Source: Streptomyces ruber (GTDB taxonomy: Bacteria; Actinomycetota; Actinomycetes; Streptomycetales; Streptomycetaceae). From it: 64,000 nucleotides of DNA. Every line of letters starts with the position of its first letter. Position 1 is the stretch's first letter. Position numbers and translations under genes: made by a program. The DNA is taken from the NCBI RefSeq assembly GCF_014648075.1, contig NZ_BMQK01000007.1, positions 1 through 64,000 on the forward strand, given 5' to 3'. Under the pieces are notes generated by a model. That model had not been told where the DNA came from and did no database searches. It saw only the letters and a program-made list of their open reading frames with translations. Shown here in pieces: positions 1 to 64,000 of the stretch.

Positions 1-97
1 AAACGCCCGGTTACATTCCGAACCCGGAAGCTAAGCCTTACAGCGCCGATGGTACTGCAGGGGGGACCCTGTGGGAGAGTAGGACGCCGCCGAACAA
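1..97 (+). rRNA. rrf: 5S ribosomal RNA, 3' part (5' end outside window)
   Basis: The first ~97 bases match the 3' three-quarters of a bacterial 5S rRNA: the loop with CCGAACCCGGAAG, the GCGCCGATGGTACTG segment and the terminal GGGAGAGTAGGACGCCGCC run are all recognisable. The 5' end lies before base 1. The exact mature 3' end cannot be fixed; it lies near 91-97. It is followed directly by a strong terminator, as expected for the last gene of an rRNA operon. Confidence 0.95.
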
Positions 98-109
98 ATT
101 TTGAGAGAG

Positions 110-140
110 AAATCCCCCGCACCTTCGGTGCGGGGGATTT
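110..140 (+). terminator. rRNA operon terminator
   Basis: A perfect GC-rich hairpin with a TTCG loop (stem AAATCCCCCGCACC / GGTGCGGGGGATTT) lies just after the 5S gene. It ends rRNA transcription before the HAD gene. Confidence 0.9.
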
Positions 141-168
141 CTGCGTTCAGGGCGTTTATGGTCTAGCC

Positions 169-813
169 ATGCGCTACGACCTCGTCATCTTCGACAACGA
201 CGGTGTTCTCGTCGACAGTGAGCCCCTTTCCAACCGGCTCCTGGCCGCCTATCTCACCGAGCTGGGGCACCCCACGTCGTACGAGGACTCCATCCGCGAC
301 TACATGGGAGCCGCCCTGCACCGCGTCCACGATCTCGTCCTCGAACGCACGGGACAGCGGCTGCCCGAGGAGTTCGACGAGGTGTTCCACCGGAGGGTGT
401 TCGCCGGGTTCGAGCGGGAGCTGCAGCCGGTGGACGGCGTCACGGACGTGCTGGAAAAGCTGGCCGCGGATGGAGTGCCGTACTGCGTGGCCTCCTCCGG
501 GAGCCATGAGCGGATCCGGGTGGGGCACCGGAAGACCGGTCTCGACCGGTGGTTCGACGACGGGCAGGTCTTCAGCTCGGAGGACGTCGGCCGGGGCAAG
601 CCGGCGCCGGACCTCTTCCTGTACGCGGCCGCAGGCATGGGCGTACCGCCCGAGCGGTGCGTGGTCGTCGAGGACAGTCCGCTCGGCGTACGGGCGGCCG
701 TGGCGGCGGGGATGGACGTGTACGGGTTCACGGCCATGACGCCCGCCGACAGGCTGAGCGGGGTGCGGGGACACTTCGCGGACATGCGGCAGCTGGTCGA
801 TCTGCTGAGCTGA
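169..813 (+). CDS. HAD-family hydrolase (beta-phosphoglucomutase / phosphatase-like)
   Basis: A 214-residue protein starting at MRYDLVIFDNDGVLVDS, the classical HAD motif I (nucleophile Asp in DNDGVLVDS, with N in place of the usual first-position M/L-D pattern). A cap domain with CIGx-like YMGAAL follows. Motif II is VASSGSHERI, motif III is the Lys of GKPAPDLFLYAA, and motif IV is VVEDSPLGVRAA. Length and order fit the subfamily IA phosphatases/phosphomutases (YieH/PGMB-like). It should hydrolyse or isomerise a small phosphorylated metabolite in the cytosol; the substrate cannot be told. The start is the ATG at 169, because upstream in-frame codons run through the rRNA terminator. Confidence 0.85.
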   Translation: MRYDLVIFDNDGVLVDSEPLSNRLLAAYLTELGHPTSYEDSIRDYMGAALHRVHDLVLERTGQRLPEEFDEVFHRRVFAGFERELQPVDGVTDVLEKLAADGVPYCVASSGSHERIRVGHRKTGLDRWFDDGQVFSSEDVGRGKPAPDLFLYAAAGMGVPPERCVVVEDSPLGVRAAVAAGMDVYGFTAMTPADRLSGVRGHFADMRQLVDLLS

Positions 814-850
814 TCTTTCAATACTTGACCGGACCGCTACCGTGGCGGTC

Positions 851-2023
851 ATGAGCGGCCGCGCACAGCTGATGTGGGACGAGGCAGTAACGGGCTACGA
901 CTTCGGCCCGGACCACCCGATGGACCCGGTCCGGCTCGCCCTGACCCGGAGCCTGGTCGGCGCCCTCGGTCTCGACCGGGAGGTGCGTGTCGCCGCGGCC
1001 GCGGCCGCCGGGGAGTCGACCCTGCGGCTCGTGCACCGCGAGGACTACGTGGCGGCGGTCAAGGCGGCCTCCGCCGATCCCCGGTCCGCCGACGGGTCCT
1101 ACGGCCTGGGCACCGTGGACGATCCCGCCTTCGCCGGTATGCACGAGGCGTCCGCGCTGATCGCCGGGCAGTCGGTGGGAGCGGCGGAGGCGGTGTGGCG
1201 CGGGGACGCACTGCACGCGGTCAACTTCACAGGCGGGCTGCACCACGCCATGCCGGGTGCCGCGTCCGGGTTCTGCGTGTACAACGACGCGGCGCTGGCC
1301 ATCGCGCGGCTGCTGGAACTGGGCGCCGAGCGGATCGCGTACGTGGACGTCGACGTGCACCACGGGGACGGGGTCCAGGCGGCGTTCTGGGAGGACCCCC
1401 GGGTGCTGACGATCTCCCTGCACGAGCACCCGCGGACGCTGTTCCCGCAGACCGGGTGGCCGGAGGAGACGGGAGCGGAGACCGCCGAGGGCTCGGCGGT
1501 CAACGTGGCGCTGCCGGCGGGCACCGGTGACGCGGGCTGGCTGCGGGCGTTCCACGCCGTCGTGCCCGAGGTCCTCGCCGGCTTCCGGCCGCAGGTCCTG
1601 GTGACCCAGCACGGGGCCGACACGCACATCGAGGACCCCCTGGCGCATCTGGCCGTGTCGCTGGACGCCCAGCGGGCCGTACAACTGGCCTGCCACGACC
1701 TGGCGCACGCGTACGCCGACGGGCGGTGGGTCGCCCTGGGCGGCGGCGGATACGCCGTGGTGGACGTCGTGCCGCGGTCCTGGACGCATCTCGTGGCCAT
1801 CGCGGTGGGGCGGCCGGTCGAGCCGGCGACGGTGATCCCCGAGAGCTGGCGGCAGGAGGTCTACGCCCGTACGCGGCAGCCCGCGCCCCGGCGCATGACC
1901 GACGGCCGGTGGCCGGTCTCCTGGGCGGACTGGGAGGCCGGGTACGACCCGGCGGACCGGCTGGACCAGGCCGTGCTCGCGGCACGGCGTGCGGTGTTCC
2001 CGCTGCGGGGCCTGCTGGCCTAG
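851..2023 (+). CDS. acuC: AcuC-type deacetylase (histone deacetylase family)
   Basis: A 390-residue class I-like Zn-dependent deacetylase. Visible motifs are the HH dyad in GGLHHAMPG, the metal-site stretch YVDVDVHHGDGVQAAF, the HEHP segment with a following FPQTG, the second metal Asp in QHGADTHIEDPLAHL, and the C-terminal GGGGYA loop. The family removes acetyl groups from lysine, for example on acetyl-CoA synthetase, linking it to acetate metabolism. The ATG at 851 gives the usual MSGRAQLMWDEA start; a GTG lies three codons upstream. No Shine-Dalgarno is seen before either, but TACCGT at 839-844 fits a -10 element, so a leaderless transcript is possible. Confidence 0.88.
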   Translation: MSGRAQLMWDEAVTGYDFGPDHPMDPVRLALTRSLVGALGLDREVRVAAAAAAGESTLRLVHREDYVAAVKAASADPRSADGSYGLGTVDDPAFAGMHEASALIAGQSVGAAEAVWRGDALHAVNFTGGLHHAMPGAASGFCVYNDAALAIARLLELGAERIAYVDVDVHHGDGVQAAFWEDPRVLTISLHEHPRTLFPQTGWPEETGAETAEGSAVNVALPAGTGDAGWLRAFHAVVPEVLAGFRPQVLVTQHGADTHIEDPLAHLAVSLDAQRAVQLACHDLAHAYADGRWVALGGGGYAVVDVVPRSWTHLVAIAVGRPVEPATVIPESWRQEVYARTRQPAPRRMTDGRWPVSWADWEAGYDPADRLDQAVLAARRAVFPLRGLLA

Positions 2024-2165
2024 GTCCGGGCGGACCCGGAGCCGCCTCACCGTACCGGCCCCGTAGCGCCGTGACGGCCTCCTCGTCGCGGCCGCTTAGG
2101 CCGACTGTGCGGTGTTTCCGCCGATCCGGGGTGGCCGCCGGGAGGCGTACGCCACCATCGGCCGT

Positions 2166-2981
2166 GTGTTGAGCACCGGAGCGCTGCGGGCCCATCTGCT
2201 GGCCGTGCGGCTCGCGGGAACCGTCGCCACGACGCGGGAGCAGAGCCTGCGCAGCTACCGGCTGTTCGAGGCCCGGGATCCCCGGGTGCTGATCGGGCTC
2301 AACCCCCGGCGGTCCTGGCGCCAGGCGGATCTGCTCCGCTTGATGGCAGAGAAGTGTGGAGTTTCGGACGATCCCTGCGTCACTTCTGGGCTGGATGTGA
2401 TCGATCCGGAGCGGACATTGAGCGGGTTGCATGCCTTCGCCGAACGCCTCGCGGATGCCGCACGACGCGGGGCGCCGGTACTCCTCGGCACCGGGCACCC
2501 GCACCGTCTGCTCGGCTTCTACGGCGCGCTGGCAGACGCCTTGTCGGCGGCGGGATGTGAGGTTCTCACCCCGGCGACGGGTGAACGAGTCGACATAACG
2601 ACCCGGTTCGGTCTACGCACGTACAACCTCGACTACGTACGAAGAGTCGCGCTGGTACGCGAACCCGGCGCGCGGAGCACGAGTTGTGAAACCGGCGCGC
2701 ACACACATTCGCCGCTCCCGGTACGCACGGTTCTGGACGCCGTCGCGCAGCGGGGCGGACCGCTGCCGGAACTCGTCATCGGGGACCACGGATGGGTCTG
2801 CGGCGCAGGTCAGCTGGGGTTCGAGGCCATCGGTCTGGCGGATACGAACGATCCCGCGCTCTTCGTCGGACAGGCAGAGGGGCGGGTGTCCGTCGTCGTT
2901 CCGGTAGATGACGCTGTGCGATCTGATTACTACCGACCGCTGACCCGCTACGTACTCAATCGGGCGTGTCTGTCACAGTAA
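2166..2981 (+). CDS. Conserved actinobacterial phosphatase-like protein
   Basis: About 271 residues from the GTG at 2166, chosen because conserved sequence begins at LSTGALRAHLLA; a GTG at 2112 would add 18 unconvincing residues. Notable blocks are LLGTGHPHRLLGFY, VDITTRFGLRT, HTHSPLPVRTVLDA, the GDHGWVCGAGQLG segment with GLADTNDPALF, and a conserved DYYRPLTRYVLNRACL tail. The His/Asp-rich blocks look like metal or phosphate ligands, and relatives I remember are labelled phosphatases, but I cannot assign a known catalytic fold. There is no signal peptide or membrane segment. It ends 130 bp before the small regulator at 3111. Confidence 0.6.
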   Translation: MLSTGALRAHLLAVRLAGTVATTREQSLRSYRLFEARDPRVLIGLNPRRSWRQADLLRLMAEKCGVSDDPCVTSGLDVIDPERTLSGLHAFAERLADAARRGAPVLLGTGHPHRLLGFYGALADALSAAGCEVLTPATGERVDITTRFGLRTYNLDYVRRVALVREPGARSTSCETGAHTHSPLPVRTVLDAVAQRGGPLPELVIGDHGWVCGAGQLGFEAIGLADTNDPALFVGQAEGRVSVVVPVDDAVRSDYYRPLTRYVLNRACLSQ

Positions 2982-3110
2982 GCCGCCGATGCCATCCCCT
3001 CTTCCCCACTCGCATCACCCGCCCCTAGTCTGGGGAGTGAGCGCGCAACGACGAAGAGTCACCGGAAGGGGAAGCCGGTGGCCGTCGAGTGCGGAAGGTT
3101 CAGGTGTGTC

Positions 3111-3323
3111 ATGGCTGCAGCTGGCGAGAGGCCTCTGAACGAGGTTCAGTTCCTGACCGTGGCGGAAGTCGCCTCGGTGATGCGAGTGTCGAAGATGACC
3201 GTGTACCGGCTGGTGCACAGCGGTCATCTGCCGGCGATCCGGGTGGGGAGGTCATTCCGAGTTCCGGAGCAAGCGGTTCACGAGTACCTCCGCGAGAGCT
3301 ACGTGGGGGTGGAGACAGCCTGA
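3111..3323 (+). CDS. bdtA: Excisionase-fold helix-turn-helix regulator (BdtA-like)
   Basis: A 70-residue protein consisting almost entirely of a MerR/excisionase-type winged helix: FLTVAEVASVMRVSKMTVYRLVHSG is the HTH and HLPAIRVGRSFRVPEQAVHEYL the wing and last helix (HTH_17 family). From memory, Streptomyces carry this 70-residue protein (BdtA) upstream of the bldN region in the same order. It should bind DNA; partners and targets are unknown. The ATG at 3111 is preceded by GGAAGG; a GTG at 3078 would add 11 residues not seen in relatives. Confidence 0.85.
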   Translation: MAAAGERPLNEVQFLTVAEVASVMRVSKMTVYRLVHSGHLPAIRVGRSFRVPEQAVHEYLRESYVGVETA

Positions 3324-3491
3324 TGGTCATCGAAGGGGTCGAGGGGCTCCGGCCTGCCCCACGGGGTGCCGGTGAGCTCCTCGGCCCCCTCGATTACGAG
3401 CTCAGGGCTCGGGCGGGTAGGCTAGCCCCTCGTAGGTCGTATGGGCCCATGGCGCCCAGCACCGAGTGATGAGAAGTGAGCGAGGGTAGTC

Positions 3492-3590
3492 GTGGGCTCT
3501 GTTATCAAGAAGCGGCGCAAGCGGATGGCCAAGAAGAAGCACCGCAAGCTGCTCAAGCGCACCCGCGTTCAGCGTCGCAACAAGAAGTAA
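3492..3590 (+). CDS. AURKAIP1/COX24-like tiny basic protein
   Basis: A 32-residue, extremely basic protein ([20 protein letters not shown], then [12 protein letters not shown]) with about half Lys/Arg. It fits the AURKAIP1/COX24 domain family, which in bacteria is a ribosome-associated small protein (bS22-like). It is too short for most gene finders but is universal in actinobacteria in this position. The GTG start at 3492 is preceded by GAGCGAGGG at 3478-3486. TAGGCT near 3419-3424 could be a -10 element. Transcription ends at the hairpin at 3733-3768. Confidence 0.85.
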
Positions 3591-3989
3591 GGCACGCCCT
3601 GCGGGTGCCGGCCCCTGGGGACCGGCACCGTCACGGGGTACGCCCCGTCAGGGCGGTGTCCCGTGAGGGCTCGTCCCTCCCGGGTCGCCTTGCGCTTCTG
3701 CGAGAGCGCTGCAGCGCTGCGAAAAGCGCGCTCTGTGGCCCCTCACCGGTTCCGGTGAGGGGCCACAGTCGTCCTCCGGTGCCGCGACGCGCGCGGTGGG
3801 CCTCCGACCTGTGACCGTTCCACAACTGGCCGGGTCTGGTCGGACGTCGGGGTGCGCCGTCACTTCGGGCATCGGACGGTCATCACAGCGCAACAACAAC
3901 CCGCTAACGTGGCCGCACACGGGGAACGCGGCAGAGTACGGGCAGAGGCACTCGGTGCCGTCCCGACGTCTGGAAGTGAGGCGCTGATC
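3591..3989. other. Intergenic region: terminator of the small gene, promoter of the epimerase operon
   Basis: No gene is visible here. The left half carries the hairpin listed at 3733-3768. The right half must hold the promoter of the epimerase/acyltransferase operon; TAACGT at 3905-3910 matches the actinobacterial TAnnnT -10 pattern, but no good -35 is seen. Confidence 0.45.
3733..3768 (+). terminator. Strong hairpin terminator
   Basis: A 15-bp perfect stem (CTGTGGCCCCTCACC / GGTGAGGGGCCACAG) with a six-base loop lies 143 bp after the 32-residue gene. There is no U-run, as is usual for Streptomyces terminators. Confidence 0.8.
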
Positions 3990-5051
3990 TTGGGCAAGGT
4001 CGTACTCGTGACCGGGGTGGCCCGTCAGCTGGGGGGCCGGTTCGTACGACGGATCCAGCGCGACCCCCAGGTCGAGCGGGTGATCGCCGTGGACGTGCTG
4101 CAGCCCGAGCACCACCTGGGCGGCGCGGACTTCGTGCAGGCGGACATAAGGCAGCCCACGATCGGGCGGGTGCTGGCCGAGCACGACGTGGACACCGTGG
4201 TGCACATGGACGTCACGGGGACCCCGCTGGGCAGCGGCAGCCGGGCCACGGTCAAGGAGACCAACGTCATCGGCACCATGCAGCTGCTGGGCGCCTGCCA
4301 GAAGTCCCCGGCCGTGAAGCGGCTGGTGGTGAAGTCCAGCACGAACGTGTACGGCTCGGCGCCGCGCGATCCGGCCGTGTTCACCGAGACCACCCCGCCC
4401 AAGTCGCTGCCGAGCGGCGGTTTCGCCAAGGACACCGTCGAGGTCGAGGGGTACGTGCGCGGGTTCGCGCGCCGCCGGCCCGACGTCGCCGTGTGCGTGC
4501 TGAGGTTCGCGAACATCCTCGGGCCGAGCGCGGACTCGCCGCTCGCCTCGTACTTCTCGATGCCGGTGCTGCCGACCGTGCTGGGCTACGACCCGCGGCT
4601 GCAGTTCGCGCACGAGGACGACGTCATAGAGGTGCTGCGGATCGCCTCGCACGAGCCCGAGCGCGGGACGCTCAACAGCGGGACGTTCAACGTGGCGGGG
4701 GACGGCGTGCTGCTGCTGTCGCAGTGCGCCCGGCGGCTCGGCCGGCCGACGGTGCCGCTGCTGATGCCGGCCATCAGCTGGCTGGGCTCGGCCGTGCGTA
4801 CGCTGGGCGTGACGGACTTCTCGCCCGAGCAGTTGAGGCTGCTGACCCACGGACGCGTCGTGGCGACGAACCAGATGCGGGAGACGCTGGGCTACCAGCC
4901 GAAGTACACGACAGCGGAGACGTTCGCCGACTTCGTCCGCAGCCGCGGCCCGGGACTGCTGCCGCCGGAGGCCCTCGCCAGAGTCGTCGACCGGTTCGCC
5001 GCACTGCCCGCCCTGGGCGGAGGCCACCCCCCGACACAGAGCGCCAACTGA
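3990..5051 (+). CDS. NAD-dependent epimerase/dehydratase (extended SDR)
   Basis: A 353-residue extended short-chain dehydrogenase. The Rossmann start VVLVTGVARQLGGRFVRRI has a TGxxxxxG nucleotide site, the acidic end of strand 2 is VIAVDVL, and KSSTNVYGS with a downstream region in place of canonical YxxxK (FAKDTVEVEGYV) marks the catalytic area. The TTG at 3990, behind AAGTGAGG, begins exactly at the conserved LGKVVLVTG; upstream codons are not conserved. Fourteen bp separate it from the acyltransferase, so the two are co-transcribed and may act on the same lipid or sugar-lipid. The substrate is unknown. This pair lies beside bldN/rsbN in streptomycetes. Confidence 0.83.
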   Translation: MGKVVLVTGVARQLGGRFVRRIQRDPQVERVIAVDVLQPEHHLGGADFVQADIRQPTIGRVLAEHDVDTVVHMDVTGTPLGSGSRATVKETNVIGTMQLLGACQKSPAVKRLVVKSSTNVYGSAPRDPAVFTETTPPKSLPSGGFAKDTVEVEGYVRGFARRRPDVAVCVLRFANILGPSADSPLASYFSMPVLPTVLGYDPRLQFAHEDDVIEVLRIASHEPERGTLNSGTFNVAGDGVLLLSQCARRLGRPTVPLLMPAISWLGSAVRTLGVTDFSPEQLRLLTHGRVVATNQMRETLGYQPKYTTAETFADFVRSRGPGLLPPEALARVVDRFAALPALGGGHPPTQSAN

Positions 5052-5065
5052 GGAGCGCATCAACC

Positions 5066-6124
5066 ATGGCGGATGCCAAGGTCATTCCGTTCGACGACGA
5101 CCGGTCGCGTGCCGGTGCACTGCAGCGCCCGTCACGCCGCCGGACCGCGGGGAACCGGCGCAAGGGCGAGCCCGCGGTGATCCGTGAGGTCCAGCCCCTG
5201 CCCAAGCGATCGCTCGGGCAGGATGATGTTTCCGTGACGCATGAGCAGCCGGAGCCGCCGAAGCGGCTCGACCAGCCGCGGGAGGGCGGCCTGGAGCGCC
5301 GTGTCGCCGGCGGGCTGGCCTTCCTGCGCAAGCGCCTCACGGGCGACTACGAGATCGATGACTTCGGGTACGACGCCGAGCTCACCGACCAGGTGCTGAT
5401 GTCGCTGCTGCGGCCGATGTTCGAGAAGTACTTCCGGGTCGAGGTGAAGGGCATCGAGAACGTCCCCAGCGAAGGCGGGGCGCTGATCGTCGCCAACCAC
5501 TCCGGAACGCTGCCGCTGGACGGCCTGATGATGCAGGTCGCCGTGCACGACCACCACCCGGCCGACCGTCACCTGCGGCTGCTCGCGGCCGACCTGGTGT
5601 TCGTGCTGCCGGTGGTGAACGAGCTGGCCCGCAAGCTCGGGCACACCCTCGCCTGCGGGGAGGACGCCGAGCGGCTGCTGGCGCAGGGGGAGCTGGTCGG
5701 GGTGATGCCGGAGGGCTTCAAGGGCGTCGGCAAGCCGTTCAGCGAGCGGTACAAGCTGCAGCGGTTCGGCCGCGGCGGCTTCGTGTCGACCGCGCTGCGC
5801 CAGGGTACGCCGATCATTCCGTGCTCGATCGTGGGCGCCGAGGAGATCTACCCGATGCTCGGCAACGCCAAGACGCTGGCGCGGCTGCTCGGCTTCCCGT
5901 ACTTCCCGATCACCCCGACGTTCCCGTGGCTGGGTCCGCTGGGAGCGGTGCCGCTGCCGACGAAGTGGACCATCCAGTTCGGCGAGCCGATCCCGACGGA
6001 CGGCTATCCTCCGGAGGCCGCCGACGACCCGATGCTGATGTTCAACCTGACGGACCAGGTCAGGGAGCAGATCCAGCACACGCTGTACAAGCTTCTGGTG
6101 CAGCGGCGGTCGGTGTTCTTCTGA
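5066..6124 (+). CDS. PlsC-like lysophospholipid acyltransferase
   Basis: 352 residues: a polar, basic N-terminal ~95 residues, then an LPLAT domain. Motif I is NHSGTLPLDG, where His and Asp are separated by six residues rather than the classical four, a variant of HX4D. The substrate block is LAADLVFVLP, and motif III is GVMPEGFKGVGKPF, followed by KLQRFGRGGF and TPIIPCSIVGAEE. The family transfers an acyl chain from acyl-CoA/ACP to lysophosphatidic acid or a related acceptor at the inner membrane face. The start at 5066 has GGAG ten bases upstream, just past the epimerase stop. The gene ends 37 bp before a large bidirectional terminator. Confidence 0.85.
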   Translation: MADAKVIPFDDDRSRAGALQRPSRRRTAGNRRKGEPAVIREVQPLPKRSLGQDDVSVTHEQPEPPKRLDQPREGGLERRVAGGLAFLRKRLTGDYEIDDFGYDAELTDQVLMSLLRPMFEKYFRVEVKGIENVPSEGGALIVANHSGTLPLDGLMMQVAVHDHHPADRHLRLLAADLVFVLPVVNELARKLGHTLACGEDAERLLAQGELVGVMPEGFKGVGKPFSERYKLQRFGRGGFVSTALRQGTPIIPCSIVGAEEIYPMLGNAKTLARLLGFPYFPITPTFPWLGPLGAVPLPTKWTIQFGEPIPTDGYPPEAADDPMLMFNLTDQVREQIQHTLYKLLVQRRSVFF

Positions 6125-6160
6125 GTTCTTCGGCGCGTGCATGCGTTCTTCGGCGCGTGT

Positions 6161-6222
6161 CCTCGTGTACGGCGCTGGGGGCGCCCCCTGCTCAGGGGGC
6201 GCCCCCAGCGCCGTACACGAGG
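6161..6222. terminator. Large bidirectional terminator between convergent genes
   Basis: An inverted repeat of about 29 bp per arm (CCTCGTGTACGGCGC... and its complement ...GCGCCGTACACGAGG) lies between the acyltransferase (plus) and rsbN (minus). It is the longest such structure in this part of the window. Just before it GTTCTTCGGCGCGTG is repeated directly (6125 and 6144). Confidence 0.85.
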
Positions 6223-6229
6223 ATTGGGT

Positions 6230-7486
6230 CTACTCGGCGCCCCCGCCGTCGATGCCGAGGTCGGGCAGCAGGCCCGGGAGGAGTGGGGACAGGGTGACGT
6301 CCGGCTCTGCGGCCGGGCTGCTCCTGCCGGAGGACGGGGAGGAGTCGCCGGTGTCCTCCTGCGGGGGGTTCAGCAGGCCGCCCGTGTTGCCGCCGAGCAG
6401 GCCCTCGTCCTCGCGCTCACCGCCACCGGAGTCCGAGGCGGACGGCTTCGGAGGGTGGCTGCTGCGGCCGCTGTCCGGGGCACCGGAGTCGTCGACGCTG
6501 GGGGCCGGGCCGCCGGTGTGCTCCGTGGAGCCGGTGGAACCGGTGTCCGCGCCGTGCTGACGGCCGTCGCCGCTCCGGGCCGGGGACTCCGGCAGCAGTG
6601 ACTGGAGCGGGGCCACCTCGTCGTCTATGGCCGCGAACACCGACGAGACCTGCTGACTCACGTCCCCGAGCTGCACGGGGAGCCTGTCGCGCAGTGCCCC
6701 CCAGGCGCCGCGGTGGGAGTCGGAGAAGGCGGAGAGGGTCTTGATGGGGTCCAGGGAGTCCGGGTCGCTCCGGTACGCCGCGCGGAGCAGGCGGTGGCCC
6801 TCCGACGCGTCGTGCTGCATGCCGTTCAGCGCGCGGCGGACCTCGCCGAGCGCCTCGTGGTCGAGGGAGCCACCGCGGTCGCGCTCCACGAGCCGGCGGG
6901 CCTCGGCGAGCCGAGTGGACGCCTGGTCGAGGTAGAGCCGGCCGCGGTCCGTGCCCTCGTCGTCGGTCATGCTCAGCCGGAAGTCCTCGATGCCGCGCTT
7001 GAGGCCGTACAGCGAGTCACCGGGGAGGGCGTCGGAGCTGGCGGCGGCGACACCGCCGAAGGCTCCCGCGGCCACACTGACGCTGAGCCCGCCCGCGGCG
7101 AGCCCCTTGCTCAGCCGGGAACGGGGTCGCAGCTTCCCCAGCGGTCCGGCCCGGTGCGCGCCCCGTACCCGGTGGATGCTTCCCTTCTGCGCGGGCACCG
7201 AACGGGCCGCCGCCTCGCCCCCGGCGGCCGTGCCCTCCTGCAGCATGGCCTCCATCGCGGCCACGAGCTGCGCCCGCTGCACGACCTTGACCTCGGGATC
7301 GAGCTCCGGCCGGGGCAGCTCGCCCAGGCCCGTCGCGAGGGCCAGCAGACGGCCCTGTTCGGTTCGCTCCGCGGCAGCCGGGGCCGGGGCCTCGGGCTGC
7401 TCGGCCGCCGTGCCCCGGTCGGACAGCTCCTCCAGAGCCTGGGCGAAGGCGTTCGCCCGCCGGTGCGCCGATACGTTCGCGATCAC
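6230..7486 (-). CDS. rsbN: Anti-sigma factor RsbN (specific for sigma-BldN)
   Basis: A 418-residue single-pass membrane protein. The N-terminal cytoplasmic part (about 1-125, with AFAQALEELSD and an acidic/hydrophobic LLALATGLGELP segment) would bind the sigma factor; one transmembrane helix sits near residues 128-150 (GLAAGGLSVSVAAGAFGGVA). Outside is a DUF5667-like helical domain (SDALPGDSLYGLKRGIEDFR), then a Ser/Gly/Pro-rich tail. The GTG at 7486 with GAGGAGG upstream is chosen; earlier in-frame codons run into the promoter. Position just downstream of bldN and architecture match RsbN, which holds sigma-BldN until development. A sigma-BldN-type promoter (7618-7646) suggests feedback control. 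Confidence 0.88.
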   Translation of the reverse strand: MIANVSAHRRANAFAQALEELSDRGTAAEQPEAPAPAAAERTEQGRLLALATGLGELPRPELDPEVKVVQRAQLVAAMEAMLQEGTAAGGEAAARSVPAQKGSIHRVRGAHRAGPLGKLRPRSRLSKGLAAGGLSVSVAAGAFGGVAAASSDALPGDSLYGLKRGIEDFRLSMTDDEGTDRGRLYLDQASTRLAEARRLVERDRGGSLDHEALGEVRRALNGMQHDASEGHRLLRAAYRSDPDSLDPIKTLSAFSDSHRGAWGALRDRLPVQLGDVSQQVSSVFAAIDDEVAPLQSLLPESPARSGDGRQHGADTGSTGSTEHTGGPAPSVDDSGAPDSGRSSHPPKPSASDSGGGEREDEGLLGGNTGGLLNPPQEDTGDSSPSSGRSSPAAEPDVTLSPLLPGLLPDLGIDGGGAE

Positions 7487-7793
7487 TGGCGGCACCTCCT
7501 CTCGTCGTGACGGTCGACTCCCCAGGGGTTCCTGAGGGTTGCACACCCCCGACCACTTGAACACGATCGAGTGATCGATGTCGGCCAAGGTGTGACCACA
7601 GGGAGCCTGCATCCCGCACAACGAGCGGCGCGGCACTTGGGTTACGGACGAAGCGTGAAGGAACCCGCGCGCCAACGGGCGCGTGCACTGCGTGAGTTGA
7701 ACGTCGCCGAGCGTAGGCGACCGGCCCCGGTCGTGCCGGGGCCGGTGCGTGGTCCGGTGTCCCGGCGGCTCGCGCGCGGGGAGGAGGCGACGC
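7487..7793 (-). other. bldN-rsbN intergenic region
   Basis: 307 bp without a gene separate the bldN stop from the rsbN start, both on the minus strand. The region holds the candidate sigma-BldN promoter at 7618-7646. GCGCGCC/GGCGCGC-like and CCGGCCCCGGTCGTGCCGGGGCCGG (7721-7745) inverted repeats toward the bldN side may end bldN transcription. Confidence 0.5.
7618..7646 (-). promoter_or_regulatory. Candidate sigma-BldN-dependent promoter of rsbN
   Basis: On the minus strand CGTAAC (7646-7641) is followed after 17 bases by CGTTGT (7623-7618), close to the CGTAAC/CGTTGA pair I remember for sigma-BldN promoters. The start of transcription would fall near 7610, leaving a leader of about 125 nt before rsbN. 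This fits the known logic in which sigma-BldN drives the gene for its own antagonist. Confidence 0.7.
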
Positions 7794-8612
7794 TCAGCGG
7801 GCGTCTTCGGGGAGCAGCCGGGCGAGGGTGCGCACGGCGCGGTACTGCAGGGTCTTGATGGCGCCTTCGTTCTTGCCCATCACGCGGGCGGTCTCGGCGA
7901 CGGAGAGGCCCTGCAGGAAGCGGAGGGTGACGCACTCCTGCTGCTGGGGGTTGAGGCGCCGGACGGCGTCGAGGAGCGCGGCGTTGGACAGGGACTCCAG
8001 GACGGAGTCCTCGGGGGAGCGCTCGACCTCGTTGGCGTCGAGCATCTCGCCGGTGGTGACCTCGAGCCGGAAGCGGCTGGACTTGAAGTGGTCGGCGACG
8101 AGGTTGCGGGCGATGGTGACCAGCCAGGCGCCGAAGTCGCGCCCCTGCCAGGTGAACGTCCCGATGCGGCGCAGAGCGCGCAGAAAGGTCTCGCTGGTGA
8201 GGTCCTCGGCGGTCGCCTTGCCTCCCACCCGGTAGTAGATGTAGCGGTAGACGGTGTCGCTGTACTGGTCGTACAGCCGCCCGAACGCGTCGGCCTCGCC
8301 GGCCTGGGCGCGCTCGACGAGCTCCATCATCCGCGCGCTGTCACTGTCCGCGGCGGGACGGCGGGCGGTGCCCGCCGAGCCGGGTCGGCCGCGTCTGGTG
8401 ACGTCCCCGGACCGTCGGCCGGCAGTGACGGCGCTGCGCGCAGACCCCTGCTCGATGCCGTCGGCGAGCGCGTAGCACGGGCGGACGGGGGCAGCGGGAA
8501 CGGCGAGCGCGGGGACGGCATACGCGGTGGGGACGAAGTCGCGCAACAGGTCCAGGACCCTTGCGCGCAGCGTAGCCAGGCCCGAGGCGTCAACCCCGAC
8601 GTGTGGGTACAC
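7794..8612 (-). CDS. bldN: ECF-like sigma factor BldN (with pro-sequence)
   Basis: A 272-residue developmental sigma factor. Residues 1-~86 (MYPHVGVDASGLATL, then a hydrophobic VPTAYAVPALAVPAAPVRP stretch and an Arg-rich tail) are the pro-sequence known for BldN, which is cleaved to give the mature factor. Region 2 starts at about residue 94 (MMELVERAQAGEADAFGRLY) with the promoter-melting TAEDLTSETFLRAL segment; region 4 has LNPQQQECVTLRFLQGLSVAE and the MGKNEGAIKTLQYRAV recognition helix. The GTG at 8612 has GGGAG five bases before it and keeps the full pro-sequence. BldN is needed for aerial mycelium genes such as bldM and chaplins. rsbN follows in the same direction. Confidence 0.95.
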   Translation of the reverse strand: MYPHVGVDASGLATLRARVLDLLRDFVPTAYAVPALAVPAAPVRPCYALADGIEQGSARSAVTAGRRSGDVTRRGRPGSAGTARRPAADSDSARMMELVERAQAGEADAFGRLYDQYSDTVYRYIYYRVGGKATAEDLTSETFLRALRRIGTFTWQGRDFGAWLVTIARNLVADHFKSSRFRLEVTTGEMLDANEVERSPEDSVLESLSNAALLDAVRRLNPQQQECVTLRFLQGLSVAETARVMGKNEGAIKTLQYRAVRTLARLLPEDAR

Positions 8613-8976
8613 GGGACTCCCAGAGGCAGAGCTTCCATCACGTGCAGTGCGGGACCTTTCACTCGTCGTAGCGACGGTGGGGTTCCGGTTTGCGTCTGAG
8701 GAGAATAACGCTTCGTGCAGGCCCTGCTACACCCAGTTGCCCAATTCGCCGATTACGTCGCTTCTGTTATCGATCGACGCACGTTCAAGTGCCGGTTGGT
8801 GACTGGCTATTGATCGGATCAGGCCAAGTTGCGCTTCGCTCAGGGCGTGTTGTGCCCGTGTGCGGGAGAGGGTGAGGCGAGGGGCGGAGCGGCGACGCGG
8901 AGCGACGAACGCGCGTCCGGGAGGGCGGGACGTCCCGCCCTCCCGGACGCGCGTGGAAGGGTGCCGGCGCGGGAGG
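8613..8976 (-). other. Upstream region of bldN
   Basis: 364 bp without a gene. The distal part carries the perfect palindrome 8909-8954 that ends the HAD-IB gene. The proximal ~290 bp are noticeably less GC-rich than the coding DNA around (for example 8700-8830) and must hold the bldN promoter and its developmental operator sites. No promoter pair is convincing enough to name. Confidence 0.45.
8909..8954 (-). terminator. Perfect 46-nt palindrome, terminator of HAD-IB gene
   Basis: The two 23-base halves are exact complements with no spacer (left arm ACGCGCGTCCGGGAGGGCGG plus GAC). It lies 23 bp beyond the stop of the HAD-IB phosphatase and before the bldN promoter region, insulating the two genes. 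Confidence 0.8.
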
Positions 8977-9897
8977 TCAGCGGCGGCGGCGGTGCAGGGC
9001 GATCGCCGCGGCCGTGCCGCCCGCCACCGCACCCACCCCGGCCGCCGCGGGCAGGCCGACCTTGGCCGCCTTGCGGGCCGTACGGTAGTCGCGCAGCCGC
9101 CAGTCGTACGCGCGCGCGTGCTTGCGCAGCTTGGCGTCCGGGTTGATCGCGTAGGGGTGCCCCACCAGGGAGAGCATCGGGATGTCGTTGTGCGAGTCGC
9201 TGTACGCCGCGCAGCGCGTCAGGTCCAGGCCCTCCGCCGCCGCCAGCGCGCGCACCGCCTCCGCCTTGGCCGGGCCGTGCAGCGGCTCGCCGACCAGCTT
9301 GCCCGTGTAGACGCCGGCGATCGACTCCGAGACCGTGCCGAGGGCTCCCGTCAGGCCCAGGCGGCGGGCGATCACCGTGGCGACCTCCACGGGCGCCGCC
9401 GTGACGAGCCACACCTTCTGGCCCGCGTCCAGGTGCGCCTGCGCCAGCGCGCGCGTGCCCGGCCAGATGCGCTCGGCCATGTACTCGTCGTAGATCTCCT
9501 CGCCGATGGTCATCAGCTCGGCCACCCGGTGGCCCTTGACGATCGACAGGGCGGAGTCGCGCGCGTCCTGCATGTGCTCGGGGTCCTCGATCCCGGCCAG
9601 CCGGAACCACGCCTGCTGCCAGGCGAACCGGGCGAGGTCGCGGGTCTCGAAGAACTTCCGCTTGTACAGGCCACGGCCGAAGTGGAACAGTGCGGCACCC
9701 TGCATGACGGTGTTGTCGAGGTCGAAGAAGGCGGCGGCCTTGTCGTCACCGTGGACCGGGAACTGCGGCTCGAGGTCGCCGGTGAGTTCATGGTCCTGCG
9801 ATGTTTTGCGTGCTGCCTCCGCCGAGGCCTCGCCTGCCAATACGCTCCGCGCCGTGGCGGAGCGCCTACGAGGGGTGAGCCATCCGAGAGCGGCCAT
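8977..9897 (-). CDS. HAD-IB family phosphatase (SerB/CicA-like), membrane-tailed
   Basis: 306 residues. After a ~50-residue basic N-terminus comes motif I AAFFDLDNTVMQGAALF, a helical cap (FAWQQAWFRLAG), motif II VWLVTAAPVEVATVIARRLG, Lys motif GPAKAEAVRAL, and motif IV CAAYSDSHNDIPMLSLVGHPYAINPD. This is the HAD-IB pattern of phosphoserine phosphatase-like enzymes (SerB1/CicA), which may act on small or lipid phosphates. A Gly/Ala-rich hydrophobic stretch near the C-terminus (LPAAAGVGAVAGGTAAAIAL) followed by HRRRR looks like a tail anchor. The ATG at 9897 is preferred over a start 21 codons upstream. It sits beside bldN in the same order in other streptomycetes. Confidence 0.87.
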   Translation of the reverse strand: MAALGWLTPRRRSATARSVLAGEASAEAARKTSQDHELTGDLEPQFPVHGDDKAAAFFDLDNTVMQGAALFHFGRGLYKRKFFETRDLARFAWQQAWFRLAGIEDPEHMQDARDSALSIVKGHRVAELMTIGEEIYDEYMAERIWPGTRALAQAHLDAGQKVWLVTAAPVEVATVIARRLGLTGALGTVSESIAGVYTGKLVGEPLHGPAKAEAVRALAAAEGLDLTRCAAYSDSHNDIPMLSLVGHPYAINPDAKLRKHARAYDWRLRDYRTARKAAKVGLPAAAGVGAVAGGTAAAIALHRRRR

Positions 9898-10089
9898 GCG
9901 GTGAGCATAGCCAGTCCGTTCAGTGCTTCCGGAGCTGAGAGGTTCGGAGGGTGTGAACACTCCGCGACCGTGTCGTTAAAGCCTTGCGCCGCACGGTGCG
10001 CCGGCGCGCGGACGGAGCAGGCTGCGGGCCCGGCGTGAGCCGGGGCGCGGGGGGTGCCCTGTGGACGGTGCGGCGCGAGAATGGCCGAC

Positions 10090-10431
10090 ATGAGCCCCAT
10101 CTTCCGGCGCGCCGATCGCCGTACCTCGGAGAAAACCGCACCTCAGAGCACTCGCGAGCCGCGTGAGTCACAGCAGGCCCAAGAGGCTGGAGCGCATCAC
10201 CTCGTCACTCTGATCGGCAAGCCCGGGTGCCATCTGTGCGCGGACGCCCAGGCGGTCATCGAAAGGGTGTGCGGGGAGCTCGGGGTCCCCTGGGAGAGCA
10301 AGGACATCACCCAGGACGAGGAGCTGCACCGTGCGTACTGGGAACAGATTCCGGTCGTTCTGGTGAACGGCGCGCAGCACACGTTCTGGCGCGTGAATGA
10401 ACAACGTCTCCGCGCCGCCCTGACCGAGTAG
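10090..10431 (+). CDS. Glutaredoxin-like thioredoxin-fold protein
   Basis: 113 residues with a disordered N-terminal ~35 followed by a glutaredoxin-family domain: VTLIGKPGCHLCADAQAVIE has the CxxC redox pair (Cys-His-Leu-Cys), EQIPVVLVNGAQHTFWRVNEQRL has the cis-Pro strand. It probably reduces or senses disulfides in the cytosol. The ATG at 10090 has GAGA nine bases upstream; an in-frame ATG at 10081 is too close to any ribosome site. It lies immediately upstream of rex, fitting a redox theme, but 280 bp and the Rex operator separate them. Confidence 0.83.
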   Translation: MSPIFRRADRRTSEKTAPQSTREPRESQQAQEAGAHHLVTLIGKPGCHLCADAQAVIERVCGELGVPWESKDITQDEELHRAYWEQIPVVLVNGAQHTFWRVNEQRLRAALTE

Positions 10432-10618
10432 TCCGACTGGCCCGGAAGGTCGCTTAGGATCGATGGTGAATTGATTCCGGGGGCGGGCATCGTTGAGGAG
10501 AGTGTGCGGTTTTGCCCCCAATATCTGAGGAACGGCGGGGCTCGTGCGCCGGTTCCCCGCAGAGGCGCCGGAAGTGCGTGAGCCCGGTCACGTTGGGCGG
10601 GCAAATCGGACACCATCT

Positions 10619-10636
10619 TTGTGCACGCGTTCACAA
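10619..10636 (+). promoter_or_regulatory. Rex operator (ROP)
   Basis: TTGTGCACGCGTTCACAA is a near-perfect inverted repeat of the Rex consensus TTGTGAAnnnnTTCACAA, 77 bp before rex. In Streptomyces Rex binds such a site upstream of its own operon when NAD+ is abundant and leaves when NADH rises under low oxygen. The operon rex-hemACD is thus autoregulated by redox state. Confidence 0.92.
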
Positions 10637-10712
10637 AGACATAGCCTGCTGTCGACGGGGCGGTCTGGGGACGTGTGACCGCCTGCAGCCCCGCTCTACC
10701 CGCAGGAGCACC

Positions 10713-11468
10713 GTGGCAACTGGCCGAACTCACCGACCGGCGACCCGTAGCCGAGGAATTCCCGAGGCCACCGTCGCCCGTCTTCCGCTGTACCTCCGCG
10801 CTCTGACCGCGCTCTCGGAGCGCTCGGTGCCCACCGTCTCCTCCGAGGAGCTGGCGGCCGCGGCCGGGGTGAACTCCGCGAAGCTGCGCAAGGACTTCTC
10901 GTACCTGGGCTCCTACGGGACGCGTGGGGTCGGTTACGACGTCGAGTATCTCGTGTACCAGATCTCCCGTGAACTGGGGCTCACCCAGGACTGGCCGGTT
11001 GTGATCGTCGGTATCGGCAACCTCGGCGCCGCGCTGGCCAACTACGGAGGGTTCGCGTCCCGTGGTTTCCGTGTCGCCGCCCTCATAGACGCCGATCCGG
11101 CGATGGCCGGGAAGCCCGTAGCGGGCATGCCCGTGCAGCACACGGACGACCTGGAATCGATCATCGAGGAGAACGGTGTGTCGATCGGTGTGATCGCCAC
11201 GCCCGCCGGCGCCGCCCAGCAGGTCTGCGACCGGCTCGTGGCCGCCGGGGTCACCTCCATCCTGAACTTCGCGCCGACCGTGCTGTCCGTGCCGGACGGT
11301 GTCGACGTGCGCAAGGTCGACCTCTCCATCGAGCTGCAGATCCTCGCCTTCCACGAGCAGCGCAAGGCCGGCGAGGAGGCCGCGGGCGAGCCCGGCACCG
11401 TGCTGCAGGCGCCCAAGGAGACCGGGAAGGGACCCGACGGGGACGTACCCGCCGTGATGCCCGCATGA
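10713..11468 (+). CDS. rex: Redox-sensing transcriptional repressor Rex
   Basis: 251 residues. The N-terminal winged helix (ATVARLPLYLRALTALSERS, SSEELAAAAGVNSAKLRKDFSYLGSYGTRGVGY) is typical Rex, followed by a Rossmann domain with PVVIVGIGNLGAAL (GxGxxG, NADH binding), IDADPAMAG, and VIATPAGAAQQVCDRLV. The last ~25 residues are variable. The GTG at 10713 has AGGAG five bases upstream. Rex senses the NADH/NAD+ ratio and represses respiratory and haem genes. Its stop overlaps the hemA start (ATGA), so translation is coupled. Confidence 0.96.
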   Translation: MATGRTHRPATRSRGIPEATVARLPLYLRALTALSERSVPTVSSEELAAAAGVNSAKLRKDFSYLGSYGTRGVGYDVEYLVYQISRELGLTQDWPVVIVGIGNLGAALANYGGFASRGFRVAALIDADPAMAGKPVAGMPVQHTDDLESIIEENGVSIGVIATPAGAAQQVCDRLVAAGVTSILNFAPTVLSVPDGVDVRKVDLSIELQILAFHEQRKAGEEAAGEPGTVLQAPKETGKGPDGDVPAVMPA

Positions 11469-13243
11469 GTCTCCTCGTCGTCGGGCTGAGCCACCGCAGC
11501 GCCCCGGTCAGCGTCCTCGAACGGGCCGCGCTGTCCCAGGACGCCCAGGTCAAGCTGCTCCAGGACACGGTCGCCGCCGAGCCGGCCGCCGAGGCCGCCC
11601 TGCTCGCCACCTGCAACCGCATCGAGCTCTACGCCGACGTGGACAAGTTCCACGCCGGTGTCGCCGAGCTGTCCACGCTGCTCGCCCAGCACAGCGGGGT
11701 CGGCCTGGACGAGCTCACCCCCTACCTCTACGTGCACTACGAGGACCGCGCGGTCCACCACCTGTTCTCCGTGGCCTGCGGCCTGGACTCGATGGTGGTC
11801 GGCGAGGGCCAGATCCTCGGCCAGATCAAGGACTCCCTCGCCCGGGCGCAGGACATGCACACGGCGGGCCGGCTGCTGAACGACCTGTTCCAGCAGGGCC
11901 TCAGGGTCGGCAAGCGCGCCCACTCCGAGACCGGCATCGACCGCGCCGGCCAGTCCCTGGTCACCTTCGGCCTGGAGCAGCTCGCGGACGGCGCCGACGT
12001 CGGGACCTGGGCCCGGGGCAAGCGCGCCCTCGTCATCGGCGCGGGCTCCATGTCCTCGCTGGCCGCCGCGACGCTCGCGCGCGCGGGTGTCGCCGAGATC
12101 GTCATCGCCAACCGGACGTACGACCGTGCCGAGCGCCTCGCGCAGATCCTCACCGAAGCGGACGGAACGGACGTCGTCGCCCGCGCGGTCCGCATGGACG
12201 CGATCCACGACGAGCTGACACGTGCCGACGTGGCGGTCTCCTGCACGGGAGCGACGGGCCTGGTCCTGACGGCCGAGGCGGTCGCGGCGGCGGTCGAGGG
12301 CCGCGTCGGTGCGCCGGTCGCCGTCGAGCCGCCCGTCGCCTCCGACCCTGCGTCCGGTCGTACGGGCCGTACGGGCCGTACGGAGCAGTCCGCCGCCGTA
12401 CGGACGACCGCGCGCGAGGAGACGCCGCTGCCGCCCGCCTCCGTCGGGACCGAGGAGGGCTGCCCCCTCGACCTGCCGGCCGCGCAGAGCGGTTTCTCCG
12501 TCCTCGGCGAGGGCGCGGTGGCCGGGATGGACGCGGCCACGCTGGAGCAGCACGCGACCTGGGTCGACAAGGGCAGCACCGTCGACCGGCCGGGGACCCG
12601 TCCCGCGTCCGGTGCCGCCGACGCCGAGCTGATCACCGCGCTCGCCGCGACCGCCTCCGTGACCGGCCGGGTGCCCGAGCGGCGCCGCCCCGAGCCCGCC
12701 CCCGCGGCGCCCCGGCCCGAGCCCGTGCTCGCGCTCCTCGACCTGGCGATGCCCCGTGACATCGACGCGGCCGCGCACCGGCTGACCGGGGTGCGGCTGG
12801 TCGACATCGAGTCGCTGGCGGAGGCCTCCGCCGACGCGCCCATGGCCGCCGACGTGGACCAGGTGCGGCGCATCGTCTCCGACGAGGTCGCCGCCTTCGG
12901 CGCCGCGCTGCGGGCCGCGCACATCACGCCCACCGTCGTGGCGCTGCGCAGCATGGCCGCCGAGGTCGTCGCGAGCGAGATCGCACGCCTCGAGGGCCGG
13001 CTGCCGGGGCTCGACGACAAGCACCGCGGCGAGATCGCGCAGACCGTGAAGCGCGTGGTCGACAAGCTGCTGCACGCGCCGACCGTACGGGTCAAGCAGC
13101 TCGCGGCCGAGCCCGGTGGCGCCGGGTACGCCGACGCGCTGCGGACCCTGTTCGACCTGGATCAGGAGACGGTCGCGGCCGTCTCGCGGGCCGATGAGAC
13201 CGAGAACGACCGAAACGCCAGAACCGAGGGCGAGCAAGCATGA
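11465..13243 (+). CDS. hemA: Glutamyl-tRNA reductase with large internal insertion
   Basis: 592 residues; first committed step of tetrapyrrole synthesis by the C5 route (Glu-tRNA to glutamate-1-semialdehyde). Cys50 in ATCNRIELY is the catalytic thiol; SMVVGEGQILGQIKDSL is the family signature and VIGAGSMSSLAA the NADPH site. Usual enzymes have ~420-450 residues. Here about 140 residues (275-418, nt ~12290-12720) of Pro/Thr/Ala-rich, low-complexity sequence split the NADP domain between VLTAEAVAAAV and LALLDLAMPRDI. It includes a GRTGRTGRT repeat coded by a 9-bp direct repeat (12357-12383). Such an insertion occurs in other streptomycetes. Start and stop overlap rex and hemC by four bases. Confidence 0.95.
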   Translation: MSLLVVGLSHRSAPVSVLERAALSQDAQVKLLQDTVAAEPAAEAALLATCNRIELYADVDKFHAGVAELSTLLAQHSGVGLDELTPYLYVHYEDRAVHHLFSVACGLDSMVVGEGQILGQIKDSLARAQDMHTAGRLLNDLFQQGLRVGKRAHSETGIDRAGQSLVTFGLEQLADGADVGTWARGKRALVIGAGSMSSLAAATLARAGVAEIVIANRTYDRAERLAQILTEADGTDVVARAVRMDAIHDELTRADVAVSCTGATGLVLTAEAVAAAVEGRVGAPVAVEPPVASDPASGRTGRTGRTEQSAAVRTTAREETPLPPASVGTEEGCPLDLPAAQSGFSVLGEGAVAGMDAATLEQHATWVDKGSTVDRPGTRPASGAADAELITALAATASVTGRVPERRRPEPAPAAPRPEPVLALLDLAMPRDIDAAAHRLTGVRLVDIESLAEASADAPMAADVDQVRRIVSDEVAAFGAALRAAHITPTVVALRSMAAEVVASEIARLEGRLPGLDDKHRGEIAQTVKRVVDKLLHAPTVRVKQLAAEPGGAGYADALRTLFDLDQETVAAVSRADETENDRNARTEGEQA

Positions 13244-14241
13244 GTGACCAGCAGGCTTTGAGGCTCGGGACCAGGCGGAGCAAGCTCGCCATGGCGCAGT
13301 CCGGGCAGGTCGCGGAGGCGGTGCGCCGGGTCACCGGACGGCCCGTCGAACTGGTGGAGATCACCACGTACGGCGACACCTCCCGTGAGCACCTCGCGCA
13401 GATCGGCGGCACCGGTGTGTTCGTCACAGCGCTGCGCGACGCGCTGGTGCGCGGTGAGGTCGACTTCGCCGTGCACTCCCTGAAGGACCTGCCCACCGCG
13501 CAGCCCGCCGACCTGGCGCTGGCCGCGGTCCCGGTGCGCGAGGACCCGCGTGACGTGCTCGTCGCCCGCGACGGGCTGCGCTTCGAGGAGCTGCCCGACG
13601 GCGCCCGGGTCGGCACCGGCTCGCCGCGCCGCATGGCCCAGCTCAACGCGTACGCGCGCAGTCACGGCCGCACCATCGAGACGGTGCCGATCCGCGGGAA
13701 CGTCGACACCCGCATCGGATACGTCCGCAAGGGCGAGCTGGACGCCGTCGTGCTCGCCGCCGCCGGGCTGAACCGGATCGGCCGCATCGACGAGGCGACC
13801 GACTTCCTGTCGGTCGACGTGGTTCTGCCCGCCCCCGGCCAGGGGGCCCTCGCGATCGAGTGTGCCGCGCACGACGCGGATCTCGTCGCCGCGCTCGCCG
13901 AGCTCGACGACCCGTACACGCGGGCCGCCGTGACCGCCGAGCGATCCCTTCTCGCCGCCCTGGAGGCAGGCTGCAGCGCACCCGTGGGCGCGCTCGCCGA
14001 CCTTCCCCGAGCTCTCGACCCCGCTCGAGCAGGGGAGGCTCCCATGGCCGACGAGCAGATTGTCAAGGAAATGCGCCTGCGCGGCGTCGTCGGCACGACC
14101 GACGGCTCGACGCTGGTGCAGTTGTCCACCACCGGTCCCGTGCCCGGGACGCACGACCGGGCGATGGCACTCGGACGCGAACTCGCGGCCGAGATGCTCG
14201 CCAAGGGCGCGGCCGGTCTGATGGGGGAGCGAGCACATTGA
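13240..14241 (+). CDS. hemC: Hydroxymethylbilane synthase (porphobilinogen deaminase)
   Basis: 333 residues. It condenses four porphobilinogens to hydroxymethylbilane. Visible are LRLGTRRSKLAMAQSGQVAE, HSLKDLPT with substrate-binding Arg/Asp nearby, GTGSPRRMAQL, IRGNVDTRIGYVRKGELDAVVLAAAGL and the dipyrromethane-cofactor Cys245 in EAGCSAPVGALAD. Ten residues later a block of ~15 residues (about 255-269, PRALDPARAGEAPM) interrupts the conserved C-terminal domain. It is coded by a copy of the short palindromic repeat found elsewhere in the window (14001-14047), inserted in frame. The lid and active site are otherwise complete, so activity is probably kept. It overlaps both neighbours (ATGA; ATTGA). 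Confidence 0.95.
   Translation: MSDQQALRLGTRRSKLAMAQSGQVAEAVRRVTGRPVELVEITTYGDTSREHLAQIGGTGVFVTALRDALVRGEVDFAVHSLKDLPTAQPADLALAAVPVREDPRDVLVARDGLRFEELPDGARVGTGSPRRMAQLNAYARSHGRTIETVPIRGNVDTRIGYVRKGELDAVVLAAAGLNRIGRIDEATDFLSVDVVLPAPGQGALAIECAAHDADLVAALAELDDPYTRAAVTAERSLLAALEAGCSAPVGALADLPRALDPARAGEAPMADEQIVKEMRLRGVVGTTDGSTLVQLSTTGPVPGTHDRAMALGRELAAEMLAKGAAGLMGERAH
14001..14047. repeat. Dispersed short palindromic repeat, copy 1 (inside hemC)
   Basis: CTTCCCCGAGCTCTCGACCC then CGCTCGAGCAGGGGAGGCTCCCATGG. It resembles copy 2 (22925-22973, inverted) and copy 3 (49424-49470): a CTTCCCC(G/C)AGCTC core, CGCT(C/A)AGCAGGG(G) and a GGGACCCCC-like tail. The length is a multiple of three, so hemC stays open. 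Confidence 0.8.
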
Positions 14242-15950
14242 GCCCCACCACCCTTCCCGCCGGTCCGGAACACGGGCACGTCACCTTCCTCGGTGCCGGA
14301 CCCGGGGATCCGGGACTCCTCACCCTGCGCGCCGTCGAGGCGCTGGCCAACGCGGACGTCCTCGTGGGCGAGCACGAAGTGCTCGACGTGGTCCGCGCCC
14401 ATGCCCGGGCAGGCGTTGCCGTCCTTGACACGGACGCCGGGCCGTCCTCGGACGCGTTCCCCGGCACGGGCACGCCGCAGCTCGCGGTAGTCGACGGTTC
14501 GTCAAAAACCGCTGCAGCCCCCGCTGCTGCCAGGGACGCGGCCAATCTTGTCATGGAGGCCGCGCGCGGCGGCAGGCGGGTCGTCCGTGCGGTGACCGGG
14601 GACCCCGGACTCGACACCTACGCGGCCGGCGAGATGCTCGCGTGCGCCGCCGCGGGCGTGCCGTTCGAGGTGGTGCCCGGCATCGCGTCCGCCGTCGGCG
14701 TGCCCGCGTACGCGGGTGTGCCGCTGCGGGACGCGCAGGGCGCGGACGTACGGTTCGTGGACGCCCGTACGGCCTCCGACCGCTGCTGGACCGAGGTCGG
14801 CGTCTCCGACGGCACCGTCGTCGTCTCCACGACGCTGGACTCCGTCGCGGCGGCGGCCGGTGAGCTGGTGTCGGCGGGCCGCAAGCCGGACACCCCGCTC
14901 ACGGTCACGATCGCCGGTACGACGACCCGGCAGCGCACCTGGACCGCGACCCTCGGCAGCATCGCGCAGACGCTGAAGCAGGCGAAGGTGCTGCCCTCGC
15001 CGGACGGCGGGCGCCCGGTGATAGCCGTGGTCGGCGAGCGGTCCTCCGCCGCGCAGCGCGACCAGCTCTCGTGGTTCGAGTCCAAGCCGCTGTTCGGCTG
15101 GAAGGTGCTCGTCCCGCGGACGAAGGAGCAGGCGGCGTCGCTCTCCGACCAGCTGCGGTCCTACGGGGCCGTGCCGCACGAGGTCCCGACCATCGCCGTC
15201 GAGCCTCCGCGCACGCCCCAGCAGATGGAGCGCGCGGTCAAGGGCCTGGTGACGGGCCGCTACGAGTGGATCGCCTTCACCTCGGTGAACGCCGTCAAGG
15301 CCGTACGGGAGAAGTTCGAGGAGTACGGGCTCGACGCGCGCGCCTTCGCGGGCATCAAGGTCGCGGCGGTGGGCGAGCAGACGGCGAAGGCGCTGGTCGC
15401 CTTCGGCGTGAAGCCGGACCTGGTGCCGAGCGGCGAGCAGTCGGCCGCGGGCCTGCTGGAGGACTGGCCGCCGTACGACCCGGTCTTCGACCCGATCGAC
15501 CGGGTGTTCCTGCCGCGCGCCGACATCGCCACGGAGACCCTGGTCGCCGGGCTGATCGAGTTGGGCTGGGAGGTCGACGACGTCACGGCGTACCGCACGG
15601 TGCGCGCGTCGCCGCCGCCGGCCGAGACGCGTGAGGCGATCAAGGGCGGCGGGTTCGACGCGGTGCTGTTCACCTCGTCGAGCACGGTGCGCAACCTGGT
15701 CGGCATCGCGGGCAAGCCGCACAACGTGACGGTGATCGCCTGTATCGGCCCGGCGACGGCCAAGACCGCCGAGGAGCACGGCCTGCGGGTCGACGTCATG
15801 GCTCCGGAGCCGTCGGTGCACAAGCTGGCGGAGGCGCTGGCGGACTTCGGCGCACGCCGGCGCGCGGCCGCGCTGGAGGCCGGGGACCCGGTGACGCGGC
15901 CGAGCGAGCGGCGGCCGGGGGCTCGGCGGAGGCGGACGACGACGACCTGA
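14238..15950 (+). CDS. hemD: Bifunctional uroporphyrinogen-III methyltransferase-like / uroporphyrinogen-III synthase
   Basis: 570 residues. Residues ~10-255 are a tetrapyrrole (SAM) methylase fold: VTFLGAGPGDPGLLTLRAVEAL, FEVVPGIASAVGVPAYAGVPL and a DGTVVVSTT strand. The catalytic GGDPF-type motif is replaced by AVTGDPGLDTYAAGEM, so the methylase half looks diverged. Residues ~275-545 are HemD (VLVPRTKEQAASLSDQLRSYG, WIAFTSVNAVKAV, VAAVGEQTAKAL, DAVLFTSSSTVRNLVG, IACIGPATAKTAEEHGLRVDVMAPEPSVHKL), which closes hydroxymethylbilane to uroporphyrinogen III. The TTG at 14238 has GGGGGAG upstream and overlaps the hemC stop. It is the last gene of the rex operon. Confidence 0.92.
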   Translation: MSPTTLPAGPEHGHVTFLGAGPGDPGLLTLRAVEALANADVLVGEHEVLDVVRAHARAGVAVLDTDAGPSSDAFPGTGTPQLAVVDGSSKTAAAPAAARDAANLVMEAARGGRRVVRAVTGDPGLDTYAAGEMLACAAAGVPFEVVPGIASAVGVPAYAGVPLRDAQGADVRFVDARTASDRCWTEVGVSDGTVVVSTTLDSVAAAAGELVSAGRKPDTPLTVTIAGTTTRQRTWTATLGSIAQTLKQAKVLPSPDGGRPVIAVVGERSSAAQRDQLSWFESKPLFGWKVLVPRTKEQAASLSDQLRSYGAVPHEVPTIAVEPPRTPQQMERAVKGLVTGRYEWIAFTSVNAVKAVREKFEEYGLDARAFAGIKVAAVGEQTAKALVAFGVKPDLVPSGEQSAAGLLEDWPPYDPVFDPIDRVFLPRADIATETLVAGLIELGWEVDDVTAYRTVRASPPPAETREAIKGGGFDAVLFTSSSTVRNLVGIAGKPHNVTVIACIGPATAKTAEEHGLRVDVMAPEPSVHKLAEALADFGARRRAAALEAGDPVTRPSERRPGARRRRTTTT

Positions 15951-15978
15951 TCGGTCCCTCGTACGCTGCCTGGTGGAA

Positions 15979-16026
15979 CGACGGCTCAGGGGTGTCCCGG
16001 TGTTCGGGGCACCCCTGAGCCGTCGT
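15979..16026. terminator. Bidirectional terminator between hemD and the first STAND gene
   Basis: A stem of ~22 bp (ACGACGGCTCAGGGGTGTCC / complement ending GAGCCGTCGT, one non-Watson-Crick position) with a short GTGTT loop lies between the convergent hemD and STAND-1 genes. Confidence 0.85.
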
Positions 16027-16043
16027 CGTGGGGGTCGGCCCGG

Positions 16044-18173
16044 TCAGCCGGTGGGGTCGGGTTGTGCGGGGGCCTGGTACGAGGGGTCGGGTGGGCGCAG
16101 GGCTTCGGTGATGCCGGTGTCGAGGTGGGTGTCGTAGCCGGTGCGGAAGGCGGTCCGATAGGCGTCGTCACCGAGGAGATGGCGGGTGCGCGCCTCGCAC
16201 GCCTGGCGGGCGGCGATGAGTTCGGGAATGCCCGCCTGAGGGCTGCCGAGGGTGTTCCAGATCTGGTCGGCGAGGCCGAGGAGCCGTGCGGTCTGTGCGG
16301 CGTCCCCGGCGGTGCCGGCGGCGGAGGCGAGCAGCTCGATGGTCACGGCGATGCCGAGGCTGTCATGCAGGCGGCGTTTGCCGTCCAGGGCGTTGCGGGC
16401 GTGGGCCATGGCCTCCTCCGCCCGTCCCAGGGCCAGCGTGGCGAGGGCATGGATGTAGTCGCTCCAGGCGCGGACATGGACCTCGCCGCGCCGGACGCAC
16501 TCGGCGCGCAGTTCCGTGGCGATCACCTCGGCGTCGTCGAACTGTCCGAGGTTGACGCGGACGAAGGCCGAGCTGGCCTGCAACTGGAACCACATCGCGG
16601 CGTACCGCCCGGTGCCGGGCCGAGTGCGCGGCGTCGCGTCGTACACCTCGGCCGCCTGCGCGTGCCGGCCGCACTCCGCGTGACCGACGCCCTCCAGGAA
16701 GGCGGCGGCGAACACGGAGGTGTCGTCGGTGTCCCCGGCCACGGCCTCGCGGAACTCGGCGGCGAGGCGGAGACAGGCCAGTCCGTCGCCCTGGACGACG
16801 GCGACCAGACCGCGGGCCAGCAGGGCCTTGGCGCGGGCCGGCCCGGAGCCCGGGGCCAGGGCCAGGGCCCGGTCCAGATAGTGACGGCCCTCGTTGGAGA
16901 AACCACGGGCGTACCAGAAGAACCACAGCGCCCCGCCCAGCTCCTGCGCGGCGTGCCCGTCTTCCTCGGCGAGGCAGCAGTCGAGTGCGGCCCGCAGGTT
17001 GGCGAACTCCTCGACCGTCCGGTCGTGCCAGGCGACCTGACCGGGCCCGGACCAGGCGGCGTCGGCGGTGCGGGACAGGTCCAGGAAGTGGGCACGGTGG
17101 CGAAGGCGCACCACCCGCTCCTCGTCCAGGCCGCGCAGCCAGTGGGCGCCGTACTCGCGGATGGTGTCGAGCATCCGGTACCGCTCCTGGGCCCCGGTCG
17201 GCTCCCAGACCAGGATCGACTTCTCCACGAGCGCCCCGAGCAGGGCCGGTACCTCCTGGCCGGGCAGCAGCTTGTCAGCGCAGACCTGCCGGGCCGCCTC
17301 CGTGTCGAAGGTGCCGGCGAACACCGACAGCCGCGCCCACAGCAACCGCTCGGCCGGGGTGCACAGCTGGTGGCTCCAGCCGATCGCGGTGCGCAGCGCC
17401 TGGTGCCAGGGCGGGTCGGCGTCGTAGTCCGGGCCGTCGGTGGTGCCGAGGATCGCGTAGCGGTCGTCCAGGCGCCGGTTCAGCTCGGTCACCGGCATCT
17501 CGCGCAGCCGGGCCGCGGCCAGCTCCAGGGCGAGGGGCAGCCCTTCCAGGCGGCGGCACAGGGCGGCCAGTTCGGTGCGGTTGGTGTCGGTGACGGTGAA
17601 GCCGGGTACGGCCTGCGCGGCCCGGTCGGCCAGCAGCACCACCGCGTCCGCCGCCTCGTCCTCGTCGGTCCCGGGCACCGGCAGCGGATCGAGGGTGAGC
17701 ACCTCCTCGGCGGCGGGCAGGCCGAGCGGGCGGCGGCTGGTGGCCAGGATCCGCAGGCCCGGGGCGATCGTCAGCAGCGTCGCCGCCATCTCCCGGCAGT
17801 CCTCGACGAGGTGCTCGCAGGTGTCCCACACCAGCAGTGCCTGTCGCCCGGCCAGGTACTCGGCGACCACCTCCAGCATCGGGCGGGTGGTCTGGTCGGC
17901 CAGCGGCAGTGCCTCGGCGATGGCGTACGGCAGCGCGTCCCTGCCCGCGCCGATCGGGGACAGTTCCACCCACCAGGCCCCGTCCGCGAAGCCCGGTTGC
18001 AGTTCGTCCGCGACCCGCCGGGCCAGCCGGGTCTTGCCCACCCCGCCCACTCCGGTCACGGTCACCAGCCGGTGCTCCCCGCACGCCCGTCTCACCTGCG
18101 CCAGCTCTGCCCGCCGCCCCACCAGGCGATTGCTCTCCTCCGGCAGGTTGCCCACCCGCCGCTCCGCCACCAC
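16044..18173 (-). CDS. STAND ATPase with TPR repeats, copy 1 (no DNA-binding domain)
   Basis: 709 residues, AfsR/COG3903-type signal-transduction ATPase. Residues 8-20 (GNLPEESNRLVGR) precede Walker A GVGGVGKT (41-48); Walker B LLVWDTCEHLVEDC (Asp117); sensor ILATSRRPLGLPA; GLPLALELAAARLRE. A winged-helix segment follows (WSHQLCTPAERLLWARLSVFAGTFDTEAA), then YRMLDTIREYG and ~350 residues of TPR-like helices (ALWFFWYARGFSNEGRHYLDRALAL). Relatives often end in a LuxR HTH; this one stops at DTHLDTGITEALRPP, and no HTH is visible at either end. It probably oligomerises on a ligand and acts on a partner protein. No phosphatase gene is present upstream, unlike copies 2 and 3, though the same promoter block is (18219-18306). 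Confidence 0.82.
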   Translation of the reverse strand: MVAERRVGNLPEESNRLVGRRAELAQVRRACGEHRLVTVTGVGGVGKTRLARRVADELQPGFADGAWWVELSPIGAGRDALPYAIAEALPLADQTTRPMLEVVAEYLAGRQALLVWDTCEHLVEDCREMAATLLTIAPGLRILATSRRPLGLPAAEEVLTLDPLPVPGTDEDEAADAVVLLADRAAQAVPGFTVTDTNRTELAALCRRLEGLPLALELAAARLREMPVTELNRRLDDRYAILGTTDGPDYDADPPWHQALRTAIGWSHQLCTPAERLLWARLSVFAGTFDTEAARQVCADKLLPGQEVPALLGALVEKSILVWEPTGAQERYRMLDTIREYGAHWLRGLDEERVVRLRHRAHFLDLSRTADAAWSGPGQVAWHDRTVEEFANLRAALDCCLAEEDGHAAQELGGALWFFWYARGFSNEGRHYLDRALALAPGSGPARAKALLARGLVAVVQGDGLACLRLAAEFREAVAGDTDDTSVFAAAFLEGVGHAECGRHAQAAEVYDATPRTRPGTGRYAAMWFQLQASSAFVRVNLGQFDDAEVIATELRAECVRRGEVHVRAWSDYIHALATLALGRAEEAMAHARNALDGKRRLHDSLGIAVTIELLASAAGTAGDAAQTARLLGLADQIWNTLGSPQAGIPELIAARQACEARTRHLLGDDAYRTAFRTGYDTHLDTGITEALRPPDPSYQAPAQPDPTG

Positions 18174-18218
18174 CGCGACCGTCCCCTTTCCCGCTCCCGC
18201 CCGCGCTTCCTCGCGCGT

Positions 18219-18306
18219 GGTGACTCGGTGCTAGCAGCGCGCCGGACCCGCCCGCAGCACTTCGGCCGCTTCGCCCGCGGCCCGCCACCGGAAGTGAGAA
18301 AGTGCC
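18219..18306. promoter_or_regulatory. Conserved upstream block, copy 1 (orphan)
   Basis: About 88 bp running from GGTGACTCGGTGCTAGCAGC through CGCAGCACTTCGGCCGCTTC to GTGAGAAAGTGC. It is nearly identical to the blocks at 20555-20642 and 23774-23860. Identity to copy 2 extends left through the STAND start. Here the right side does not lead into a phosphatase gene. Confidence 0.75.
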
Positions 18307-18386
18307 CTGCGTCTTCTTGCTCGGCGCAGGCGGTCGACGACCTGATCGGCGGAGACAGCAGTACATCGCCGTGGGTTCCGGCCTGA

Positions 18387-20510
18387 TCAGCCGGTGGCGC
18401 CGGGCTGTGCGGGGGTGTGGGGTGCCGGGTCGGGCGGGACGAGGGCCTCGGCGATGCCGGTGTCCAGGTCGGTGGCGTGGCCGGTGTCGAACGCGAGCCG
18501 GTAGCCGTGGTCGCCGAGGGCGGTCCGGGCCTGTCGTTCGCACGCCTGGCGGGCGGCCACCCACTGGGGCTGGCCCATCTGCGGCGCCCCCAGGGTGTCC
18601 CAGACCTGATGGGCCAGGCCGAGCAGCCAGGCCGCGCGCTCGGCCTGCCCGGCGGCGCCGGTGGCCACGGCGAGCGTGTCCATGAGCAGACCGATCCCCA
18701 TGCGGTCGTGGAGCCGGTGCTTGATCCGCAACGCCTCCCGGGCGTGGTGCTGCGCCGCGTCGGGCCGGCCGAGCGCCAGTTCGGCCTGGGCCTGGAAGTA
18801 GTCACCGAACGCGCGTGTCCATCGCTCGCCGTGCCGGTCGCACAGCGTGCGCAGCCGCTCGAGGTGGAGCAGCGCCTTCGCGGGCTCTCCCGCGGAGATG
18901 AGAGCGTGGCTACGGACCTGCAGGCCGAAGAGCGGGGCCAGGGTGAGTACGTCGTCCTTCTGCGGCAGGGCGAAGATGCGGTCGGCCACGGCCTCCATGG
19001 CCGCCAGGTCACCCCGCAGGGCCACGGCGCACACGAAGGCCCCCAGGGCGGGATCGAGGGCGTCGTCGCCCTGCTGTTCGGCGGCAGCCAGCCCTTCCTC
19101 GCTGCGGGCGGCGGCGGACTCCGCGTCGCCGAGGCCGACCGCGGCAAGCCCCGCGGCCCACAGGGCCTGGGTGCGCGCCCCGCTCGGTGCGATGTCCGCG
19201 GCCAGGGCGCGGTCCAGGTAGTGCCGGCCCTCCCGGGCGAACCCGCAGGCGTACCAGAAGAACCACAGGGCGCCGGCCAGCTCCAGCGCGGCGTGCCCGG
19301 CCGGCTCGGCCAGGCAGAACTCCAGTGCGGCGCGCAGGTTGTCGTGCTCGTCGGCCATGCGGTCGTACCAGGCGAACTGATGCGGCCCCAGCCAGGCGGC
19401 GTCCCCCGCGCGGGCCAGCGTGAGGAAGTACGCCCGGTGCCGGCACCGCAGCGCTGCCTCCTCGCCCAGCTCGTGCAGCCAGAACGTGCCGAACTCCCGG
19501 ATGGTGTCCAGCATCCGGTACCGCTCGCCGCCCCCTGTCGGCACCCAGGTCAGGATGGACTTGTCCGCCAGCGCGCCCAGCAGCGCCGGCACCTCTTCCC
19601 CGGGCAGCCGCGCGTCGGCGCAGACCTGCCGGGCCGCCTCCGCGTCGAAGCTGCCGGCGAACACCGACAGCCGCGCCCACAGCAACCGCTCGGCCGGGGT
19701 GCACAGCTCATGGCTCCAGCCGATCGCGGTACGCAGCGCCTGGTGCCAGCGCGGACGGACGCCGTAGGTCCCGCCGTCGGTGGTGCCGAGGACCGCGTAG
19801 CGGTCGGCCAGCCGCTTGTTCAGCTCGGTCACCGGCATCTCGCGCAGCCGCGCCGCGGCCAGCTCCAACGCCAGCGGCAGCCCCTCCAGACGGCGGCACA
19901 GGGCGGCCAGCTCGGCGCGGTTGGCGTCGGTGACGGCGAAGCCGGGCACGGCCTGTGCGGCCCGGTCGGCCAGCAGCACCACCGCGTCCGCCGCACCGTC
20001 GTCGTCGGTCCCGGGCACCGGGAGCGGATCGAGGGTGAGCACCTCCTCGGCGGGCAGGCCGAGCGGGCGGCGGCTGGTGGCCAGGATGCGCAGGCCCGGG
20101 GCCGCGGCCAGCAGCGTCTCCGCCGCCTCCCGGCAGTCCTCGACCAGGTGCTCGCAGGTGTTCCACACCAGCAGCGCCTCCCGCCCGGCCAGGTACTCGG
20201 CGATCACCTCCAGCATGGGCCGGGTGCTCTGGTCGGCCAGCGGCAGCACTTCGGCGACCGCGTACGGCAGCGCCTCCATGCCCGCACTGAGCGGGGACAG
20301 CTCCATCCACCACGCTCCGTCCCCGAAGCCCGGCTGGAGCTCGTCCGCCGCCCGCCGGGCCAGCCGGGTCTTGCCGACCCCGCCCACTCCGGTCACCGTC
20401 ACCAGCCGGTGCCGCCTGCACGCCCGCGTCACCTGCGCCAGTTCCGCCCGCCGCCCCACCAGACGATTGCTCTCCTCCGGCAGGTTGCCCACCCGTCGCT
20501 CCGCCGCCAC
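18387..20510 (-). CDS. STAND ATPase with TPR repeats, copy 2
   Basis: 707 residues with the same architecture as copy 1: GNLPEESNRLVGRRAELAQV, Walker A GVGGVGKT, Walker B LLVWNTCEHLVEDC (Asn replaces the Walker B Asp seen in copies 1 and 3), ILATSRRPLGL, GLPLALELAAARLREMP, winged-helix WSHELCTPAERLLWARLSVFAGSF, TPR half and a DTGIAEALVPPDP tail without HTH. The Asp-to-Asn change could weaken ATP hydrolysis. The GTG at 20510 starts MAAERRVGN as in the paralogues. It is divergent from the phosphatase at 20700 across 189 bp that include the conserved block. The nucleotide-binding and winged-helix parts are much closer to copy 1 than the TPR parts. Confidence 0.82.
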   Translation of the reverse strand: MAAERRVGNLPEESNRLVGRRAELAQVTRACRRHRLVTVTGVGGVGKTRLARRAADELQPGFGDGAWWMELSPLSAGMEALPYAVAEVLPLADQSTRPMLEVIAEYLAGREALLVWNTCEHLVEDCREAAETLLAAAPGLRILATSRRPLGLPAEEVLTLDPLPVPGTDDDGAADAVVLLADRAAQAVPGFAVTDANRAELAALCRRLEGLPLALELAAARLREMPVTELNKRLADRYAVLGTTDGGTYGVRPRWHQALRTAIGWSHELCTPAERLLWARLSVFAGSFDAEAARQVCADARLPGEEVPALLGALADKSILTWVPTGGGERYRMLDTIREFGTFWLHELGEEAALRCRHRAYFLTLARAGDAAWLGPHQFAWYDRMADEHDNLRAALEFCLAEPAGHAALELAGALWFFWYACGFAREGRHYLDRALAADIAPSGARTQALWAAGLAAVGLGDAESAAARSEEGLAAAEQQGDDALDPALGAFVCAVALRGDLAAMEAVADRIFALPQKDDVLTLAPLFGLQVRSHALISAGEPAKALLHLERLRTLCDRHGERWTRAFGDYFQAQAELALGRPDAAQHHAREALRIKHRLHDRMGIGLLMDTLAVATGAAGQAERAAWLLGLAHQVWDTLGAPQMGQPQWVAARQACERQARTALGDHGYRLAFDTGHATDLDTGIAEALVPPDPAPHTPAQPGATG

Positions 20511-20554
20511 CGTGACCGTCCCCTTTCCCGCTCCCGCCGCGCTTCCTCGCGCGC

Positions 20555-20642
20555 GGTGACTCGGTGCTAGCAGCGCGCCGGGCCCGCCCGCAGCACTTCG
20601 GCCGCTTCGCCCACGGACCGCCACCGCGAGTGAGATAGTGCT
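20555..20642. promoter_or_regulatory. Conserved upstream block, copy 2 (divergent promoter)
   Basis: The same ~88-bp block lies between STAND copy 2 (minus) and PP2C copy 1 (plus). On the minus strand TAGCAC (20569-20564) could be a -10 element about 55 bp from the STAND start. The GTGAGATAGTGC end lies ~58 bp before the phosphatase start. These assignments are guesses; conservation in three copies is what is seen. Confidence 0.65.
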
Positions 20643-20699
20643 GCGCGCCTCCTTGCTCACAAGCCGGGGCGAGCCGTGTTCATTACAGGAAGGGGTGCG

Positions 20700-21407
20700 G
20701 TGCACGCGGACGGCGCCCGATCGCTGCCGATGCTGATGGCCGAGGCTCGTCTCGCCCTGGCTGTCCGCGTCCGCCCCGCCGGCGGGGTCCGGGTGGGCGG
20801 CGATGTGCACGACGCCGTCATGACACCGGCCGGACCCCGGCTCCTCATCGGCGACGTCAGGGGCCACGGCCCCGCCGCCGCCCCGCTGGCCGCCGTCGTC
20901 CTGGCCGCCTTCCGGGACATCGCGGCCACCGAGGAGGACCCCGTCCGCCTCGTCCGCGCCCTCGATGCCCGCATCCGCCCCCACCTGGGCGAGGAGGACT
21001 TCGTCACCCTCCTCCTCGCCGACCTCCGCCCCAACGAGGTCCGCCTGGTCAACTGCGGCCACCCACCGCCCCTGCGCATCGACGAATGTCTCGTGCCGCT
21101 CGCCCCGCCCCTCCCCTGCCCGCCCCTGGGCCTGGACCCGGAACCCCAGGTCCAGCGCGCCAAGGTCCTTCCCCACCAGCGCCTGCTGCTCCACACCGAC
21201 GGCCTCACCGATGCCCGCGCCGCCGACGACACCTTCTTCTCCCTCGACGAGCACGCCCTCGGCGCCCTGCTCGCGCCCACCCTCGACGAGGCCCTCGACC
21301 GCCTCCTGGACCTCCTTCAGCGGCACATCGGAAGCGCCGCCCCGACCGACGACCTCACCCTGATGCTCCTACAGCCGGCCCCCGGCACCCACCTCTCACC
21401 ACCCTGA
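20700..21407 (+). CDS. PP2C/SpoIIE-type serine phosphatase, copy 1
   Basis: 235 residues, a stand-alone PPM phosphatase domain with no sensor or HATPase module. Metal-binding motifs are complete: GGDVHDAV (for GGDWYDA), GDVRGHGPAAAPLA, FVTLLLADL, LVNCGHPPPLRI, LLLHTDGLTDAR and TDDLTLMLLQP. The family removes phosphate from Ser/Thr of anti-sigma antagonists (RsbU, SpoIIE) or other targets. The GTG at 20700 has GGAAGGGG just upstream, and the same start spacing occurs in copy 2 at 23921. It is divergent from STAND copy 2, suggesting the ATPase controls or senses for the phosphatase. It lacks a membrane segment. Confidence 0.87.
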   Translation: MHADGARSLPMLMAEARLALAVRVRPAGGVRVGGDVHDAVMTPAGPRLLIGDVRGHGPAAAPLAAVVLAAFRDIAATEEDPVRLVRALDARIRPHLGEEDFVTLLLADLRPNEVRLVNCGHPPPLRIDECLVPLAPPLPCPPLGLDPEPQVQRAKVLPHQRLLLHTDGLTDARAADDTFFSLDEHALGALLAPTLDEALDRLLDLLQRHIGSAAPTDDLTLMLLQPAPGTHLSPP

Positions 21408-21562
21408 CGGTTCACGTCGGCAGGGGTGGCCCCGCGGCCACGGCCTCCTCGACGGGTTGAGCCGGCTTCACGGCGAGGCCGGGCCCTCGCCCGTCGGGAT
21501 GTTCCGGGCGGGCCGGGGTCAGCCGGAGGGGCAGCGGTGCGTCGCCGTGGGTTCCTGGCTGG

Positions 21563-23734
21563 TCAGCCGGTGGGTCCGGGCTGTGCGGGGGCGTGGTGCG
21601 AGGGGCCGGACGGGCGCAGGGCTTCGGCGATGCCGGCGTCCGGGTCGGTGTGGTAGCCGCCATGGAAGGCGGCCTTGTAGGCGTCGTCGCCGAGGAGGCG
21701 GCGCGCTTCCGCCTCGCACGCGCGCCGGGCCGCGACGAGTTCGGGCATACCCATCTGAGGGGTGCCGAGGGTGCGCCAGATCCGCTCGGCGACGCCGAGG
21801 AACCGGGCGGCCTGTGCGGCGTTCCGGGCCGCGACGGCCGCGGAGGCGAGCAGGTCGACGGCCATGGCGATACCGAGACTGTCGCGGAGGCGGCGCTTGC
21901 CGTCGAGGGCGGTGCGGGCATGGGTGGCGGCCTCCTCGGCCCGGCCCAGTCCCAGCGCGGCGAGGGCGCGCATGTAGTCGCCCCAGGCGCGGGCCCAGGT
22001 CTCACCGCGCCGACCGCATTCGGCACACAGATCGTCGGCGACGGCCAAGGCGTCGGCGAACTGCCCGAGGTGGACGTGGACGAAGGCCCGTGCGGCGCGT
22101 GCCAGGAACCACGCCGCGTCGTAGCGCCCGCGGCACGGCCGGGTGTGCGCCGATACGTCGAGTACCTCGGCGGCCCGCGTCTGGTGACCGCTGACGGTGA
22201 GACTGCCGCCCTCCAGATAGGCGGCGGCGAGAGGGGCGGTACGGTCGGTGTCGTCGGCCACGGCGGCTCGGAAGGCGGTGGCGAAACGGCTGCTGGTCTC
22301 CGTGTCGCCCTGGGCGATGGCGGCGATGCCGCAGGCCCACAGGGCCTTGGCCCGAGTCGGCCCGGGGGCCGGGTCCAGGGCCAGGGCCCGGTCCAGGTAG
22401 TGGCGGCCGTCCCGGGCGAAGCCGCAGGCGAACCAGAAGAACCACAGCACGCCGCCCATCTCCAGCGCGGTCCCTCCGTCGCCCTCGGCGAGGCAGAAGT
22501 CCAGCGCGGCGCGCAGGTTGGCGTGCTCGGCGGTCATCCCGTCGTACAGGGCCGCCTGGCCGGGGCCGATCCAGGCGGCGTCGGCGGCGCGGGCCAGGAC
22601 CAGGTAGTGGTCGCGGTGCCGACGGCGCACGGTCCGCTCCTCGCCCAGCTCGTGCAGCCAGAAGGCGCCGTATTCACGGAGGGTGTCCAGCATCCGGTAC
22701 CGCTCCCCGGCCCCGGTGGGCGTCCACTCCAGGATCGAGTCCTGCACCAGCGCCGCTACGAGGTGCGGGACCTGGGCGATGGGCAGGCGCTCGTCGGCCA
22801 GCACCCGGCGGGCCGCCTCCATGTCGAAGGAACCGGCGAACACCGACAGCCGCGCCCAGGCGAGCCGTTCGGCCGGGGTGCACAGCTGGTGGCTCCAGCC
22901 GATGGCGGTGCGCAGTGCCTGGTGCCATGGGGGTCCCTCCCTGCTCGAGCGGAGCCGAGAGCTTGGGGGAGGATCGGCGTCGCAGTCCGCGCCGTCGGTG
23001 TCGCCGAGGGTGGTGTAGCGGTCGGCCAGGCGCTGGTTCAGCTCGGCCGGCGGCATCTCGCGCAGGCGGGCCGCGGCCAGCTCCAACGCCAGCGGCAGCC
23101 CCTCCAGACGGCGGCACAGCGCCGCCAGCTCGCCCCGGTTGGCGTCGGTGACCGCGAATCCGGGGACCGCCTCGGCCGCCCGCTCGGTCAGCAGCACCAC
23201 CGCGTCGTTGCCCTCGGCCGCCGCATCGTCGGCCTCGGGCACCGGGAGCGGCTCCAGGGTGACCACCTCCTCGGCGGGCAGGCCGAGCGGGCGGCGGCTG
23301 GTGGCCAGGATGCGCAGGCCCGGGGCCGCGGCCAGCAGCGTCTCCGCCGTCTCCCGGCAGTCCTCGACCAGGTGCTCGCAGGTGTCCCACACCAGCAGCA
23401 GGTCGCGGCCGGCCAGGTACTCGGCGACCACCTCCAGCATGGGCCGGGTGGTCTGGTCGGCCAGGGGCAGCGCCTCGGCGATCGCGTACGGCAGCGCCCC
23501 TCTGCCCGCACTGAGAGGAGACAGCTCCACCCACCACGCTCCGTCCGCGAAGCCCGGCTGCACCTCGCCCGCGACCCGCCGGGCCAGCCGGGTCTTGCCC
23601 ACTCCGCCCACGCCCGTCACCGTCACCAGCCGCGACCGCCGGAACGTCTGCCCCACCTGGGCCAGCTCCGCCCGCCGCCCCACCAGACGGACCGTCTCCC
23701 TTGGCAGGTTCCCCACCCGCCGCTCTTCCGCCAC
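21563..23734 (-). CDS. STAND ATPase with TPR repeats, copy 3 (carries repeat insertion)
   Basis: 723 residues with the copy 1/2 layout: GNLPRETVRLVGRRAELAQV, Walker A GVGGVGKT, Walker B LLVWDTCEHLVEDC, ILATSRRPLGL, GLPLALELAAARLREMPP, winged helix WSHQLCTPAERLAWARLSVFAGSF, TPR half, no HTH. It is longer because a 39-bp piece (within 22925-22973) adds 13 residues, PPSSRLRSSREGP, between DCDADP and PWHQALRTAIGWS; copy 1 reads DYDADPPWHQALRTAIGWS at that point. The reading frame is kept. The GTG at 23734 has AGGAGGAG seven bases upstream. It is divergent from PP2C copy 2. Confidence 0.82.
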   Translation of the reverse strand: MAEERRVGNLPRETVRLVGRRAELAQVGQTFRRSRLVTVTGVGGVGKTRLARRVAGEVQPGFADGAWWVELSPLSAGRGALPYAIAEALPLADQTTRPMLEVVAEYLAGRDLLLVWDTCEHLVEDCRETAETLLAAAPGLRILATSRRPLGLPAEEVVTLEPLPVPEADDAAAEGNDAVVLLTERAAEAVPGFAVTDANRGELAALCRRLEGLPLALELAAARLREMPPAELNQRLADRYTTLGDTDGADCDADPPPSSRLRSSREGPPWHQALRTAIGWSHQLCTPAERLAWARLSVFAGSFDMEAARRVLADERLPIAQVPHLVAALVQDSILEWTPTGAGERYRMLDTLREYGAFWLHELGEERTVRRRHRDHYLVLARAADAAWIGPGQAALYDGMTAEHANLRAALDFCLAEGDGGTALEMGGVLWFFWFACGFARDGRHYLDRALALDPAPGPTRAKALWACGIAAIAQGDTETSSRFATAFRAAVADDTDRTAPLAAAYLEGGSLTVSGHQTRAAEVLDVSAHTRPCRGRYDAAWFLARAARAFVHVHLGQFADALAVADDLCAECGRRGETWARAWGDYMRALAALGLGRAEEAATHARTALDGKRRLRDSLGIAMAVDLLASAAVAARNAAQAARFLGVAERIWRTLGTPQMGMPELVAARRACEAEARRLLGDDAYKAAFHGGYHTDPDAGIAEALRPSGPSHHAPAQPGPTG
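22925..22973. repeat. Dispersed short palindromic repeat, copy 2 (inside STAND copy 3)
   Basis: CCATGGGGGTCCCTCCCTGC then TCGAGCGGAGCCGAGAGCTTGG and GGGAGGA, the inverse orientation of the copy in hemC. Alignment with the uninterrupted paralogue at ~17400-17430 shows a clean gain of 39 bp. Confidence 0.85.
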
Positions 23735-23773
23735 TGCGAACTCCTCCTCGTCCCGACGCGGCTTCTGTCCGCG

Positions 23774-23860
23774 GGTGAGTCGGTGCTAGCAGCACATCGG
23801 GCCCGCCCGCAGAACTTCGGCCGCTTCGCCCACGGCCCGCCGCCGGAGGTGAGAAAGTGC
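23774..23860. promoter_or_regulatory. Conserved upstream block, copy 3 (divergent promoter)
   Basis: The third copy of the conserved block, from GGTGAGTCGGTGCTAGCAGC to GTGAGAAAGTGC, lies between STAND copy 3 and PP2C copy 2. Sequence left of it (leader of the STAND gene) has diverged from copies 1 and 2, so the block itself is under selection or recently shared. Confidence 0.65.
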
Positions 23861-23920
23861 TCCACACCTTTCCGCCCGCAGGGACAGGAGGGGAGTCTGG
23901 TCAGCTCGGGGAGGGGTGTG

Positions 23921-24628
23921 GTGCACGCGGACCGTGCCCGGCCGCTGCCGGCACTGATCGCCGAGGCATCCCTCGCCCTGGCCGTCCGCTCCCGCCCCGC
24001 CGACGGCGCGCGGCTCGGCGGCGACCTGCACGACGCCGTGCTCACCCCGACCGGACCCCGTCTGATCCTCGGCGACGTCAGGGGCCACGGCCCCGCCGCC
24101 TACCCGCTGGCCGCCGCCGTCCTGGCCGCCTTCCGGGACATCGCGGCCACCGAGGAGGACCTCGTCCGTCTCGCCCGCGCCCTCGATGCCCGCCTCCGCC
24201 CCCACCTGGGTGAGGAGGACTTCGTCACCCTCCTCATCGCCGATCTCCTTCCCGACGAGATCCGCCTGGTCAACTGCGGTCATCCACCGCCCCTGCGCAT
24301 CGACCACCGCCTCGCCCGCCTCGCCCCGCCCCAGCCCTCCCCGCCCCTGGGCCTGGACCCGGAACCCCAGGTCCAGCGCGCCAAAGTCCTCCCCCATCAG
24401 CGCCTGCTGCTCCACACCGACGGCCTCACCGACGCCCGTGCCGCCGACGGCACCTTCTTCCCTCTCGACCGGCGCGCCCGCGCCGCTCTGCGCGCCCCCA
24501 CCCTCGATCAGGCCCTCGACCGTCTCCTGGACCTCCTCCACCGGCACACCGGAGACGCTGTCCCGGCCGACGACCTCACCCTGATGCTTCTCCAGCCGGC
24601 CGCCGACACGGACCTTCCACCACTCTGA
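23921..24628 (+). CDS. PP2C/SpoIIE-type serine phosphatase, copy 2
   Basis: 235 residues, about four-fifths identical to the protein at 20700 and exactly as long. The motifs are GGDLHDAV, GDVRGHGPAAYPLA, FVTLLIADL, LVNCGHPPPLRI, GLDPEPQVQRAKVLPHQR, LLLHTDGLTDAR and ADDLTLMLLQP. All Asp residues expected to bind Mn/Mg are present. The start is the second of two adjacent GTGs (23918, 23921), by analogy with copy 1, behind GGGGAGGGG. It is expressed divergently from STAND copy 3. Divergence from copy 1 is concentrated in the N-terminus and the lid region around residues 130-145 and 190-205, so partner specificity may differ. Confidence 0.87.
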   Translation: MHADRARPLPALIAEASLALAVRSRPADGARLGGDLHDAVLTPTGPRLILGDVRGHGPAAYPLAAAVLAAFRDIAATEEDLVRLARALDARLRPHLGEEDFVTLLIADLLPDEIRLVNCGHPPPLRIDHRLARLAPPQPSPPLGLDPEPQVQRAKVLPHQRLLLHTDGLTDARAADGTFFPLDRRARAALRAPTLDQALDRLLDLLHRHTGDAVPADDLTLMLLQPAADTDLPPL

Positions 24629-24632
24629 GGGT

Positions 24633-25520
24633 TCACACCGTCGGCTGTGGCATCCCGACGCCCTCCCCGACGCCCTCCCGGAGGAGGACGGTGCGCAGGT
24701 CGTGCGGCGGGCGGCCGGTGAGCCGCCGGACCGTGTCGGTGGTACGGTCCTCGGCTCCCCCGGCGATGGCCCGGTCCATGGCGGCCAGTATCGCGGCGAA
24801 CTCGGATGGGATGCCGGTGGTGCGCGTCAGGTGGTCGCACATCTCTTCGTACGTCAGTCGCCGGTGGGTCACGGGCCGGCCGGTGACATCGCCGTAGACC
24901 GCGGCGACGTCGTCGTAGCTCAGGGCCTCGGGGCCGGTCAGGACGAGATCGGTGCAGGGTGCGGTGCCGTCCGTGAGGGCGTGCACGGCGACGGCCGCGA
25001 TGTCGCCCGCGTCGACGAAGCCGACACGGCCGTCACCGGTCGCCGTCAGGACGGTGCCGTGCTCGCGGAGGGTGGTGGCGTGGGCGTGGTCCCCGGTGAA
25101 GTTCTGCATGAACCACGAGGGTCGGAGCACCGCCCACTCCGCGAAGAGGCCGGGGAGTGCCTGGTGCACGGCTCCGACGGCCGGGCCACCGGCCGGGACG
25201 GCCGAGGAGCTGAGCAGCACCGCGCGGCGCACTCCGGCGGCGCGGGCCCGCTGGAGGAAGGGGAGCATGACGGCGGCCGGGTCGGGGTCGCCGACCGGCG
25301 GGACGAGGTACACGCGGTCGGTACCGCGGAGGGCGTCGCGGAAGGTGGCGGGGTCGTACCAGTCGAAGCGCGTCGAGTCGGCGCCCGGTACCGGGGTGGC
25401 GCGCCGGGACGCGGCTCTGACGCGGTGCCCGGCGGCGAGCAGGTGCGCGGTGACACGGCTGCCGGTGGTGCCGGTGGCACCGATGACGAGGACGGTGCCC
25501 TCGGTCGCGGTGGTGGTCAT
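24633..25520 (-). CDS. NmrA-like NAD(P)-binding oxidoreductase/sensor
   Basis: 295 residues. VLVIGATGTTGSRVTAHLLAAGH is the GxxGxxG dinucleotide site, ASRRATPVPG the adenosine-phosphate region, VYLVPPVGDP and AVLLSSSAVPAG follow, and VLRPSWFMQNF is typical of NmrA/atypical SDR proteins that reduce quinones or sense NADP. It lacks the YxxxK catalytic pair. It is the second gene of an operon with the SnoaL-like protein (ATGA overlap) under the TetR-type regulator at 26068. It ends only 4 bp from the stop of PP2C copy 2 on the other strand. Confidence 0.85.
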   Translation of the reverse strand: MTTTATEGTVLVIGATGTTGSRVTAHLLAAGHRVRAASRRATPVPGADSTRFDWYDPATFRDALRGTDRVYLVPPVGDPDPAAVMLPFLQRARAAGVRRAVLLSSSAVPAGGPAVGAVHQALPGLFAEWAVLRPSWFMQNFTGDHAHATTLREHGTVLTATGDGRVGFVDAGDIAAVAVHALTDGTAPCTDLVLTGPEALSYDDVAAVYGDVTGRPVTHRRLTYEEMCDHLTRTTGIPSEFAAILAAMDRAIAGGAEDRTTDTVRRLTGRPPHDLRTVLLREGVGEGVGMPQPTV

Positions 25521-25960
25521 CGGGCGCTCCGGGTGAAGTCGGCGGCGGGGTCCTGCAGGGCGAGGGGGTTCCAGTAGTCGCGGTAGGCGGTGATGCGGCC
25601 GTCCCGGACGGTCACGACGACGACGTACGTCATGTCGAAGGGGCTGTCCGTCCGCACCAGGCGCCCCACTCCGCGCATCTCGACGACGATGACCTCGGGG
25701 TCGGTGGTCCGGTGGATCGTCAGGTCGGGGAAGTCGTGCAGGTCGATGTGGTCCGGGTAGTTCCGCATGTACGCCGCGACGGCCTCCCTGCCGTCCAGTC
25801 GGCGAGGCCAGCCCTCGGGAGCGAACGGGAACTCCGCCACGCCGTCCTCGGCCCACAGCCCGACCCAGGCGGGGATGTCCTTCTCCAGCAGCAGGCGCAG
25901 ACTGTGGCGGAAGAGGTCCGCCGGTGCGGTGGGGGTAGGGGTGGTCGGGTTCGAGGACAT
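25517..25960 (-). CDS. SnoaL-like / NTF2-fold protein
   Basis: 147 residues: a Thr/Pro-rich start followed by an NTF2-type cone fold (FRHSLRLLLEKDIPAWVGLW, EFPFAPEGWPRRLDGREAVAAYM, VIVVEMRGVGRLV, YVVVVTVRDGRITAYRDYWNPLA). Such proteins are isomerases, hydrolases or binding proteins for small hydrophobic compounds. The ATG at 25960 has GGAGG six bases upstream; an earlier ATG (25972) lies inside that ribosome site. It is the first gene of the TetR-controlled operon. Confidence 0.85.
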   Translation of the reverse strand: MSSNPTTPTPTAPADLFRHSLRLLLEKDIPAWVGLWAEDGVAEFPFAPEGWPRRLDGREAVAAYMRNYPDHIDLHDFPDLTIHRTTDPEVIVVEMRGVGRLVRTDSPFDMTYVVVVTVRDGRITAYRDYWNPLALQDPAADFTRSAR

Positions 25961-25983
25961 GGGAGCCTCCATGGCATACGATG

Positions 25984-25998
25984 CGGACCGGTGGTCCG
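25984..25998. promoter_or_regulatory. TetR-type operator O1
   Basis: CGGACCGGTGGTCCG, an inverted repeat with half-sites CGGACC/GGTCCG around three bases. It lies just downstream of the predicted start of the minus-strand operon transcript and repeats 35 bp away as O2. Confidence 0.8.
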
Positions 25999-26012
25999 GT
26001 TTCTTGCTCTCG

Positions 26013-26041
26013 AAGATACGGACCGCCGGTCCGGATTGCAA
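26013..26041 (-). promoter_or_regulatory. Promoter of the SnoaL/NmrA operon with operator O2 in its spacer
   Basis: On the minus strand TTGCAA (26041-26036), 17 bases, then TATCTT (26018-26013) form a good sigma-70-type promoter. Its 17-bp spacer contains the second CGGACCGCCGGTCCG repeat (26019-26033). Binding of the divergent TetR protein here would block RNA polymerase directly. Confidence 0.78.
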
Positions 26042-26067
26042 CCCGTAGCTAGCTGGAGAGAATCCGC

Positions 26068-26670
26068 ATGACCGATCGCAAGCCGCGCAAGGACGCAGTC
26101 CGCAACCGTGCCTCCCTGCTCGCCGCCGCCGAGGAGCTCTTCGCGAGCCGCGCACGCCCCGAGGACGTGACCATGTCCGACGTCGCGGCTGCGGCCGGGG
26201 TCGGCAAGGGGACGCTGTTCCGCGCATTCGGGGACCGGACAGGGCTGATCCGCGCGCTGTACGAGGCGCGGTTGGAGCCGTTGAGGGATGCCGTGACCGC
26301 GGGGCCGCCGCCGCTGGGCCCCGGCACCCCGCCGCTGGAGCGAGTCCCCGCGCTACTGGACGCCGTCCTCTGCTTCAAGATCGACCACCGTCACCTCGCG
26401 CTGGCCCTGGAGGCGACGGGCAGCGACAGCCCCTACGACGCGGACCACTACGACCGGTGGCACGCCCTGCTGCGGGACGCGCTGGAGCAGGTGCCCGGGT
26501 TCGGGGGCGGCGACGGCTCCGGTGACTTCGCCGCACACGCGTTGCTTGCCGCCGTGCGGGCCGACATGGTGGAGCACCTGGTGGGGGCGCGTGGGGTGGA
26601 ACGGGAGCGGCTGCGGAGTCAGTTGGCCGACTTCACGGCGCGGGTGCTGGGTCAGCGTTCGGAGGCGTAG
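26068..26670 (+). CDS. TetR/AcrR-family repressor
   Basis: 200 residues. The N-terminal HTH (RNRASLLAAAEELFASR, VTMSDVAAAAGVGKGTLFRAFGDRTGLIRALYE) is a standard TetR domain; the rest is the ligand-binding helical domain with LALALEATGSDSPYDADHYDRW. It is divergent from the SnoaL/NmrA operon, and the 107-bp gap carries two matching operators, so it most likely represses that operon and itself until a small ligand binds. The ATG at 26068 is preceded by GGAGAG. Confidence 0.92.
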   Translation: MTDRKPRKDAVRNRASLLAAAEELFASRARPEDVTMSDVAAAAGVGKGTLFRAFGDRTGLIRALYEARLEPLRDAVTAGPPPLGPGTPPLERVPALLDAVLCFKIDHRHLALALEATGSDSPYDADHYDRWHALLRDALEQVPGFGGGDGSGDFAAHALLAAVRADMVEHLVGARGVERERLRSQLADFTARVLGQRSEA

Positions 26671-26858
26671 GACAGGAAGGTCGCCCAAGCGGTGGGGGTG
26701 AGGGTGAGACGGGGGCCCCGGGGGTCCTTGGAGTCGCGGACGAGGATGTGGGCGGGGGTTGCTGCCACTTCGACGCAGGACGGGCCGTCGTCCGTGCTGT
26801 AGCTGCTTGTTATCCAGTTCAGCTCGGTACCGGTTCCGTCAGAGGGCTTGAGCGTCAT
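26652..26858 (-). CDS. DUF397 small protein
   Basis: 68 residues with the family hallmarks WITSSYSTDDGPSCVEVA, ILVRDSKDPRGPRLTLTPTAW and a terminal FLSYASE. These proteins accompany DUF5753 HTH regulators (WhiJ-type systems) and probably modulate them. The start overlaps the regulator's stop by four bases (ATGA), so the two are coupled. The 3' end runs 19 bp into the end of the convergent TetR gene. Confidence 0.9.
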   Translation of the reverse strand: MTLKPSDGTGTELNWITSSYSTDDGPSCVEVAATPAHILVRDSKDPRGPRLTLTPTAWATFLSYASER

Positions 26859-27685
26859 GACTCTCCCAGCACTTTCTCGATGAAGGCCAGTGACTCCCGT
26901 GGCGCGAGAGCCTGCGCCCGGATGATTCCGTAGCGCATGTCGAGGACCGTGGTTTCCTTCGGGTCGGTGATCACGCGGTTCGTGAGCTGCACTTCGTACA
27001 GACCGATGGACTCGCCGGTCTTGAGTTTGAGTAGCCGGAACGGGCCGCCGAGGCCCGAGTTCTCGTCCCGACTCAGAGGCAGGACCTGGAGGTCGACGTT
27101 ACGTGACCGGGCCGCCGCCAACAGGCGTTCGAGTTGGGCGCGCATCACCATCTTGCCCCCGATCGAGCGGCGGAGCGTCGTCTCGCACAGCACGAAGCTG
27201 AACAAGGGCTCGGCGTTCAGGGCTTCCTGCCGGGCCAGGCGTGCGGTGACCCGCCGTTCCAGTTCCTCCTCCGGGAACGGCGGTCGGCGAGAGGTGAAGA
27301 CGGCTCGTGCGTAGTCCTCGGTCTGGAGCAGGCCGTCCACGACCGAGTTGTTGTACGAGCAGATCTCGACGGCCCCCGCCTCCAGGCGTTTCACGTCCCG
27401 CACCCTCTTCGGGTACCGGACCTCCGCCACGTCCTCCTTCAGCGCCGCGATCCTGCCGCTCGCCGCGAGTGCCTCGTCCGCCTGGTCCAAGTACTCGGGC
27501 CGGGGGATGCGCCGTCCCCGCTCCACCGACGAGACCAGTTCCTCCCCGTACCCGATCGCCGCTCCGAACTCCGCCTGTGTGAGGCCGGCCGCCTCGCGCC
27601 ACAGCTTCAGCTGCCGTGCGACCGTCCGCACCACGGCCCCGGCCTCGGCGTCCTCCAGCTCCGCATCCCAGTCGTTCACGTCCAC
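26855..27685 (-). CDS. XRE-family regulator with DUF5753 sensor domain (WhiJ-like)
   Basis: 276 residues. An N-terminal Cro/C1 HTH (ARQLKLWREAAGLTQAEFGAAIGYGEELVSSVERGRR) is followed by the DUF5753 domain: EICSYNNSVVDGLLQTEDYARAVF, ERRVTARLARQEAL, FVLCETTLRRSIGG, VLPLSRDENSGLGGPFRLLKL and YVQL-like EVQLTNRVITDP. Multiple such WhiJ-type regulators control development in Streptomyces. The GTG at 27685 has GGAGG five bases upstream; a second GTG at 27679 is possible. It forms a triad with the DUF397 protein and the divergent ATP-binding protein. Confidence 0.9.
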   Translation of the reverse strand: MDVNDWDAELEDAEAGAVVRTVARQLKLWREAAGLTQAEFGAAIGYGEELVSSVERGRRIPRPEYLDQADEALAASGRIAALKEDVAEVRYPKRVRDVKRLEAGAVEICSYNNSVVDGLLQTEDYARAVFTSRRPPFPEEELERRVTARLARQEALNAEPLFSFVLCETTLRRSIGGKMVMRAQLERLLAAARSRNVDLQVLPLSRDENSGLGGPFRLLKLKTGESIGLYEVQLTNRVITDPKETTVLDMRYGIIRAQALAPRESLAFIEKVLGES

Positions 27686-27822
27686 CGCCCCCTCCCGCCG
27701 AGCTGTTCTCTGTCCAACGCGCGCGCCCGCAGCCGGTCATGCCGTACCGCCCGGACGCAACCGGGCGCGGCCCGGACAGCCATCCGTCGCACGGGGGCAC
27801 CTTCTTCACAGGCTACGCAGGT

Positions 27823-28419
27823 GTGAACACGCTGAGTGATGTGAATGAGCGAAGTGCCACGCCCGACATCCCGTCCCCGCCGCACCGGTTCACCGTGCCG
27901 CTCTCCGCCACGCGCCGTGGAGCGCGCCTCGCCCGGCTGCTCGCGACCGAGCAACTGCTGGACTGGGGGCTGCAACCCGACCCGGCCCGGCTCGTCGTCG
28001 CGGAACTCGCGGCGAACGCCGTGCTGCACGGCCGTGTCGCCGGCCGCGGCTTCCGCCTCACCCTCTCCGTCATGGGGTCCGGCACGCTGCGTATCGAGGT
28101 CGCCGACACTCGCGGTGATCGGTTGCCCGCGCCGTCGACAGCGGTAGGCGAAGGGCTCCCCGAGTCCGGACACGGCCTGCGTCTCGTCGAGGAGTTGGCG
28201 GACCGATGGGGCGTACGGATCGGGCCGGTGCCGGCGAAGACCGTATGGGCCGAACTCGATTCTGGAGTCTCGGCCTCGCGGGAGCCCTCGTCACCGGAGC
28301 CCGGAAACACGGGAGCCGGGGGCGCAGCGGCCGGGGCGGCGGGCGGTCAAGGAGTAAAGAACTCGGGGAAAGAACCCTCCCAACCAGCCAAACCTCTCGT
28401 ACGTCACCCGCGGGGGTGA
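27823..28419 (+). CDS. HATPase-type ATP-binding regulator (anti-sigma-like)
   Basis: About 198 residues. A GHKL/HATPase_c_2 domain is clear: HRFTVPLSATRRGARLARLL, RLVVAELAANAVLHG (N-box), LRIEVADTRGDRLP (G1) and SGHGLRLVEELADRWGV (G2). It has no phospho-accepting His. Relatives are RsbW-like kinases or regulators paired with DUF5753/DUF397 genes, as here. The start is uncertain: GTG at 27823 or GTG at 27841; neither has a strong ribosome site. The C-terminal ~50 residues are low in complexity. Confidence 0.82.
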   Translation: MNTLSDVNERSATPDIPSPPHRFTVPLSATRRGARLARLLATEQLLDWGLQPDPARLVVAELAANAVLHGRVAGRGFRLTLSVMGSGTLRIEVADTRGDRLPAPSTAVGEGLPESGHGLRLVEELADRWGVRIGPVPAKTVWAELDSGVSASREPSSPEPGNTGAGGAAAGAAGGQGVKNSGKEPSQPAKPLVRHPRG

Positions 28420-28517
28420 ATCGGGGCGATCTGGCTGGCGCGTCGGCGGAACGGGCGGGCAGGCTCGGCCCGGAGAGCTACACAGACCGAACTTCAGACA
28501 ATCCGCAGACATGCGAC

Positions 28518-28553
28518 GGCCCCCGCCGGGACTAGCACTCCCGGACGAGGGCC
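28518..28553 (+). promoter_or_regulatory. Structured leader upstream of the winged-helix gene
   Basis: GGCCC-CCG-CCGGGA, loop CTAGCAC, TCCCGG-ACGA-GGGCC forms an interrupted hairpin ending 29 bp before the ATG at 28583. It might be an attenuator, a protein-binding site or an mRNA-stability element. No open reading frame of a leader peptide is obvious. Confidence 0.5.
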
Positions 28554-28582
28554 TGACCACCAAGGAAGCAGGACCTTCCCTC

Positions 28583-29608
28583 ATGGCTGTGCGCAAGACT
28601 AACGCTGCTGTACGTCCGCATCCCGGTGTTCCGCGATCCGGCAGCCCTTCGGGTGTCATCCAGCTCAAGGCTTACCAGCCGGAGCGGTACACGATCATCG
28701 GCAATCACCTCGCCCAGCACCGCGAGTTGTCCCTCGTCGCCATGGGGCTGGCCCTGCACATCCTGTCGTTGCCCGACGGTGCGGCCGTCGACATCCGCAC
28801 GCTGGCCGGGCGTTTCCCGGAAGGACGCGACCGGATCGCCTTCGCGCTGCGGGAGCTGGAGGCGCACGGGTACTTCGAGCGGGTGCGGGAGCGCACGGGT
28901 GCGGGGCAGGTGGTGACGCGTACGTACGCGCACCACGTGCCGGGGCGTACGGCTCGGACGAGTGAGCCGGTGGTCCGGGATTCGGCAGTCCGTGAGCCGG
29001 TGCGCGAGCAGGTACCGGAGCCGGTTCCCGGCCGGGTCGTCGAGCTGGAGCCCGTGACCGTGCCCGAACCTGAGCGAGAAGATCCCTCTCCCGTCGAAGC
29101 AGAGCCCGTACCGGCTCCCCAGCCGTCGGAGCCACCTGCCGAGGAAGCGGTCCCCGGGCCTCACCACGAAGAGGCCGTCGCCGCGCTCACACGAGCACGC
29201 AAGCTCGACAAGCGGATCATGCTTTCTGAACGGGACGTGCAGTGCCTCGCGCCCGCCGCCGCCGAATGGATCGCCCGTGGGGTCGGTCGGGTGGCCCTGA
29301 TGCAAGTGCTGACCGACCGGCTGCCGCCTGAGGTGCACAATCCGGCCGCACTGGTCGCCCACCGCCTGAGGGAGTGGCTTCCACCGTCGTTGCCGTCCAC
29401 GGCGGACACCATCGTGGTCTCACCTCAGGACAGCGATGCCCTTCCGCTGCCCCGACAGGAGCTCTGGCGGGACTGCGAAGGCGACTGCGGGTGCGTCATC
29501 CACAGCTCGGGACCGGAGCGGATGTGCCGAGACTGTCGTGTCGCCCGGACGGCTGCCCCTGATCCCGACCTGGTTCATAGCGAGGTCAGTAGGGCGATCG
29601 CGCTGTAA
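28583..29608 (+). CDS. Winged-helix DNA-binding protein with C-terminal Cys cluster
   Basis: 341 residues. Residues ~35-115 form a winged helix (NHLAQHRELSLVAMGLALHILSLPDGAAVDIRTLAGRF, RDRIAFALRELEAHGYFERV) like the replication-initiator/helix-turn-helix proteins common in Streptomyces. A Pro/Glu/Val-rich linker (~130-210) follows, then a second helical domain (ERDVQCLAPAAAEWIARGV, NPAALVAHRLREWLPP) and a Cys cluster CEGDCGCVIHSS...MCRDC that could bind zinc. Its target is unknown. The gene follows a hairpin leader and ends where a truncated methyltransferase begins on the other strand. Confidence 0.75.
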   Translation: MAVRKTNAAVRPHPGVPRSGSPSGVIQLKAYQPERYTIIGNHLAQHRELSLVAMGLALHILSLPDGAAVDIRTLAGRFPEGRDRIAFALRELEAHGYFERVRERTGAGQVVTRTYAHHVPGRTARTSEPVVRDSAVREPVREQVPEPVPGRVVELEPVTVPEPEREDPSPVEAEPVPAPQPSEPPAEEAVPGPHHEEAVAALTRARKLDKRIMLSERDVQCLAPAAAEWIARGVGRVALMQVLTDRLPPEVHNPAALVAHRLREWLPPSLPSTADTIVVSPQDSDALPLPRQELWRDCEGDCGCVIHSSGPERMCRDCRVARTAAPDPDLVHSEVSRAIAL

Positions 29609-29948
29609 CCACGATCGTCCCCATTCCCTGGTCACCCGGTGCCGGAAGGCATGTCGCCCGCACGTCCGTGAAGCCGTGGCGACGTGCCAGCTCGGCCCAT
29701 GCCGCGGGGGGATAGCACCAGCGGTCAACGGTCATCTCGGTGCCCCCAGGCCCCTTCCCGTACATCAGCTGGCGGCCATGGAGGTGAGAGGCGGTCTCGC
29801 CGTGCGAGAAGGCGAACAGGCCGCCAGGTGTCAGCCGCTTGGCGACGAGCGGGAAGAGCTCTTCGGGGTCCGTGAACCATACGGCGCCCCAGATGGAGAA
29901 CACCGCGTCGTACGTCTCGTCGGTCTCCCGTAGGTATCGGACGATGAT
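29586..29948 (-). pseudogene. SAM-dependent methyltransferase, C-terminal fragment
   Basis: Roughly 120 residues in one open frame match the second half of a class I methyltransferase: YDAVFSIWGAVWFTDPEELFPLVAKRLTPGGLFAFSHGE, a WCYPPAAWAELARRHGFTDV block, and VVTARSPY at the end. The SAM-binding GxGxG N-terminal half is missing; upstream the frame enters unrelated sequence at the junction near 29945-29960. No plausible start or ribosome site is seen there, so I call it a remnant. Confidence 0.75.
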
Positions 29949-29949
29949 C

Positions 29950-30339
29950 GACGAAGCTGCGCGGGCAGCCCGTGGCCTCTCCGCTGTGGCCCCGGCGGAT
30001 CGCCTCTTCTCCATCACTCCTGCATCCGTGCGTCTCTATGAGGTGGGAGTGCACTGGGCCCTCGGTGATGCCGGGGCCGCGATCAGGGCAGGCCAGCAAT
30101 TGCACCAGGACCAGTTCGCCACCGCCGAGCGAAAGGCGCGCCTGCACACGGACATGGCCCGTGCCTGGTGGCAGTGGGGCAAGCCCGAGCAGACGGCACA
30201 GTCTCTGCTGAATGCCTTCCGCGTCACCCCGGAGGTGCGGGACCGGCCCAGTATGCGAGCCATCGTCCGGGAGCTTCAACGCAAGCACCCGCACGTCAGC
30301 GGTGTTCGCGAGCTCTCCCGCGCAGTCCTTGCCGAGTAG
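29950..30339 (+). pseudogene. XRE/TPR-type regulator, C-terminal fragment
   Basis: About 130 residues match only the TPR-like C-terminus of Streptomyces HTH regulators: LFSITPASVRLYEVGVHWALGDAG, ARLHTDMARAWWQWGKPEQTAQSLLNAF, MRAIVRELQRKHPHVSGVRELS. The N-terminal HTH is gone; the frame is open upstream but runs antisense to the methyltransferase fragment. It meets that fragment head to head, so one rearrangement probably beheaded both. Confidence 0.72.
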
Positions 30340-30442
30340 GACGGGAACGTATCCACACGAGGTGCACGACGTTCGTGCGGTGAGCGTAGGGCCGACGCCG
30401 CGTCGGTAAAGGTGCATCTGGGACAGGCGTAGCGTGGAAGGC

Positions 30443-31435
30443 ATGACGCAGTACGGATCCTTCCCCGGAACACGGCCTCGTCGGCTTCGCACCACCCCCG
30501 CGATGCGTCGGATGGTGGCCGAGACCAGGCTGCACCCCGCCGACCTCATCCTGCCCGCCTTCGTGCGGGAGGGTGTCGGTGAGCCCGTGCCGATCGCGGC
30601 GATGCCCGGTGTCGTGCAGCACACCCGGGACAGCCTGAAGAAGGCGGCGCTGGACGCGGTGGAGGCCGGGATCTCCGGGATCATGCTGTTCGGTGTGCCG
30701 GAGGAGTCGAAGAAGGACGCCCTGGGGACCGCCGGGACCGATCCGGACGGAATTCTCCAGGTCGCGCTGCGTGACGTGCGGGCCGAGGTCGGGGACGAGC
30801 TCCTCGTCATGTCCGACCTGTGTCTCGACGAGTTCACCGACCACGGGCACTGCGGTGTGCTCGACGCGGAGGGGCGCGTCGACAACGACGCCACCCTGGA
30901 GCGGTACGCCGAGATGGCGCAGGTGCAGGCCGACGCGGGCGCGCACGTCGTCGGGCCGAGCGGGATGATGGACGGGCAGATCGGGGTCATCCGTGATGCC
31001 CTTGATCAGATCGGGCGTGAGGACGTCGCGATTCTTGCGTACACCGCCAAGTACGCGTCCTCGTTCTACGGGCCCTTCCGGGAGGCCGTCGGGTCCTCGC
31101 TGCAGGGCGACCGCAAGACGTACCAGCAGGACGGGGCGAACATCCGCGAGTCGATGCGGGAGCTGGCGCTCGACCTGGCGGAGGGCGCCGACATGGTGAT
31201 GGTCAAGCCGGCCGGGCCCTACCTCGACATCCTCGCCCGGGTCTCGGACGCCGTGGACGTGCCGGTCGCCGCGTACCAGATCTCCGGCGAGTACTCGATG
31301 ATCGAGGCCGCCGCCGAGAAGGGGTGGATCGACCGGGACGGCGCCATCCTGGAGTCGCTGCTCGGCATCAAGCGGGCCGGGGCGCGGAACATTCTCACGT
31401 ACTGGGCCACCGAGGTCGCGCAGAAGCTGCGTTAG
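30443..31435 (+). CDS. hemB: Delta-aminolevulinic acid dehydratase (porphobilinogen synthase)
   Basis: 330 residues. It joins two ALA molecules to porphobilinogen. Both Schiff-base lysines are visible: one in [20 protein letters not shown] and the second in [12 protein letters not shown]. The metal region is [17 protein letters not shown], which lacks the full Cys triad of zinc enzymes (only one Cys of the usual three plus Asp-type replacements), so Mg2+ dependence is likely. [16 protein letters not shown] and [12 protein letters not shown] are also typical. The ATG at 30443 follows GGAAGG; a GTG three codons earlier is possible. A strong terminator follows at 31450. It supplies the substrate for HemC encoded in the rex operon. 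Confidence 0.96.
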
Positions 31436-31449
31436 CCGTTGTCCGTACG

Positions 31450-31491
31450 CGAAGAGGGCCCCGCATGTCGCATGGCGCGGGGCCCTCTTCG
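31450..31491. terminator. Bidirectional terminator after hemB
   Basis: A 15-bp perfect stem CGAAGAGGGCCCCGC / GCGGGGCCCTCTTCG with a 12-base loop separates hemB from the convergent lipoprotein gene. Confidence 0.88.
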
Positions 31492-31505
31492 TGTGCCGTT
31501 GCGGC

Positions 31506-32282
31506 TCAGGAGTACAGCGCGTCCTCGATCGACTGCTGCCAGTAGGTGACCCGCAGCGTGCTGTCGAAGTACACGCCGTCGCCCGGCAGGTTCACCGTCG
31601 TCGCGGGACCGGAGCCCTCGCCGTTCAGGTCCTGGAAGCCGATCGAGACCTTGTCGGCCTTCTCGGGGTTCTCCCCGCTGCCGTCGGCGGAGGCGAGCAT
31701 GACGCCCGCGTAGCCGGACTCGCCGGGGGCGAGCGTCACCACGGCCTGGGGCTTGGTGTACTCCGCGATCTGCGGGGCCCACTGCATCTGGCCGAAGCGG
31801 ACCCACGGGTAGTACGGGAGGTCGCAGAGCTTGTCACCCTTGTTCGTGACGGTGACCAGCATGTGGTTCAGGGGGCGGGACACCTCCTGAACGGTGACCT
31901 GGGTGTTGGAGCTGTTGCAGATGTCGCGGTTCTCGGGGGCGTACGGGTCCTCCTCGGTCGCGCCCTCGGCTGCGTCCGAGTCCGTGTCCGGCTTCACGTT
32001 CGGCTTCGACTCCACGTTCGTGCTCGTGTTCGCGTTCGTGTCCGAGGCCGTGTTCTTGTCGGAGTCCTTCGCCTGGGTCATCCCGGTGTCGGTCGAGCCC
32101 GAGCCGCCCGCGGGCTTCTCGGAGGCCGTCACGGCGGGCTGCGAGGCGCCCTCGTCCTGGACGCCCGTTCCGTCCTGGCACGCCGTGAGCGAGAGGGCGG
32201 CGAGCGCGGCGGCGCCGGCGAACAGGCCCGTACGGAGCCGGGTACGGGTGGCGGGACGGAGCGAGGTACGGAAGGCGCGCAT
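31506..32282 (-). CDS. DUF4232-type secreted lipoprotein
   Basis: 258 residues. A signal peptide (TRTRLRTGLFAGAAALAALSLTAC) ends in the lipobox LTAC, so it is a lipoprotein. A ~70-residue Thr/Ser/Asp/Asn linker leads to a beta-rich DUF4232 domain (NTQVTVQEVSRPLNHMLVTVTNKGDKLCDLPYYPWVRFG, VTLAPGESGYAGVMLA, VTYWQQSIEDALYS) with two Cys likely disulfide-bonded. The function is unknown; related domains occur next to membrane regulators. The ATG at 32282 has AGGGGGA upstream. It is divergent from an HTH-membrane protein whose outer domain is similar in style, so the two may work together. Confidence 0.85.
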   Translation of the reverse strand: MRAFRTSLRPATRTRLRTGLFAGAAALAALSLTACQDGTGVQDEGASQPAVTASEKPAGGSGSTDTGMTQAKDSDKNTASDTNANTSTNVESKPNVKPDTDSDAAEGATEEDPYAPENRDICNSSNTQVTVQEVSRPLNHMLVTVTNKGDKLCDLPYYPWVRFGQMQWAPQIAEYTKPQAVVTLAPGESGYAGVMLASADGSGENPEKADKVSIGFQDLNGEGSGPATTVNLPGDGVYFDSTLRVTYWQQSIEDALYS

Positions 32283-32495
32283 GGCTGATTCCCCCTGTGG
32301 AGTAGATGGGTCGAAGCCGACCGCTCGACCGGTTTCCGGGAGCGGCGTGCTTGGATGACCACAGCTTGGGGGGCGCTCCGTCCCGGCCGCCACACCTGGC
32401 GGGCCATCAGGGACGCTGGAACGCTTGAATGGGTCATGACCTGCGGGAATGGCCCTTCCCTGGAACACTGGAATGGGACGCGGGGAGTGGGAGAG

Positions 32496-34070
32496 ATGGT
32501 GTCGGAGGCCGATGCGGCTACCGCTTTCGCGGCGATGCTGCGGGGGTTGAAGGATCGTTCCGGACTCAGTTACGGGGCGCTGGCCAAGCGGCTCCACATG
32601 AGTACGTCGACGCTGCACCGGTACTGCAACGGGGATGCCGTGCCCACGGACTACGCGCCCGTGGAGCGGCTCGCCCGGCTCTGCAAGGCGTCCCCCGAGG
32701 AGCTCGTGCAGCTGCACCGGCGGTGGGTGCTCGCCGACGCGGCGCGTGGGCGCAAGGGGGGTGGCGAGGGGGCGGCTGCCGCCTCGGGCGCGGTGAATGA
32801 GTCACGTGCTGGGAGCGAGGCGGCGGGGGGCGAGCAGGCGGGGAACGCTGGGCGGCAGGGAAGCGCTGGGCAGCCGGGGAGATCGGGCGAGCCCGAGCCC
32901 GGGTCCGAGCCCGGGTCCGAGTCCAAGCCCGGGTCCGAGTCCAAGCCCGGGTCCGAGTCCGAAGCGGAGTCCACCGACGAACCGGCGGGCCCGGGTGAGC
33001 TGGTCAGCTCCCCTGGGACTGGGACTGGGACTGGGACTGGGACTGGGACTGGGACTGGGGTTGGGGCTGGGGCGGAGGCTGGGGCGAGAGCGGGCGCAAG
33101 CGGTGGCGGGAAGCGCCGGCGTACGCGTACGGCCGTCGTCGCCGGGATCGCCGTCGCCGCCGTGCTCGGTGCGGTGACACTGCTCGTGAACCTGCCCACC
33201 GACAACGGGAAGGACGACGGCCGTTCCGGCCACGCCGAGGTCGCCGCGCCCGTCGAGTCCGGGAACGGGGACGGGGAAGCGGATGAGGACACCTCGCCGT
33301 CGCCGTCGCCTTCCTCCTCGCCGTCCACGGCCTCGCCTTCCGCGTCCGCGTCCGCCCCGGAGGAGGGGGAGCGGCAGCGGGACGAGGCCGACGCCACGGG
33401 CCCGGCCGAGGGCGAGGAGCAGGGCGGCGACACCGCGTCCGGTCCGCCCCTGACCGTGCACACGCAGCCGTACAGCTGGGAGAGCCCCTGCGACGCCCGT
33501 TACCTGGTCGACGCTCCGCCGTCCGAGGTGGGCCCGCCACCGGTCGAGGGCAACGCGGCCGCCTGGGTGCGGGCGGAGGGCGCCGTCACGTCGGGGAAGC
33601 AGTTCATCATCCTCACCGTGCAGGGGACCGGGCCGGAGACGGTGGTCGTGGAGAACATCTCGGTCCGTATCGCCGCCAAGCGGTCGCCGCTCGCCTGGAA
33701 CGACTACGCCATGGCGTTCCCCGGTGCCGGCTGTGGCGGCGGTGTCCAGACCCGTACCTTCAACGTGGCACTGGACGCCGTCCGCCCCGGTGTCGAACCC
33801 GAGGCGGGCAGCGACGACTTCCCGTACAAGGTGAGCGAGTCGGACCCGGAGGTCTACTACATACGGGCCGACGCCTCCGCGTACGACGTGAGCTGGTACC
33901 TGGTGCTGAAGTGGTCCAGCGGCTCGCGGCAGGGGACGCTGGTCGTCGACGACGAGGGCCGGCCGTTCCGTACGAGCGGTAACAACGGCCGTCCCGCGTA
34001 CGAGCACCCGCTCGACGGGTCGGGATGGGTCGAGGAGGGGACGACGCTCGGCGAGCAGCAGGGCGGCTGA
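32496..34070 (+). CDS. Membrane-anchored XRE-family protein with repeat-rich linker and outer beta domain
   Basis: 524 residues. Residues ~6-70 are a Cro/C1-type HTH (AFAAMLRGLKDRSGLSYGALAKRLHMSTSTLHRYCNGDAVP). A long linker holds (SEPGSESKPG)n-like repeats and a Gly-Thr run, one transmembrane helix lies at ~210-233 (AVVAGIAVAAVLGAVTLLVNL), then an Asp/Ser/Pro-rich spacer and an outer domain with two Cys (ESPCDARYLVD, AFPGAGCGGGVQTRTFNVALDAV, AYDVSWYLVLKW). It would sense something outside and bind DNA or a partner inside, like RodZ- or anti-sigma-like one-pass regulators. The ATG at 32496 has GGAGTGGGAG upstream. Confidence 0.8.
   Translation: MVSEADAATAFAAMLRGLKDRSGLSYGALAKRLHMSTSTLHRYCNGDAVPTDYAPVERLARLCKASPEELVQLHRRWVLADAARGRKGGGEGAAAASGAVNESRAGSEAAGGEQAGNAGRQGSAGQPGRSGEPEPGSEPGSESKPGSESKPGSESEAESTDEPAGPGELVSSPGTGTGTGTGTGTGTGVGAGAEAGARAGASGGGKRRRTRTAVVAGIAVAAVLGAVTLLVNLPTDNGKDDGRSGHAEVAAPVESGNGDGEADEDTSPSPSPSSSPSTASPSASASAPEEGERQRDEADATGPAEGEEQGGDTASGPPLTVHTQPYSWESPCDARYLVDAPPSEVGPPPVEGNAAAWVRAEGAVTSGKQFIILTVQGTGPETVVVENISVRIAAKRSPLAWNDYAMAFPGAGCGGGVQTRTFNVALDAVRPGVEPEAGSDDFPYKVSESDPEVYYIRADASAYDVSWYLVLKWSSGSRQGTLVVDDEGRPFRTSGNNGRPAYEHPLDGSGWVEEGTTLGEQQGG
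32891..32970. repeat. Degenerate 12-bp tandem repeat in coding linker
   Basis: Units of type GAGCCCGGGTCC / GAGTCCAAGCCCGGGTCC recur and encode EPGSEPGSESKPGSESKPGSE in the cytoplasmic linker. The array length is a multiple of three. Confidence 0.85.
33013..33060. repeat. Hexanucleotide tandem repeat (GGGACT)n
   Basis: About seven perfect copies of the 6-bp unit encode a Gly-Thr run before the membrane helix. In-frame slippage would change linker length without breaking the gene. Confidence 0.92.
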
Positions 34071-34087
34071 CGGGACGCACGCCCGCC

Positions 34088-35020
34088 TCAGCCGACCGTG
34101 CCGAACCACGCCTCCGCCAGGTCCTCCAGGTGCGGCCGGGGCGGGGCGGGCAGCTCGCGCAGGTTCCAGACCAGGTCGCTGTAGACGTGCAGCAGCGCGT
34201 ACGCGAGCAGTTCGCGCGGGGGGTGCGGGGCGCGGCCGTACGCGGCGTAGAAGCGGCCGAGCTGCCGGGGGTCGGCGCGGGTGAGGAACAGGGCGGCGCC
34301 CGCGAGGTCGTACGCCGGGTCGCCGATCATGACCGGTTCGAAGTCGAACAGGCCGGTGAGGCGCCAGCCGTCGGCCGGGTCGACGATCAGGTGCTCGCGG
34401 ATGAACTCGGTGTGCAGGAGCACGCCCCGCGGTGACGGGGCGAGCGGCACGGAGCGGAGGAAGTCCGGGATCTGCTCCAGCCAGGGCTGCGGCAGTCCGG
34501 TGGAGCGGTGGTGGTCGAGCGCGTTCGCGCGCCGCGCGGCCACGAACCGGCTCCAGTCCGCCGGTCCGACGACGTCGGTGAGCGGCGCGGGGTCCATCGC
34601 GTGCAGCGCGGCCAGCAGTTCGGCCGCCTCGGTGACGAGCCGGTCCCGGTCGGCCGGCGGGATACGCGGCCACGTCCGGCCGAGGCCCTCGCCGGGCAGC
34701 CTGGACATCAGCAGGTAGCGCCAGTTGTGCTTGTACAGGTCGGCCGCGTGCACCCTGGGCGTCGGCACCGGGAGCCGGCCCTCCAGGTGGGACAGCACCC
34801 GCGCCTCTCTGATGGCCTCGGCGGACTCGAACCCGGGATACAGCTTCAGCACGAGCGAGTCGCCGACCTCGTACACCGGCAGCGACCCCTCCTCGAACCG
34901 CAGCACTCTGATTTTTCCTAGGCCGAGTTGCAGGCAGAGGTCCTGGACGGCCGGGCGCAGCAGCGCCTCGTCCCGAATGATCTCGTCCAATTCGTCGACC
35001 GTGTCCACGCTGGGCAGCAT
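34088..35020 (-). CDS. Aminoglycoside-phosphotransferase-fold protein with altered catalytic loop
   Basis: 310 residues with the APH/choline-kinase fold: VLRFEEGSLPVYEVGDSLVLKLYPG (ATP-binding Lys), EARVLSHLEGRLPVPTPRV, YLLMSRLPGEGLG, and metal motif LFDFEPVMIGDPAYDLAGAALF. The catalytic loop, normally HGDlxxxN, reads LLHTEFIREHLIVD: Glu replaces the catalytic Asp and His the Asn. It may phosphorylate an unknown small molecule with this variant loop or be non-catalytic. It should not be taken as a resistance gene. The ATG at 35020 is the first conserved Met. Confidence 0.8.
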   Translation of the reverse strand: MLPSVDTVDELDEIIRDEALLRPAVQDLCLQLGLGKIRVLRFEEGSLPVYEVGDSLVLKLYPGFESAEAIREARVLSHLEGRLPVPTPRVHAADLYKHNWRYLLMSRLPGEGLGRTWPRIPPADRDRLVTEAAELLAALHAMDPAPLTDVVGPADWSRFVAARRANALDHHRSTGLPQPWLEQIPDFLRSVPLAPSPRGVLLHTEFIREHLIVDPADGWRLTGLFDFEPVMIGDPAYDLAGAALFLTRADPRQLGRFYAAYGRAPHPPRELLAYALLHVYSDLVWNLRELPAPPRPHLEDLAEAWFGTVG

Positions 35021-35106
35021 GCGCGGCAGCCTAGAGGTGCCGGGGCCCGTCCGTATGGCGGAACGTATGGATGTAATAGGCACCGGTTTATTTAGGGTAC
35101 GGTTCG

Positions 35107-35175
35107 GTCTTTTGCCATCTCTCGTGCCGCCTCTTGCGCCATCTCCCGTGCCGTCTTCCGCGCCACCTCCCGTGT
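35107..35175. repeat. Short degenerate tandem repeat between divergent genes
   Basis: Four imperfect ~15-18-bp units of the type GCC(A/G)TCTC(C/T)CGTGCC / GCCTCTTGCGCC lie just upstream of the aminotransferase start. They could be slippage debris or a regulatory array; nothing else is visible. Confidence 0.55.
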
Positions 35176-35190
35176 CCCCGAGGAGCCGCC

Positions 35191-36399
35191 GTGACCAGCA
35201 GTTCGCCAGTGCCTTCGCTCGCCGCCCGGGTCGCCGCGGTCGGCGGGTCCCCCGTACGGGACATCCTCGCGGTGACCGAGCGGCCGGAGGTCGTCAACTT
35301 CGCGGGCGGGCTGCCCGCGCCGGAACTGTTCGACACCGAGGGCATAGCGGCCGCCTACCGGGACGTCTTCGCGGAACTGCCGGGCCGGGCGCTCCAGTAC
35401 GCGACGACGGAGGGCGACCCCGCGCTCAGATCCGCCCTCGCGGCGCGGCACACCGTCCGCGGGCTGCCCACCGCGGCGGACGGCCTGCTGGTCACCACCG
35501 GTTCGCAGCAGGCGCTGTCGCTGCTCGCCACCGCCCTGCTGGAACCCGGCGACACCGTCCTCGTGGAGGAGCCCTGCTATCTGGCGGCCCTGCAGACCTT
35601 CGGTTTCGCGGGCGCGCGGATCGTCGCCGTGCCGGGCGACGGCGACGGGGTGGACCCGGACGCGCTGGCGGAACTGGTCGTGCGCGAGCGGCCCAAGCTC
35701 TTCTACACCGTCCCCACCTTCCAGAACCCGACCGGGCGCACCCTGCCCGCCGCGCGCCGTGCGGCCGTCGCCTCGGTGGCGGCCCGGCACGGGGTGTGGA
35801 TCGTCGAGGACGACCCGTACGGCGAACTGCGCTTCGAGGGCGAGCGGGTGCCGTGGATCGCCACGTACCCGGGCGCGGAGGACCGTACGGTGCTGCTGGG
35901 CTCCCTCTCCAAGGTCATGGCGCCCGGCATGCGGCTCGGCTGGCTGCGGGCGCCCGCGGCGCTGCGCCGGGCCTGCGCGGTCGCCAAGCAGGCCGCCGAC
36001 CTCCACACCCCGACCGTCAACCAGCTGGCCGCGGCCCGCTATCTGGCCGACCGTGACCTGGACGCCCATGTGGCGCGGGTGGCCGTGGTCTACCGCGAGC
36101 GCCGCGACGCCATGCTCGCCGGTCTGCCGGACGCCCTCCCGCGGGGGTCCACGTGGAGCCGGCCCGAGGGCGGGATGTTCCTGTGGGTCCGCCTGCCGGA
36201 GCCGTACGACACCACGGCCCTGCTGCCCCGCGTCGTCGAGCACGACGTGGCGTACGTGCCCGGGGCGCCCTTCCACGCCGGTGCACCGGACCGGGGAACC
36301 CTCCGGCTGTGCTTCGTCACGCAGACGCCGGAGGAGATCGGGGAGGGGCTGCGGCGGCTGGCGAAGGGGCTGGCGGGACAGCCGCCCGGGCGGGGCTGA
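35191..36399 (+). CDS. PLP-dependent aminotransferase, class I/II (aminoadipate-transaminase-like)
   Basis: 402 residues, fold type I. Features are NFAGGLPAPELFD, LQYATTEGDPALRSALA, GSQQALSLLATALLEPGDTVLVEEPCYL, FYTVPTFQNPTGRTLP, VEDDPYGELRFEG (PLP-ring Asp), the Schiff-base Lys in LGSLSKVMAPGMRLGWLRAP, and a C-terminal Arg in GTLRLCFVTQ. It resembles LysN/MocR-aminotransferase domains, but no GntR HTH is attached. The likely substrate is an amino acid such as 2-aminoadipate or an aromatic amino acid. The GTG at 35191 is preceded by GAGGAG. It is divergent from the phosphotransferase-like gene. Confidence 0.9.
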   Translation: MTSSSPVPSLAARVAAVGGSPVRDILAVTERPEVVNFAGGLPAPELFDTEGIAAAYRDVFAELPGRALQYATTEGDPALRSALAARHTVRGLPTAADGLLVTTGSQQALSLLATALLEPGDTVLVEEPCYLAALQTFGFAGARIVAVPGDGDGVDPDALAELVVRERPKLFYTVPTFQNPTGRTLPAARRAAVASVAARHGVWIVEDDPYGELRFEGERVPWIATYPGAEDRTVLLGSLSKVMAPGMRLGWLRAPAALRRACAVAKQAADLHTPTVNQLAAARYLADRDLDAHVARVAVVYRERRDAMLAGLPDALPRGSTWSRPEGGMFLWVRLPEPYDTTALLPRVVEHDVAYVPGAPFHAGAPDRGTLRLCFVTQTPEEIGEGLRRLAKGLAGQPPGRG

Positions 36400-36423
36400 C
36401 CGTCCCGGGCGGGGCCGCGTCCG

Positions 36424-37227
36424 TCAGTCCCACCAGAAGGACCACAGCCGCTGCCCGAGCACCTCCTCGGCCGCGTACGCGCGCAGGGAGCCGTGGCGTC
36501 CCCGCGTGAGGTTGTCCGGGCAGAACGCGTAGTGCTCGGCGGCCACGGCCTCGGCTTCCGCCCCGGTGGCGGGCGGGGCCGCCACCGACAGGACGAGCTG
36601 GTCGAAGGTGAGCCCGACGACCCGTATCCCGAAGCGGTCCTCCCAGGAGCGGAGCACCGCGCAGAGCCGGGCCACGTCGTTCTCGTGGTTCAGCGGGCCC
36701 GTCCAGCCGATCGCCGCCGGTATGTCGGCGCTGCGGCGTGCGGGGACCAGCGCGAGGCGCGGCTCCTTGAGCCGGCCGCCGTCGGCCAGGAGGGAGTCGG
36801 CGACCTCGGCGGCGCGGGCGGCCGGAGAGGCGGTGAGCGTCCCGGCGGCAGCGAGCCCGGGCCACCCGGCCGCGAGAAGCTCGTCCGCCCCGTCCCTGTC
36901 ACCGTCCCAGAACTCCGCCAGCACCTCCTCGGCGTCGTGGTCCCCGGGGTACGACATCATCGCGGGCGCCAGCTCCCACTCGTCCGGCGCGCCGTGCGCG
37001 CTCCCGGTCTCCATCAGCACCGGCAGCAGCCCCACCCGCGCCGCCGGCGAGCCCAGGGCCGTCCAGGCGCCCGGGGCGGCGTCGTACGCGCCGTGCCACA
37101 GCAGCGGCTCGTGCCACGGGCCCTCGGCCGTCGCGTCGATCAGTCGCCCGAGGGGGAGCGCGAGACCGAGCGAACGGCCGCTCGGGTCGGCCGCCAGCCG
37201 GGGCAGCGGGTTGGGGAGAGTCGCCAT
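36424..37227 (-). CDS. DUF4253 domain protein
   Basis: 267 residues, cytosolic. The C-terminal ~110 residues fit DUF4253: LVPARRSADIPAAIGWTGPLNHENDVARLCAVLRSWEDRFGIRVVGLTFDQLVLSVAAPP, EHYAFCPDNL and GQRLWSFWWD at the end. The N-terminal half is variable. Members are scattered among streptomycetes and bacilli with no known function; some resemble toxin-immunity proteins. The ATG at 37227 lacks a clear ribosome site; an ATG at 37257 would add ten residues. It is divergent from the methyltransferase at 37475. Confidence 0.8.
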   Translation of the reverse strand: MATLPNPLPRLAADPSGRSLGLALPLGRLIDATAEGPWHEPLLWHGAYDAAPGAWTALGSPAARVGLLPVLMETGSAHGAPDEWELAPAMMSYPGDHDAEEVLAEFWDGDRDGADELLAAGWPGLAAAGTLTASPAARAAEVADSLLADGGRLKEPRLALVPARRSADIPAAIGWTGPLNHENDVARLCAVLRSWEDRFGIRVVGLTFDQLVLSVAAPPATGAEAEAVAAEHYAFCPDNLTRGRHGSLRAYAAEEVLGQRLWSFWWD

Positions 37228-37474
37228 GCCCGTGACTGTAGGGGGGACCACTGACATCGTCACGGCCCTCGCGGCCTCGCGCCGCGGGGCGGGGCGGGGA
37301 CGATCCGGTACCACGCCGGGGCCGGGGAGGAGGCCGGGGATGGGGCCGGGCACGGGGGCGGGCACGGGGGCGGGGGCGGTCAAATCCGTTGGTGGGCTAG
37401 GTTGTTGACCGGTTTGATTGACCTTGCAACGACCAAGACCGGCGACCAGCGACCGGCTTCCCAAGGAGACGTGC

Positions 37475-38377
37475 ATGTCCGGTGACGCCCTCGGCCAGGA
37501 CCCCGCGGAGCTGAGGAGGAGGATCGACAGCAGCAAGGCGCATCCGGCCCGCGTGTACGACGTCTTCCTCGGCGGCAAGGACCACTACCCGGCGGACCTC
37601 GACGCCGCCGCCGCCGGGCTCGCCGCCAACCCGCGCGGTTACCTCGACGTCCGCCACAACCGCGACTTCCTGCGCCGCGCGGTGACGGCGCTGACGCGGG
37701 AGGACGGCATCCAGCAGTTCCTGGACATCGGCACCGGCCTGCCGACCGCGGAGAACGTCCACCAGATCGCCCAGCGCATCGCCCCCGAGTCACGGGTCGT
37801 CTACGTCGACAACGACCCCGTCGTCCTCGCCCACGCACGCGCCCTGCTCACCAGCGGCCCCGAGGGCCGTACCGACTACATCGACGCCGACCTGCGGGAC
37901 CCGGCGCGGATCCTCGAACAGGCCGCGAAGACCCTGGACTTCGACCGGCCGGTGGCGCTGTGCCTGGTCGCCGTCCTGCACTTCGTCGAGGACGAGGCCG
38001 CCTACCCGCTGGTGCGCGATCTGCTCGGCGCGCTGCCCTCCGGCAGCCGGCTCGTGCTCAGCCACCTCACCGAGGACCTCAACCCGGAGAACATACGCGC
38101 GGTGCAGCGCACCTACACCGAGCGTGGCTTCACCTTCGTGCTGCGCAGCAAGCAGGACGTCGAGCGCTTCTTCACGGAGAACGGGCTGGAGCAGGCCGCC
38201 CCGGGGGTCGTGCCGGCGCACCACTGGCGCCCGGACCACGCCGCCCCCGTGCCGGAGCGGCCGGAGGAGTCGTACCTGGCGGGGCTGAACGACATCGAGA
38301 AGGTCCGGTACGCGGACATCAACGACGTCACGGACGCGGACATCAACGTGTACGCGGGGGTGGGCGCCAAGGTCTGA
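37475..38377 (+). CDS. SAM-dependent methyltransferase, DUF574/Methyltransf_19 family
   Basis: 300 residues of the actinobacterial PF04672 family. Typical blocks are KAHPARVYDVFLGGKDHYPADLDAA, RDFLRRAVTALTREDGIQQFLDIGTGLPT (SAM motif I), RVVYVDNDPVVLAHARALL (motif II), YIDADLRDPARIL and PVALCLVAVLHFVEDE, ending in DINDVTDADINVYAGVGAKV. Streptomyces carry many paralogues; substrates are unknown. The ATG at 37475 has AAGGAGA upstream, which is unusually strong. Confidence 0.9.
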   Translation: MSGDALGQDPAELRRRIDSSKAHPARVYDVFLGGKDHYPADLDAAAAGLAANPRGYLDVRHNRDFLRRAVTALTREDGIQQFLDIGTGLPTAENVHQIAQRIAPESRVVYVDNDPVVLAHARALLTSGPEGRTDYIDADLRDPARILEQAAKTLDFDRPVALCLVAVLHFVEDEAAYPLVRDLLGALPSGSRLVLSHLTEDLNPENIRAVQRTYTERGFTFVLRSKQDVERFFTENGLEQAAPGVVPAHHWRPDHAAPVPERPEESYLAGLNDIEKVRYADINDVTDADINVYAGVGAKV

Positions 38378-38389
38378 CGCGCACGCCGA

Positions 38390-38424
38390 TGCCCCGGCCC
38401 CGGGCGGAACCGGGGGCCGGGGCA
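38390..38424. terminator. Bidirectional terminator between methyltransferase and argS
   Basis: TGCCCCGGCCCCG, a short loop, and GGGGGCCGGGGCA form a 12-bp stem between the convergent genes. Confidence 0.8.
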
Positions 38425-38440
38425 CGCGCGTCACAGGCTC

Positions 38441-40210
38441 TCAGAGCCGCTCGGGCGTCCTGATGCCCAGCAGCGCCATGCCCCTCTGCAGCGTGCGCGC
38501 CGTGAGGTCGACCAGGAACAGGCGGTTCTCCACCTGCTCCGGGGTCTCCGCCTTGAGGACCGGGCACTGGTCGTAGAACGTGGTCAGGTGCGAGGCCAGC
38601 TGGTACAGGTACGCGGCCAGCTTGTGCGGCTCGTGGCCCCGCGCCACCTCCAGCAGCAGCTCGCCGAACTGGTCCAGGTGCAGGCCGAGCGCGCGCTCCG
38701 CGGGAGCCAGGTCCAGCTCCGGGTGGGCGGCCGGCCGGGCCTCGCCGGCCTTGCGGAGGATGGACTGGATACGGGCGTACGCGTACTGGAGGTACACGGA
38801 CGTGTCGCCGTTGAGCGAGACCATCTGGTCCAGGTCGAACTTGTAGTCCCGGACCGCCGACGTGGAGAGGTCCGCGTACTTCACGGCGCCGATGCCGACG
38901 TACCGGCCGTTCTCGGCGATCTCCTCCTCGGTCAGGCCCACCTTCTCGGCCTTCTCGCGGACCACGGCCGTGGCGCGGTCGATCGCCTCGTCGAGGAGGT
39001 CGACCAGCCGGACCGTCTCGCCCTCACGGGTCTTGAACGGCTTGCCGTCCTTGCCGAGGACCGTGCCGAAGGCCAGCTGCTCGGCCGTCGTGTCGTCGTT
39101 CAGCCAGCCGGCCCGCCGTGCGGTCTCGAAGACCATCTTGAAGTGCAGGGACTGCCGGGCGTCCACCACGTACAGCAGGGTGTCCGCCTTCAGGTTGAAG
39201 ACCCGGTCGCGGATCGCGGAGAGGTCGGTGGCCGCGTAGCCGTAGCCGCCGTCGGACTTGCGGACGATCAGCGGGACCGGGTTGCCGTCGGGGCCCTTGA
39301 TGTCGTCGAAGAACACGCACAGCGCGCCCTCGGAGTCGACGGCCACGCCGGACTCCTCCAGGAGCCGGCAGGTCTCCTCCAGCATGTCGTTGTAGCCGGA
39401 CTCGCCGACCACGTCGGGGTCGCGGATCTCCATGTCCAGCTTGTCGAAGACCGAGTAGAAGTAGATCTTCGACTCGTCCACGAACTTCTGCCAGAGCGCC
39501 AGGGTCTCCGGGTCGCCCGCCTGGAGGTCGACCACCCGGCGCCGGGCCCGCGTCTTGAACTCCTCGTCGGAGTCGAAGAGCGCACGGGAGGCCTTGTAGA
39601 GCCGGTTCAGGTTGGACATGGCCTCCTCGCCGGAGACCTCGCCCCCCTCGTGGTCCAGCTCGTGCGGGTGCTCGATCAGGTACTGGATGAGCATGCCGAA
39701 CTGGGTGCCCCAGTCGCCGATGTGGTGGCGCCGGACCACCGTCTCGCCCGTGAACTCCAGGATCTGCACGACCGCGTCACCGATCACGGCGGAGCGGAGG
39801 TGGCCGACGTGCATCTCCTTGGCCACGTTCGGCTGGGCGTAGTCGATGACCGTGGTGCCCGCGTTCTCCGCGTACGGCACGCCGAGGCGGCCGTCGGGGT
39901 CCGCGTACCGCGCGGCCAGGTTCTCCGTGATCGCCCTGTCGGTGATCGTGACGTTGAGGAAGCCGGGGCCCGAGACCTCGACGTCCTTCAGCAGGTCACC
40001 CGACTCGATCCGGGCGACGACCCGGGTCGCCAGCTCCCGCGGGTTGGCCTTGGCCTTCTTGGCGAGGGCGAGGATGCCGTTCGCCTGGTAGTCGGCCCGG
40101 TCGCTGCGTCGCAGCAGCGGGTCCGCGTCGGCGGCCTCCGGCAGGGCTGCCGAGAGGGCGTTCGCGAGGCGCTGGTGGACGGAGGCGGTGAGGGACTGGA
40201 CCGAGGCCAT
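38441..40210 (-). CDS. argS: Arginyl-tRNA synthetase
   Basis: 589 residues, class I synthetase. It has the N-terminal Add-1 domain ([16 protein letters not shown]), the HIGH-type signature [23 protein letters not shown], the [18 protein letters not shown] block, [40 protein letters not shown] in place of KMSKS, and the C-terminal DALR anticodon domain ([18 protein letters not shown], ending [10 protein letters not shown]). It charges tRNA-Arg and is essential. The ATG at 40210 opens divergently from lysS (214 bp gap), so both synthetase genes share a promoter region. Confidence 0.97.
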
Positions 40211-40424
40211 GGAGTGGGTGCCGTTCTCCTCGTGGGTACGGGTGGATGTGGCCAGTATCCCACGGGGGGTCCAGCGGTTTTCCCGGGTGACGGGGCGGTT
40301 CTCGCCGTCCCGCCGCCGGCCCGCCACCGCCGTGAAAAGGCGTTTTCGTGGTTGTGGCCCGAGCTGGGAGAATGGATGCGGTCAGCCGTGCGACCGTCCC
40401 GGCTGCGGATGAGGAAAGAAGGAC

Positions 40425-42173
40425 GTGCCGATCGTGGCTCAGAGCACCGAGACCACCGACTGGGTCTCCCGTTTCGCGGATGAGGTCATCGAGGAGTCGG
40501 AGCGCCGGGCCCCGGGCAAACCCGTCGTCGTCGCGTCCGGTCTGTCGCCCTCCGGCCCCATCCACCTGGGCAACCTCCGCGAGGTCATGACCCCGCACCT
40601 CGTCGCGGACGAGATCCGGCGGCGGGGGCACCAGGTGCGCCACCTCATCTCCTGGGACGACTACGACCGGTACCGCAAGGTGCCCGCGGGCGTCGCCGGT
40701 GTCGACGAGTCGTGGGCCGAGCACATCGGCAAGCCGCTGACCTCCGTCCCGGCGCCCAAGGGCTCGGCGCACCCGAACTGGGCCGAGCACTTCAAGGCCG
40801 CCATGGTCGAGGCGCTGGCCGAGCTGGGCGTCGAGTTCGACGGCATCAGCCAGACCGCGCAGTACACCTCCGGCGCCTACCGCGAGCAGATCCTGCACGC
40901 GATGAGGCACCGTGGTGACATCGACGCGATCCTCGACCAGTACCGGACCAAGAAGAGCCCGGCGGCCCAGGCGAAGAAGTCGCAGAAGCCCGTCGACGAG
41001 GCCGAGCTGGAGGCCGCCGAGGGTTCGGGCGCCGCGGCCGAGGACGACGGCAGCTCCGGCTCCGCCGGCTACTTCCCGTACAAGCCGTACTGCGGCGACT
41101 GCGAGAAGGACCTCACCACCGTCACCGCCTACGACGACGACACCACCGAGCTCACGTACACCTGCACCGCCTGCGGCTTCACCGAGACGGTTCGGCTGAG
41201 CGAGTTCGACCGCGGCAAGCTGGTGTGGAAGGTCGACTGGCCGATGCGCTGGGCGTACGAAGGTGTGATCTTCGAGCCGAGCGGGGTGGACCACTCCTCG
41301 CCGGGATCGTCGTTCCAGGTCGGCGGGCAGATCGTCGGGATCTTCGGGGGCGAGCAGCCGATCGGGCCCATGTACGCCTTCGTCGGCATCAGCGGGATGG
41401 CGAAGATGTCGTCCAGCCGCGGTGGCGTGCCCACCCCCGGCGACGCGCTGAAGATCATGGAGCCGCAGCTGCTGCGCTGGCTGTACGCCCGCCGCCGGCC
41501 CAACCAGTCCTTCAAGATCGCCTTCGACCAGGAGATCCAGCGGCTCTACGACGAGTGGGACAAGCTGGACGCCAAGGTCGCCGACGGGACCGCGCTCCCG
41601 GCCGACGTCGCCGCGCACGCGCGCGCGGTGGGCACGGCCGCCGGTGAGCTGCCGCGCACGCCCCGGCCGCTGCCGTACCGCACCCTGGCCTCCGTCGCCG
41701 ACATCACCGCCGGGCACGAGGACCAGGCGCTGCGCATCCTGAGCGACCTCGACCCGGCGAACCCGCTCGGCTCGCTGGACGAGGCGCGGCCCCGGTACGA
41801 CAGGGCCGAGGCGTGGATCAACACCCACGTGCCGGCCGACCAGCGCACCATCGTGCGCGAGGAGCCCGACGCCGAGCTGCTGAAGTCCCTGGACGAGCAG
41901 GCGCGGGGCTCGCTGCGGCTGCTGCTCGACGGGCTCGACGCGCACTGGTCGCTGGACGGGCTCACCCACCTCGTGTACGGCGTGCCCAAGGTCCAGGCCG
42001 GGTTCTCCGCCGACGCCACGCCCAAGGAGCTCCCGCCGGAGATCAAGGGCGACCAGCGGAAGTTCTTCGCGCTGCTCTACCACCTGCTGGTCGGGCGGGA
42101 CACCGGTCCGCGGCTGCCCACGCTGCTGCTGGCGGTGGGGCAGGAGCGGGTGCGCACGCTGCTCGGGGACTGA
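40425..42173 (+). CDS. lysS: Lysyl-tRNA synthetase, class I
   Basis: 582 residues of the class I (archaeal-type) LysRS rather than the usual bacterial class II enzyme. The HIGH-type motif is SGLSPSGPIHLGNLREVMTPH, the KMSKS-type motif GMAKMSSSRGG, and a zinc-ribbon-like pair CGDCEKDLTTV / CTACGFTETV sits in the connective region. It also has VSRFADEVIEESERR at the N-terminus and a helical anticodon-binding C-terminus. GTG at 40425 or 40434 could start; the first gives MPIVAQSTET as in relatives. A perfect palindromic terminator follows. Confidence 0.95.
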   Translation: MPIVAQSTETTDWVSRFADEVIEESERRAPGKPVVVASGLSPSGPIHLGNLREVMTPHLVADEIRRRGHQVRHLISWDDYDRYRKVPAGVAGVDESWAEHIGKPLTSVPAPKGSAHPNWAEHFKAAMVEALAELGVEFDGISQTAQYTSGAYREQILHAMRHRGDIDAILDQYRTKKSPAAQAKKSQKPVDEAELEAAEGSGAAAEDDGSSGSAGYFPYKPYCGDCEKDLTTVTAYDDDTTELTYTCTACGFTETVRLSEFDRGKLVWKVDWPMRWAYEGVIFEPSGVDHSSPGSSFQVGGQIVGIFGGEQPIGPMYAFVGISGMAKMSSSRGGVPTPGDALKIMEPQLLRWLYARRRPNQSFKIAFDQEIQRLYDEWDKLDAKVADGTALPADVAAHARAVGTAAGELPRTPRPLPYRTLASVADITAGHEDQALRILSDLDPANPLGSLDEARPRYDRAEAWINTHVPADQRTIVREEPDAELLKSLDEQARGSLRLLLDGLDAHWSLDGLTHLVYGVPKVQAGFSADATPKELPPEIKGDQRKFFALLYHLLVGRDTGPRLPTLLLAVGQERVRTLLGD

Positions 42174-42183
42174 TCGCGGCTGT

Positions 42184-42231
42184 CACGACGGTGGGGGCGC
42201 CCGGAGATCTCCGGGCGCCCCCACCGTCGTG
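42184..42231. terminator. Perfect 48-nt palindrome, bidirectional terminator
   Basis: CACGACGGTGGGGGCGCCCG GAGA and its exact complement lie between lysS and the convergent DUF2637 gene. It has no spacer, like the one at 8909. Confidence 0.88.
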
Positions 42232-42241
42232 GTCGCGGGGA

Positions 42242-43684
42242 TCAGGCGATGTGGTCCTCCTCGAGCTCCGCGTTGAAGCGGAGCTCGAAGCGGTCCGAGA
42301 GGGCCTTGAGAGCGCTCGGGCTCAGCTTCGTGCCGTACGTCGCCTCGATGTTGTCGCCGAGGGTCTTCGGGGTGGGCAGGCTGCCGTCGATCGACTGGCG
42401 GAAGACCTGGTAGTACGCCTCCTCCTCGGCCTGCTCGTCCGGCTGGGCCGCGGGGGCCGGCGCCGGGGCCTGCGCCTGTGCCGGTGACGGTTCCTCACGG
42501 GGGTGGGGGATGGGCAGCTGGGCCTGCTGCTGCGGCTGGTGCACGCCGCCCTCGCCGAGCTGGCGCGTGCGGCCGGGGCCCGCCGGGATGGGGAAGCTGC
42601 CCGTCTCCTCCGACGACGAGGCCGGCTGGTACTGCTCCGGCTGCTGCTCCTCGTACCACTGTTCGTACTGCTTCTCCGGGTCGTACGAGGGGTCGTAGCC
42701 GCCCTGGTACACGACGTCCTGCGGGGTCGTGGCGGCGAACCACGGGCTCTGCTGCTCCGCTTCCGCCCCTGCTGCCTCCGCTGCTGCCTCTGCTTCGGCT
42801 TCCGCCCTCGTCGCCCGGGCGGGCTGCTGCGGACCCTGCGCGGCAGGGGCCTGCGCGGCGGAGGTCTGCCGGGGTGCGCTCTTCGTCAGCTGTGCCGGAG
42901 CGGCGGCGCGGCCGTCCTGCGCCACGGCCGCGGGTGCCGGGCCCGGTGCCGGCTCCAGCTCCGGCTGCTGCGGGGCCGGGGGCAGCAGTGCCGGCTCGAT
43001 GCCCGCCGCGGCCAGGCCGGCGGGCGCGGTGTCCGCCAAGGGCACGCCGTAGCGGGCCAGCCGCAGCGGCATCAGCGACTCCACCGGGGCCTTGCGGCGC
43101 CAGGCGCGGCCGTAGCGCGAGCGCAGGCGGGCCTGGTAGACGAGGCGCTCCTGCTCCAGCTTGATCACCTGGTCGTAGCTGCGCAGCTCCCACAGCTTCA
43201 TGCGGCGCCAGAGGAGGAAGGTGGGGCCCGGCGAGAGCAGCCAGCGGGTGAGGCGGACGCCCTCCATGTGCCGGTCCGCCGTGATGTCGGCGATGCGGCC
43301 GACCGCGTGCCGCGCCGCCTCGACCGTCACCACGAACAGCACCGGGATCACGCTGTGCATGCCCACGCCCAGCGGGTCCGGCCACGCCGCCGCGCCGTTG
43401 AACGCGATCGTCGCCGCGGTCAGCAGCCACGCCGTCTGCCGCAGCAGCGGGAACGGGATGCGGATCCAGGTGAGGAGGAGATCCAGGGCGAGCAGGACAC
43501 AGATACCCGCGTCGATGCCGATGGGAAGGACGTAGGAGAAGTTCCCGAAGCCCTTCTCGACGGCGAGTTCACGGACGGCCGCGTACGAACCCGCGAAGCC
43601 GATACCGGCGATGACGACCGCACCGGCGACGACCACGCCGATGAGAACGCGGTGCATCCGTGTCAGTTGCAGTGGCGCGGCCAC
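42242..43684 (-). CDS. DUF2637 membrane protein (SpdB-like)
   Basis: 480 residues. Four membrane helices in the first ~125 residues (VLIGVVVAGAVVIAGIGFAG; FSYVLPIGIDAGICVLLALDLLL; TAWLLTAATIAFNGAAAW; HSVIPVLFVVTVEAARHAV) define DUF2637, related to plasmid spread proteins but also chromosomal. A basic stretch, a long Ala/Pro/Gln/Glu-rich disordered region, and a small C-terminal folded part (LPTPKTLGDNIEATYGTKLSPSALKALSDRF), which looks like a helix-turn-helix used in Streptomyces DNA-binding proteins, follow. The GTG at 43684 has GGAGGGGAG upstream. The function is unknown; it may tether DNA to the membrane. Confidence 0.83.
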   Translation of the reverse strand: MAAPLQLTRMHRVLIGVVVAGAVVIAGIGFAGSYAAVRELAVEKGFGNFSYVLPIGIDAGICVLLALDLLLTWIRIPFPLLRQTAWLLTAATIAFNGAAAWPDPLGVGMHSVIPVLFVVTVEAARHAVGRIADITADRHMEGVRLTRWLLSPGPTFLLWRRMKLWELRSYDQVIKLEQERLVYQARLRSRYGRAWRRKAPVESLMPLRLARYGVPLADTAPAGLAAAGIEPALLPPAPQQPELEPAPGPAPAAVAQDGRAAAPAQLTKSAPRQTSAAQAPAAQGPQQPARATRAEAEAEAAAEAAGAEAEQQSPWFAATTPQDVVYQGGYDPSYDPEKQYEQWYEEQQPEQYQPASSSEETGSFPIPAGPGRTRQLGEGGVHQPQQQAQLPIPHPREEPSPAQAQAPAPAPAAQPDEQAEEEAYYQVFRQSIDGSLPTPKTLGDNIEATYGTKLSPSALKALSDRFELRFNAELEEDHIA

Positions 43685-43802
43685 CCGTTTCTCCCCTCCC
43701 GAAGCGTGTAGTTGCGCGCTACAGGGTGGCACACGTGTGCGGTGTGCCGATTACCGGTGCGTCTGGTGCGACTTGTGCGTCTGATGCGCGTGTGACTTCG
43801 GG

Positions 43803-44735
43803 TCAGCTCTTCCTGCCGGACGAGCCCGAGTCGGAGCCGGAATCGGACCCGGAGCCGGAGCCCGAGTCCTTGTCGATGGCGGAGCCGGAGCCCGCGTCCG
43901 GCTTGTCCGTGGACGCCGGGGCGGACGGGGACCCGGACCCGGCCTCGTTCGCCTCGGCCACCGCCGTCACGACCTCCTTGGCCGCGGCCTTCGCGTCCTT
44001 CGACAGGTCGTCGGCGTCCGGGGTCTTGTCGCCCGCCAGACCCGCGCCGTTGTAGTCGAGCGTGATGACCACGTTCTCGGCCCGCACCACGACCGTCTGC
44101 TGCCTGAAGTCGCCCTCGTCCTTCTTCAGGTCGTACCGCACCAGCGTCGCCTGGTCGCCGGTGCCGCCGACCTGCTCGGTCCTGACGTTCTTCGCGCCGT
44201 CGACCGACTTGGCCTCGCCGATCTTCTTCTCGTACTGCTCGGCGGCCCGCTCCTCGCCCGGGCCGCGCGCCTCGTCCGAGTCCAGGCGCAGCAACGACAC
44301 GCTCAGCCAGCGGTACTGGGAGCCGTCCACGCCGTTGTCCGCGAGGCTGGTCCAGCGGCAGTCGCCGCTGACGTCCGGCTGGCCCTCGCTGATGGCCTTG
44401 CCGGACTTCGCGCCCTCCGGAACCAGGTCCTTCAGGGTCTTCTCGGACAACACCGAGCAGGTGTCGGGCAGTTTGCCGTACGCGGCCGCCTGCACGGCGC
44501 TCGCCGACGGCGTGGGCGACGCCGACGCACTGGACTCGTCCTTCGCGTCGCCGCCCGAGCCCGAACCGGCGCCCGAGCCGGAGTCCGAGGAACAGGCGGA
44601 GGCCATGAGCAGCACCGGAACGGCGGTGGCAGCCACGAGGAGACGGCGCCCGCGTGCGCTGCCGCCGGGGCGTCCGGCCCGCCCGGCCGGTTCGACTCGC
44701 TGGTGCTGCTGGTCGCGCTGTGCTGATCGGTGCAT
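43803..44735 (-). CDS. DUF3558-type lipoprotein, copy 1
   Basis: 310 residues. A basic N-terminus, a hydrophobic stretch (LLVAATAVPVLLMASAC) with lipobox ASAC, an Ser/Gly/Asp linker, then a DUF3558-like domain: PDTCSVLSEKTLKDLVPEGAKSG, GDCRWTSL with the second Cys, VSLLRLDSDE, and VVRAENVVITLDYNG. The tail is an (SGSD)n run. DUF3558 lipoproteins are surface proteins of unknown ligand in actinobacteria. The ATG at 44735 has AGGAA upstream. It lies directly downstream of its paralogue at 44886. Confidence 0.82.
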   Translation of the reverse strand: MHRSAQRDQQHQRVEPAGRAGRPGGSARGRRLLVAATAVPVLLMASACSSDSGSGAGSGSGGDAKDESSASASPTPSASAVQAAAYGKLPDTCSVLSEKTLKDLVPEGAKSGKAISEGQPDVSGDCRWTSLADNGVDGSQYRWLSVSLLRLDSDEARGPGEERAAEQYEKKIGEAKSVDGAKNVRTEQVGGTGDQATLVRYDLKKDEGDFRQQTVVVRAENVVITLDYNGAGLAGDKTPDADDLSKDAKAAAKEVVTAVAEANEAGSGSPSAPASTDKPDAGSGSAIDKDSGSGSGSDSGSDSGSSGRKS

Positions 44736-44885
44736 GGTTCCTTCACTCATGACGTGTCTGACGCTCGTGGTTCCTGCGGTCGGACTGTCGGATCGGGTCC
44801 GCGGGGGCCACGGTACGCGGTGGGGAAGGAGGGCGGTCGTGGTTCGGGTGGTTCGCCGGCGGGCCCGACGGCCGCCCAAGTGCGG

Positions 44886-45839
44886 TCAGCCGTCGAGCGA
44901 GTCCGCCAGCCGTGCGGCCAGATTCCGGGCCCTGTCCTGCATTTCCTCGCTGTCCGGGACGTCCGTCATGGTCGTCGGCTGCTCCGCGTACTCGATCGTC
45001 ACGATGACGTTGGACGTGCGGAAGACCACAGTCACCGTGCGCTGGTGGGCGGTGCTCAGCTCGTCGTCCAGGAACGCGGAGTCGGCGAGGTCGTCGAGGG
45101 CGCGGGGCTGGAGGGAGGGCGGGGTCGCGGTCGCGCCGGTGGGGTCCGGTGCCGGGTCGGAGGCCGACCCGGAGGCGCTGCCCGAGGCGGACGCGGAAGG
45201 GGTCGCGCCGCCCGAGGGCGTGCCGTCACCGAGGTCGTCCTCGGTGCCGCCGTCGGGGTGGACGCCCTCCGCGCCGCTCCCGGTCCCGGCCGTCCCCTCC
45301 GTTCCGGCCGACCCGTCGGCCGTGGCGGTGGCGGTCGGGGCGGCCGTGGCGGTGGCGTCCGTCGCGTCGCTCCCGCTCGCCGTCGGGGAGGGTTCCGGGA
45401 GGTCGGCCGCCTCGACCTTGGCCGCGTAGATCTCCTGGGCCGCGTCGTCGTCGCTGACCGCGTTGTCGTACGACACCACGCGTTCGAAGTCGACCAGCAG
45501 ATGGTCCGTCGCGGTCGCCGACTCCACCTTCCAGCGGCAGCCCACGCGCCGGTCCGTGTCGTAGGTGAGCGTGGCCTCGCCCTCGTACGCCGTCGCGCGC
45601 TGCTCCACGTCCGTGATCTGCCTGATGCCCGGCAGCAGTGTGTCGAGGGAGTCGTGGCCGACCGCTCCGCAGGCCTCCGGGAGGGTGCGGTAGCGGCCCG
45701 GCTGGGCGGCGGGCGCGGTGGCGCCGGTGTCGCCGGGGCGGTTGTCGGTGGCGTCGTCGGAGGCGTCCGAGCCGGTGCAGCCGGCCAGCAGCGCCGCGAG
45801 GAGCACGGCGATACCGGGTACGTACGCCTTCGGCTGCAC
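44886..45839 (-). CDS. DUF3558-type lipoprotein, copy 2
   Basis: 317 residues. The signal peptide PGIAVLLAALLAGC ends in lipobox LAGC. The folded part (RTLPEACGAVGHDSLDTLLPG, VGCRWKVESA, LLVDFERVVSYDNAVSDDDAAQEIY) parallels copy 1, with a large Thr/Ala/Gly/Ser insertion (~150-245) and the shared final strand TVVFRTSNVIVTIEYAEQP. It is a tandem paralogue of the preceding lipoprotein, 150 bp apart and in the same direction. The GTG at 45839 has AGGAG upstream. It is divergent from rtcB. Confidence 0.82.
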   Translation of the reverse strand: MQPKAYVPGIAVLLAALLAGCTGSDASDDATDNRPGDTGATAPAAQPGRYRTLPEACGAVGHDSLDTLLPGIRQITDVEQRATAYEGEATLTYDTDRRVGCRWKVESATATDHLLVDFERVVSYDNAVSDDDAAQEIYAAKVEAADLPEPSPTASGSDATDATATAAPTATATADGSAGTEGTAGTGSGAEGVHPDGGTEDDLGDGTPSGGATPSASASGSASGSASDPAPDPTGATATPPSLQPRALDDLADSAFLDDELSTAHQRTVTVVFRTSNVIVTIEYAEQPTTMTDVPDSEEMQDRARNLAARLADSLDG

Positions 45840-46086
45840 GGGGGCTCCTCTCGACGGACCGCCGGCCGCGCGGTCCCGGCGCGGTGGTCTCCTGGGGTCG
45901 TTCGTCCGGTTGGTCGTCCGGTCGTTCGTCTCGCGGTTATTCGCTTGCCGCACCAGTGCGGCCGCCGCACACAATGTGTATCGCACGCAACGCCGTGAAC
46001 GCCGGTCCCGTATCCCATTCGTCGGCCTTGGCGCTGGTTTTGCGCATTCCATGCTTCTGTTGTTTTTTCGGGGGAACGAGGGCGAT

Positions 46087-47280
46087 ATGTCGTACGTCGA
46101 GGTGCCTGGCGCGCGGGTGCCGATCCGCATGTGGACCGACCCGGCGTCGGTCGAGGGCGGCGCGATGCAGCAGCTCCAGAACGTGGCGACACTGCCGTGG
46201 GTCAAGGGCCTGGCCGTCATGCCCGACGTCCATTACGGAAAGGGTGCCACGGTGGGTTCCGTCATCGCGATGCGGGGTGCGGTCTGCCCGGCGGCGGTGG
46301 GCGTGGACATCGGGTGCGGGATGTCGGCGGTGCGGACCTCCCTGACCGCGAACGATCTGCCGGGGGACCTGTCCAGGCTGCGGTCGAGGATCGAGCAGGC
46401 GATCCCGGTGGGCCGGGGCATGCACGACTCCCCGGTCGAGCCGGGGCGGCTGCACGGGTTCGCCACCGCGGGATGGGACGACTTCTGGGCACGGTTCGAC
46501 GGGGTCGCCGAATCAGTCAGATTCCGTCACGACCGGGCGGAGAAGCAGATGGGAACGCTGGGCAGCGGAAATCATTTCGTCGAGTTCTGTCTGGACGAGA
46601 CCGGTTCGGTCTGGCTCATGTTGCACTCCGGTTCCCGGAACATCGGCAAGGAGCTGGCCGAGCACCACATCGGCGTCGCCCGGAAGCTCCCGCACAACCA
46701 GGGGCTGATCGACCGCGACCTGGCCGTCTTCGTCGCGGACACACCGCAGATGGCCGCGTACCAGAACGACCTCTACTGGGCGCAGGAGTACGCGAGGCAC
46801 AACCGGTCGATCATGATGGCGCTCTTCAAGGACGTGGTCCGCAAGGAGTTCAAGAAGGCCCGGGTCACCTTCGAGCCCGAGGTGAGCTGCCACCACAACT
46901 ACGTGAGCCGCGAGCGGTACGAGGGCATGGACCTGCTCGTCACCCGCAAGGGGGCGATCAGCGCCAAGGCCGGTGAGTACGGCATCATCCCGGGCTCGAT
47001 GGGCACCGGCTCGTACATCGTGAAGGGGCTCGGCAACGAGAAGTCCTTCAACTCCGCCTCGCACGGGGCGGGCCGTCGCATGAGCCGCACCGCGGCCAAG
47101 CGCCGCTTCTCCACGAAGGACCTGGAGGAGCAGACGCGGGGCGTGGAGTGCCGCAAGGACGCCGGTGTGGTGGACGAGATCCCCGGTGCGTACAAGCCGA
47201 TCGAGCAGGTCATCGACCAGCAGCGGGATCTCGTACAGGTGGTGGCGAAGCTGAAGCAGGTCATCTGCGTGAAGGGCTGA
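46087..47280 (+). CDS. rtcB: RtcB-family RNA ligase
   Basis: 397 residues. RtcB joins 2',3'-cyclic phosphate or 3'-phosphate RNA ends to 5'-OH ends using GTP and Mn2+. Metal and catalytic blocks are present: VMPDVHYGKGATVGSV, AVGVDIGCGM (Cys and Asp), GSGNHFVEF, LHSGSRNIG, CHHNYVSRE, RKGAISAKAGEYGIIPGSMGTGSYIV and the guanylylated-His region SHGAGRRMSR. The ATG at 46087 is preceded by a GAGGG site and an AT-richer 60 bp. No archease or RtcR gene lies nearby, so it is probably a constitutive RNA-repair enzyme. Confidence 0.95.
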   Translation: MSYVEVPGARVPIRMWTDPASVEGGAMQQLQNVATLPWVKGLAVMPDVHYGKGATVGSVIAMRGAVCPAAVGVDIGCGMSAVRTSLTANDLPGDLSRLRSRIEQAIPVGRGMHDSPVEPGRLHGFATAGWDDFWARFDGVAESVRFRHDRAEKQMGTLGSGNHFVEFCLDETGSVWLMLHSGSRNIGKELAEHHIGVARKLPHNQGLIDRDLAVFVADTPQMAAYQNDLYWAQEYARHNRSIMMALFKDVVRKEFKKARVTFEPEVSCHHNYVSRERYEGMDLLVTRKGAISAKAGEYGIIPGSMGTGSYIVKGLGNEKSFNSASHGAGRRMSRTAAKRRFSTKDLEEQTRGVECRKDAGVVDEIPGAYKPIEQVIDQQRDLVQVVAKLKQVICVKG

Positions 47281-47301
47281 GCCGTCCGCGCGCAGGACTG
47301 G

Positions 47302-47766
47302 TCAGAAGCGGTACGTGTCGTCCGTGTCCAGGGCCAGGACGCGCTGCCGGTCGTTGAGGTGGTTGCCGTCGACCGCGCCGCCGCCGCTCCAGGCCGTGCC
47401 GATCTCCAGCAGGACCTCGGGCGGCGCGCCCACCAGCCGTACCCGCAGGCTGATCGTGGTGCCGGGGCCGTCCGCCGCGAGCGCGCCCGTGCCGCACAGC
47501 ACCGTCCAGGCGTCCGACCGCGTGCAGCGGTGCGGCAGCGACTGCGCGTCGGCGATCGGCGTCGACCAGCGCAGCCGCACGGTGGCGTCGTCGACGGGGG
47601 ACGGGCCGTGGTTGTGCGCGACGAGCGTCACGTCGGCACGGCCCGCGTCCAGGGCGACGTGACCGTGGTAGGCGAGGTCGGCCTCGGGGACGGGCGGACC
47701 CGCCGCGAGGGCGGTGGCGCCGCCGAGGAGGACCGCGCCCGCCGTGAGCGCGCCGAGGATGCGCAT
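47302..47766 (-). CDS. Small secreted protein with CARDB/DUF11-like beta domain
   Basis: 154 residues. A signal peptide (ILGALTAGAVLLGGATALAAG, cleavage after AAG or ALA) leads to one immunoglobulin-like beta domain: DLAYHGHVALDAGRADVTLVAHNHGPSPVDDATVRLRWS has the VxNxGPS-type pattern of DUF11/CARDB, two Cys (HRCTRSDAWTVLC) likely form a disulfide, and SLRVRLVGAPPEVLLEIG follows. It is presumably extracellular; the role is unknown. The gene ends 21 bp from the rtcB stop on the opposite strand. Confidence 0.75.
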   Translation of the reverse strand: MRILGALTAGAVLLGGATALAAGPPVPEADLAYHGHVALDAGRADVTLVAHNHGPSPVDDATVRLRWSTPIADAQSLPHRCTRSDAWTVLCGTGALAADGPGTTISLRVRLVGAPPEVLLEIGTAWSGGGAVDGNHLNDRQRVLALDTDDTYRF

Positions 47767-47894
47767 GACGTCGGCTCCCTGGTCGTGGAACGTGAGTGCA
47801 CCGCCATACATGCCACCCGGCGGTACGGCTCAGGCGCCGCCCATCAGGTGAGGCGGCGTCCTCGGCGGGCGGGGCGGCATGGCAGGCTGCCCGT

Positions 47895-48233
47895 ATGGTG
47901 ATCGTTCGATCCGTCGTCCTGTTCGTCCTCGCCGCGCTGTTCGAGATCGGCGGTGCCTGGCTGGTGTGGCAGGGCGTGCGCGAGCACCGCGGCTGGCTGT
48001 GGATCGGCGCGGGCGTCGTCGCGCTCGGCGCGTACGGGTTCGTGGCGACGCTCCAGCCGGACGCGAACTTCGGCCGCATCCTCGCCGCGTACGGCGGTGT
48101 GTTCGTCGCCGGGTCACTGGCCTGGGGCATGGTCGCGGACGGCTACCGGCCCGACCGCTGGGACGTGGCCGGTGCGCTGGTCTGCCTGGTGGGGATGGCG
48201 TTGATCATGTATGCGCCCCGCGGCGGCAACTGA
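47895..48233 (+). CDS. YnfA/UPF0060 small membrane protein
   Basis: 112 residues with four membrane helices: [64 protein letters not shown] and [16 protein letters not shown]. The sequence [11 protein letters not shown] and [14 protein letters not shown] are UPF0060 hallmarks. The family resembles small multidrug-resistance transporters in size and topology, but the function is unproven. The start is the ATG at 47895. Confidence 0.92.
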
Positions 48234-48388
48234 GTCCGGTCCGCCGCCGCCCGAACGCCCCGGGGACCACGGCCCACGGCCCACGGAACGGGACGCCCCG
48301 GCACTCCCGTGCATCCCGCACCTATCCTGGCGGGGACCCGGCACGGCAGCAGCCCGCTGCCCCAGTACGGCACCGAGGAGTTACGTCC

Positions 48389-49168
48389 ATGACCGCCCCC
48401 GCCACCCCCTCCGCCGCCTCCCGTATCGCCGTCGTCACCGGCGCGAGCAGCGGCATCGGTGCCGCCACGGCCCGGCAGCTGGCCGCGGCCGGCTACCGCG
48501 TGGTGCTGACCGCCCGCCGCAAGGACCGTATCGAGGCCCTTGCGGAGGAGATCAACGCGGCGGGCCACTCGGCCACGGCGTACACCCTGGACGTGACGGA
48601 CCGCGCGGCGGTCGACGAGTTCGCCACGGCGTTCAGGACCATCGGCGTGCTGGTGAACAACGCGGGCGGCGCGCTCGGCACCGACCCGGTCGCCACCGGC
48701 GCCCCGGAGGACTGGCGCCGGATGTACGAGACCAACGTCATCGGCACCCTCAACATGACCCAGGCACTGCTCCCGGCGCTCACCGCGAGCGGCGACGGCA
48801 CGGTGGTCGTGGTGTCCTCCACGGCGGGCCACGCCACGTACGAGGGCGGTGCCGGGTACGTCGCCGCCAAGCACGGTGCGCACGTCCTCGCGGAGACGCT
48901 GCGGCTGGAGATCGTGGGGCAGCCGGTCCGCGTGATCGAGATCGCGCCGGGCATGGTGAAGACGGACGAGTTCTCGCTCAACCGGTTCGGCGGGGACGAG
49001 GAGAAGGCCGCCAAGGTCTACGAAGGCGTCGCCGAGCCGCTGACCGCGGACGACGTGGCGGACACCATCGCCTGGGCGGTCACCCGGCCCAGCCACGTGA
49101 ACGTGGACCTGCTCGTCCTGCGCCCGCGCGCGCAGGCGTCGAACACGAAGGTGCACCGGGAGCTCTGA
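48389..49168 (+). CDS. Classical short-chain dehydrogenase/reductase
   Basis: 259 residues. AVVTGASSGIGAATARQLAAAG is the TGxxxGxG cofactor site, with TARRKDRIEAL suggesting NADP+; LVNNAGGALGTD has NNAG; VVVVSSTAGHATYEGGAGYVAAKHG has the catalytic Ser and YxxxK; IEIAPGMVKTDEF follows. It resembles YdfG/serine-3-dehydrogenase-type enzymes acting on 3-hydroxy acids. The ATG has GAGGAG nine bases upstream. Downstream lies the decayed AraC gene. Confidence 0.93.
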   Translation: MTAPATPSAASRIAVVTGASSGIGAATARQLAAAGYRVVLTARRKDRIEALAEEINAAGHSATAYTLDVTDRAAVDEFATAFRTIGVLVNNAGGALGTDPVATGAPEDWRRMYETNVIGTLNMTQALLPALTASGDGTVVVVSSTAGHATYEGGAGYVAAKHGAHVLAETLRLEIVGQPVRVIEIAPGMVKTDEFSLNRFGGDEEKAAKVYEGVAEPLTADDVADTIAWAVTRPSHVNVDLLVLRPRAQASNTKVHREL

Positions 49169-49299
49169 GCCTCCCGGCGTACGTATCGCTGGTACCGCGT
49201 CCGGTGTCAGCGATACGGCCTGGGCGTACGCCGTCGGCGGCACGCCCACGGTCGCGGTGAGGTCGCGGACCAGGTGGGCCTGGTCCGCGTAGCCGACAT

Positions 49300-49362
49300 C
49301 GGCGGCGCGGTCGGCCCGGTCGGCGGCGCGGTCGGCCCGGTCGGCGGCCCGAGCGGCCCGGT
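49300..49362. repeat. 21-bp tandem repeat, three units
   Basis: CGGCGGCGCGGTCGGCCCGG T occurs twice exactly (49300, 49321) and once with three changes (49342). It encodes a RADRAAD repeat in the remnant HTH region and probably arose by slippage. Confidence 0.9.
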
Positions 49363-49423
49363 CCATGGCGCGGTCGGTCCCGGCGTGCTCCAGGGCCTCG
49401 TGGATGCGATGGCGCAGGACCGC

Positions 49424-49470
49424 CCTTCCCCGAGCTCGCGGCTTCGCTCAAGCAGGGGACCCCCTGGCCC
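49424..49470. repeat. Dispersed short palindromic repeat, copy 3
   Basis: CTTCCCCGAGCTCGCGGCTT then CGCTCAAGCAGGGGACCCCCTGG. It is the same element as in hemC and STAND copy 3, here inside the decayed AraC gene. Confidence 0.8.
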
Positions 49471-49595
49471 GACCTCCATGTACTCGGTGAAGAGGCGCCG
49501 GAGCGCGCCGGACGCCGCCACACCCGGTCGCGCCCCTCCAGCCTCCGGGCGAACGGGCCGAGGCCGATCCAGGCACCTCCGCGACCCTCGAAATG

Positions 49596-49645
49596 CTGGT
49601 CCCCGTCCTGGTCCCCGTCTCCTGGTCCCCGTCCTGGTCGCCGTA
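49596..49645. repeat. 12-bp tandem repeat with 2-bp slip
   Basis: CTGGTCCCCGTC occurs at 49596, 49608 and 49622, plus a variant at 49634; an extra TC at 49620 breaks the frame of the AraC remnant. Confidence 0.88.
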
Positions 49646-49726
49646 CCGACGGGCTCCACCGGAGAAGCGCACCCCGGGGGCGGCGACGGCTGCGGAATAG
49701 GGAAGGCGGGAGGGCTGTTCCGGAGG

Positions 49727-49748
49727 TATAGTTGAATCGTAAACAACT
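49727..49748 (+). promoter_or_regulatory. Promoter/operator of the flavin oxidoreductase pair
   Basis: TATAGT (49727-49732) fits a -10 element and is overlapped by an inverted repeat AGTTG-n9-CAACT (49730-49748), as expected for a MarR/TetR-like repressor site. No -35 is clear. The ATG follows at 49764. Confidence 0.6.
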
Positions 49749-49763
49749 TGGAGGGCGGCAGCC

Positions 49764-50885
49764 ATGATGCAGTTCGGAATCTTCAGCGTCGGTGACGTCA
49801 CGCCCGACCCGACCACGGGCCGGACGCCGACCGAGCGTGAGCGCATCAAGGCGATGGTCGCGATCGCGCTGAAGGCCGAGGAGGTCGGCCTGGACGTGTT
49901 CGCGACGGGGGAGCACCACAACCCGCCGTTCGTGCCGTCCTCCCCGACCACGATGCTCGGCTACATCGCCGCCCGCACCGAGCGGCTCGTCCTCTCCACC
50001 GCGACCACGCTGATCACCACCAACGACCCGGTGAAGATCGCCGAGGACTACGCGATGCTCCAGCACCTGGCCGACGGGCGCGTCGACCTGACGATGGGGC
50101 GCGGCAACACCGGCCCGGTCTACCCGTGGTTCGGACAGGACATCCGGCAGGGCATCAACCTCGCCATCGAGAACTACGCCCTGCTGCGCCGGCTGTGGAC
50201 CGAGAAGGTGGTGAACTGGGAGGGCAAGTTCCGCACGCCCCTCCAGGGCTTCACCGCAACGCCCGCGCCGATGGACGGCGTGCCGCCGTTCGTCTGGCAC
50301 GGCTCGATCCGCTCCCCGGAGATCGCCGAGCAGGCCGCGTACTACGGCGACGGCTTCTTCCACAACAACATCTTCTGGCCCGCCGACCACACCAAGCGGA
50401 TGATCGAGCTGTACCGCACCCGGTACGCGCACTACGGGCACGGCACGCCCGAGCAGGCGATCGTCGGGCTCGGCGGCCAGGTGTTCATGCGGAAGAACTC
50501 GCAGGACGCGGTGCGCGAGTTCCGCCCCTACTTCGACGTGGCGCCGGTGTACGGGCACGGGCCGTCGCTGGAGGACTTCACCGCGCAGACGCCGCTGACG
50601 GTCGGCTCGCCGCAGCAGGTCATCGAGAAGACGCTGGGTTTCCGCGAGTACGCGGGCGACTACCAGCGCCAGCTGTTCCTGATGGACCACGCGGGGCTGC
50701 CGCTGAAGACCGTGCTCGAGCAGCTCGACATCCTCGGCGAGGAGGTCGTGCCGGTGCTGCGCGAGGAGTTCGCGAAGGGCCGCCCGGCGAACGTGCCGGA
50801 CGCGCCCACCCACGGGTCCCTGGTCGCCGCGGTCCGCGCGGCCGAGGCCACGGAGGACTCCGGCGAGGAGGTGCGGAGCGCGTGA
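49764..50885 (+). CDS. LLM-class flavin-dependent oxidoreductase
   Basis: 373 residues of the bacterial-luciferase superfamily (CE1758-like). MQFGIFSVGDVTPDP, AEEVGLDVFATGEHHNPPF, TERLVLSTATTLITTNDPVKIAEDYAMLQHLADGRVDLTMGRGNTG and IAEQAAYYGDGFFHNNIF are typical. It would use reduced FMN from the next gene, whose GTG overlaps its stop, to oxidise an unknown substrate. ATG at 49764 is used, with GGAGGG at 49750; a second ATG follows directly. Confidence 0.92.
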   Translation: MMQFGIFSVGDVTPDPTTGRTPTERERIKAMVAIALKAEEVGLDVFATGEHHNPPFVPSSPTTMLGYIAARTERLVLSTATTLITTNDPVKIAEDYAMLQHLADGRVDLTMGRGNTGPVYPWFGQDIRQGINLAIENYALLRRLWTEKVVNWEGKFRTPLQGFTATPAPMDGVPPFVWHGSIRSPEIAEQAAYYGDGFFHNNIFWPADHTKRMIELYRTRYAHYGHGTPEQAIVGLGGQVFMRKNSQDAVREFRPYFDVAPVYGHGPSLEDFTAQTPLTVGSPQQVIEKTLGFREYAGDYQRQLFLMDHAGLPLKTVLEQLDILGEEVVPVLREEFAKGRPANVPDAPTHGSLVAAVRAAEATEDSGEEVRSA

Positions 50886-51631
50886 GGACCGTCAAGCTCG
50901 TCGTCGTCTCGGCGGGGCTGAGCGTGCCGTCGTCCACCCGGCTGCTGGGCGACCGGCTGGCCGCCGCGACCACCGCACGCGTGCCCGCCGGGGCCGACGT
51001 CCAGGTCGTCGAGCTGCGCGACCTGGCCGTCGAGATCGCGCACAACTTCACGAACGGCTTCCCGGGACCGCGCCTGGCCCCCGCGCTGGACGCCGTGCGG
51101 GCGGCGGACGGCCTGATCGTGGTCACGCCGGTGTTCTCCGCCTCCTACAGCGGGCTGTTCAAGTCGTTCTTCGACGTGCTCGACAAGGACGCCCTGATCG
51201 GCAAGCCGGTGCTCCTCGCGGCCACGGGCGGCTCCGCCCGGCACTCGCTGGTCCTCGAACACGCGCTGCGCCCGCTGTTCGCGTACCTGCGCGCGACGAC
51301 CGTGCCCACCGCGGTCTACGCGGCCTCGGAGGACTGGGGAGCGGAGGGACTCGCCGAGCGGATCGAGCGGGCGGCGGAGGAGCTGGCGGGGATGCTGCGC
51401 GGCCCGCGCGGGGTCGAGTCCGCGGCCGGCGCCTCGTCCGAGTCCCCGGCCGCGGACTCGGGCTCGGGCTCGGGCTCGGACTCGGACGAGGGTGGACCCG
51501 AGACCCCGTCCGGGGACGCGTACGGCACGGACATCGGGCCGGGGCCCGGATCTTCGACCGCCCCCGGTCCCGGGGCGGACCTCCCCGCCGTGATCCCCTT
51601 CGAGCAGCAGCTCGCTGCGCTGAGGCCGTAG
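50882..51631 (+). CDS. NADPH-dependent FMN reductase (CE1759 type)
   Basis: 249 residues. A flavodoxin-like fold with LVVVSAGLSVPSSTRLLGDRLAAA, VELRDLAVEIAHNFTNGFPG, DGLIVVTPVFSASYSGLFKSFFDVLD, LLAATGGSARHSLVLEHALRPLFAYL. It supplies FMNH2 to the LLM oxidoreductase, with which it overlaps (GTGA). Compared with relatives, a ~60-residue Ser/Gly/Asp/Pro-rich insertion (SGSGSGSDSDEGG) precedes the last helix VIPFEQQLAAL, again a sign of low-complexity growth in this window. Confidence 0.9.
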   Translation: MRTVKLVVVSAGLSVPSSTRLLGDRLAAATTARVPAGADVQVVELRDLAVEIAHNFTNGFPGPRLAPALDAVRAADGLIVVTPVFSASYSGLFKSFFDVLDKDALIGKPVLLAATGGSARHSLVLEHALRPLFAYLRATTVPTAVYAASEDWGAEGLAERIERAAEELAGMLRGPRGVESAAGASSESPAADSGSGSGSDSDEGGPETPSGDAYGTDIGPGPGSSTAPGPGADLPAVIPFEQQLAALRP

Positions 51632-51640
51632 CGGGGCAGT

Positions 51641-51701
51641 GCCGACGGTGGCGGCCCCCTGGCGGGGCCCCCGTGGCTTCGCCAGGGGGCCGGTGCCGTC
51701 C
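51641..51701. terminator. Hairpin between FMN reductase and glycosyltransferase genes
   Basis: GGCCCCCTGGCG (51653) pairs with CGCCAGGGGGCC (51680), extended outward by GACGG-TGGC / GGTGCCGTC. It lies between convergent genes. Confidence 0.75.
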
Positions 51702-51877
51702 GCAGGTGAGTTCCGGCGGGCGGGATCCGGTGCGTGGTCAGCCGGGGCGGGTGTGGCGAACGGGGCGAACCGGTCCGTCGTGGGCCGTTCGTCCCGGCCC
51801 CCGCTACGCACCGTGCCGACGGGCGAGATCCGGCGGGCGGCCGGCCGGCGTGGGGCGGCCCGGCGCGTCCGCCTCGC

Positions 51878-53503
51878 TCAGCCGTCCGTGCCGGCCGGCC
51901 CGGGCCGGGGGTCTCCGGGCCGGCCGGCCGTCACCGAGCGCGCGTGGCCGCTGGTTCCGGACGGGCCGGGCATGGGGTCCGGGACGGCAGCGGGGCGATG
52001 CCCGGGGTCCGGGCTCTGTTCGCTCCTTCGGGCGGCAGGCCCTCCGGGTGGCGTCCCCGGCGTTGTACGGGCGGTCGACGCGCGCATCCGCGTGGACAGC
52101 CGGCCCGCCCTGCTCCGCCACGCCCGCACCCGGCGCCGTACCAGCCGTACCCGGCGCCGTACCCAGCCCCTCGCGCGGGCCTTCTCGCGCACCCATCCGC
52201 GTCGGCGGCGCGTGGCGTGCAGCTCGGCGAACAGCAGTTCGTAGCGGGTCAGGATCGGGGCGGGGTCGTAACGGTGCGCGCTCCGCAGGGCCGCCTCACC
52301 CATCGCGCGCCGGGTGCCGTCGGCCACGATCAGTTCCAGCATCGCGTCGGCGAGGGCACGGACGTCGCCCACGGGGACGAGGCGGCCGTCGACGCCGTCC
52401 GTGACGATCTCGGCGGGCCCGAGCGGGCAGTCCGTGCTGACGACGGGCACCCCGCAGCGCATCGCCTCCACCAGCGTCATCCCGAACGACTCCGCGTCCG
52501 AGGCGCTGACCACCAGTGACGCCTGCGCGAACGCGGCCTCGATCGGGGTGCGCACGCCCATCAGCCGGGCCCGGCCGGCGAGGCCCAACTCCTCGATCAG
52601 CTCTCGCAGACGGCCCTTCTCCTTGCCGCCGCCGTAGATCCGCAACTCCCAGTCCGGCTCCTTCGCCGCCACCCGTGCGAACGCCTCCAGGAGCAGGTCG
52701 AAGCGCTTGCCGCGGGTCAGCCGGCCGGCCGCCGCGATCACCGGGGCGGTGCGGGGGGACGGGGGGACGCCCGCCTCCGGCACGATGTTCGGCACCGACA
52801 GCACCCGTACCCCCGGCAGCGTCATCCGCTCCCGGTACACCCGGGCGTCCGCCTCGGTCGTCGTCACCACCGCGTCCAGGGCGCGGTAGTGACGGGCGAG
52901 GACCCGCAGCAACGCCCTGCCGTGCGCGTCGTGGCGCAGGTGCTCCTGCCCGACGCGCAGCGCGTCACGGGGCGCGAAGCGGGCGACGTACACGTTCAGG
53001 CCCGGACGGGTGCCGATGACGACGTCCGCGCGGCAGCCGGACAGATGGGCACGGACCCGCCGGTCGGTCAGGCGGCTGTACTGGTGGTGCCGCCCGTCCT
53101 CGACGGGGAAGTCGACGGCCGGCCGCCCGTACGCGGGGTTCGCCAGGTCCGCGCTGCCCGGCCGCAGGTCCACCAGGGGGACGAGCCCGACCCGCGGGTC
53201 GATGCGGAAGCGGGGCGTGTCGCGGTGCCGGGACATCGACACGATCTCCACCTCGTGCCGGTCCGCCAGCGCCGACGCCAGGTTCAGCGTGGTGCGGACG
53301 GTGCCGCCGACGGCGTACGCGTTGTGCAGCAGGAACACGATCTTCATGCGCCGGGGCCCGGCCGTGGCGCGCGGGGCCTCCGGGGCCCTGTGCCGGGACT
53401 CCGGCGCCGTGCGGTGGGTCGTCGGCTCCATAGGGGTCGGCTCCATAGGGAGCGCGTACCCGCCCTGCCCGCCCCGCCGCGCGCGCTGCGCCGTCTGCCT
53501 CAT
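51878..53503 (-). CDS. GT4-family glycosyltransferase
   Basis: 541 residues. After ~50 variable residues the GT-B fold starts at MKIVFLLHNAYAVGGTVRTTLNLASAL. Donor-site blocks are APVIAAAGRLTRGKRFDLLLEAFARVA, LRIYGGGKEKGRLRELIEELGL, and the E-x7-E region SASDAESFGMTLVEAMRCGVPVVSTDCPLGPAEIV. The last ~115 residues are Arg-rich (RRVRLVRRRVRAWRSRAG) and then Pro/Gly-rich, perhaps binding membrane or polymer. It probably adds a sugar to a cell-envelope glycan. The ATG at 53503 has GGGGGAGG upstream; starts closer to MKIVF are possible. Confidence 0.87.
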   Translation of the reverse strand: MRQTAQRARRGGQGGYALPMEPTPMEPTTHRTAPESRHRAPEAPRATAGPRRMKIVFLLHNAYAVGGTVRTTLNLASALADRHEVEIVSMSRHRDTPRFRIDPRVGLVPLVDLRPGSADLANPAYGRPAVDFPVEDGRHHQYSRLTDRRVRAHLSGCRADVVIGTRPGLNVYVARFAPRDALRVGQEHLRHDAHGRALLRVLARHYRALDAVVTTTEADARVYRERMTLPGVRVLSVPNIVPEAGVPPSPRTAPVIAAAGRLTRGKRFDLLLEAFARVAAKEPDWELRIYGGGKEKGRLRELIEELGLAGRARLMGVRTPIEAAFAQASLVVSASDAESFGMTLVEAMRCGVPVVSTDCPLGPAEIVTDGVDGRLVPVGDVRALADAMLELIVADGTRRAMGEAALRSAHRYDPAPILTRYELLFAELHATRRRRGWVREKARARGWVRRRVRLVRRRVRAWRSRAGRLSTRMRASTARTTPGTPPGGPAARRSEQSPDPGHRPAAVPDPMPGPSGTSGHARSVTAGRPGDPRPGPAGTDG

Positions 53504-53671
53504 ACGAACCTCCCCCCGCGTGGTTCCGGTCCGACGCCCGGCCCCGCGTACCGGACACGGTGGTGCGGCCGGATAAGCGACCGGCCCGGCGCCGGTGAGA
53601 GGCGAGTAAGAAGCCGTTCCCGCCCGTTCCCGCCCGGTGGTTCGGGGCCGGGGCCTTGGCAGACTGGTGCG

Positions 53672-54463
53672 GTGCCGCAGACTGTGCTGCTCGCCGAGGA
53701 CGACCGCGCCATCCGCCACGCGCTGGAACGCGCGCTGACCCTCGAGGGGTACGAGGTGACGGCCGTCGCCGACGGGGTGGAGGCGCTCGCGCAGGCCCAC
53801 CGGACGCCGCCGGACGTGCTCGTCCTGGACGTGATGATGCCGGGCGTCGACGGGCTCCAGGTGTGCCGGGTGCTGCGGGCCGAGGGGGACCGCACGCCGA
53901 TACTGATGCTCACCGCGCTGGTGGAGACGGCCGACCGGATCGCCGGTCTGGACGCCGGGGCGGACGACTACGTCGTCAAGCCGTTCGACGTGGAGGAGGT
54001 GTTCGCCCGGCTGCGGGCCCTGCTCCGCCGGACGGGCGGCCCGGCGGACGGTGCCGGTTCTGGACCGTCGGGGGACATGTCCCGGCCGTCACCGGGGGAG
54101 ACCGGTACCGGTACCGGTGCCAGCACCGAGACCGGTAGCGGTACAGGTACCGGCACCGGTGCCCGGGTGCTCGCCGCGGCGGGGCTGCGCATGGACGTCC
54201 ACGCCCGGCGGGCCTGGCGGGGGGCGCGGGAGCTGGAGCTGACCCGGACCGAGTTCGACCTGCTGGAGCTCCTCGTCCGCAACGCCGGGACCGTCCTCGA
54301 CCACACGACGATCTACGACCGCATCTGGGGCTACGACTTCGGCCCCGGCTCCAAGAACCTCGCCGTGTACGTCGGCTACCTGCGGCGCAAGCTCGACGAG
54401 CCGGAGGCGTCGGCGCTGATCCACACGGTGCGCGGCGTGGGGTACGTGCTGAGGGAGGACTGA
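53672..54463 (+). CDS. OmpR-family response regulator
   Basis: 263 residues. Receiver domain VLLAEDDRAIRHALERAL with acidic pair, phospho-Asp in VLVLDVMMPGVDGLQ, Thr in ILMLTALVE and Lys in DDYVVKPFDVEEV. A linker of ~50 residues is rich in Gly-Thr, coded by GGTACC/GGTGCC-type repeats at 54101-54164. The winged-helix output (LTRTEFDLLELLVRNAGTVLDHTTIYDRIWG, LAVYVGYLRRKLDEPEASALIHTVRGVGYVLRE) is standard. It is coupled to the sensor kinase: the stop at 54463 touches the GTG at 54464. It resembles MprA-type regulators; targets are unknown, but the membrane pair downstream is a candidate. Confidence 0.95.
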   Translation: MPQTVLLAEDDRAIRHALERALTLEGYEVTAVADGVEALAQAHRTPPDVLVLDVMMPGVDGLQVCRVLRAEGDRTPILMLTALVETADRIAGLDAGADDYVVKPFDVEEVFARLRALLRRTGGPADGAGSGPSGDMSRPSPGETGTGTGASTETGSGTGTGTGARVLAAAGLRMDVHARRAWRGARELELTRTEFDLLELLVRNAGTVLDHTTIYDRIWGYDFGPGSKNLAVYVGYLRRKLDEPEASALIHTVRGVGYVLRED

Positions 54464-55939
54464 GTGCGCCCGCGCCGGCCCCGGGCCTCCTCCCTCCGGA
54501 CCACCTTCACGGTGTCCTTCGCCGCCGTCGCGGCCGTCGTCACCGTCCTCGTCGGCTTCATCGGCTACGGCGCGGCCGCCCGGCTGGTCCGGGTCGACCA
54601 GCAGACCGTGTTCGCCGGCGAGGTGCGGGAGCTGCGCCGGCAGGTACGGGCGCACGACCTCGGCCCCGGCGACTACGTGCCCTCCGGCCGCAGCGGACCG
54701 CGCGACGAGCTGATGCGCACGGGCCGTACGGTCGTCCAGGTCCTCGGCCCCGGCGGGACGGTCGTCGACCGGAGCAGCCAGGAACTGCCCGTGCGCTCCC
54801 TGGACCGCCGCCTGGCCGACACCGCCCCCGCGGGCCGGGTGACCGAGCACGACGAGGTGGCGCAGGGCGACGGACGCTACCGCGTGGCCACCGTGTCCCT
54901 CGGCGGCGGGCGGGGCGCCGTCCAGCTGGCGCAGGAGTTCAGCGACACGGAGGACCTGCTGCGGGAGCTCCAGCAGCGCACCGTGCTCGTGGTCTGGGCG
55001 GTCGTCGTCTCGGCCGGACTGTTCGGCTGGTGGCTGGCCCGCCGCGTCACCCGGCGCCTGGTACGGCTCGCCGGGGCGGCGGAGGACGTCGCCCGCACCG
55101 GGCGGCCGGCCATCCAGGTGCCCGTCGCCGGCCGGGACGAGGTGGCCCGCCTCGGCCGTTCCTTCGACCGCATGCTGGTCCGGCTCGCGCGGGCCGAGGA
55201 GGACCAGCGGCGGCTGGTGCAGGACGCGGGCCACGAGCTCCGCACCCCCCTGACGTCCCTGCGCACCAACATCTCCCTGCTGCGCCGCATCGACGAGTTA
55301 CCGGCCGCCGTCCGCGAGGAGCTGGTCAACGACCTCGCCGAGGAGGCCCGCGAACTCACCGACCTGGTCAACGAGCTGGTGGACCTGGCGGCCGGCCAGT
55401 CCGGCACCGAGCCCGTCCAGCGGGTGGCCCTCGCCGACGTCGCCCAGGACGTGGCGGCCCTCGCCCGCCGCCGCACCGGCCGCCGGATCGTGGTCCGCGC
55501 GGACGGGGACACCACGGTGGAGGGCCGGGCGGGCGCGCTGCAGCGGGCGGTGTCGAACCTGGTGGAGAACGCCGCGAAGTTCGACCACGACGACCACGGG
55601 AGATCGGAACCGATCGAGATCGTGGTGACGGGGGCCAGGGCGCCCTCACCGTCCGGAACAGGCGGGGACGGTGACGGCGGCGGCACCGAGCCCGTCCGCG
55701 TCGAGGTGCGCGACCGCGGCCCCGGGATCGCGGACGACGACCTGGTCCGCGTCTTCGACCGCTTCTACCGTGCCCCCGCCGCCCGCAGCCTCCCCGGCTC
55801 GGGCCTCGGACTGTCCATCGTCCGGGAGGTGGCCGAGGCCCACGGGGGCATGCCCTTCGCAGGGCGGCGGGAGGGGGGCGGGGCGGTCCTCGGCTTCACG
55901 GCGCGGGCGGCCGGGGGCCGCGCGGCGGCGGACCGCTGA
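54464..55939 (+). CDS. Sensor histidine kinase
   Basis: 491 residues. Membrane helix 1 (TTFTVSFAAVAAVVTVLVGFIGYG, ~13-37), an outer domain of ~135 residues, helix 2 (VLVVWAVVVSAGLFGWWLARR), HAMP, then HisKA with phospho-His in QDAGHELRTPLTSLRTNISLL. The HATPase domain has N-box NLVENAAKFDHD, G1 VRDRGPGIADDD, F box FDRFYRAP and G2 GSGLGLSIVREV. It resembles MprB-type envelope-stress kinases. Its 3' end overlaps the convergent CtaG-like gene by 44 bp. Confidence 0.95.
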   Translation: MRPRRPRASSLRTTFTVSFAAVAAVVTVLVGFIGYGAAARLVRVDQQTVFAGEVRELRRQVRAHDLGPGDYVPSGRSGPRDELMRTGRTVVQVLGPGGTVVDRSSQELPVRSLDRRLADTAPAGRVTEHDEVAQGDGRYRVATVSLGGGRGAVQLAQEFSDTEDLLRELQQRTVLVVWAVVVSAGLFGWWLARRVTRRLVRLAGAAEDVARTGRPAIQVPVAGRDEVARLGRSFDRMLVRLARAEEDQRRLVQDAGHELRTPLTSLRTNISLLRRIDELPAAVREELVNDLAEEARELTDLVNELVDLAAGQSGTEPVQRVALADVAQDVAALARRRTGRRIVVRADGDTTVEGRAGALQRAVSNLVENAAKFDHDDHGRSEPIEIVVTGARAPSPSGTGGDGDGGGTEPVRVEVRDRGPGIADDDLVRVFDRFYRAPAARSLPGSGLGLSIVREVAEAHGGMPFAGRREGGGAVLGFTARAAGGRAAADR

Positions 55940-56705
55940 CCGGCACGGACACCGGCACCGGCACCGGTCGCCGGCCCGGACGCCCCGCACGGCGCAGCGC
56001 CCGCCCCTCGGCCCGGTACCACTGGTACGCCACCACCACCGCCAGGGCGATCTCGACGACGTCCCCGCCGTAGTACATGAGCTGCGAGGCCAGACGCAGG
56101 TCGGCCGCCGCGTACGCCGTGCCGGGCGGGCCCGCCGCGTAGAGGCTCTTGGCGAGCACGGCGTGGGCCGCGGCGGCGGCGAGCAGGGTCCCGGCGCGCA
56201 GCGGCAGCCCGGGGCGGTGCCGCAGCGGGTCGAGGGCCAGCACCGAGAAGGTGAACAGCGTCCCGGCGGCGAAGAGGTGCACGTACAGCAGCGGACTGTG
56301 GTGCACACCGGCGGGCAGCGGCACCCGGTACAGCACCCACAGCCCGCCGATGTCGAACAGGGCCGCGACCGGCGGGAGGACGAGGAACCGCACCGGCCGC
56401 GTCCGCGTCAGCGACAGCAGTCCGCGCCGCACCGGGACGGGAGCGGTCCGCAGCACCAGGGTGCCCGGCCGGGCGAGCACGACCAGCAGCGGTGCCGCCA
56501 TGCCGGCGCCCAGATGCGCGGCCGTGTGCGCGGTGAACGGTGGCAGCCACGTCCCCCACGGCACCTCGACCGCGCAGACCAGCACGGCCCCGCCCAGCCA
56601 CCAGGACGCCTCCCGGCTCCGCGCCCAGGCGTCACCGCGCCGCCGCAGCCGGCCGGCGGCGTACGTGTAGAGCACGCAGGCCAGGAGGACGGCGGCGACG
56701 GTCAT
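55896..56705 (-). CDS. CtaG/Caa3-type cytochrome oxidase assembly membrane protein
   Basis: 269 residues with about seven membrane helices. Typical blocks are VAAVLLACVLYTYAAGR, LPPFTAHTAAHLGAGMAAPLLVVLARP (His-rich), LYVHLFAAGTLFTFSVLALDPL and a final QLMYYGGDVVEIALAVVVAYQWY. The family (Caa3_CtaG, PF09678) helps copper insertion in cytochrome oxidase or is a related membrane protein. It is coupled to the DUF2243 gene by an ATGA overlap. The Arg/Pro-rich C-terminus overlaps the kinase gene on the other strand. Confidence 0.87.
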   Translation of the reverse strand: MTVAAVLLACVLYTYAAGRLRRRGDAWARSREASWWLGGAVLVCAVEVPWGTWLPPFTAHTAAHLGAGMAAPLLVVLARPGTLVLRTAPVPVRRGLLSLTRTRPVRFLVLPPVAALFDIGGLWVLYRVPLPAGVHHSPLLYVHLFAAGTLFTFSVLALDPLRHRPGLPLRAGTLLAAAAAHAVLAKSLYAAGPPGTAYAAADLRLASQLMYYGGDVVEIALAVVVAYQWYRAEGRALRRAGRPGRRPVPVPVSVPVSGPPPRGPRPPAP

Positions 56706-57208
56706 GCGGTACCGGCGTGCGCGTCCGCACGCCCGTGCGCCGCCGCCCCCGCGCGGCGCGCCCGCAGCCACAGGGCCGCCCCGGCGGCCAGGAACAGCAC
56801 GGCGATCACGTTCCAGGTCCAGTCGTACGGCGCCGGATCGACGTCGTAACGGATCTGGTGCAGGCGCAGCACCTTGTGCTGGATCGTCCCGTCGTAGAGC
56901 TGGAAGCCCCCGATGCCGAGGCACACCCCCGACCACCAGGCGGGCCGCACCAGGCCGTCGCGCCGCCGCAGGTCGGCGTAGAGGAACAGCCCGGCGACCG
57001 TGGCCAGCCAGCCGCCCGCGTGGAAGAGGCCGTCCGAGACGAGTCCCACGTCGGTGGTCGACCTGTCGTAGAAGTGGTGCCAGTGCAGCAACTGGTGGAA
57101 GACGACCTCGTCCACGAACGCCGCCACCCCGACCCCGACCAGGATGCCTCCGGCCAGGGTGCGGCGTGTCAGCGGCATGCCGTGCCGTTGCGGGGGGCCG
57201 ACGGGCAT
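56702..57208 (-). CDS. DUF2243 membrane protein
   Basis: 168 residues, four membrane helices: AGGILVGVGVAAFVDEVVFHQLLHWHHFYD, DGLFHAGGWLATVAGLFLYAD, WWSGVCLGIGGFQLYDGTIQHKVLRLHQIRY and WTWNVIAVLFLAAGAALWLRA. The many conserved His residues (FHQLLHWHHFYD; IQHKVLRLHQ) suggest metal or haem binding. The ATG at 57208 has GGAGGA eight bases upstream and is preferred to the ATG at 57178. It forms an operon with the CtaG-like gene, a recurring pair. Confidence 0.9.
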   Translation of the reverse strand: MPVGPPQRHGMPLTRRTLAGGILVGVGVAAFVDEVVFHQLLHWHHFYDRSTTDVGLVSDGLFHAGGWLATVAGLFLYADLRRRDGLVRPAWWSGVCLGIGGFQLYDGTIQHKVLRLHQIRYDVDPAPYDWTWNVIAVLFLAAGAALWLRARRAGAAAHGRADAHAGTA

Positions 57209-57288
57209 CCAGTCCTCCAGGCGGGTGGGCGACGGAAGCCGCCGCCGGGTACCCAGATCGCCCGGTACCGAAACGACGACGACCGGGC

Positions 57289-58479
57289 CTACGGCCAGAC
57301 CAGGCAGTACGGCTGGTGCCCCGCCTCGTGCAGCCGGTGGCTGAAGTCCTGCCACTCGTGCAGCAGTTGGTACACGTTGAACGCGTCCCGGGGGCCGCCG
57401 CGGTCCGGGACCGTGGACCAGATGAAGGCCGCCGCGCCGACCGCCTCCTCGCCGATGCCGCGCAGCGGGTCGACGACCGTCATGGGCAGCTTCACCACCG
57501 CGTAGTCGGGGTGGAGGACCACCAGTTCCAGCGGGGGCACCCTGTGCAGCGGTACGCCCTCGATGCCGGTCAGCACCATGGCCGCCATCGTCTCCGGCTT
57601 GATCTTGGTGAACATGCCGTTCATGCCGAGCTCGTCGCCGCCGAGTTCCTCGGGCCGCATCGAGATCGGGACGCGGGCCGCCGTCGCGCCGTCCGGTGCG
57701 CCGAAGTACTTGTACGTCACCCCCACCCGGCCACCACTCCCGCTCCCTGTCCGCAGCCGGTCGAGGGCGCGGTCCACCGGGTCGATGCGGTCCACGTGCT
57801 CCGCCCGGCCCTTCCGGTTGGCGCGGCTCCTCCTGCGGGGCTGATCCATGCGATCCATACGGTCCATACCGTCCATACGGCCCGCACGGTCGATTCGCTC
57901 AGAAGCGGCCCGCCCGGGGTCGATCCGCTCGGGATCGGGGAGGCGACCGGGGAACTCCTGCTGCCGCGGAGCGGGGTGAAGGGGCGGAGTGACAGGACTG
58001 ACGGGGCCCTGAGGAACCACGGGGCCCTGCGGGGCCGCCGGGCCCGGTGAGGCCGACGGGTGCTGGTGCTGGTGCTGTGGAGCCGAGTCATTCCGTGGAG
58101 GCAACGGGTTCCGGGGAACCGTGGGGTGCTGGGGGACCGGAGGGCTCTGTGCGGCCGACGGACTCTGCGGGCCCGCGACATCACCTTGGGGACCAGTGGA
58201 ACCAGCTCGCGGGCCGGTGGAACCCTGCGGGTCTGTGAGGCCCCGCGCGTTGGTGAGACCCTGCGGTCCAGCGAGGCCCTGTGAGCTTGTGGAGCCCTGG
58301 GGGCTTGCGGGGGTCGGTGGGGTGTGGGGGCCCGGTGCGTTCTGGGGACCCGGCGATCCATGGCGCGCCTCGCCTCGTGTCTCGGTCGATTCCTCCGCTT
58401 CGCGCCGGTGCCTTCCCCGCCGGGCACGCCGGGGACCGAGGTCATCGGTCCCCTCGCCCCGTCCGCCACCGCGATGCAT
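57289..58479 (-). CDS. Repeat-rich protein with conserved C-terminal domain of unknown function
   Basis: 396 residues. The N-terminal ~230 are disordered: Arg-rich, then imperfect GPQG/TGPQG collagen-like repeats (GLAGPQGLTNARGLTDPQG), QHQHQHP and RMDGMDRMDRMD. From ~250 a compact domain begins, VGVTYKYFGAPDGATAARVPISMRPEELGGDELGMNGMFTKIKPE, and runs to EWQDFSHRLHEAGHQPYCLVWP. That part is highly conserved among streptomycetes by my memory, but I know no function. No signal peptide is seen. The start at 58479 is uncertain, because the ribosome site is poor. Confidence 0.72.
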   Translation of the reverse strand: MHRGGGRGEGTDDLGPRRARRGRHRREAEESTETRGEARHGSPGPQNAPGPHTPPTPASPQGSTSSQGLAGPQGLTNARGLTDPQGSTGPRAGSTGPQGDVAGPQSPSAAQSPPVPQHPTVPRNPLPPRNDSAPQHQHQHPSASPGPAAPQGPVVPQGPVSPVTPPLHPAPRQQEFPGRLPDPERIDPGRAASERIDRAGRMDGMDRMDRMDQPRRRSRANRKGRAEHVDRIDPVDRALDRLRTGSGSGGRVGVTYKYFGAPDGATAARVPISMRPEELGGDELGMNGMFTKIKPETMAAMVLTGIEGVPLHRVPPLELVVLHPDYAVVKLPMTVVDPLRGIGEEAVGAAAFIWSTVPDRGGPRDAFNVYQLLHEWQDFSHRLHEAGHQPYCLVWP

Positions 58480-58628
58480 ATCTCCACCCGACTGCTGTTC
58501 TGGGACGCGTGGCCCCCGCCGCGCAACCCGATCATCGTGTCAGTTGACCTCCCCCGCGGCCGCACGCCGAAACGTGCGTGGAAACACCAGTCCGCGGGAT
58601 TCTCCGAGCCTCTGACACCATGGCTTGT

Positions 58629-59939
58629 GTGAGCTATCCGTTCGATGCCCCAGTTTCGCAGAATCTCTTCGAGCGCGCGGCGGCCGTCACGCCCGGCGGC
58701 GTGAACTCTCCGGTACGCGCCTTCGGCGCCGTGGGCGGTACGCCCCGTTTCATGGTGTCCGGTGCCGGCCCCCGGCTGACCGACGCCGACGGGCGCGAGT
58801 ACATCGACCTCGTGTGTTCGTGGGGGCCCATGATCCTCGGGCACTCCCACCCCGAGGTCGTCGCCGCCGTGCAGGAGGCCGTCGCACGCGGCACCTCGTT
58901 CGGTACGCCCGCGGAGGGCGAGGTCGCGCTCGCCGAGGAGATGGTCGCCCGCGTCGAGCCGCTCGAGCGGGTGCGGCTCGTCTCCAGCGGCACCGAGGCC
59001 ACCATGTCCGCCATCCGGCTGGCCCGCGGCTTCACCCGGCGGGCCAAGGTGATCAAGTTCGCCGGCTGCTACCACGGGCACGTCGACGCGCTGCTCGCGT
59101 CGGCCGGGAGCGGTGTCGCGACCTTCGGGCTGCCGGACACCCCGGGCGTCACCGGCGCCCAGGCCGGCGACACCATCGTGCTGCCGTACAACGACCTCGA
59201 CGCCGTGCGCGCCGCCTTCGCCGCCCACCCCGGCGAGATCGCCTGCGTCATCACCGAGGCCTCGCCCGGCAACATGGGCGTCGTGCCGCCGCTGCCCGGC
59301 TTCAACCAGGGCCTCGCGGACCTGTGCGCCGAGAACGGCGCGCTCTACATCTCCGACGAGGTCATGACCGGCTTCCGGACCAGCCGGGCCGGGTGGTACG
59401 GGGTCGACGGCGTGCGCCCCGACCTGATGACCTTCGGCAAGGTGATGGGCGGCGGCTTCCCGGCCGCGGCCTTCGGCGGCCGGGCCGACGTGATGGCCCA
59501 CCTCGCGCCCGCCGGCCCCGTCTACCAGGCGGGCACGCTCTCCGGGAACCCGGTCGCCACCGCCGCCGGGCTGGCCCAGCTCCGGCTGCTCGACGACGCC
59601 GCGTACGCCAAGCTGGGCGCCGTGTCGGAGCAGATCCAGGCGCTGGTCTCCGAGGCGCTCACCAAGGAGGGCGTGGCGCACACCCTCCAGACCGCCTCGA
59701 ACATGTTCTCCGTCTTCTTCACCGACCGCCCGGTGCGGAACTACGAGGACGCCAAGGCGCAGGACACCTTCCGCTTCAACGCCTTCTTCCACTCGATGCT
59801 GTCGCAGGGCGTCTACCTGCCGCCGTCGGCGTTCGAGGTGTGGTTCGTGTCCACCGCCCACGACGAGCAGGCCGTCCAGCGGATCGCCGACGCCCTCCCG
59901 GCGGCGGCCCGAGCGGCGGCGGAGGCCACGGCAGCATGA
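58629..59939 (+). CDS. hemL: Glutamate-1-semialdehyde 2,1-aminomutase
   Basis: 436 residues. It converts glutamate-1-semialdehyde made by HemA to 5-aminolevulinate. Signatures are [81 protein letters not shown] (PLP Asp) and the Schiff-base Lys in [23 protein letters not shown] at 58629 starts at [11 protein letters not shown] as in relatives; ATG at 58620 is also possible. Its stop overlaps the next gene (ATGA). Confidence 0.95.
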
Positions 59940-60610
59940 GTGACATCACCGTCGTCCACCTGATGCGGCACGGCGAGGTCGCCAACCCCGACGGCATCCT
60001 CTACGGCCGGCTCCCCGGTTACCACCTCTCCGACCTCGGGCGCCGCATGGCCGACCGGGTCGCCGAGCACCTGTCCTCCAGAGACGTCACGCACGTCGTG
60101 GCGTCCCCGCTGGAGCGCGCGCAGGAGACGGCGACCCCGATCGCCAAGGCGCACGGTCTGGACCTGGCGACCGACGAGCGGCTGATCGAGGCCGACAACG
60201 TCTTCCAGGGCAAGACCTTCGGGGTCGGCGACGGCGCGCTGCGGCGCCCCGGGAACTGGCGGCACCTGACCAACCCGTTCCGCCCGTCCTGGGGCGAGCC
60301 GTACGCCGAGCAGGTGATACGGATGCTGGCCGCGCTGGACGCGGCCAAGGACGCGGCGCGGGGGCACGAGGCCGTGCTGGTCAGTCATCAGCTCCCGATC
60401 TGGATCGTGCGGTCGCACGTCGAGCGCCGTCGGCTGTGGCACGACCCGCGCCGGCGGCAGTGCACGCTCGCGTCGCTGACGACGTTCACGTACCAGGACG
60501 ACAAGATCGTGTCCGTGGGGTACAGCGAGCCGGCGCGCGATCTGGTGCCCGCGCATCTGCTGGCGGGGGCGAAGCGGGTGAAGGGGGAAGGCAAGGCTTT
60601 CGGCGCCTGA
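59936..60610 (+). CDS. Histidine-phosphatase (phosphoglycerate-mutase-like) protein
   Basis: 224 residues. [31 protein letters not shown] has the RHG phospho-His motif, [16 protein letters not shown] the second Arg, [14 protein letters not shown] the acid region, and [17 protein letters not shown] the second His. It dephosphorylates an unknown metabolite. Translation is coupled to hemL, an arrangement common in actinobacteria. Confidence 0.9.
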
Positions 60611-60899
60611 GAGCTCGGTGCCTGGTGTGGTGCGGCGGCTGCGGGTTGTTCGTTCGTGGTCGCTCGCGCAGTTCCCCGCGCCCCGCGCTCCTTGGAGGGG
60701 CGCGTGCCCCCCTGTCAGCGTCCATACGGCCACGCCCCCGGCGTACGCGTAGTAACAAAGCGTACACAAGCGGCATCGAAGCGTTTCTCGGTAAAGATCG
60801 GGAAATAATCCCCGCACTGGCGGAACTCCGCCCCTCGTGACGCCCTCTCACACGGTGTCTCTCGGCCACGAGGGACGTCGTGCGACCAAGGGGGATGCG
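60611..60899. other. Intergenic region with dispersed repeat
   Basis: 289 bp without a gene. The left part holds the repeat at 60637-60704. The right part (60740-60840) is less GC-rich (AAGCGTTTCTCGGTAAAGAT, GGGAAATAATCC) and probably carries the promoter of the deacetylase-like lipoprotein. Confidence 0.5.
60637..60704. repeat. Streptomyces-type intergenic repeat
   Basis: GGCTGCGGGTTGTTCGTTCG, then GTCGCTCGCGCAGTTCCCCGC and GCGCCCC...GGAGGGGCGCG. I recognise the GCGCAGTTCCCCGCGCCCC core and terminal hairpin as an intergenic repeat scattered many times in streptomycete genomes. It may end hemL-operon transcription. Confidence 0.78.
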
Positions 60900-62210
60900 A
60901 TGCGTCACATCAGCCGTAGGGGGATGCTGGGGTTCGGAGCGGGTGCCGTCACCGCGCTGGGGCTCGCCGGCTGCGGCACCGCCGTACGGGACCGGTGGCA
61001 CCAGCCAGGTGGGAAGGGCGACGTCCAGGGTTCCGAGCCCGCGCCGCCCGAAGTCGGCGCGAAGCCGATCGGGGACGGCTCCACCGCCGACACGGGGCCC
61101 CAGCCCCACCAGCCGGAGAAGCCCCGGCCACTGGAGCCCGGCGAGACGCCGCCGCAGTTCGTGGTGTTCTCCTGGGACGGCGCCGGAGACGTCGGCAACG
61201 GCCTGTTCCCGCGCTTCCTGAAGGCGGCCCGGGAACACGGCGCCCACATGACGTTCTTCCTGTCCGGGCTGTACCTGCTGCCCGAGTCGAAGAAGCGCGT
61301 GTACCGGCCGCCGAACAACGCGCCCGGCGCCTCCGACATCGGCTACCTCACCGACGACCACATCAGGACGACGCTGGAGCACCTGCGCCGGGCCTGGCTC
61401 GACGGCCACGAGATAGGCACCCACTTCAACGGCCACTTCTGCGGCGAGGGCCACGGTTCGGTCGCCCACTGGACGCCGGGGCAGTGGCGCAGCGAGATAG
61501 ACCAGGCCAAGTCGTTCGTGAAGGAGTGGCGCACGAACACGGGCTTCCACGACCTCGACCCGCTGCCCTTCGACTACGACCGCGAACTCGTCGGCGGCCG
61601 CACCCCGTGCCTCCTCGGGCAGGAGAACCTGCTGCCGACGGCGCGCGAGCTGGGCTGGCGGTACGACGCCTCCTCACCCGGCGGGCTCCAGGTGTGGCCG
61701 GACAGGAAGGAAGGGGTGTGGGACCTTCCGCTGCAGGCCATACCGTTCCCCGGGCGCTCCTTCGAAGTGCTCTCGATGGACTACAACATGCTGGCCAACC
61801 AGTCCCTGAACGCCACCAAGGCCCCGCCCGCCAACTATCCGGCCTGGCGCGAGCAGGCCACCGAGGCCTACATCGCCGGCTTCCGGCGGGCGTACGAGAC
61901 GAACCGCGCGCCCTTCTTCGTCGGCAATCACTTCGAGGAGTGGAACGGCGGCATCTACATGGACGCCGTGGAGGAGGCGCTCCAGCACATCGCCCGGGAG
62001 CGGGACAGGGGCGGGGACATACGGATGGTGTCGTTCCGGCAGTTCACGGACTGGCTCGACGTCCAGCGCGAGGACGTACTGGCGGAGCTGCGGTCGCTGG
62101 GGGTGGGGGAGCGGCCCGCCGGTGGCTGGAAGCGGTTCCTCGCGGACGCCGGTGACCGGCGGGCCGGGGGCGGGAGCGGGTCCGCGGAAGACGGGGGGAA
62201 GACGGCGTAG
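60900..62210 (+). CDS. Polysaccharide-deacetylase-like secreted lipoprotein
   Basis: 436 residues. The signal peptide has an SRR motif and lipobox (HISRRGMLGFGAGAVTALGLAGC), possibly Tat-exported. The mature part has a carbohydrate-esterase-4-like layout: QFVVFSWDGAGD (DG in place of the usual DD), HMTFFLSGLYLL, GHEIGTHFNGHFCGEGHG (HxxxH-like metal site) and LGWRYDASSPGGLQVWP. The altered first motif leaves activity open. It would act on cell-wall or extracellular glycans. The start at 60900 has AAGGGGG upstream. Confidence 0.83.
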   Translation: MRHISRRGMLGFGAGAVTALGLAGCGTAVRDRWHQPGGKGDVQGSEPAPPEVGAKPIGDGSTADTGPQPHQPEKPRPLEPGETPPQFVVFSWDGAGDVGNGLFPRFLKAAREHGAHMTFFLSGLYLLPESKKRVYRPPNNAPGASDIGYLTDDHIRTTLEHLRRAWLDGHEIGTHFNGHFCGEGHGSVAHWTPGQWRSEIDQAKSFVKEWRTNTGFHDLDPLPFDYDRELVGGRTPCLLGQENLLPTARELGWRYDASSPGGLQVWPDRKEGVWDLPLQAIPFPGRSFEVLSMDYNMLANQSLNATKAPPANYPAWREQATEAYIAGFRRAYETNRAPFFVGNHFEEWNGGIYMDAVEEALQHIARERDRGGDIRMVSFRQFTDWLDVQREDVLAELRSLGVGERPAGGWKRFLADAGDRRAGGGSGSAEDGGKTA

Positions 62211-62274
62211 GGAAAGGTCCCCGTCCCGAGGGGGGTGCGGAAGATCCCCTAAACGGGCATGCGAAACTTTTCAC

Positions 62275-62925
62275 ATGAGTGCCGCCAGCAGTGCCCGCGC
62301 TCCGCAGCGCGAGAACCGCACCCGTGTGACCCGTACGCGCCGCGGCCGCGCCGCCCTGCTCGCGGCCGGGGCCGCCGTGCTGGCGCTGGCCGTCTCCGCG
62401 TGCAGCTCCGGCGGGACCTCGGGGGGTGGCGGCGGCACCGGCTTCGTCACCAGCTCCGAGGGCATCGCCACGGTGAAGAAGGGCGAGCGCACCGCCGCCC
62501 CCGACCTCTCCGGGCAGACCCTGGAGGGCGAGCAGCTCGACGTCTTCTCGGAGTACAAGGGCAAGGTCGTCGTCCTCAACGTGTGGGGCTCCTGGTGCGC
62601 GCCGTGCCGCGCCGAGGCCCCCAACCTCGTCACCGTCTCCGAGGACCTCGCCGACCAGGGCGTGCAGTTCGTCGGCATCAACACCCGCGACACCAGCACC
62701 GGCCCGGCGATCGCCTTCGAGAAGGAGTACGAGGTCACCTTCCCGAGCCTGTACGACCCGACCGGCAAGCTGATGCTGCGCTTCGAGAAGGGCACGCTCA
62801 ACCCGCAGGCGATCCCCTCCACGCTGGTCATCGACCGCGACGGCAAGGTCGCCGCGCGCTCCCTCCAGGCGCTGAGCGAGTCCAAGCTGCGCAAGATGAT
62901 CGAGCCGGTCCTCGCGGAGAAGTGA
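62275..62925 (+). CDS. TlpA/ResA-like thioredoxin lipoprotein
   Basis: 216 residues. A signal peptide with lipobox VSAC, a Gly-rich linker, then a thioredoxin domain: VVVLNVWGSWCAPCRAEAPNLV with the WCAPC redox site and IPSTLVIDRDGKVAARSLQAL with the cis-Pro. It reduces apocytochrome c Cys residues outside the membrane, receiving electrons from CcdA next door. No Shine-Dalgarno is visible before the ATG at 62275, so a leaderless mRNA is possible. Confidence 0.93.
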   Translation: MSAASSARAPQRENRTRVTRTRRGRAALLAAGAAVLALAVSACSSGGTSGGGGGTGFVTSSEGIATVKKGERTAAPDLSGQTLEGEQLDVFSEYKGKVVVLNVWGSWCAPCRAEAPNLVTVSEDLADQGVQFVGINTRDTSTGPAIAFEKEYEVTFPSLYDPTGKLMLRFEKGTLNPQAIPSTLVIDRDGKVAARSLQALSESKLRKMIEPVLAEK

Positions 62926-62926
62926 C

Positions 62927-63700
62927 GTGACCGGAGTGTCCACGCTGGCCGCGCTCACGGACCAGAACCAGACGGTGATGAGCGGCGCCCTGCTGCTCGC
63001 CCTGCCGATCGCCCTGCTCGGCGGCCTCGTCTCCTTCTTCTCCCCGTGCGTGCTGCCGCTCGTCCCCGGTTACCTGTCGTACGTCACCGGGGTCACCGGC
63101 ACCGACCTGGCCGAGGCCCGGCGCGGGCGGATGACCCTCGGCGCGTCCCTCTTCGTGCTCGGCTTCACCGCCGTGTTCGTCTCCGGCGGGGCGCTGTTCG
63201 GCTACTTCGGCTCGACGCTCCAGGAGCACCAGGCCGTCCTGTCCAAGGTGCTCGGCGTCTTCATGATCCTGCTGGGCGTCTTCTTCATGGGCCTGATGCC
63301 CTGGCTCACCCAGCGGGAGTTCCGCTTCCACAGAAAGCCCGCGGCCGGACTGGTCGGCGCGCCCCTGCTCGGCGCGCTGTTCGGGATCGGCTGGACGCCC
63401 TGTATCGGTCCGACCCTCGCCTCCGTCCTGGCACTCTCCTCCAGCGAGGCGAGTGCCGGTCGCGGCGCGCTGCTGACCGTCGCGTACTGTCTGGGCCTGG
63501 GCGTGCCCTTCGTCCTCACCGCGGTCGCCCTGCGCAAGGCGCTCGGCGCGTTCGGCTGGGTCAAGCGGCACTACGTGTGGGTGCTGCGCATCGGGGGCGT
63601 CATGATGATCGCGACCGGCCTGCTCCTGCTGACCGGGGCGTGGGACCGCCTCGTGCAGGAGATGCAGGTCTGGTCGAACGGCTTCACGGTGGGGATCTGA
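62927..63700 (+). CDS. ccdA: Cytochrome c biogenesis protein CcdA
   Basis: 257 residues, six membrane helices. FFSPCVLPLVPGYLSYVTGV and IGWTPCIGPTLASVLALSS carry the conserved Pro-Cys pairs that pass electrons across the membrane from thioredoxin to the TlpA-like protein. The GTG at 62927 lies 2 bp after the tlpA-like stop, with GGAGAAG inside its end. Confidence 0.95.
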   Translation: MTGVSTLAALTDQNQTVMSGALLLALPIALLGGLVSFFSPCVLPLVPGYLSYVTGVTGTDLAEARRGRMTLGASLFVLGFTAVFVSGGALFGYFGSTLQEHQAVLSKVLGVFMILLGVFFMGLMPWLTQREFRFHRKPAAGLVGAPLLGALFGIGWTPCIGPTLASVLALSSSEASAGRGALLTVAYCLGLGVPFVLTAVALRKALGAFGWVKRHYVWVLRIGGVMMIATGLLLLTGAWDRLVQEMQVWSNGFTVGI

Positions 63701-63703
63701 TCC

Positions 63704-64000
63704 ATGAGTACCACTGACACCGACAGGACCGGCAAGGAGACCGAGGCGTCCACCGACGACCTCGGCGCCGCCGGTTCCCAGCTCTCCACCGCGCCCCGCG
63801 AGGAGATGCCGAACCTGCCCTCGCTGGGCGTCATCGGCTGGGTCCGCTGGTTCTGGCGGCAGCTGACCTCCATGCGGATCGCGCTGCTCCTGCTCTTCCT
63901 GCTGTCCCTCGCGGCGATCCCGGGCTCGCTGATCCCGCAGTCGGGACAGGACGAGACCAAGGTCGCCGCCTTCATGGACCGGCACGAGACCCTCGGGCCG
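63704..64000 (+). CDS. resB: ResB-like cytochrome c biogenesis protein (cut by window end)
   Basis: At least 99 residues from the ATG at 63704, 4 bp after the ccdA stop. A polar N-terminus is followed by IGWVRWFWRQLTSMRIALLLLFLLSLAAIPGSLIPQ, the first membrane helix and IPGSLIPQ motif of ResB/Ccs1, then a KVAAFMDRH-like segment. ResB with CcsA attaches haem to cytochrome c; the gene continues beyond the window and a ccsA gene is expected after it. Confidence 0.9.
   Translation, partial: MSTTDTDRTGKETEASTDDLGAAGSQLSTAPREEMPNLPSLGVIGWVRWFWRQLTSMRIALLLLFLLSLAAIPGSLIPQSGQDETKVAAFMDRHETLGP

Follow-up and report, generated by a model that had tools for sequence, protein, structure and literature searches.

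Two regulators in the general stress response of Bacillus are RsbQ, which acts on RsbP and is an alpha/beta hydrolase, and RsbT, which is small and kinase-like. MalT is a transcription activator in which a STAND NTPase is combined with a TPR sensor, and AfsR, which is phosphorylated by Ser/Thr kinases, has the same two parts. Rv1364c of Mycobacterium tuberculosis carries a phosphatase and a kinase in one chain and also has sensor and STAS parts. In PMC12143880, RsbT is described as a trans activator of RsbU whose action ends in dephosphorylation of a STAS protein and liberation of the sigma factor, and general-stress phosphatases of the RsbU class are described as having an alpha-helical linker ahead of the catalytic domain. 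A 2020 eLife study (PMC7159879) of STAND conflict systems in multicellular bacteria has Streptomyces among the carriers; these systems resemble the locus described here in that STAND NTPases are encoded alongside separate partners. However, the main text of that study mentions PP2C once, for GAP1-N2 GTPase systems that also contain a vWA protein and a protein kinase, and the PP2C there is not paired with a STAND ATPase.

The window, the whole 64,000-nucleotide stretch of Streptomyces ruber DNA that was analyzed, contains three STAND ATPase genes and two phosphatase genes inserted between hemD and hemB (hem names were read by eye). The HTH-less STAND proteins are encoded on the minus strand: A1, of the AP-ATPase/TPR type (positions 16044 to 18173; 709 amino acids), A2 (18387 to 20510; 707 amino acids), and A3 (21563 to 23734; 723 amino acids). 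The stand-alone SpoIIE/PPM phosphatases P1 (20676 or 20700 to 21407) and P2 (23900 or 23918 to 24628) are encoded on the plus strand. An earlier note on this DNA had given the coordinates and strands correctly, and its divergent pairs A2-P1 and A3-P2 were confirmed, with gaps of ∼165 to 190 bp each; A1 has no phosphatase neighbor. However, the "triplicated module" of that note consists of three ATPases but two phosphatases, and the phosphatases that it called near-identical share 80% protein identity and 87% DNA identity.

A conserved, promoter-like block precedes each ATPase gene on the minus strand, at positions 18174 to 18322, at 20511 to 20660 between A2 and P1, and at 23735 to 23880 between A3 and P2. 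Because a related block is also found 5' of ATPases without a phosphatase at two other loci (L112 and L107), the block seems to be ATPase-specific. A role as a genome-wide shared operator was rejected, as no match other than these three stood out in the 40 listed. No sigma-70-like promoters or terminators were found in the region, a search that is uninformative for Streptomyces. The module genes are under purifying selection; A2, P1, A3, and P2 are all kept in S. poonensis, with dN/dS values of 0.28 to 0.45. Long open reading frames come cheaply at a GC content of 72 to 75%. The frames considered here are beyond chance because these four are kept in S. poonensis and because the phosphatases strongly match a curated family.

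A3 shares 71% identity with A1 and 65% with A2; its next-best match in the genome, at 37% identity, resembles a SARP protein on visual inspection. The NTPase parts of the three proteins are 82 to 88% identical, whereas the sensors are only 26 to 54% identical, the sensor region of A2 being dissimilar to those of A1 and A3. All three share the Walker A motif GVGGVGKT. The Walker B Asp is present in A1 (LLVWD) and A3 and is replaced by Asn in A2 (residue 117; codon at 20160 to 20162 on the minus strand, as derived from the residue number). Asp occupies this position in 122 of 125 aligned ATPases, and Asn recurs in A2 orthologues from three other species, S. poonensis, S. sclerotialus, and S. fumigatiscleroticus. 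With NTPases alike, strongly different TPR sensors, and the Asn in A2, amplification in tandem, as proposed in the earlier note, fits less well than diversification.

A profile built from A3 and 22 relatives, together with the structural model, matched AfsR (profile positions 4 to 342), Apaf-1, plant NLRs, and 6mfv, a STAND protein with TPRs. The last was the best Foldseek match for the A3 AlphaFold model, with TM-scores of only 0.38/0.41. Pfam AAA_16 and NB-ARC matches were near or below the curated cutoffs, and no named equivalog could be assigned, all NCBIfam matches, among them FxSxx_TPR and AfsR, being subthreshold. In the A3 model, a predicted TPR superhelix of helical repeats spans residues 366 to 706 (pLDDT mostly >80), and the region between NTPase and sensor (290 to 360), where a winged-helix arm domain would be expected in a STAND ATPase, has a pLDDT of <50. 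The fastest-diverging TPR stretch, residues 471 to 600 (21935 to 22324 on the minus strand, derived from residue numbers), is the presumed ligand-specificity region.

The window ATPases resemble AfsR in joining a STAND NTPase to a TPR sensor but differ from AfsR and MalT in their output: Pfam detected no SARP/BTAD or HTH output domain up to E = 1, and the AlphaFold model has no folded part beyond residue 706. A hidden HTH was rejected on these two grounds. The earlier note was thus right about the absence of an HTH but not about its distinctiveness. With a LuxR-type motif as the criterion, an HTH was found in 1 of 104 central family ATPases, a set biased by ranking on A3 similarity or by selection via the phosphatase (12 of the 104). 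Two more HTH-bearing ATPases are present at L108 and L109. Since family members usually have no HTH, its absence is a weaker argument than that note had thought.

Both phosphatases matched PF07228 (E values of 1.6e-35 for P1 and 3.4e-36 for P2), and Pfam detected no N-terminal sensor domain in either. G40 G41 D42, D59, D174, D224, and D225 are invariant in an 11-row phosphatase alignment; the motifs GGD, GDVxGHG, TDG, and DD supply the metal-binding acidic residues of PPM phosphatases. The P2 model matched 3pu9, 3ke6, and 5ucg by Foldseek, and 3ke6, the RsbU-RsbW part of Rv1364c, was the sole sequence match of the phosphatase profile in the PDB at E ≤ 0.001. In contrast to Rv1364c, the window phosphatases stand alone. 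The predicted fold of P2 starts at about residue 15, residues 1 to 14 having a pLDDT of <50, and the alpha-helical linker typical of the RsbU class is absent from the model. The N terminus is longer in relatives and usually includes hydrophobic segments, none of which occur in P1 or P2, and the missing membrane/sensor region therefore looks derived. Thus, the phosphatases do lack a sensor, as had been claimed, but this looks like a local loss and carries less weight as an argument than the claim had given it. P2 has 21 SpoIIE matches in the S. ruber genome, two places being split into two matches each.

Across Streptomyces and some of its soil-dwelling relatives, a STAND ATPase is repeatedly encoded beside this particular phosphatase, which suggests an undescribed signaling pair with a variable sensing part and a largely constant engine. 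When 80 named loci were ordered by the similarity of their phosphatases, an ATPase was nearby in 24 of the 29 loci with at least 45% phosphatase identity and in 0 of the 51 below that line (Fisher P = 7e-16), the line having been set after these data were in view. When the same line was applied to a class-wide sample, an ATPase was present at 4/4 loci with 47 to 60% identity, which come from two genomes (three from one), and at 0/16 loci with 38 to 45% identity (16 of the next 18 rows, the two omitted rows being extra hits in genomes already sampled). Among 295 genomes of the genus, 12 of the 21 phosphatase loci outside the S. ruber genome were paired. Co-occurrence thus extends far beyond the genome of origin, and no description of such a pairing was found in the open-access literature, in agreement with the earlier note, which knew of none. 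The unpaired phosphatases are nine in the genus sample (L085, L087, L088, L091, and L101 to L105) and five among the named loci with at least 45% identity (L133, L134, L150, L153, and L159). The genus and named sets were not summed because they overlap: judging by size and position, L092 and L142 seem to lie on one contig and L088 and L150 on another, the contig of the latter two ending at the phosphatase start. L092 and L142 are both still within the 37 paired loci considered below.

These 37 loci fall into 16 flank contexts (15 under a looser cut) from at least three genera. A simple GC-frame gene caller found both partners at 36 loci, and in 35 of these the closest two had no gene between them; at L151 one gene separates the partners. 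The caller missed L347, which was recovered by tblastn, and did not register a pair at L141, where the ATPase frame is partial and the locus looks degraded. Flanks were shortened in 15 of the 80 named loci, of which 4 are paired (L137, L138, L144, and L155) and 11 are unpaired. The pairs occur in three orientations: most of those examined are divergent, five are co-directional (L086, L089, L093, L135, and L202), and L137 is co-directional in the other order. The distances between ATPases correlated with those between phosphatases over the 16 contexts (r = 0.73; P = 5e-5) and over the 11 Streptomyces contexts (r = 0.76), although this Mantel correlation may be inflated by species history. Two overlapping gene sets (106 and 49 ATPase genes; 48 and 41 phosphatase genes) contained no ATPase-phosphatase fusion.

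ATPase matches at E ≤ 1e-90 were found in 218 of the 295 genus genomes, and most of the family ATPases examined had no signaling neighbor. Considering the 13 ATPases nearest A3 outside the S. ruber genome, a window-type phosphatase adjoins only L086, L089, and L093, and a PAS-SpoIIE-HATPase gene adjoins L109; the nine others, one of which (L113) is near a contig end, have no SpoIIE gene at offset ±1. L219 and L250 are nested in a paired group yet lack a phosphatase.

Partner-switching genes occupied 25 of 204 gene slots at offset ±1 from family ATPases, 11 of 187 at ±2, and 6 of 528 at offsets of at least 3 in either direction, as counted from 104 loci, 12 of them selected through the phosphatase. 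The HATPase, STAS, and MEDS profiles were built from seeds of our own choosing; Pfam was applied to the key cases only and confirmed MEDS-STAS, MEDS-HATPase_c_2, PAS-SpoIIE-HATPase, and receiver-SpoIIE neighbors. In 80 ATPase-ranked loci, a partner-switching gene was at ±1 in only 12, and 10 of these 12 represent a single MEDS clade with nine of the ten loci in one context; the MEDS group therefore counts once as evidence. A Pfam-confirmed STAS gene lies directly 3' of the paired phosphatase at L140 (Actinomadura). Such a neighbor is not special to pairs, because a STAS gene also adjoins the unpaired phosphatase at L358. Across the 37 paired loci, the only genes detected by the profiles were a STAS gene (L140) and a SpoIIE-HATPase gene (L135), and no conserved third gene was found among the genes called, the caller used in this screen having missed the window's own HATPase gene. 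Neighbor names such as NmrA, SnoaL, TetR, XRE, TerD, fibronectin-like, phosphotransferase-like, and Ser/Thr kinase were read by eye. Read in this way, the neighbors of the pairs include no recurrent Hanks-type kinase gene. The largest syntenic group does have a recurrent phosphotransferase-like gene (e.g., L094, L096, and L100), and L085 and L087, where the ATPase is absent, have a Ser/Thr kinase gene.

The sensor-and-output division put forward in the earlier note is partly supported overall and is the best-supported reading. As a split switch, in which the STAND ATPase regulates the RsbU-type phosphatase in trans and so feeds sigma-factor partner switching, it has in our judgment an even chance of being correct. 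A cytoplasmic ligand would be bound by the C-terminal TPR superhelix of the ATPase, which would swap ADP for ATP and oligomerize. The oligomeric ATP-state protein would then contact the RsbU/SpoIIE-class PPM phosphatase and activate it in trans, the phosphatase would dephosphorylate a STAS anti-sigma-factor antagonist, and an RsbW-type kinase would consequently release the sigma factor. The ATPase would thus stand to the phosphatase as RsbT does to RsbU, or RsbQ to RsbP, in Bacillus. The likeness would be a separate protein acting on a PPM phosphatase; the difference is that the presumed regulator is a 700-amino-acid STAND ATPase with its own TPR sensor. Activation of a phosphatase in trans has a precedent in RsbT and RsbU (PMC12143880). 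In the window lineage, the phosphatase may have shed its membrane/linker part while the ATPase genes multiplied with different sensors; the ATPase would then be the likely sole input of the phosphatase.

More tentatively, and with a less than even expectation, a new signaling class can be proposed in which an NLR/Apaf-1-like STAND ATPase is a ligand-gated switch on sigma-factor partner switching that neither kills the cell nor binds DNA. Its partner in trans would be an RsbU-type phosphatase in one lineage; in another, it would be coupled to STAS/RsbW-type proteins. The tandem copies would represent one NTPase engine with different sensors, A2 being locked by its Walker B change, and several inputs would converge on one output. 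The family, whose central members lacked an HTH in nearly all cases examined by motif, is common in Streptomyces, and we met no assigned output for it. If the pairing is functional, the ATPase family gains an output, sigma-factor partner switching gains a new kind of input, and STAND activation becomes readable as phosphatase activity in a small soluble two-protein system.

The divergent arrangement of most examined pairs, with a common upstream region, would also be expected if both proteins were merely co-regulated in the same stress or developmental pathway and did not act on each other. Many ATPases and several phosphatases manage without a partner, and the upstream block, found also 5' of phosphatase-less ATPases, seems to be the ATPase's alone, which is likewise consistent with co-regulation. 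However, because co-directional pairs in both orders exist, the conserved feature is not a shared divergent promoter, and clade-specific pairing in ∼16 contexts demands a tighter link; simple co-regulation seems rather unlikely. Control in the reverse direction appears unlikely; here the phosphatase would remove phosphate from the ATPase, or from a kinase that modifies it, thereby resetting the ATPase as a counterpart to the Ser/Thr kinases of AfsR. The known bacterial substrates of RsbU/SpoIIE-class phosphatases are STAS proteins (PMC11418112), some other family ATPases adjoin STAS and RsbW-type genes, and the pairs lack, by eye, the recurrent Hanks-type kinase gene. Points in favor of reverse control are that the ATPase is sequence-related to AfsR, that adjacency and correlated divergence are compatible with either direction, and that the phosphotransferase-like gene recurrent in one syntenic group slightly raises its probability.

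The split switch is also to be weighed against a role in conflict or phage defense, with the phosphatase as an effector set off by an NLR-like sensor. The STAND architecture resembles Avs3 and plant NLRs, the sensor diverges fast, copy number differs between species, and the insertion site is variable. However, PADLOC did not support a known defense system (best E value, 0.024; no match for the phosphatases), the dN/dS values of 0.28 to 0.45 show no sign of an arms race, and PPM phosphatases are not known as typical effectors of cell killing; an anti-phage function is thus very improbable. Chance or hitchhiking adjacency of two abundant gene families might be considered, given the many SpoIIE genes per Streptomyces genome (21 P2 matches in S. 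ruber itself) and the wide occurrence of the ATPase. It is strongly disfavored and hardly credible, as the ATPase was found at 0/51 and 0/16 of the less similar SpoIIE loci and at 24/29 and 4/4 of those in the clade.

Phosphatases related to P1 (20676 or 20700 to 21407) and P2 (23900 or 23918 to 24628), the two SpoIIE/PPM phosphatases on the plus strand, were found at E ≤ 1e-40 in 21 of 295 genomes of the genus, counting that of S. ruber. An ATPase of the family of A1 (16044 to 18173), A2 (18387 to 20510), and A3 (21563 to 23734), the three minus-strand STAND ATPases, adjoined the phosphatase at 12 of the 21 genus loci outside S. ruber. From a named collection with 547 related loci, the 80 top-ranking ones were taken together with as much as 6 kb of flanking sequence on each side (less at 15 of the 80). 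An ATPase was present at 24 of the 29 named loci with a phosphatase identity of at least 45% and at 0 of the 51 below it (Fisher p = 7e-16), a line that was set after the named-locus data had been seen. The five loci of this phosphatase clade without an ATPase were L133, L134, L150 (at a contig end), L153, and L159. In a class-wide check (394 genomes searched, 20 loci fetched), all four clade members outside S. ruber (47 to 60% identity), which came from two genomes outside the genus sample, three of them from one genome, adjoined an ATPase, as did 0 of 16 other phosphatases (38 to 45% identity). The pairing that the earlier note had described in S. ruber is conserved beyond this genome, and carriers of the pair include Nonomuraea, Actinomadura, and one Streptosporangiales metagenome bin.

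The 37 paired loci fell into 16 groups by common flanking genes (15 at a looser cut); the largest, with 17 loci, probably represents a single ancestral position. Partners were arranged divergently, phosphatase then ATPase, or ATPase then phosphatase, and the closest partners had no gene between them at 35 of the 36 loci where the gene caller found both. Partner protein distances were correlated (Mantel r = 0.73, p = 5e-5, n = 16, one representative per context), also within the 11 Streptomyces contexts (r = 0.76), and shared species history may be part of this correlation. One S. flavofungini locus (L135, 5830 to 12671) has a single STAND ATPase amid three SpoIIE-type genes, one of which also has a HATPase match.

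The pairing is not obligatory. Paired and unpaired members were intermixed in the ATPase tree, and the phosphatase clade foretold the ATPase far better than the ATPase clade foretold the phosphatase. Among the 13 ATPases nearest A3 from other genomes, a phosphatase of the P1/P2 kind was present at three (L086, L089, and L093), one (L109) had a PAS-SpoIIE-HATPase neighbor, and at the other nine neither neighbor at offset ±1 was a SpoIIE gene. One of these nine ATPases (L113) and a lone phosphatase (L088) belong to the same genome and both lie near contig ends, so that this pair may have been split by assembly.

Pfam matches of A1 to A3 up to E = 1 were of the NTPase type (AAA_16, AAA_22, NB-ARC, nSTAND, and others) with weak TPR matches, and none was an HTH. 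For A3, AlphaFold (mean pLDDT, 78.8; pTM, 0.56) predicted an NTPase followed by a helical superhelix at residues 366 to 706, with a poorly modeled stretch between them and no fold after residue 706, in agreement with the previous description of these ATPases as lacking an HTH. Profile and fold matches were AfsR, Apaf-1, plant NLRs, and one STAND-TPR structure, with low whole-length TM-scores for the fold matches. P1 and P2 matched PF07228, plus one weak stray Pfam match apiece. The P2 model (pLDDT, 83.2; pTM, 0.83) matched 3pu9, SiaA, SpoIIE, and the RsbU/RsbW part of Rv1364c.

The view that the phosphatases have no sensor domain also held. P1 and P2 have no hydrophobic N-terminal part, and the modeled fold of P2 starts at about residue 15. 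In a simple hydropathy scan, the phosphatase had hydrophobic N-terminal segments at 14 of 15 representative paired loci beyond the window lineage, the exception being L098. According to an eLife paper (PMC12143880), control is transmitted by an alpha-helical linker preceding the PPM domain, and RsbU is activated in trans by RsbT through ordering of this linker. P1 and P2 seem to have no such linker, which makes regulation in cis unlikely; their control would be expected to come from another protein. A third phosphatase copy in the S. ruber genome (G000:C10:47882-48405; L116, 7886 to 8406), in two frames near a TerD-like gene, was 66 to 68% identical to P2. Phosphatase copies that stand alone and have no membrane part occur in S. 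fumigatiscleroticus (L133) and S. sclerotialus (L134).

The model that we favor, trans-activation, builds on the observed adjacency, the domain composition, the divergence of the sensors, and the correlated distances of the partners. The STAND ATPase would contact the RsbU-type phosphatase and activate it in trans, with a ligand upstream and a phosphatase substrate downstream, and we consider this about an even prospect. The likeness to RsbT-RsbU would lie in a separate protein controlling the phosphatase in trans. A main rival is that the neighbors are co-regulated and make no contact, which we regard as unlikely; the other, that the phosphatase acts on the ATPase, seems to us quite improbable. 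Both STAND regulators and RsbU-type phosphatases activated in trans are familiar; what appears to be new is their pairing. The pairing was not described in the best matches listed from the open-access literature, nor in passages of PMC12143880, PMC7159879, PMC13118837, and PMC1592074.

The sensors of the three ATPases have diverged far more than the NTPase: mutual identity of A1, A2, and A3 was 82 to 88% over residues 1 to 240 and 26 to 54% over residues 471 to 600. The sensor stretch of A3 was 76% identical to that of an ATPase in another genome (L106), 54% to that of A1, and 28% to that of A2; for the NTPase, identities were 68% to L106 and 82 to 84% to A1 and A2. A phosphatase-less ATPase of another genome (L112) shares the NTPase (81 to 84% identity) and not the sensor (28 to 38%), which points to exchange between lineages or uneven divergence; homogenization within the array is not proven. 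In the A2 Walker B motif, Asn replaces the Asp present in 122 of 125 aligned ATPases, as it does in the orthologues of three named species. The dN/dS values between the window and S. poonensis were 0.28 for A2, 0.45 for P1, 0.43 for A3, and 0.35 for P2.

Gene neighbors were mapped around 104 ATPase loci, of which 80 were added at this stage and 12 had been selected by way of the phosphatase. In this set, partner-switching domains occupied 25 of 204 gene slots at offset ±1, 11 of 187 at ±2, and 6 of 528 at three or more. In the 80 ATPase loci alone, 12 had a partner-switching gene at offset ±1: one receiver-SpoIIE (L213), one SpoIIE (L275), and ten of a MEDS clade with MEDS-STAS and/or MEDS-HATPase genes, nine of the ten in a single context. 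This clade of HTH-less STAND ATPases (L211, 2551 to 6575; L210, L212, L222 to L224, L227, L230, L233, and L245) is a possible second link from STAND proteins to partner switching. A STAS gene immediately follows the paired phosphatase at L140 and also lies alongside a phosphatase without an ATPase (L358). Another clade in the family, with 21 ATPases (L214 to L218, L220, L221, L225, L226, L228, L229, L231, L232, L234, and L236 to L242) had zero partner-switching genes at offset ±1; by eye, several of its loci adjoin a fibronectin-III-like lipoprotein gene.

The window is the beginning of a 326-kb contig in a 7.9-Mb genome, and the closest named relatives at the module locus are Streptomyces. 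The genes lie in the order A1-A2-P1-A3-P2, A1 to A3 on the minus and P1 and P2 on the plus strand, between hemD (end, 15950) and hemB (start, 30512), both named from reading the proteins. Two long frames, 18387 to 21326 (minus strand, 979 codons) and 21593 to 24628 (plus strand, 1,011 codons), stay open across opposite-strand genes; they are high-GC shadows rather than fusions. The gap also contains about 6 kb of other genes, among them one for an RsbW-like HATPase_c_2 protein, identified by Pfam, and others that were read by eye as NmrA-like, SnoaL-like, TetR, and XRE. The XRE-type regulator and HATPase_c_2 gene (26855 to 28419, less than 4 kb from P2) probably represent the XRE/HATPase arrangement that is common in Streptomyces and not a part of the module. 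In 24 relatives with locus sequence, hemD and hemB were at most 0.85 kb apart in 18 and did not lie within 1.5 kb in 6, which indicates a variable insertion site. Relatives of the array occur in S. poonensis, S. sclerotialus, and S. fumigatiscleroticus, with an extra ATPase (A4) after P2; the S. fumigatiscleroticus array has a truncated A3 and adjoins a hemD-like gene.
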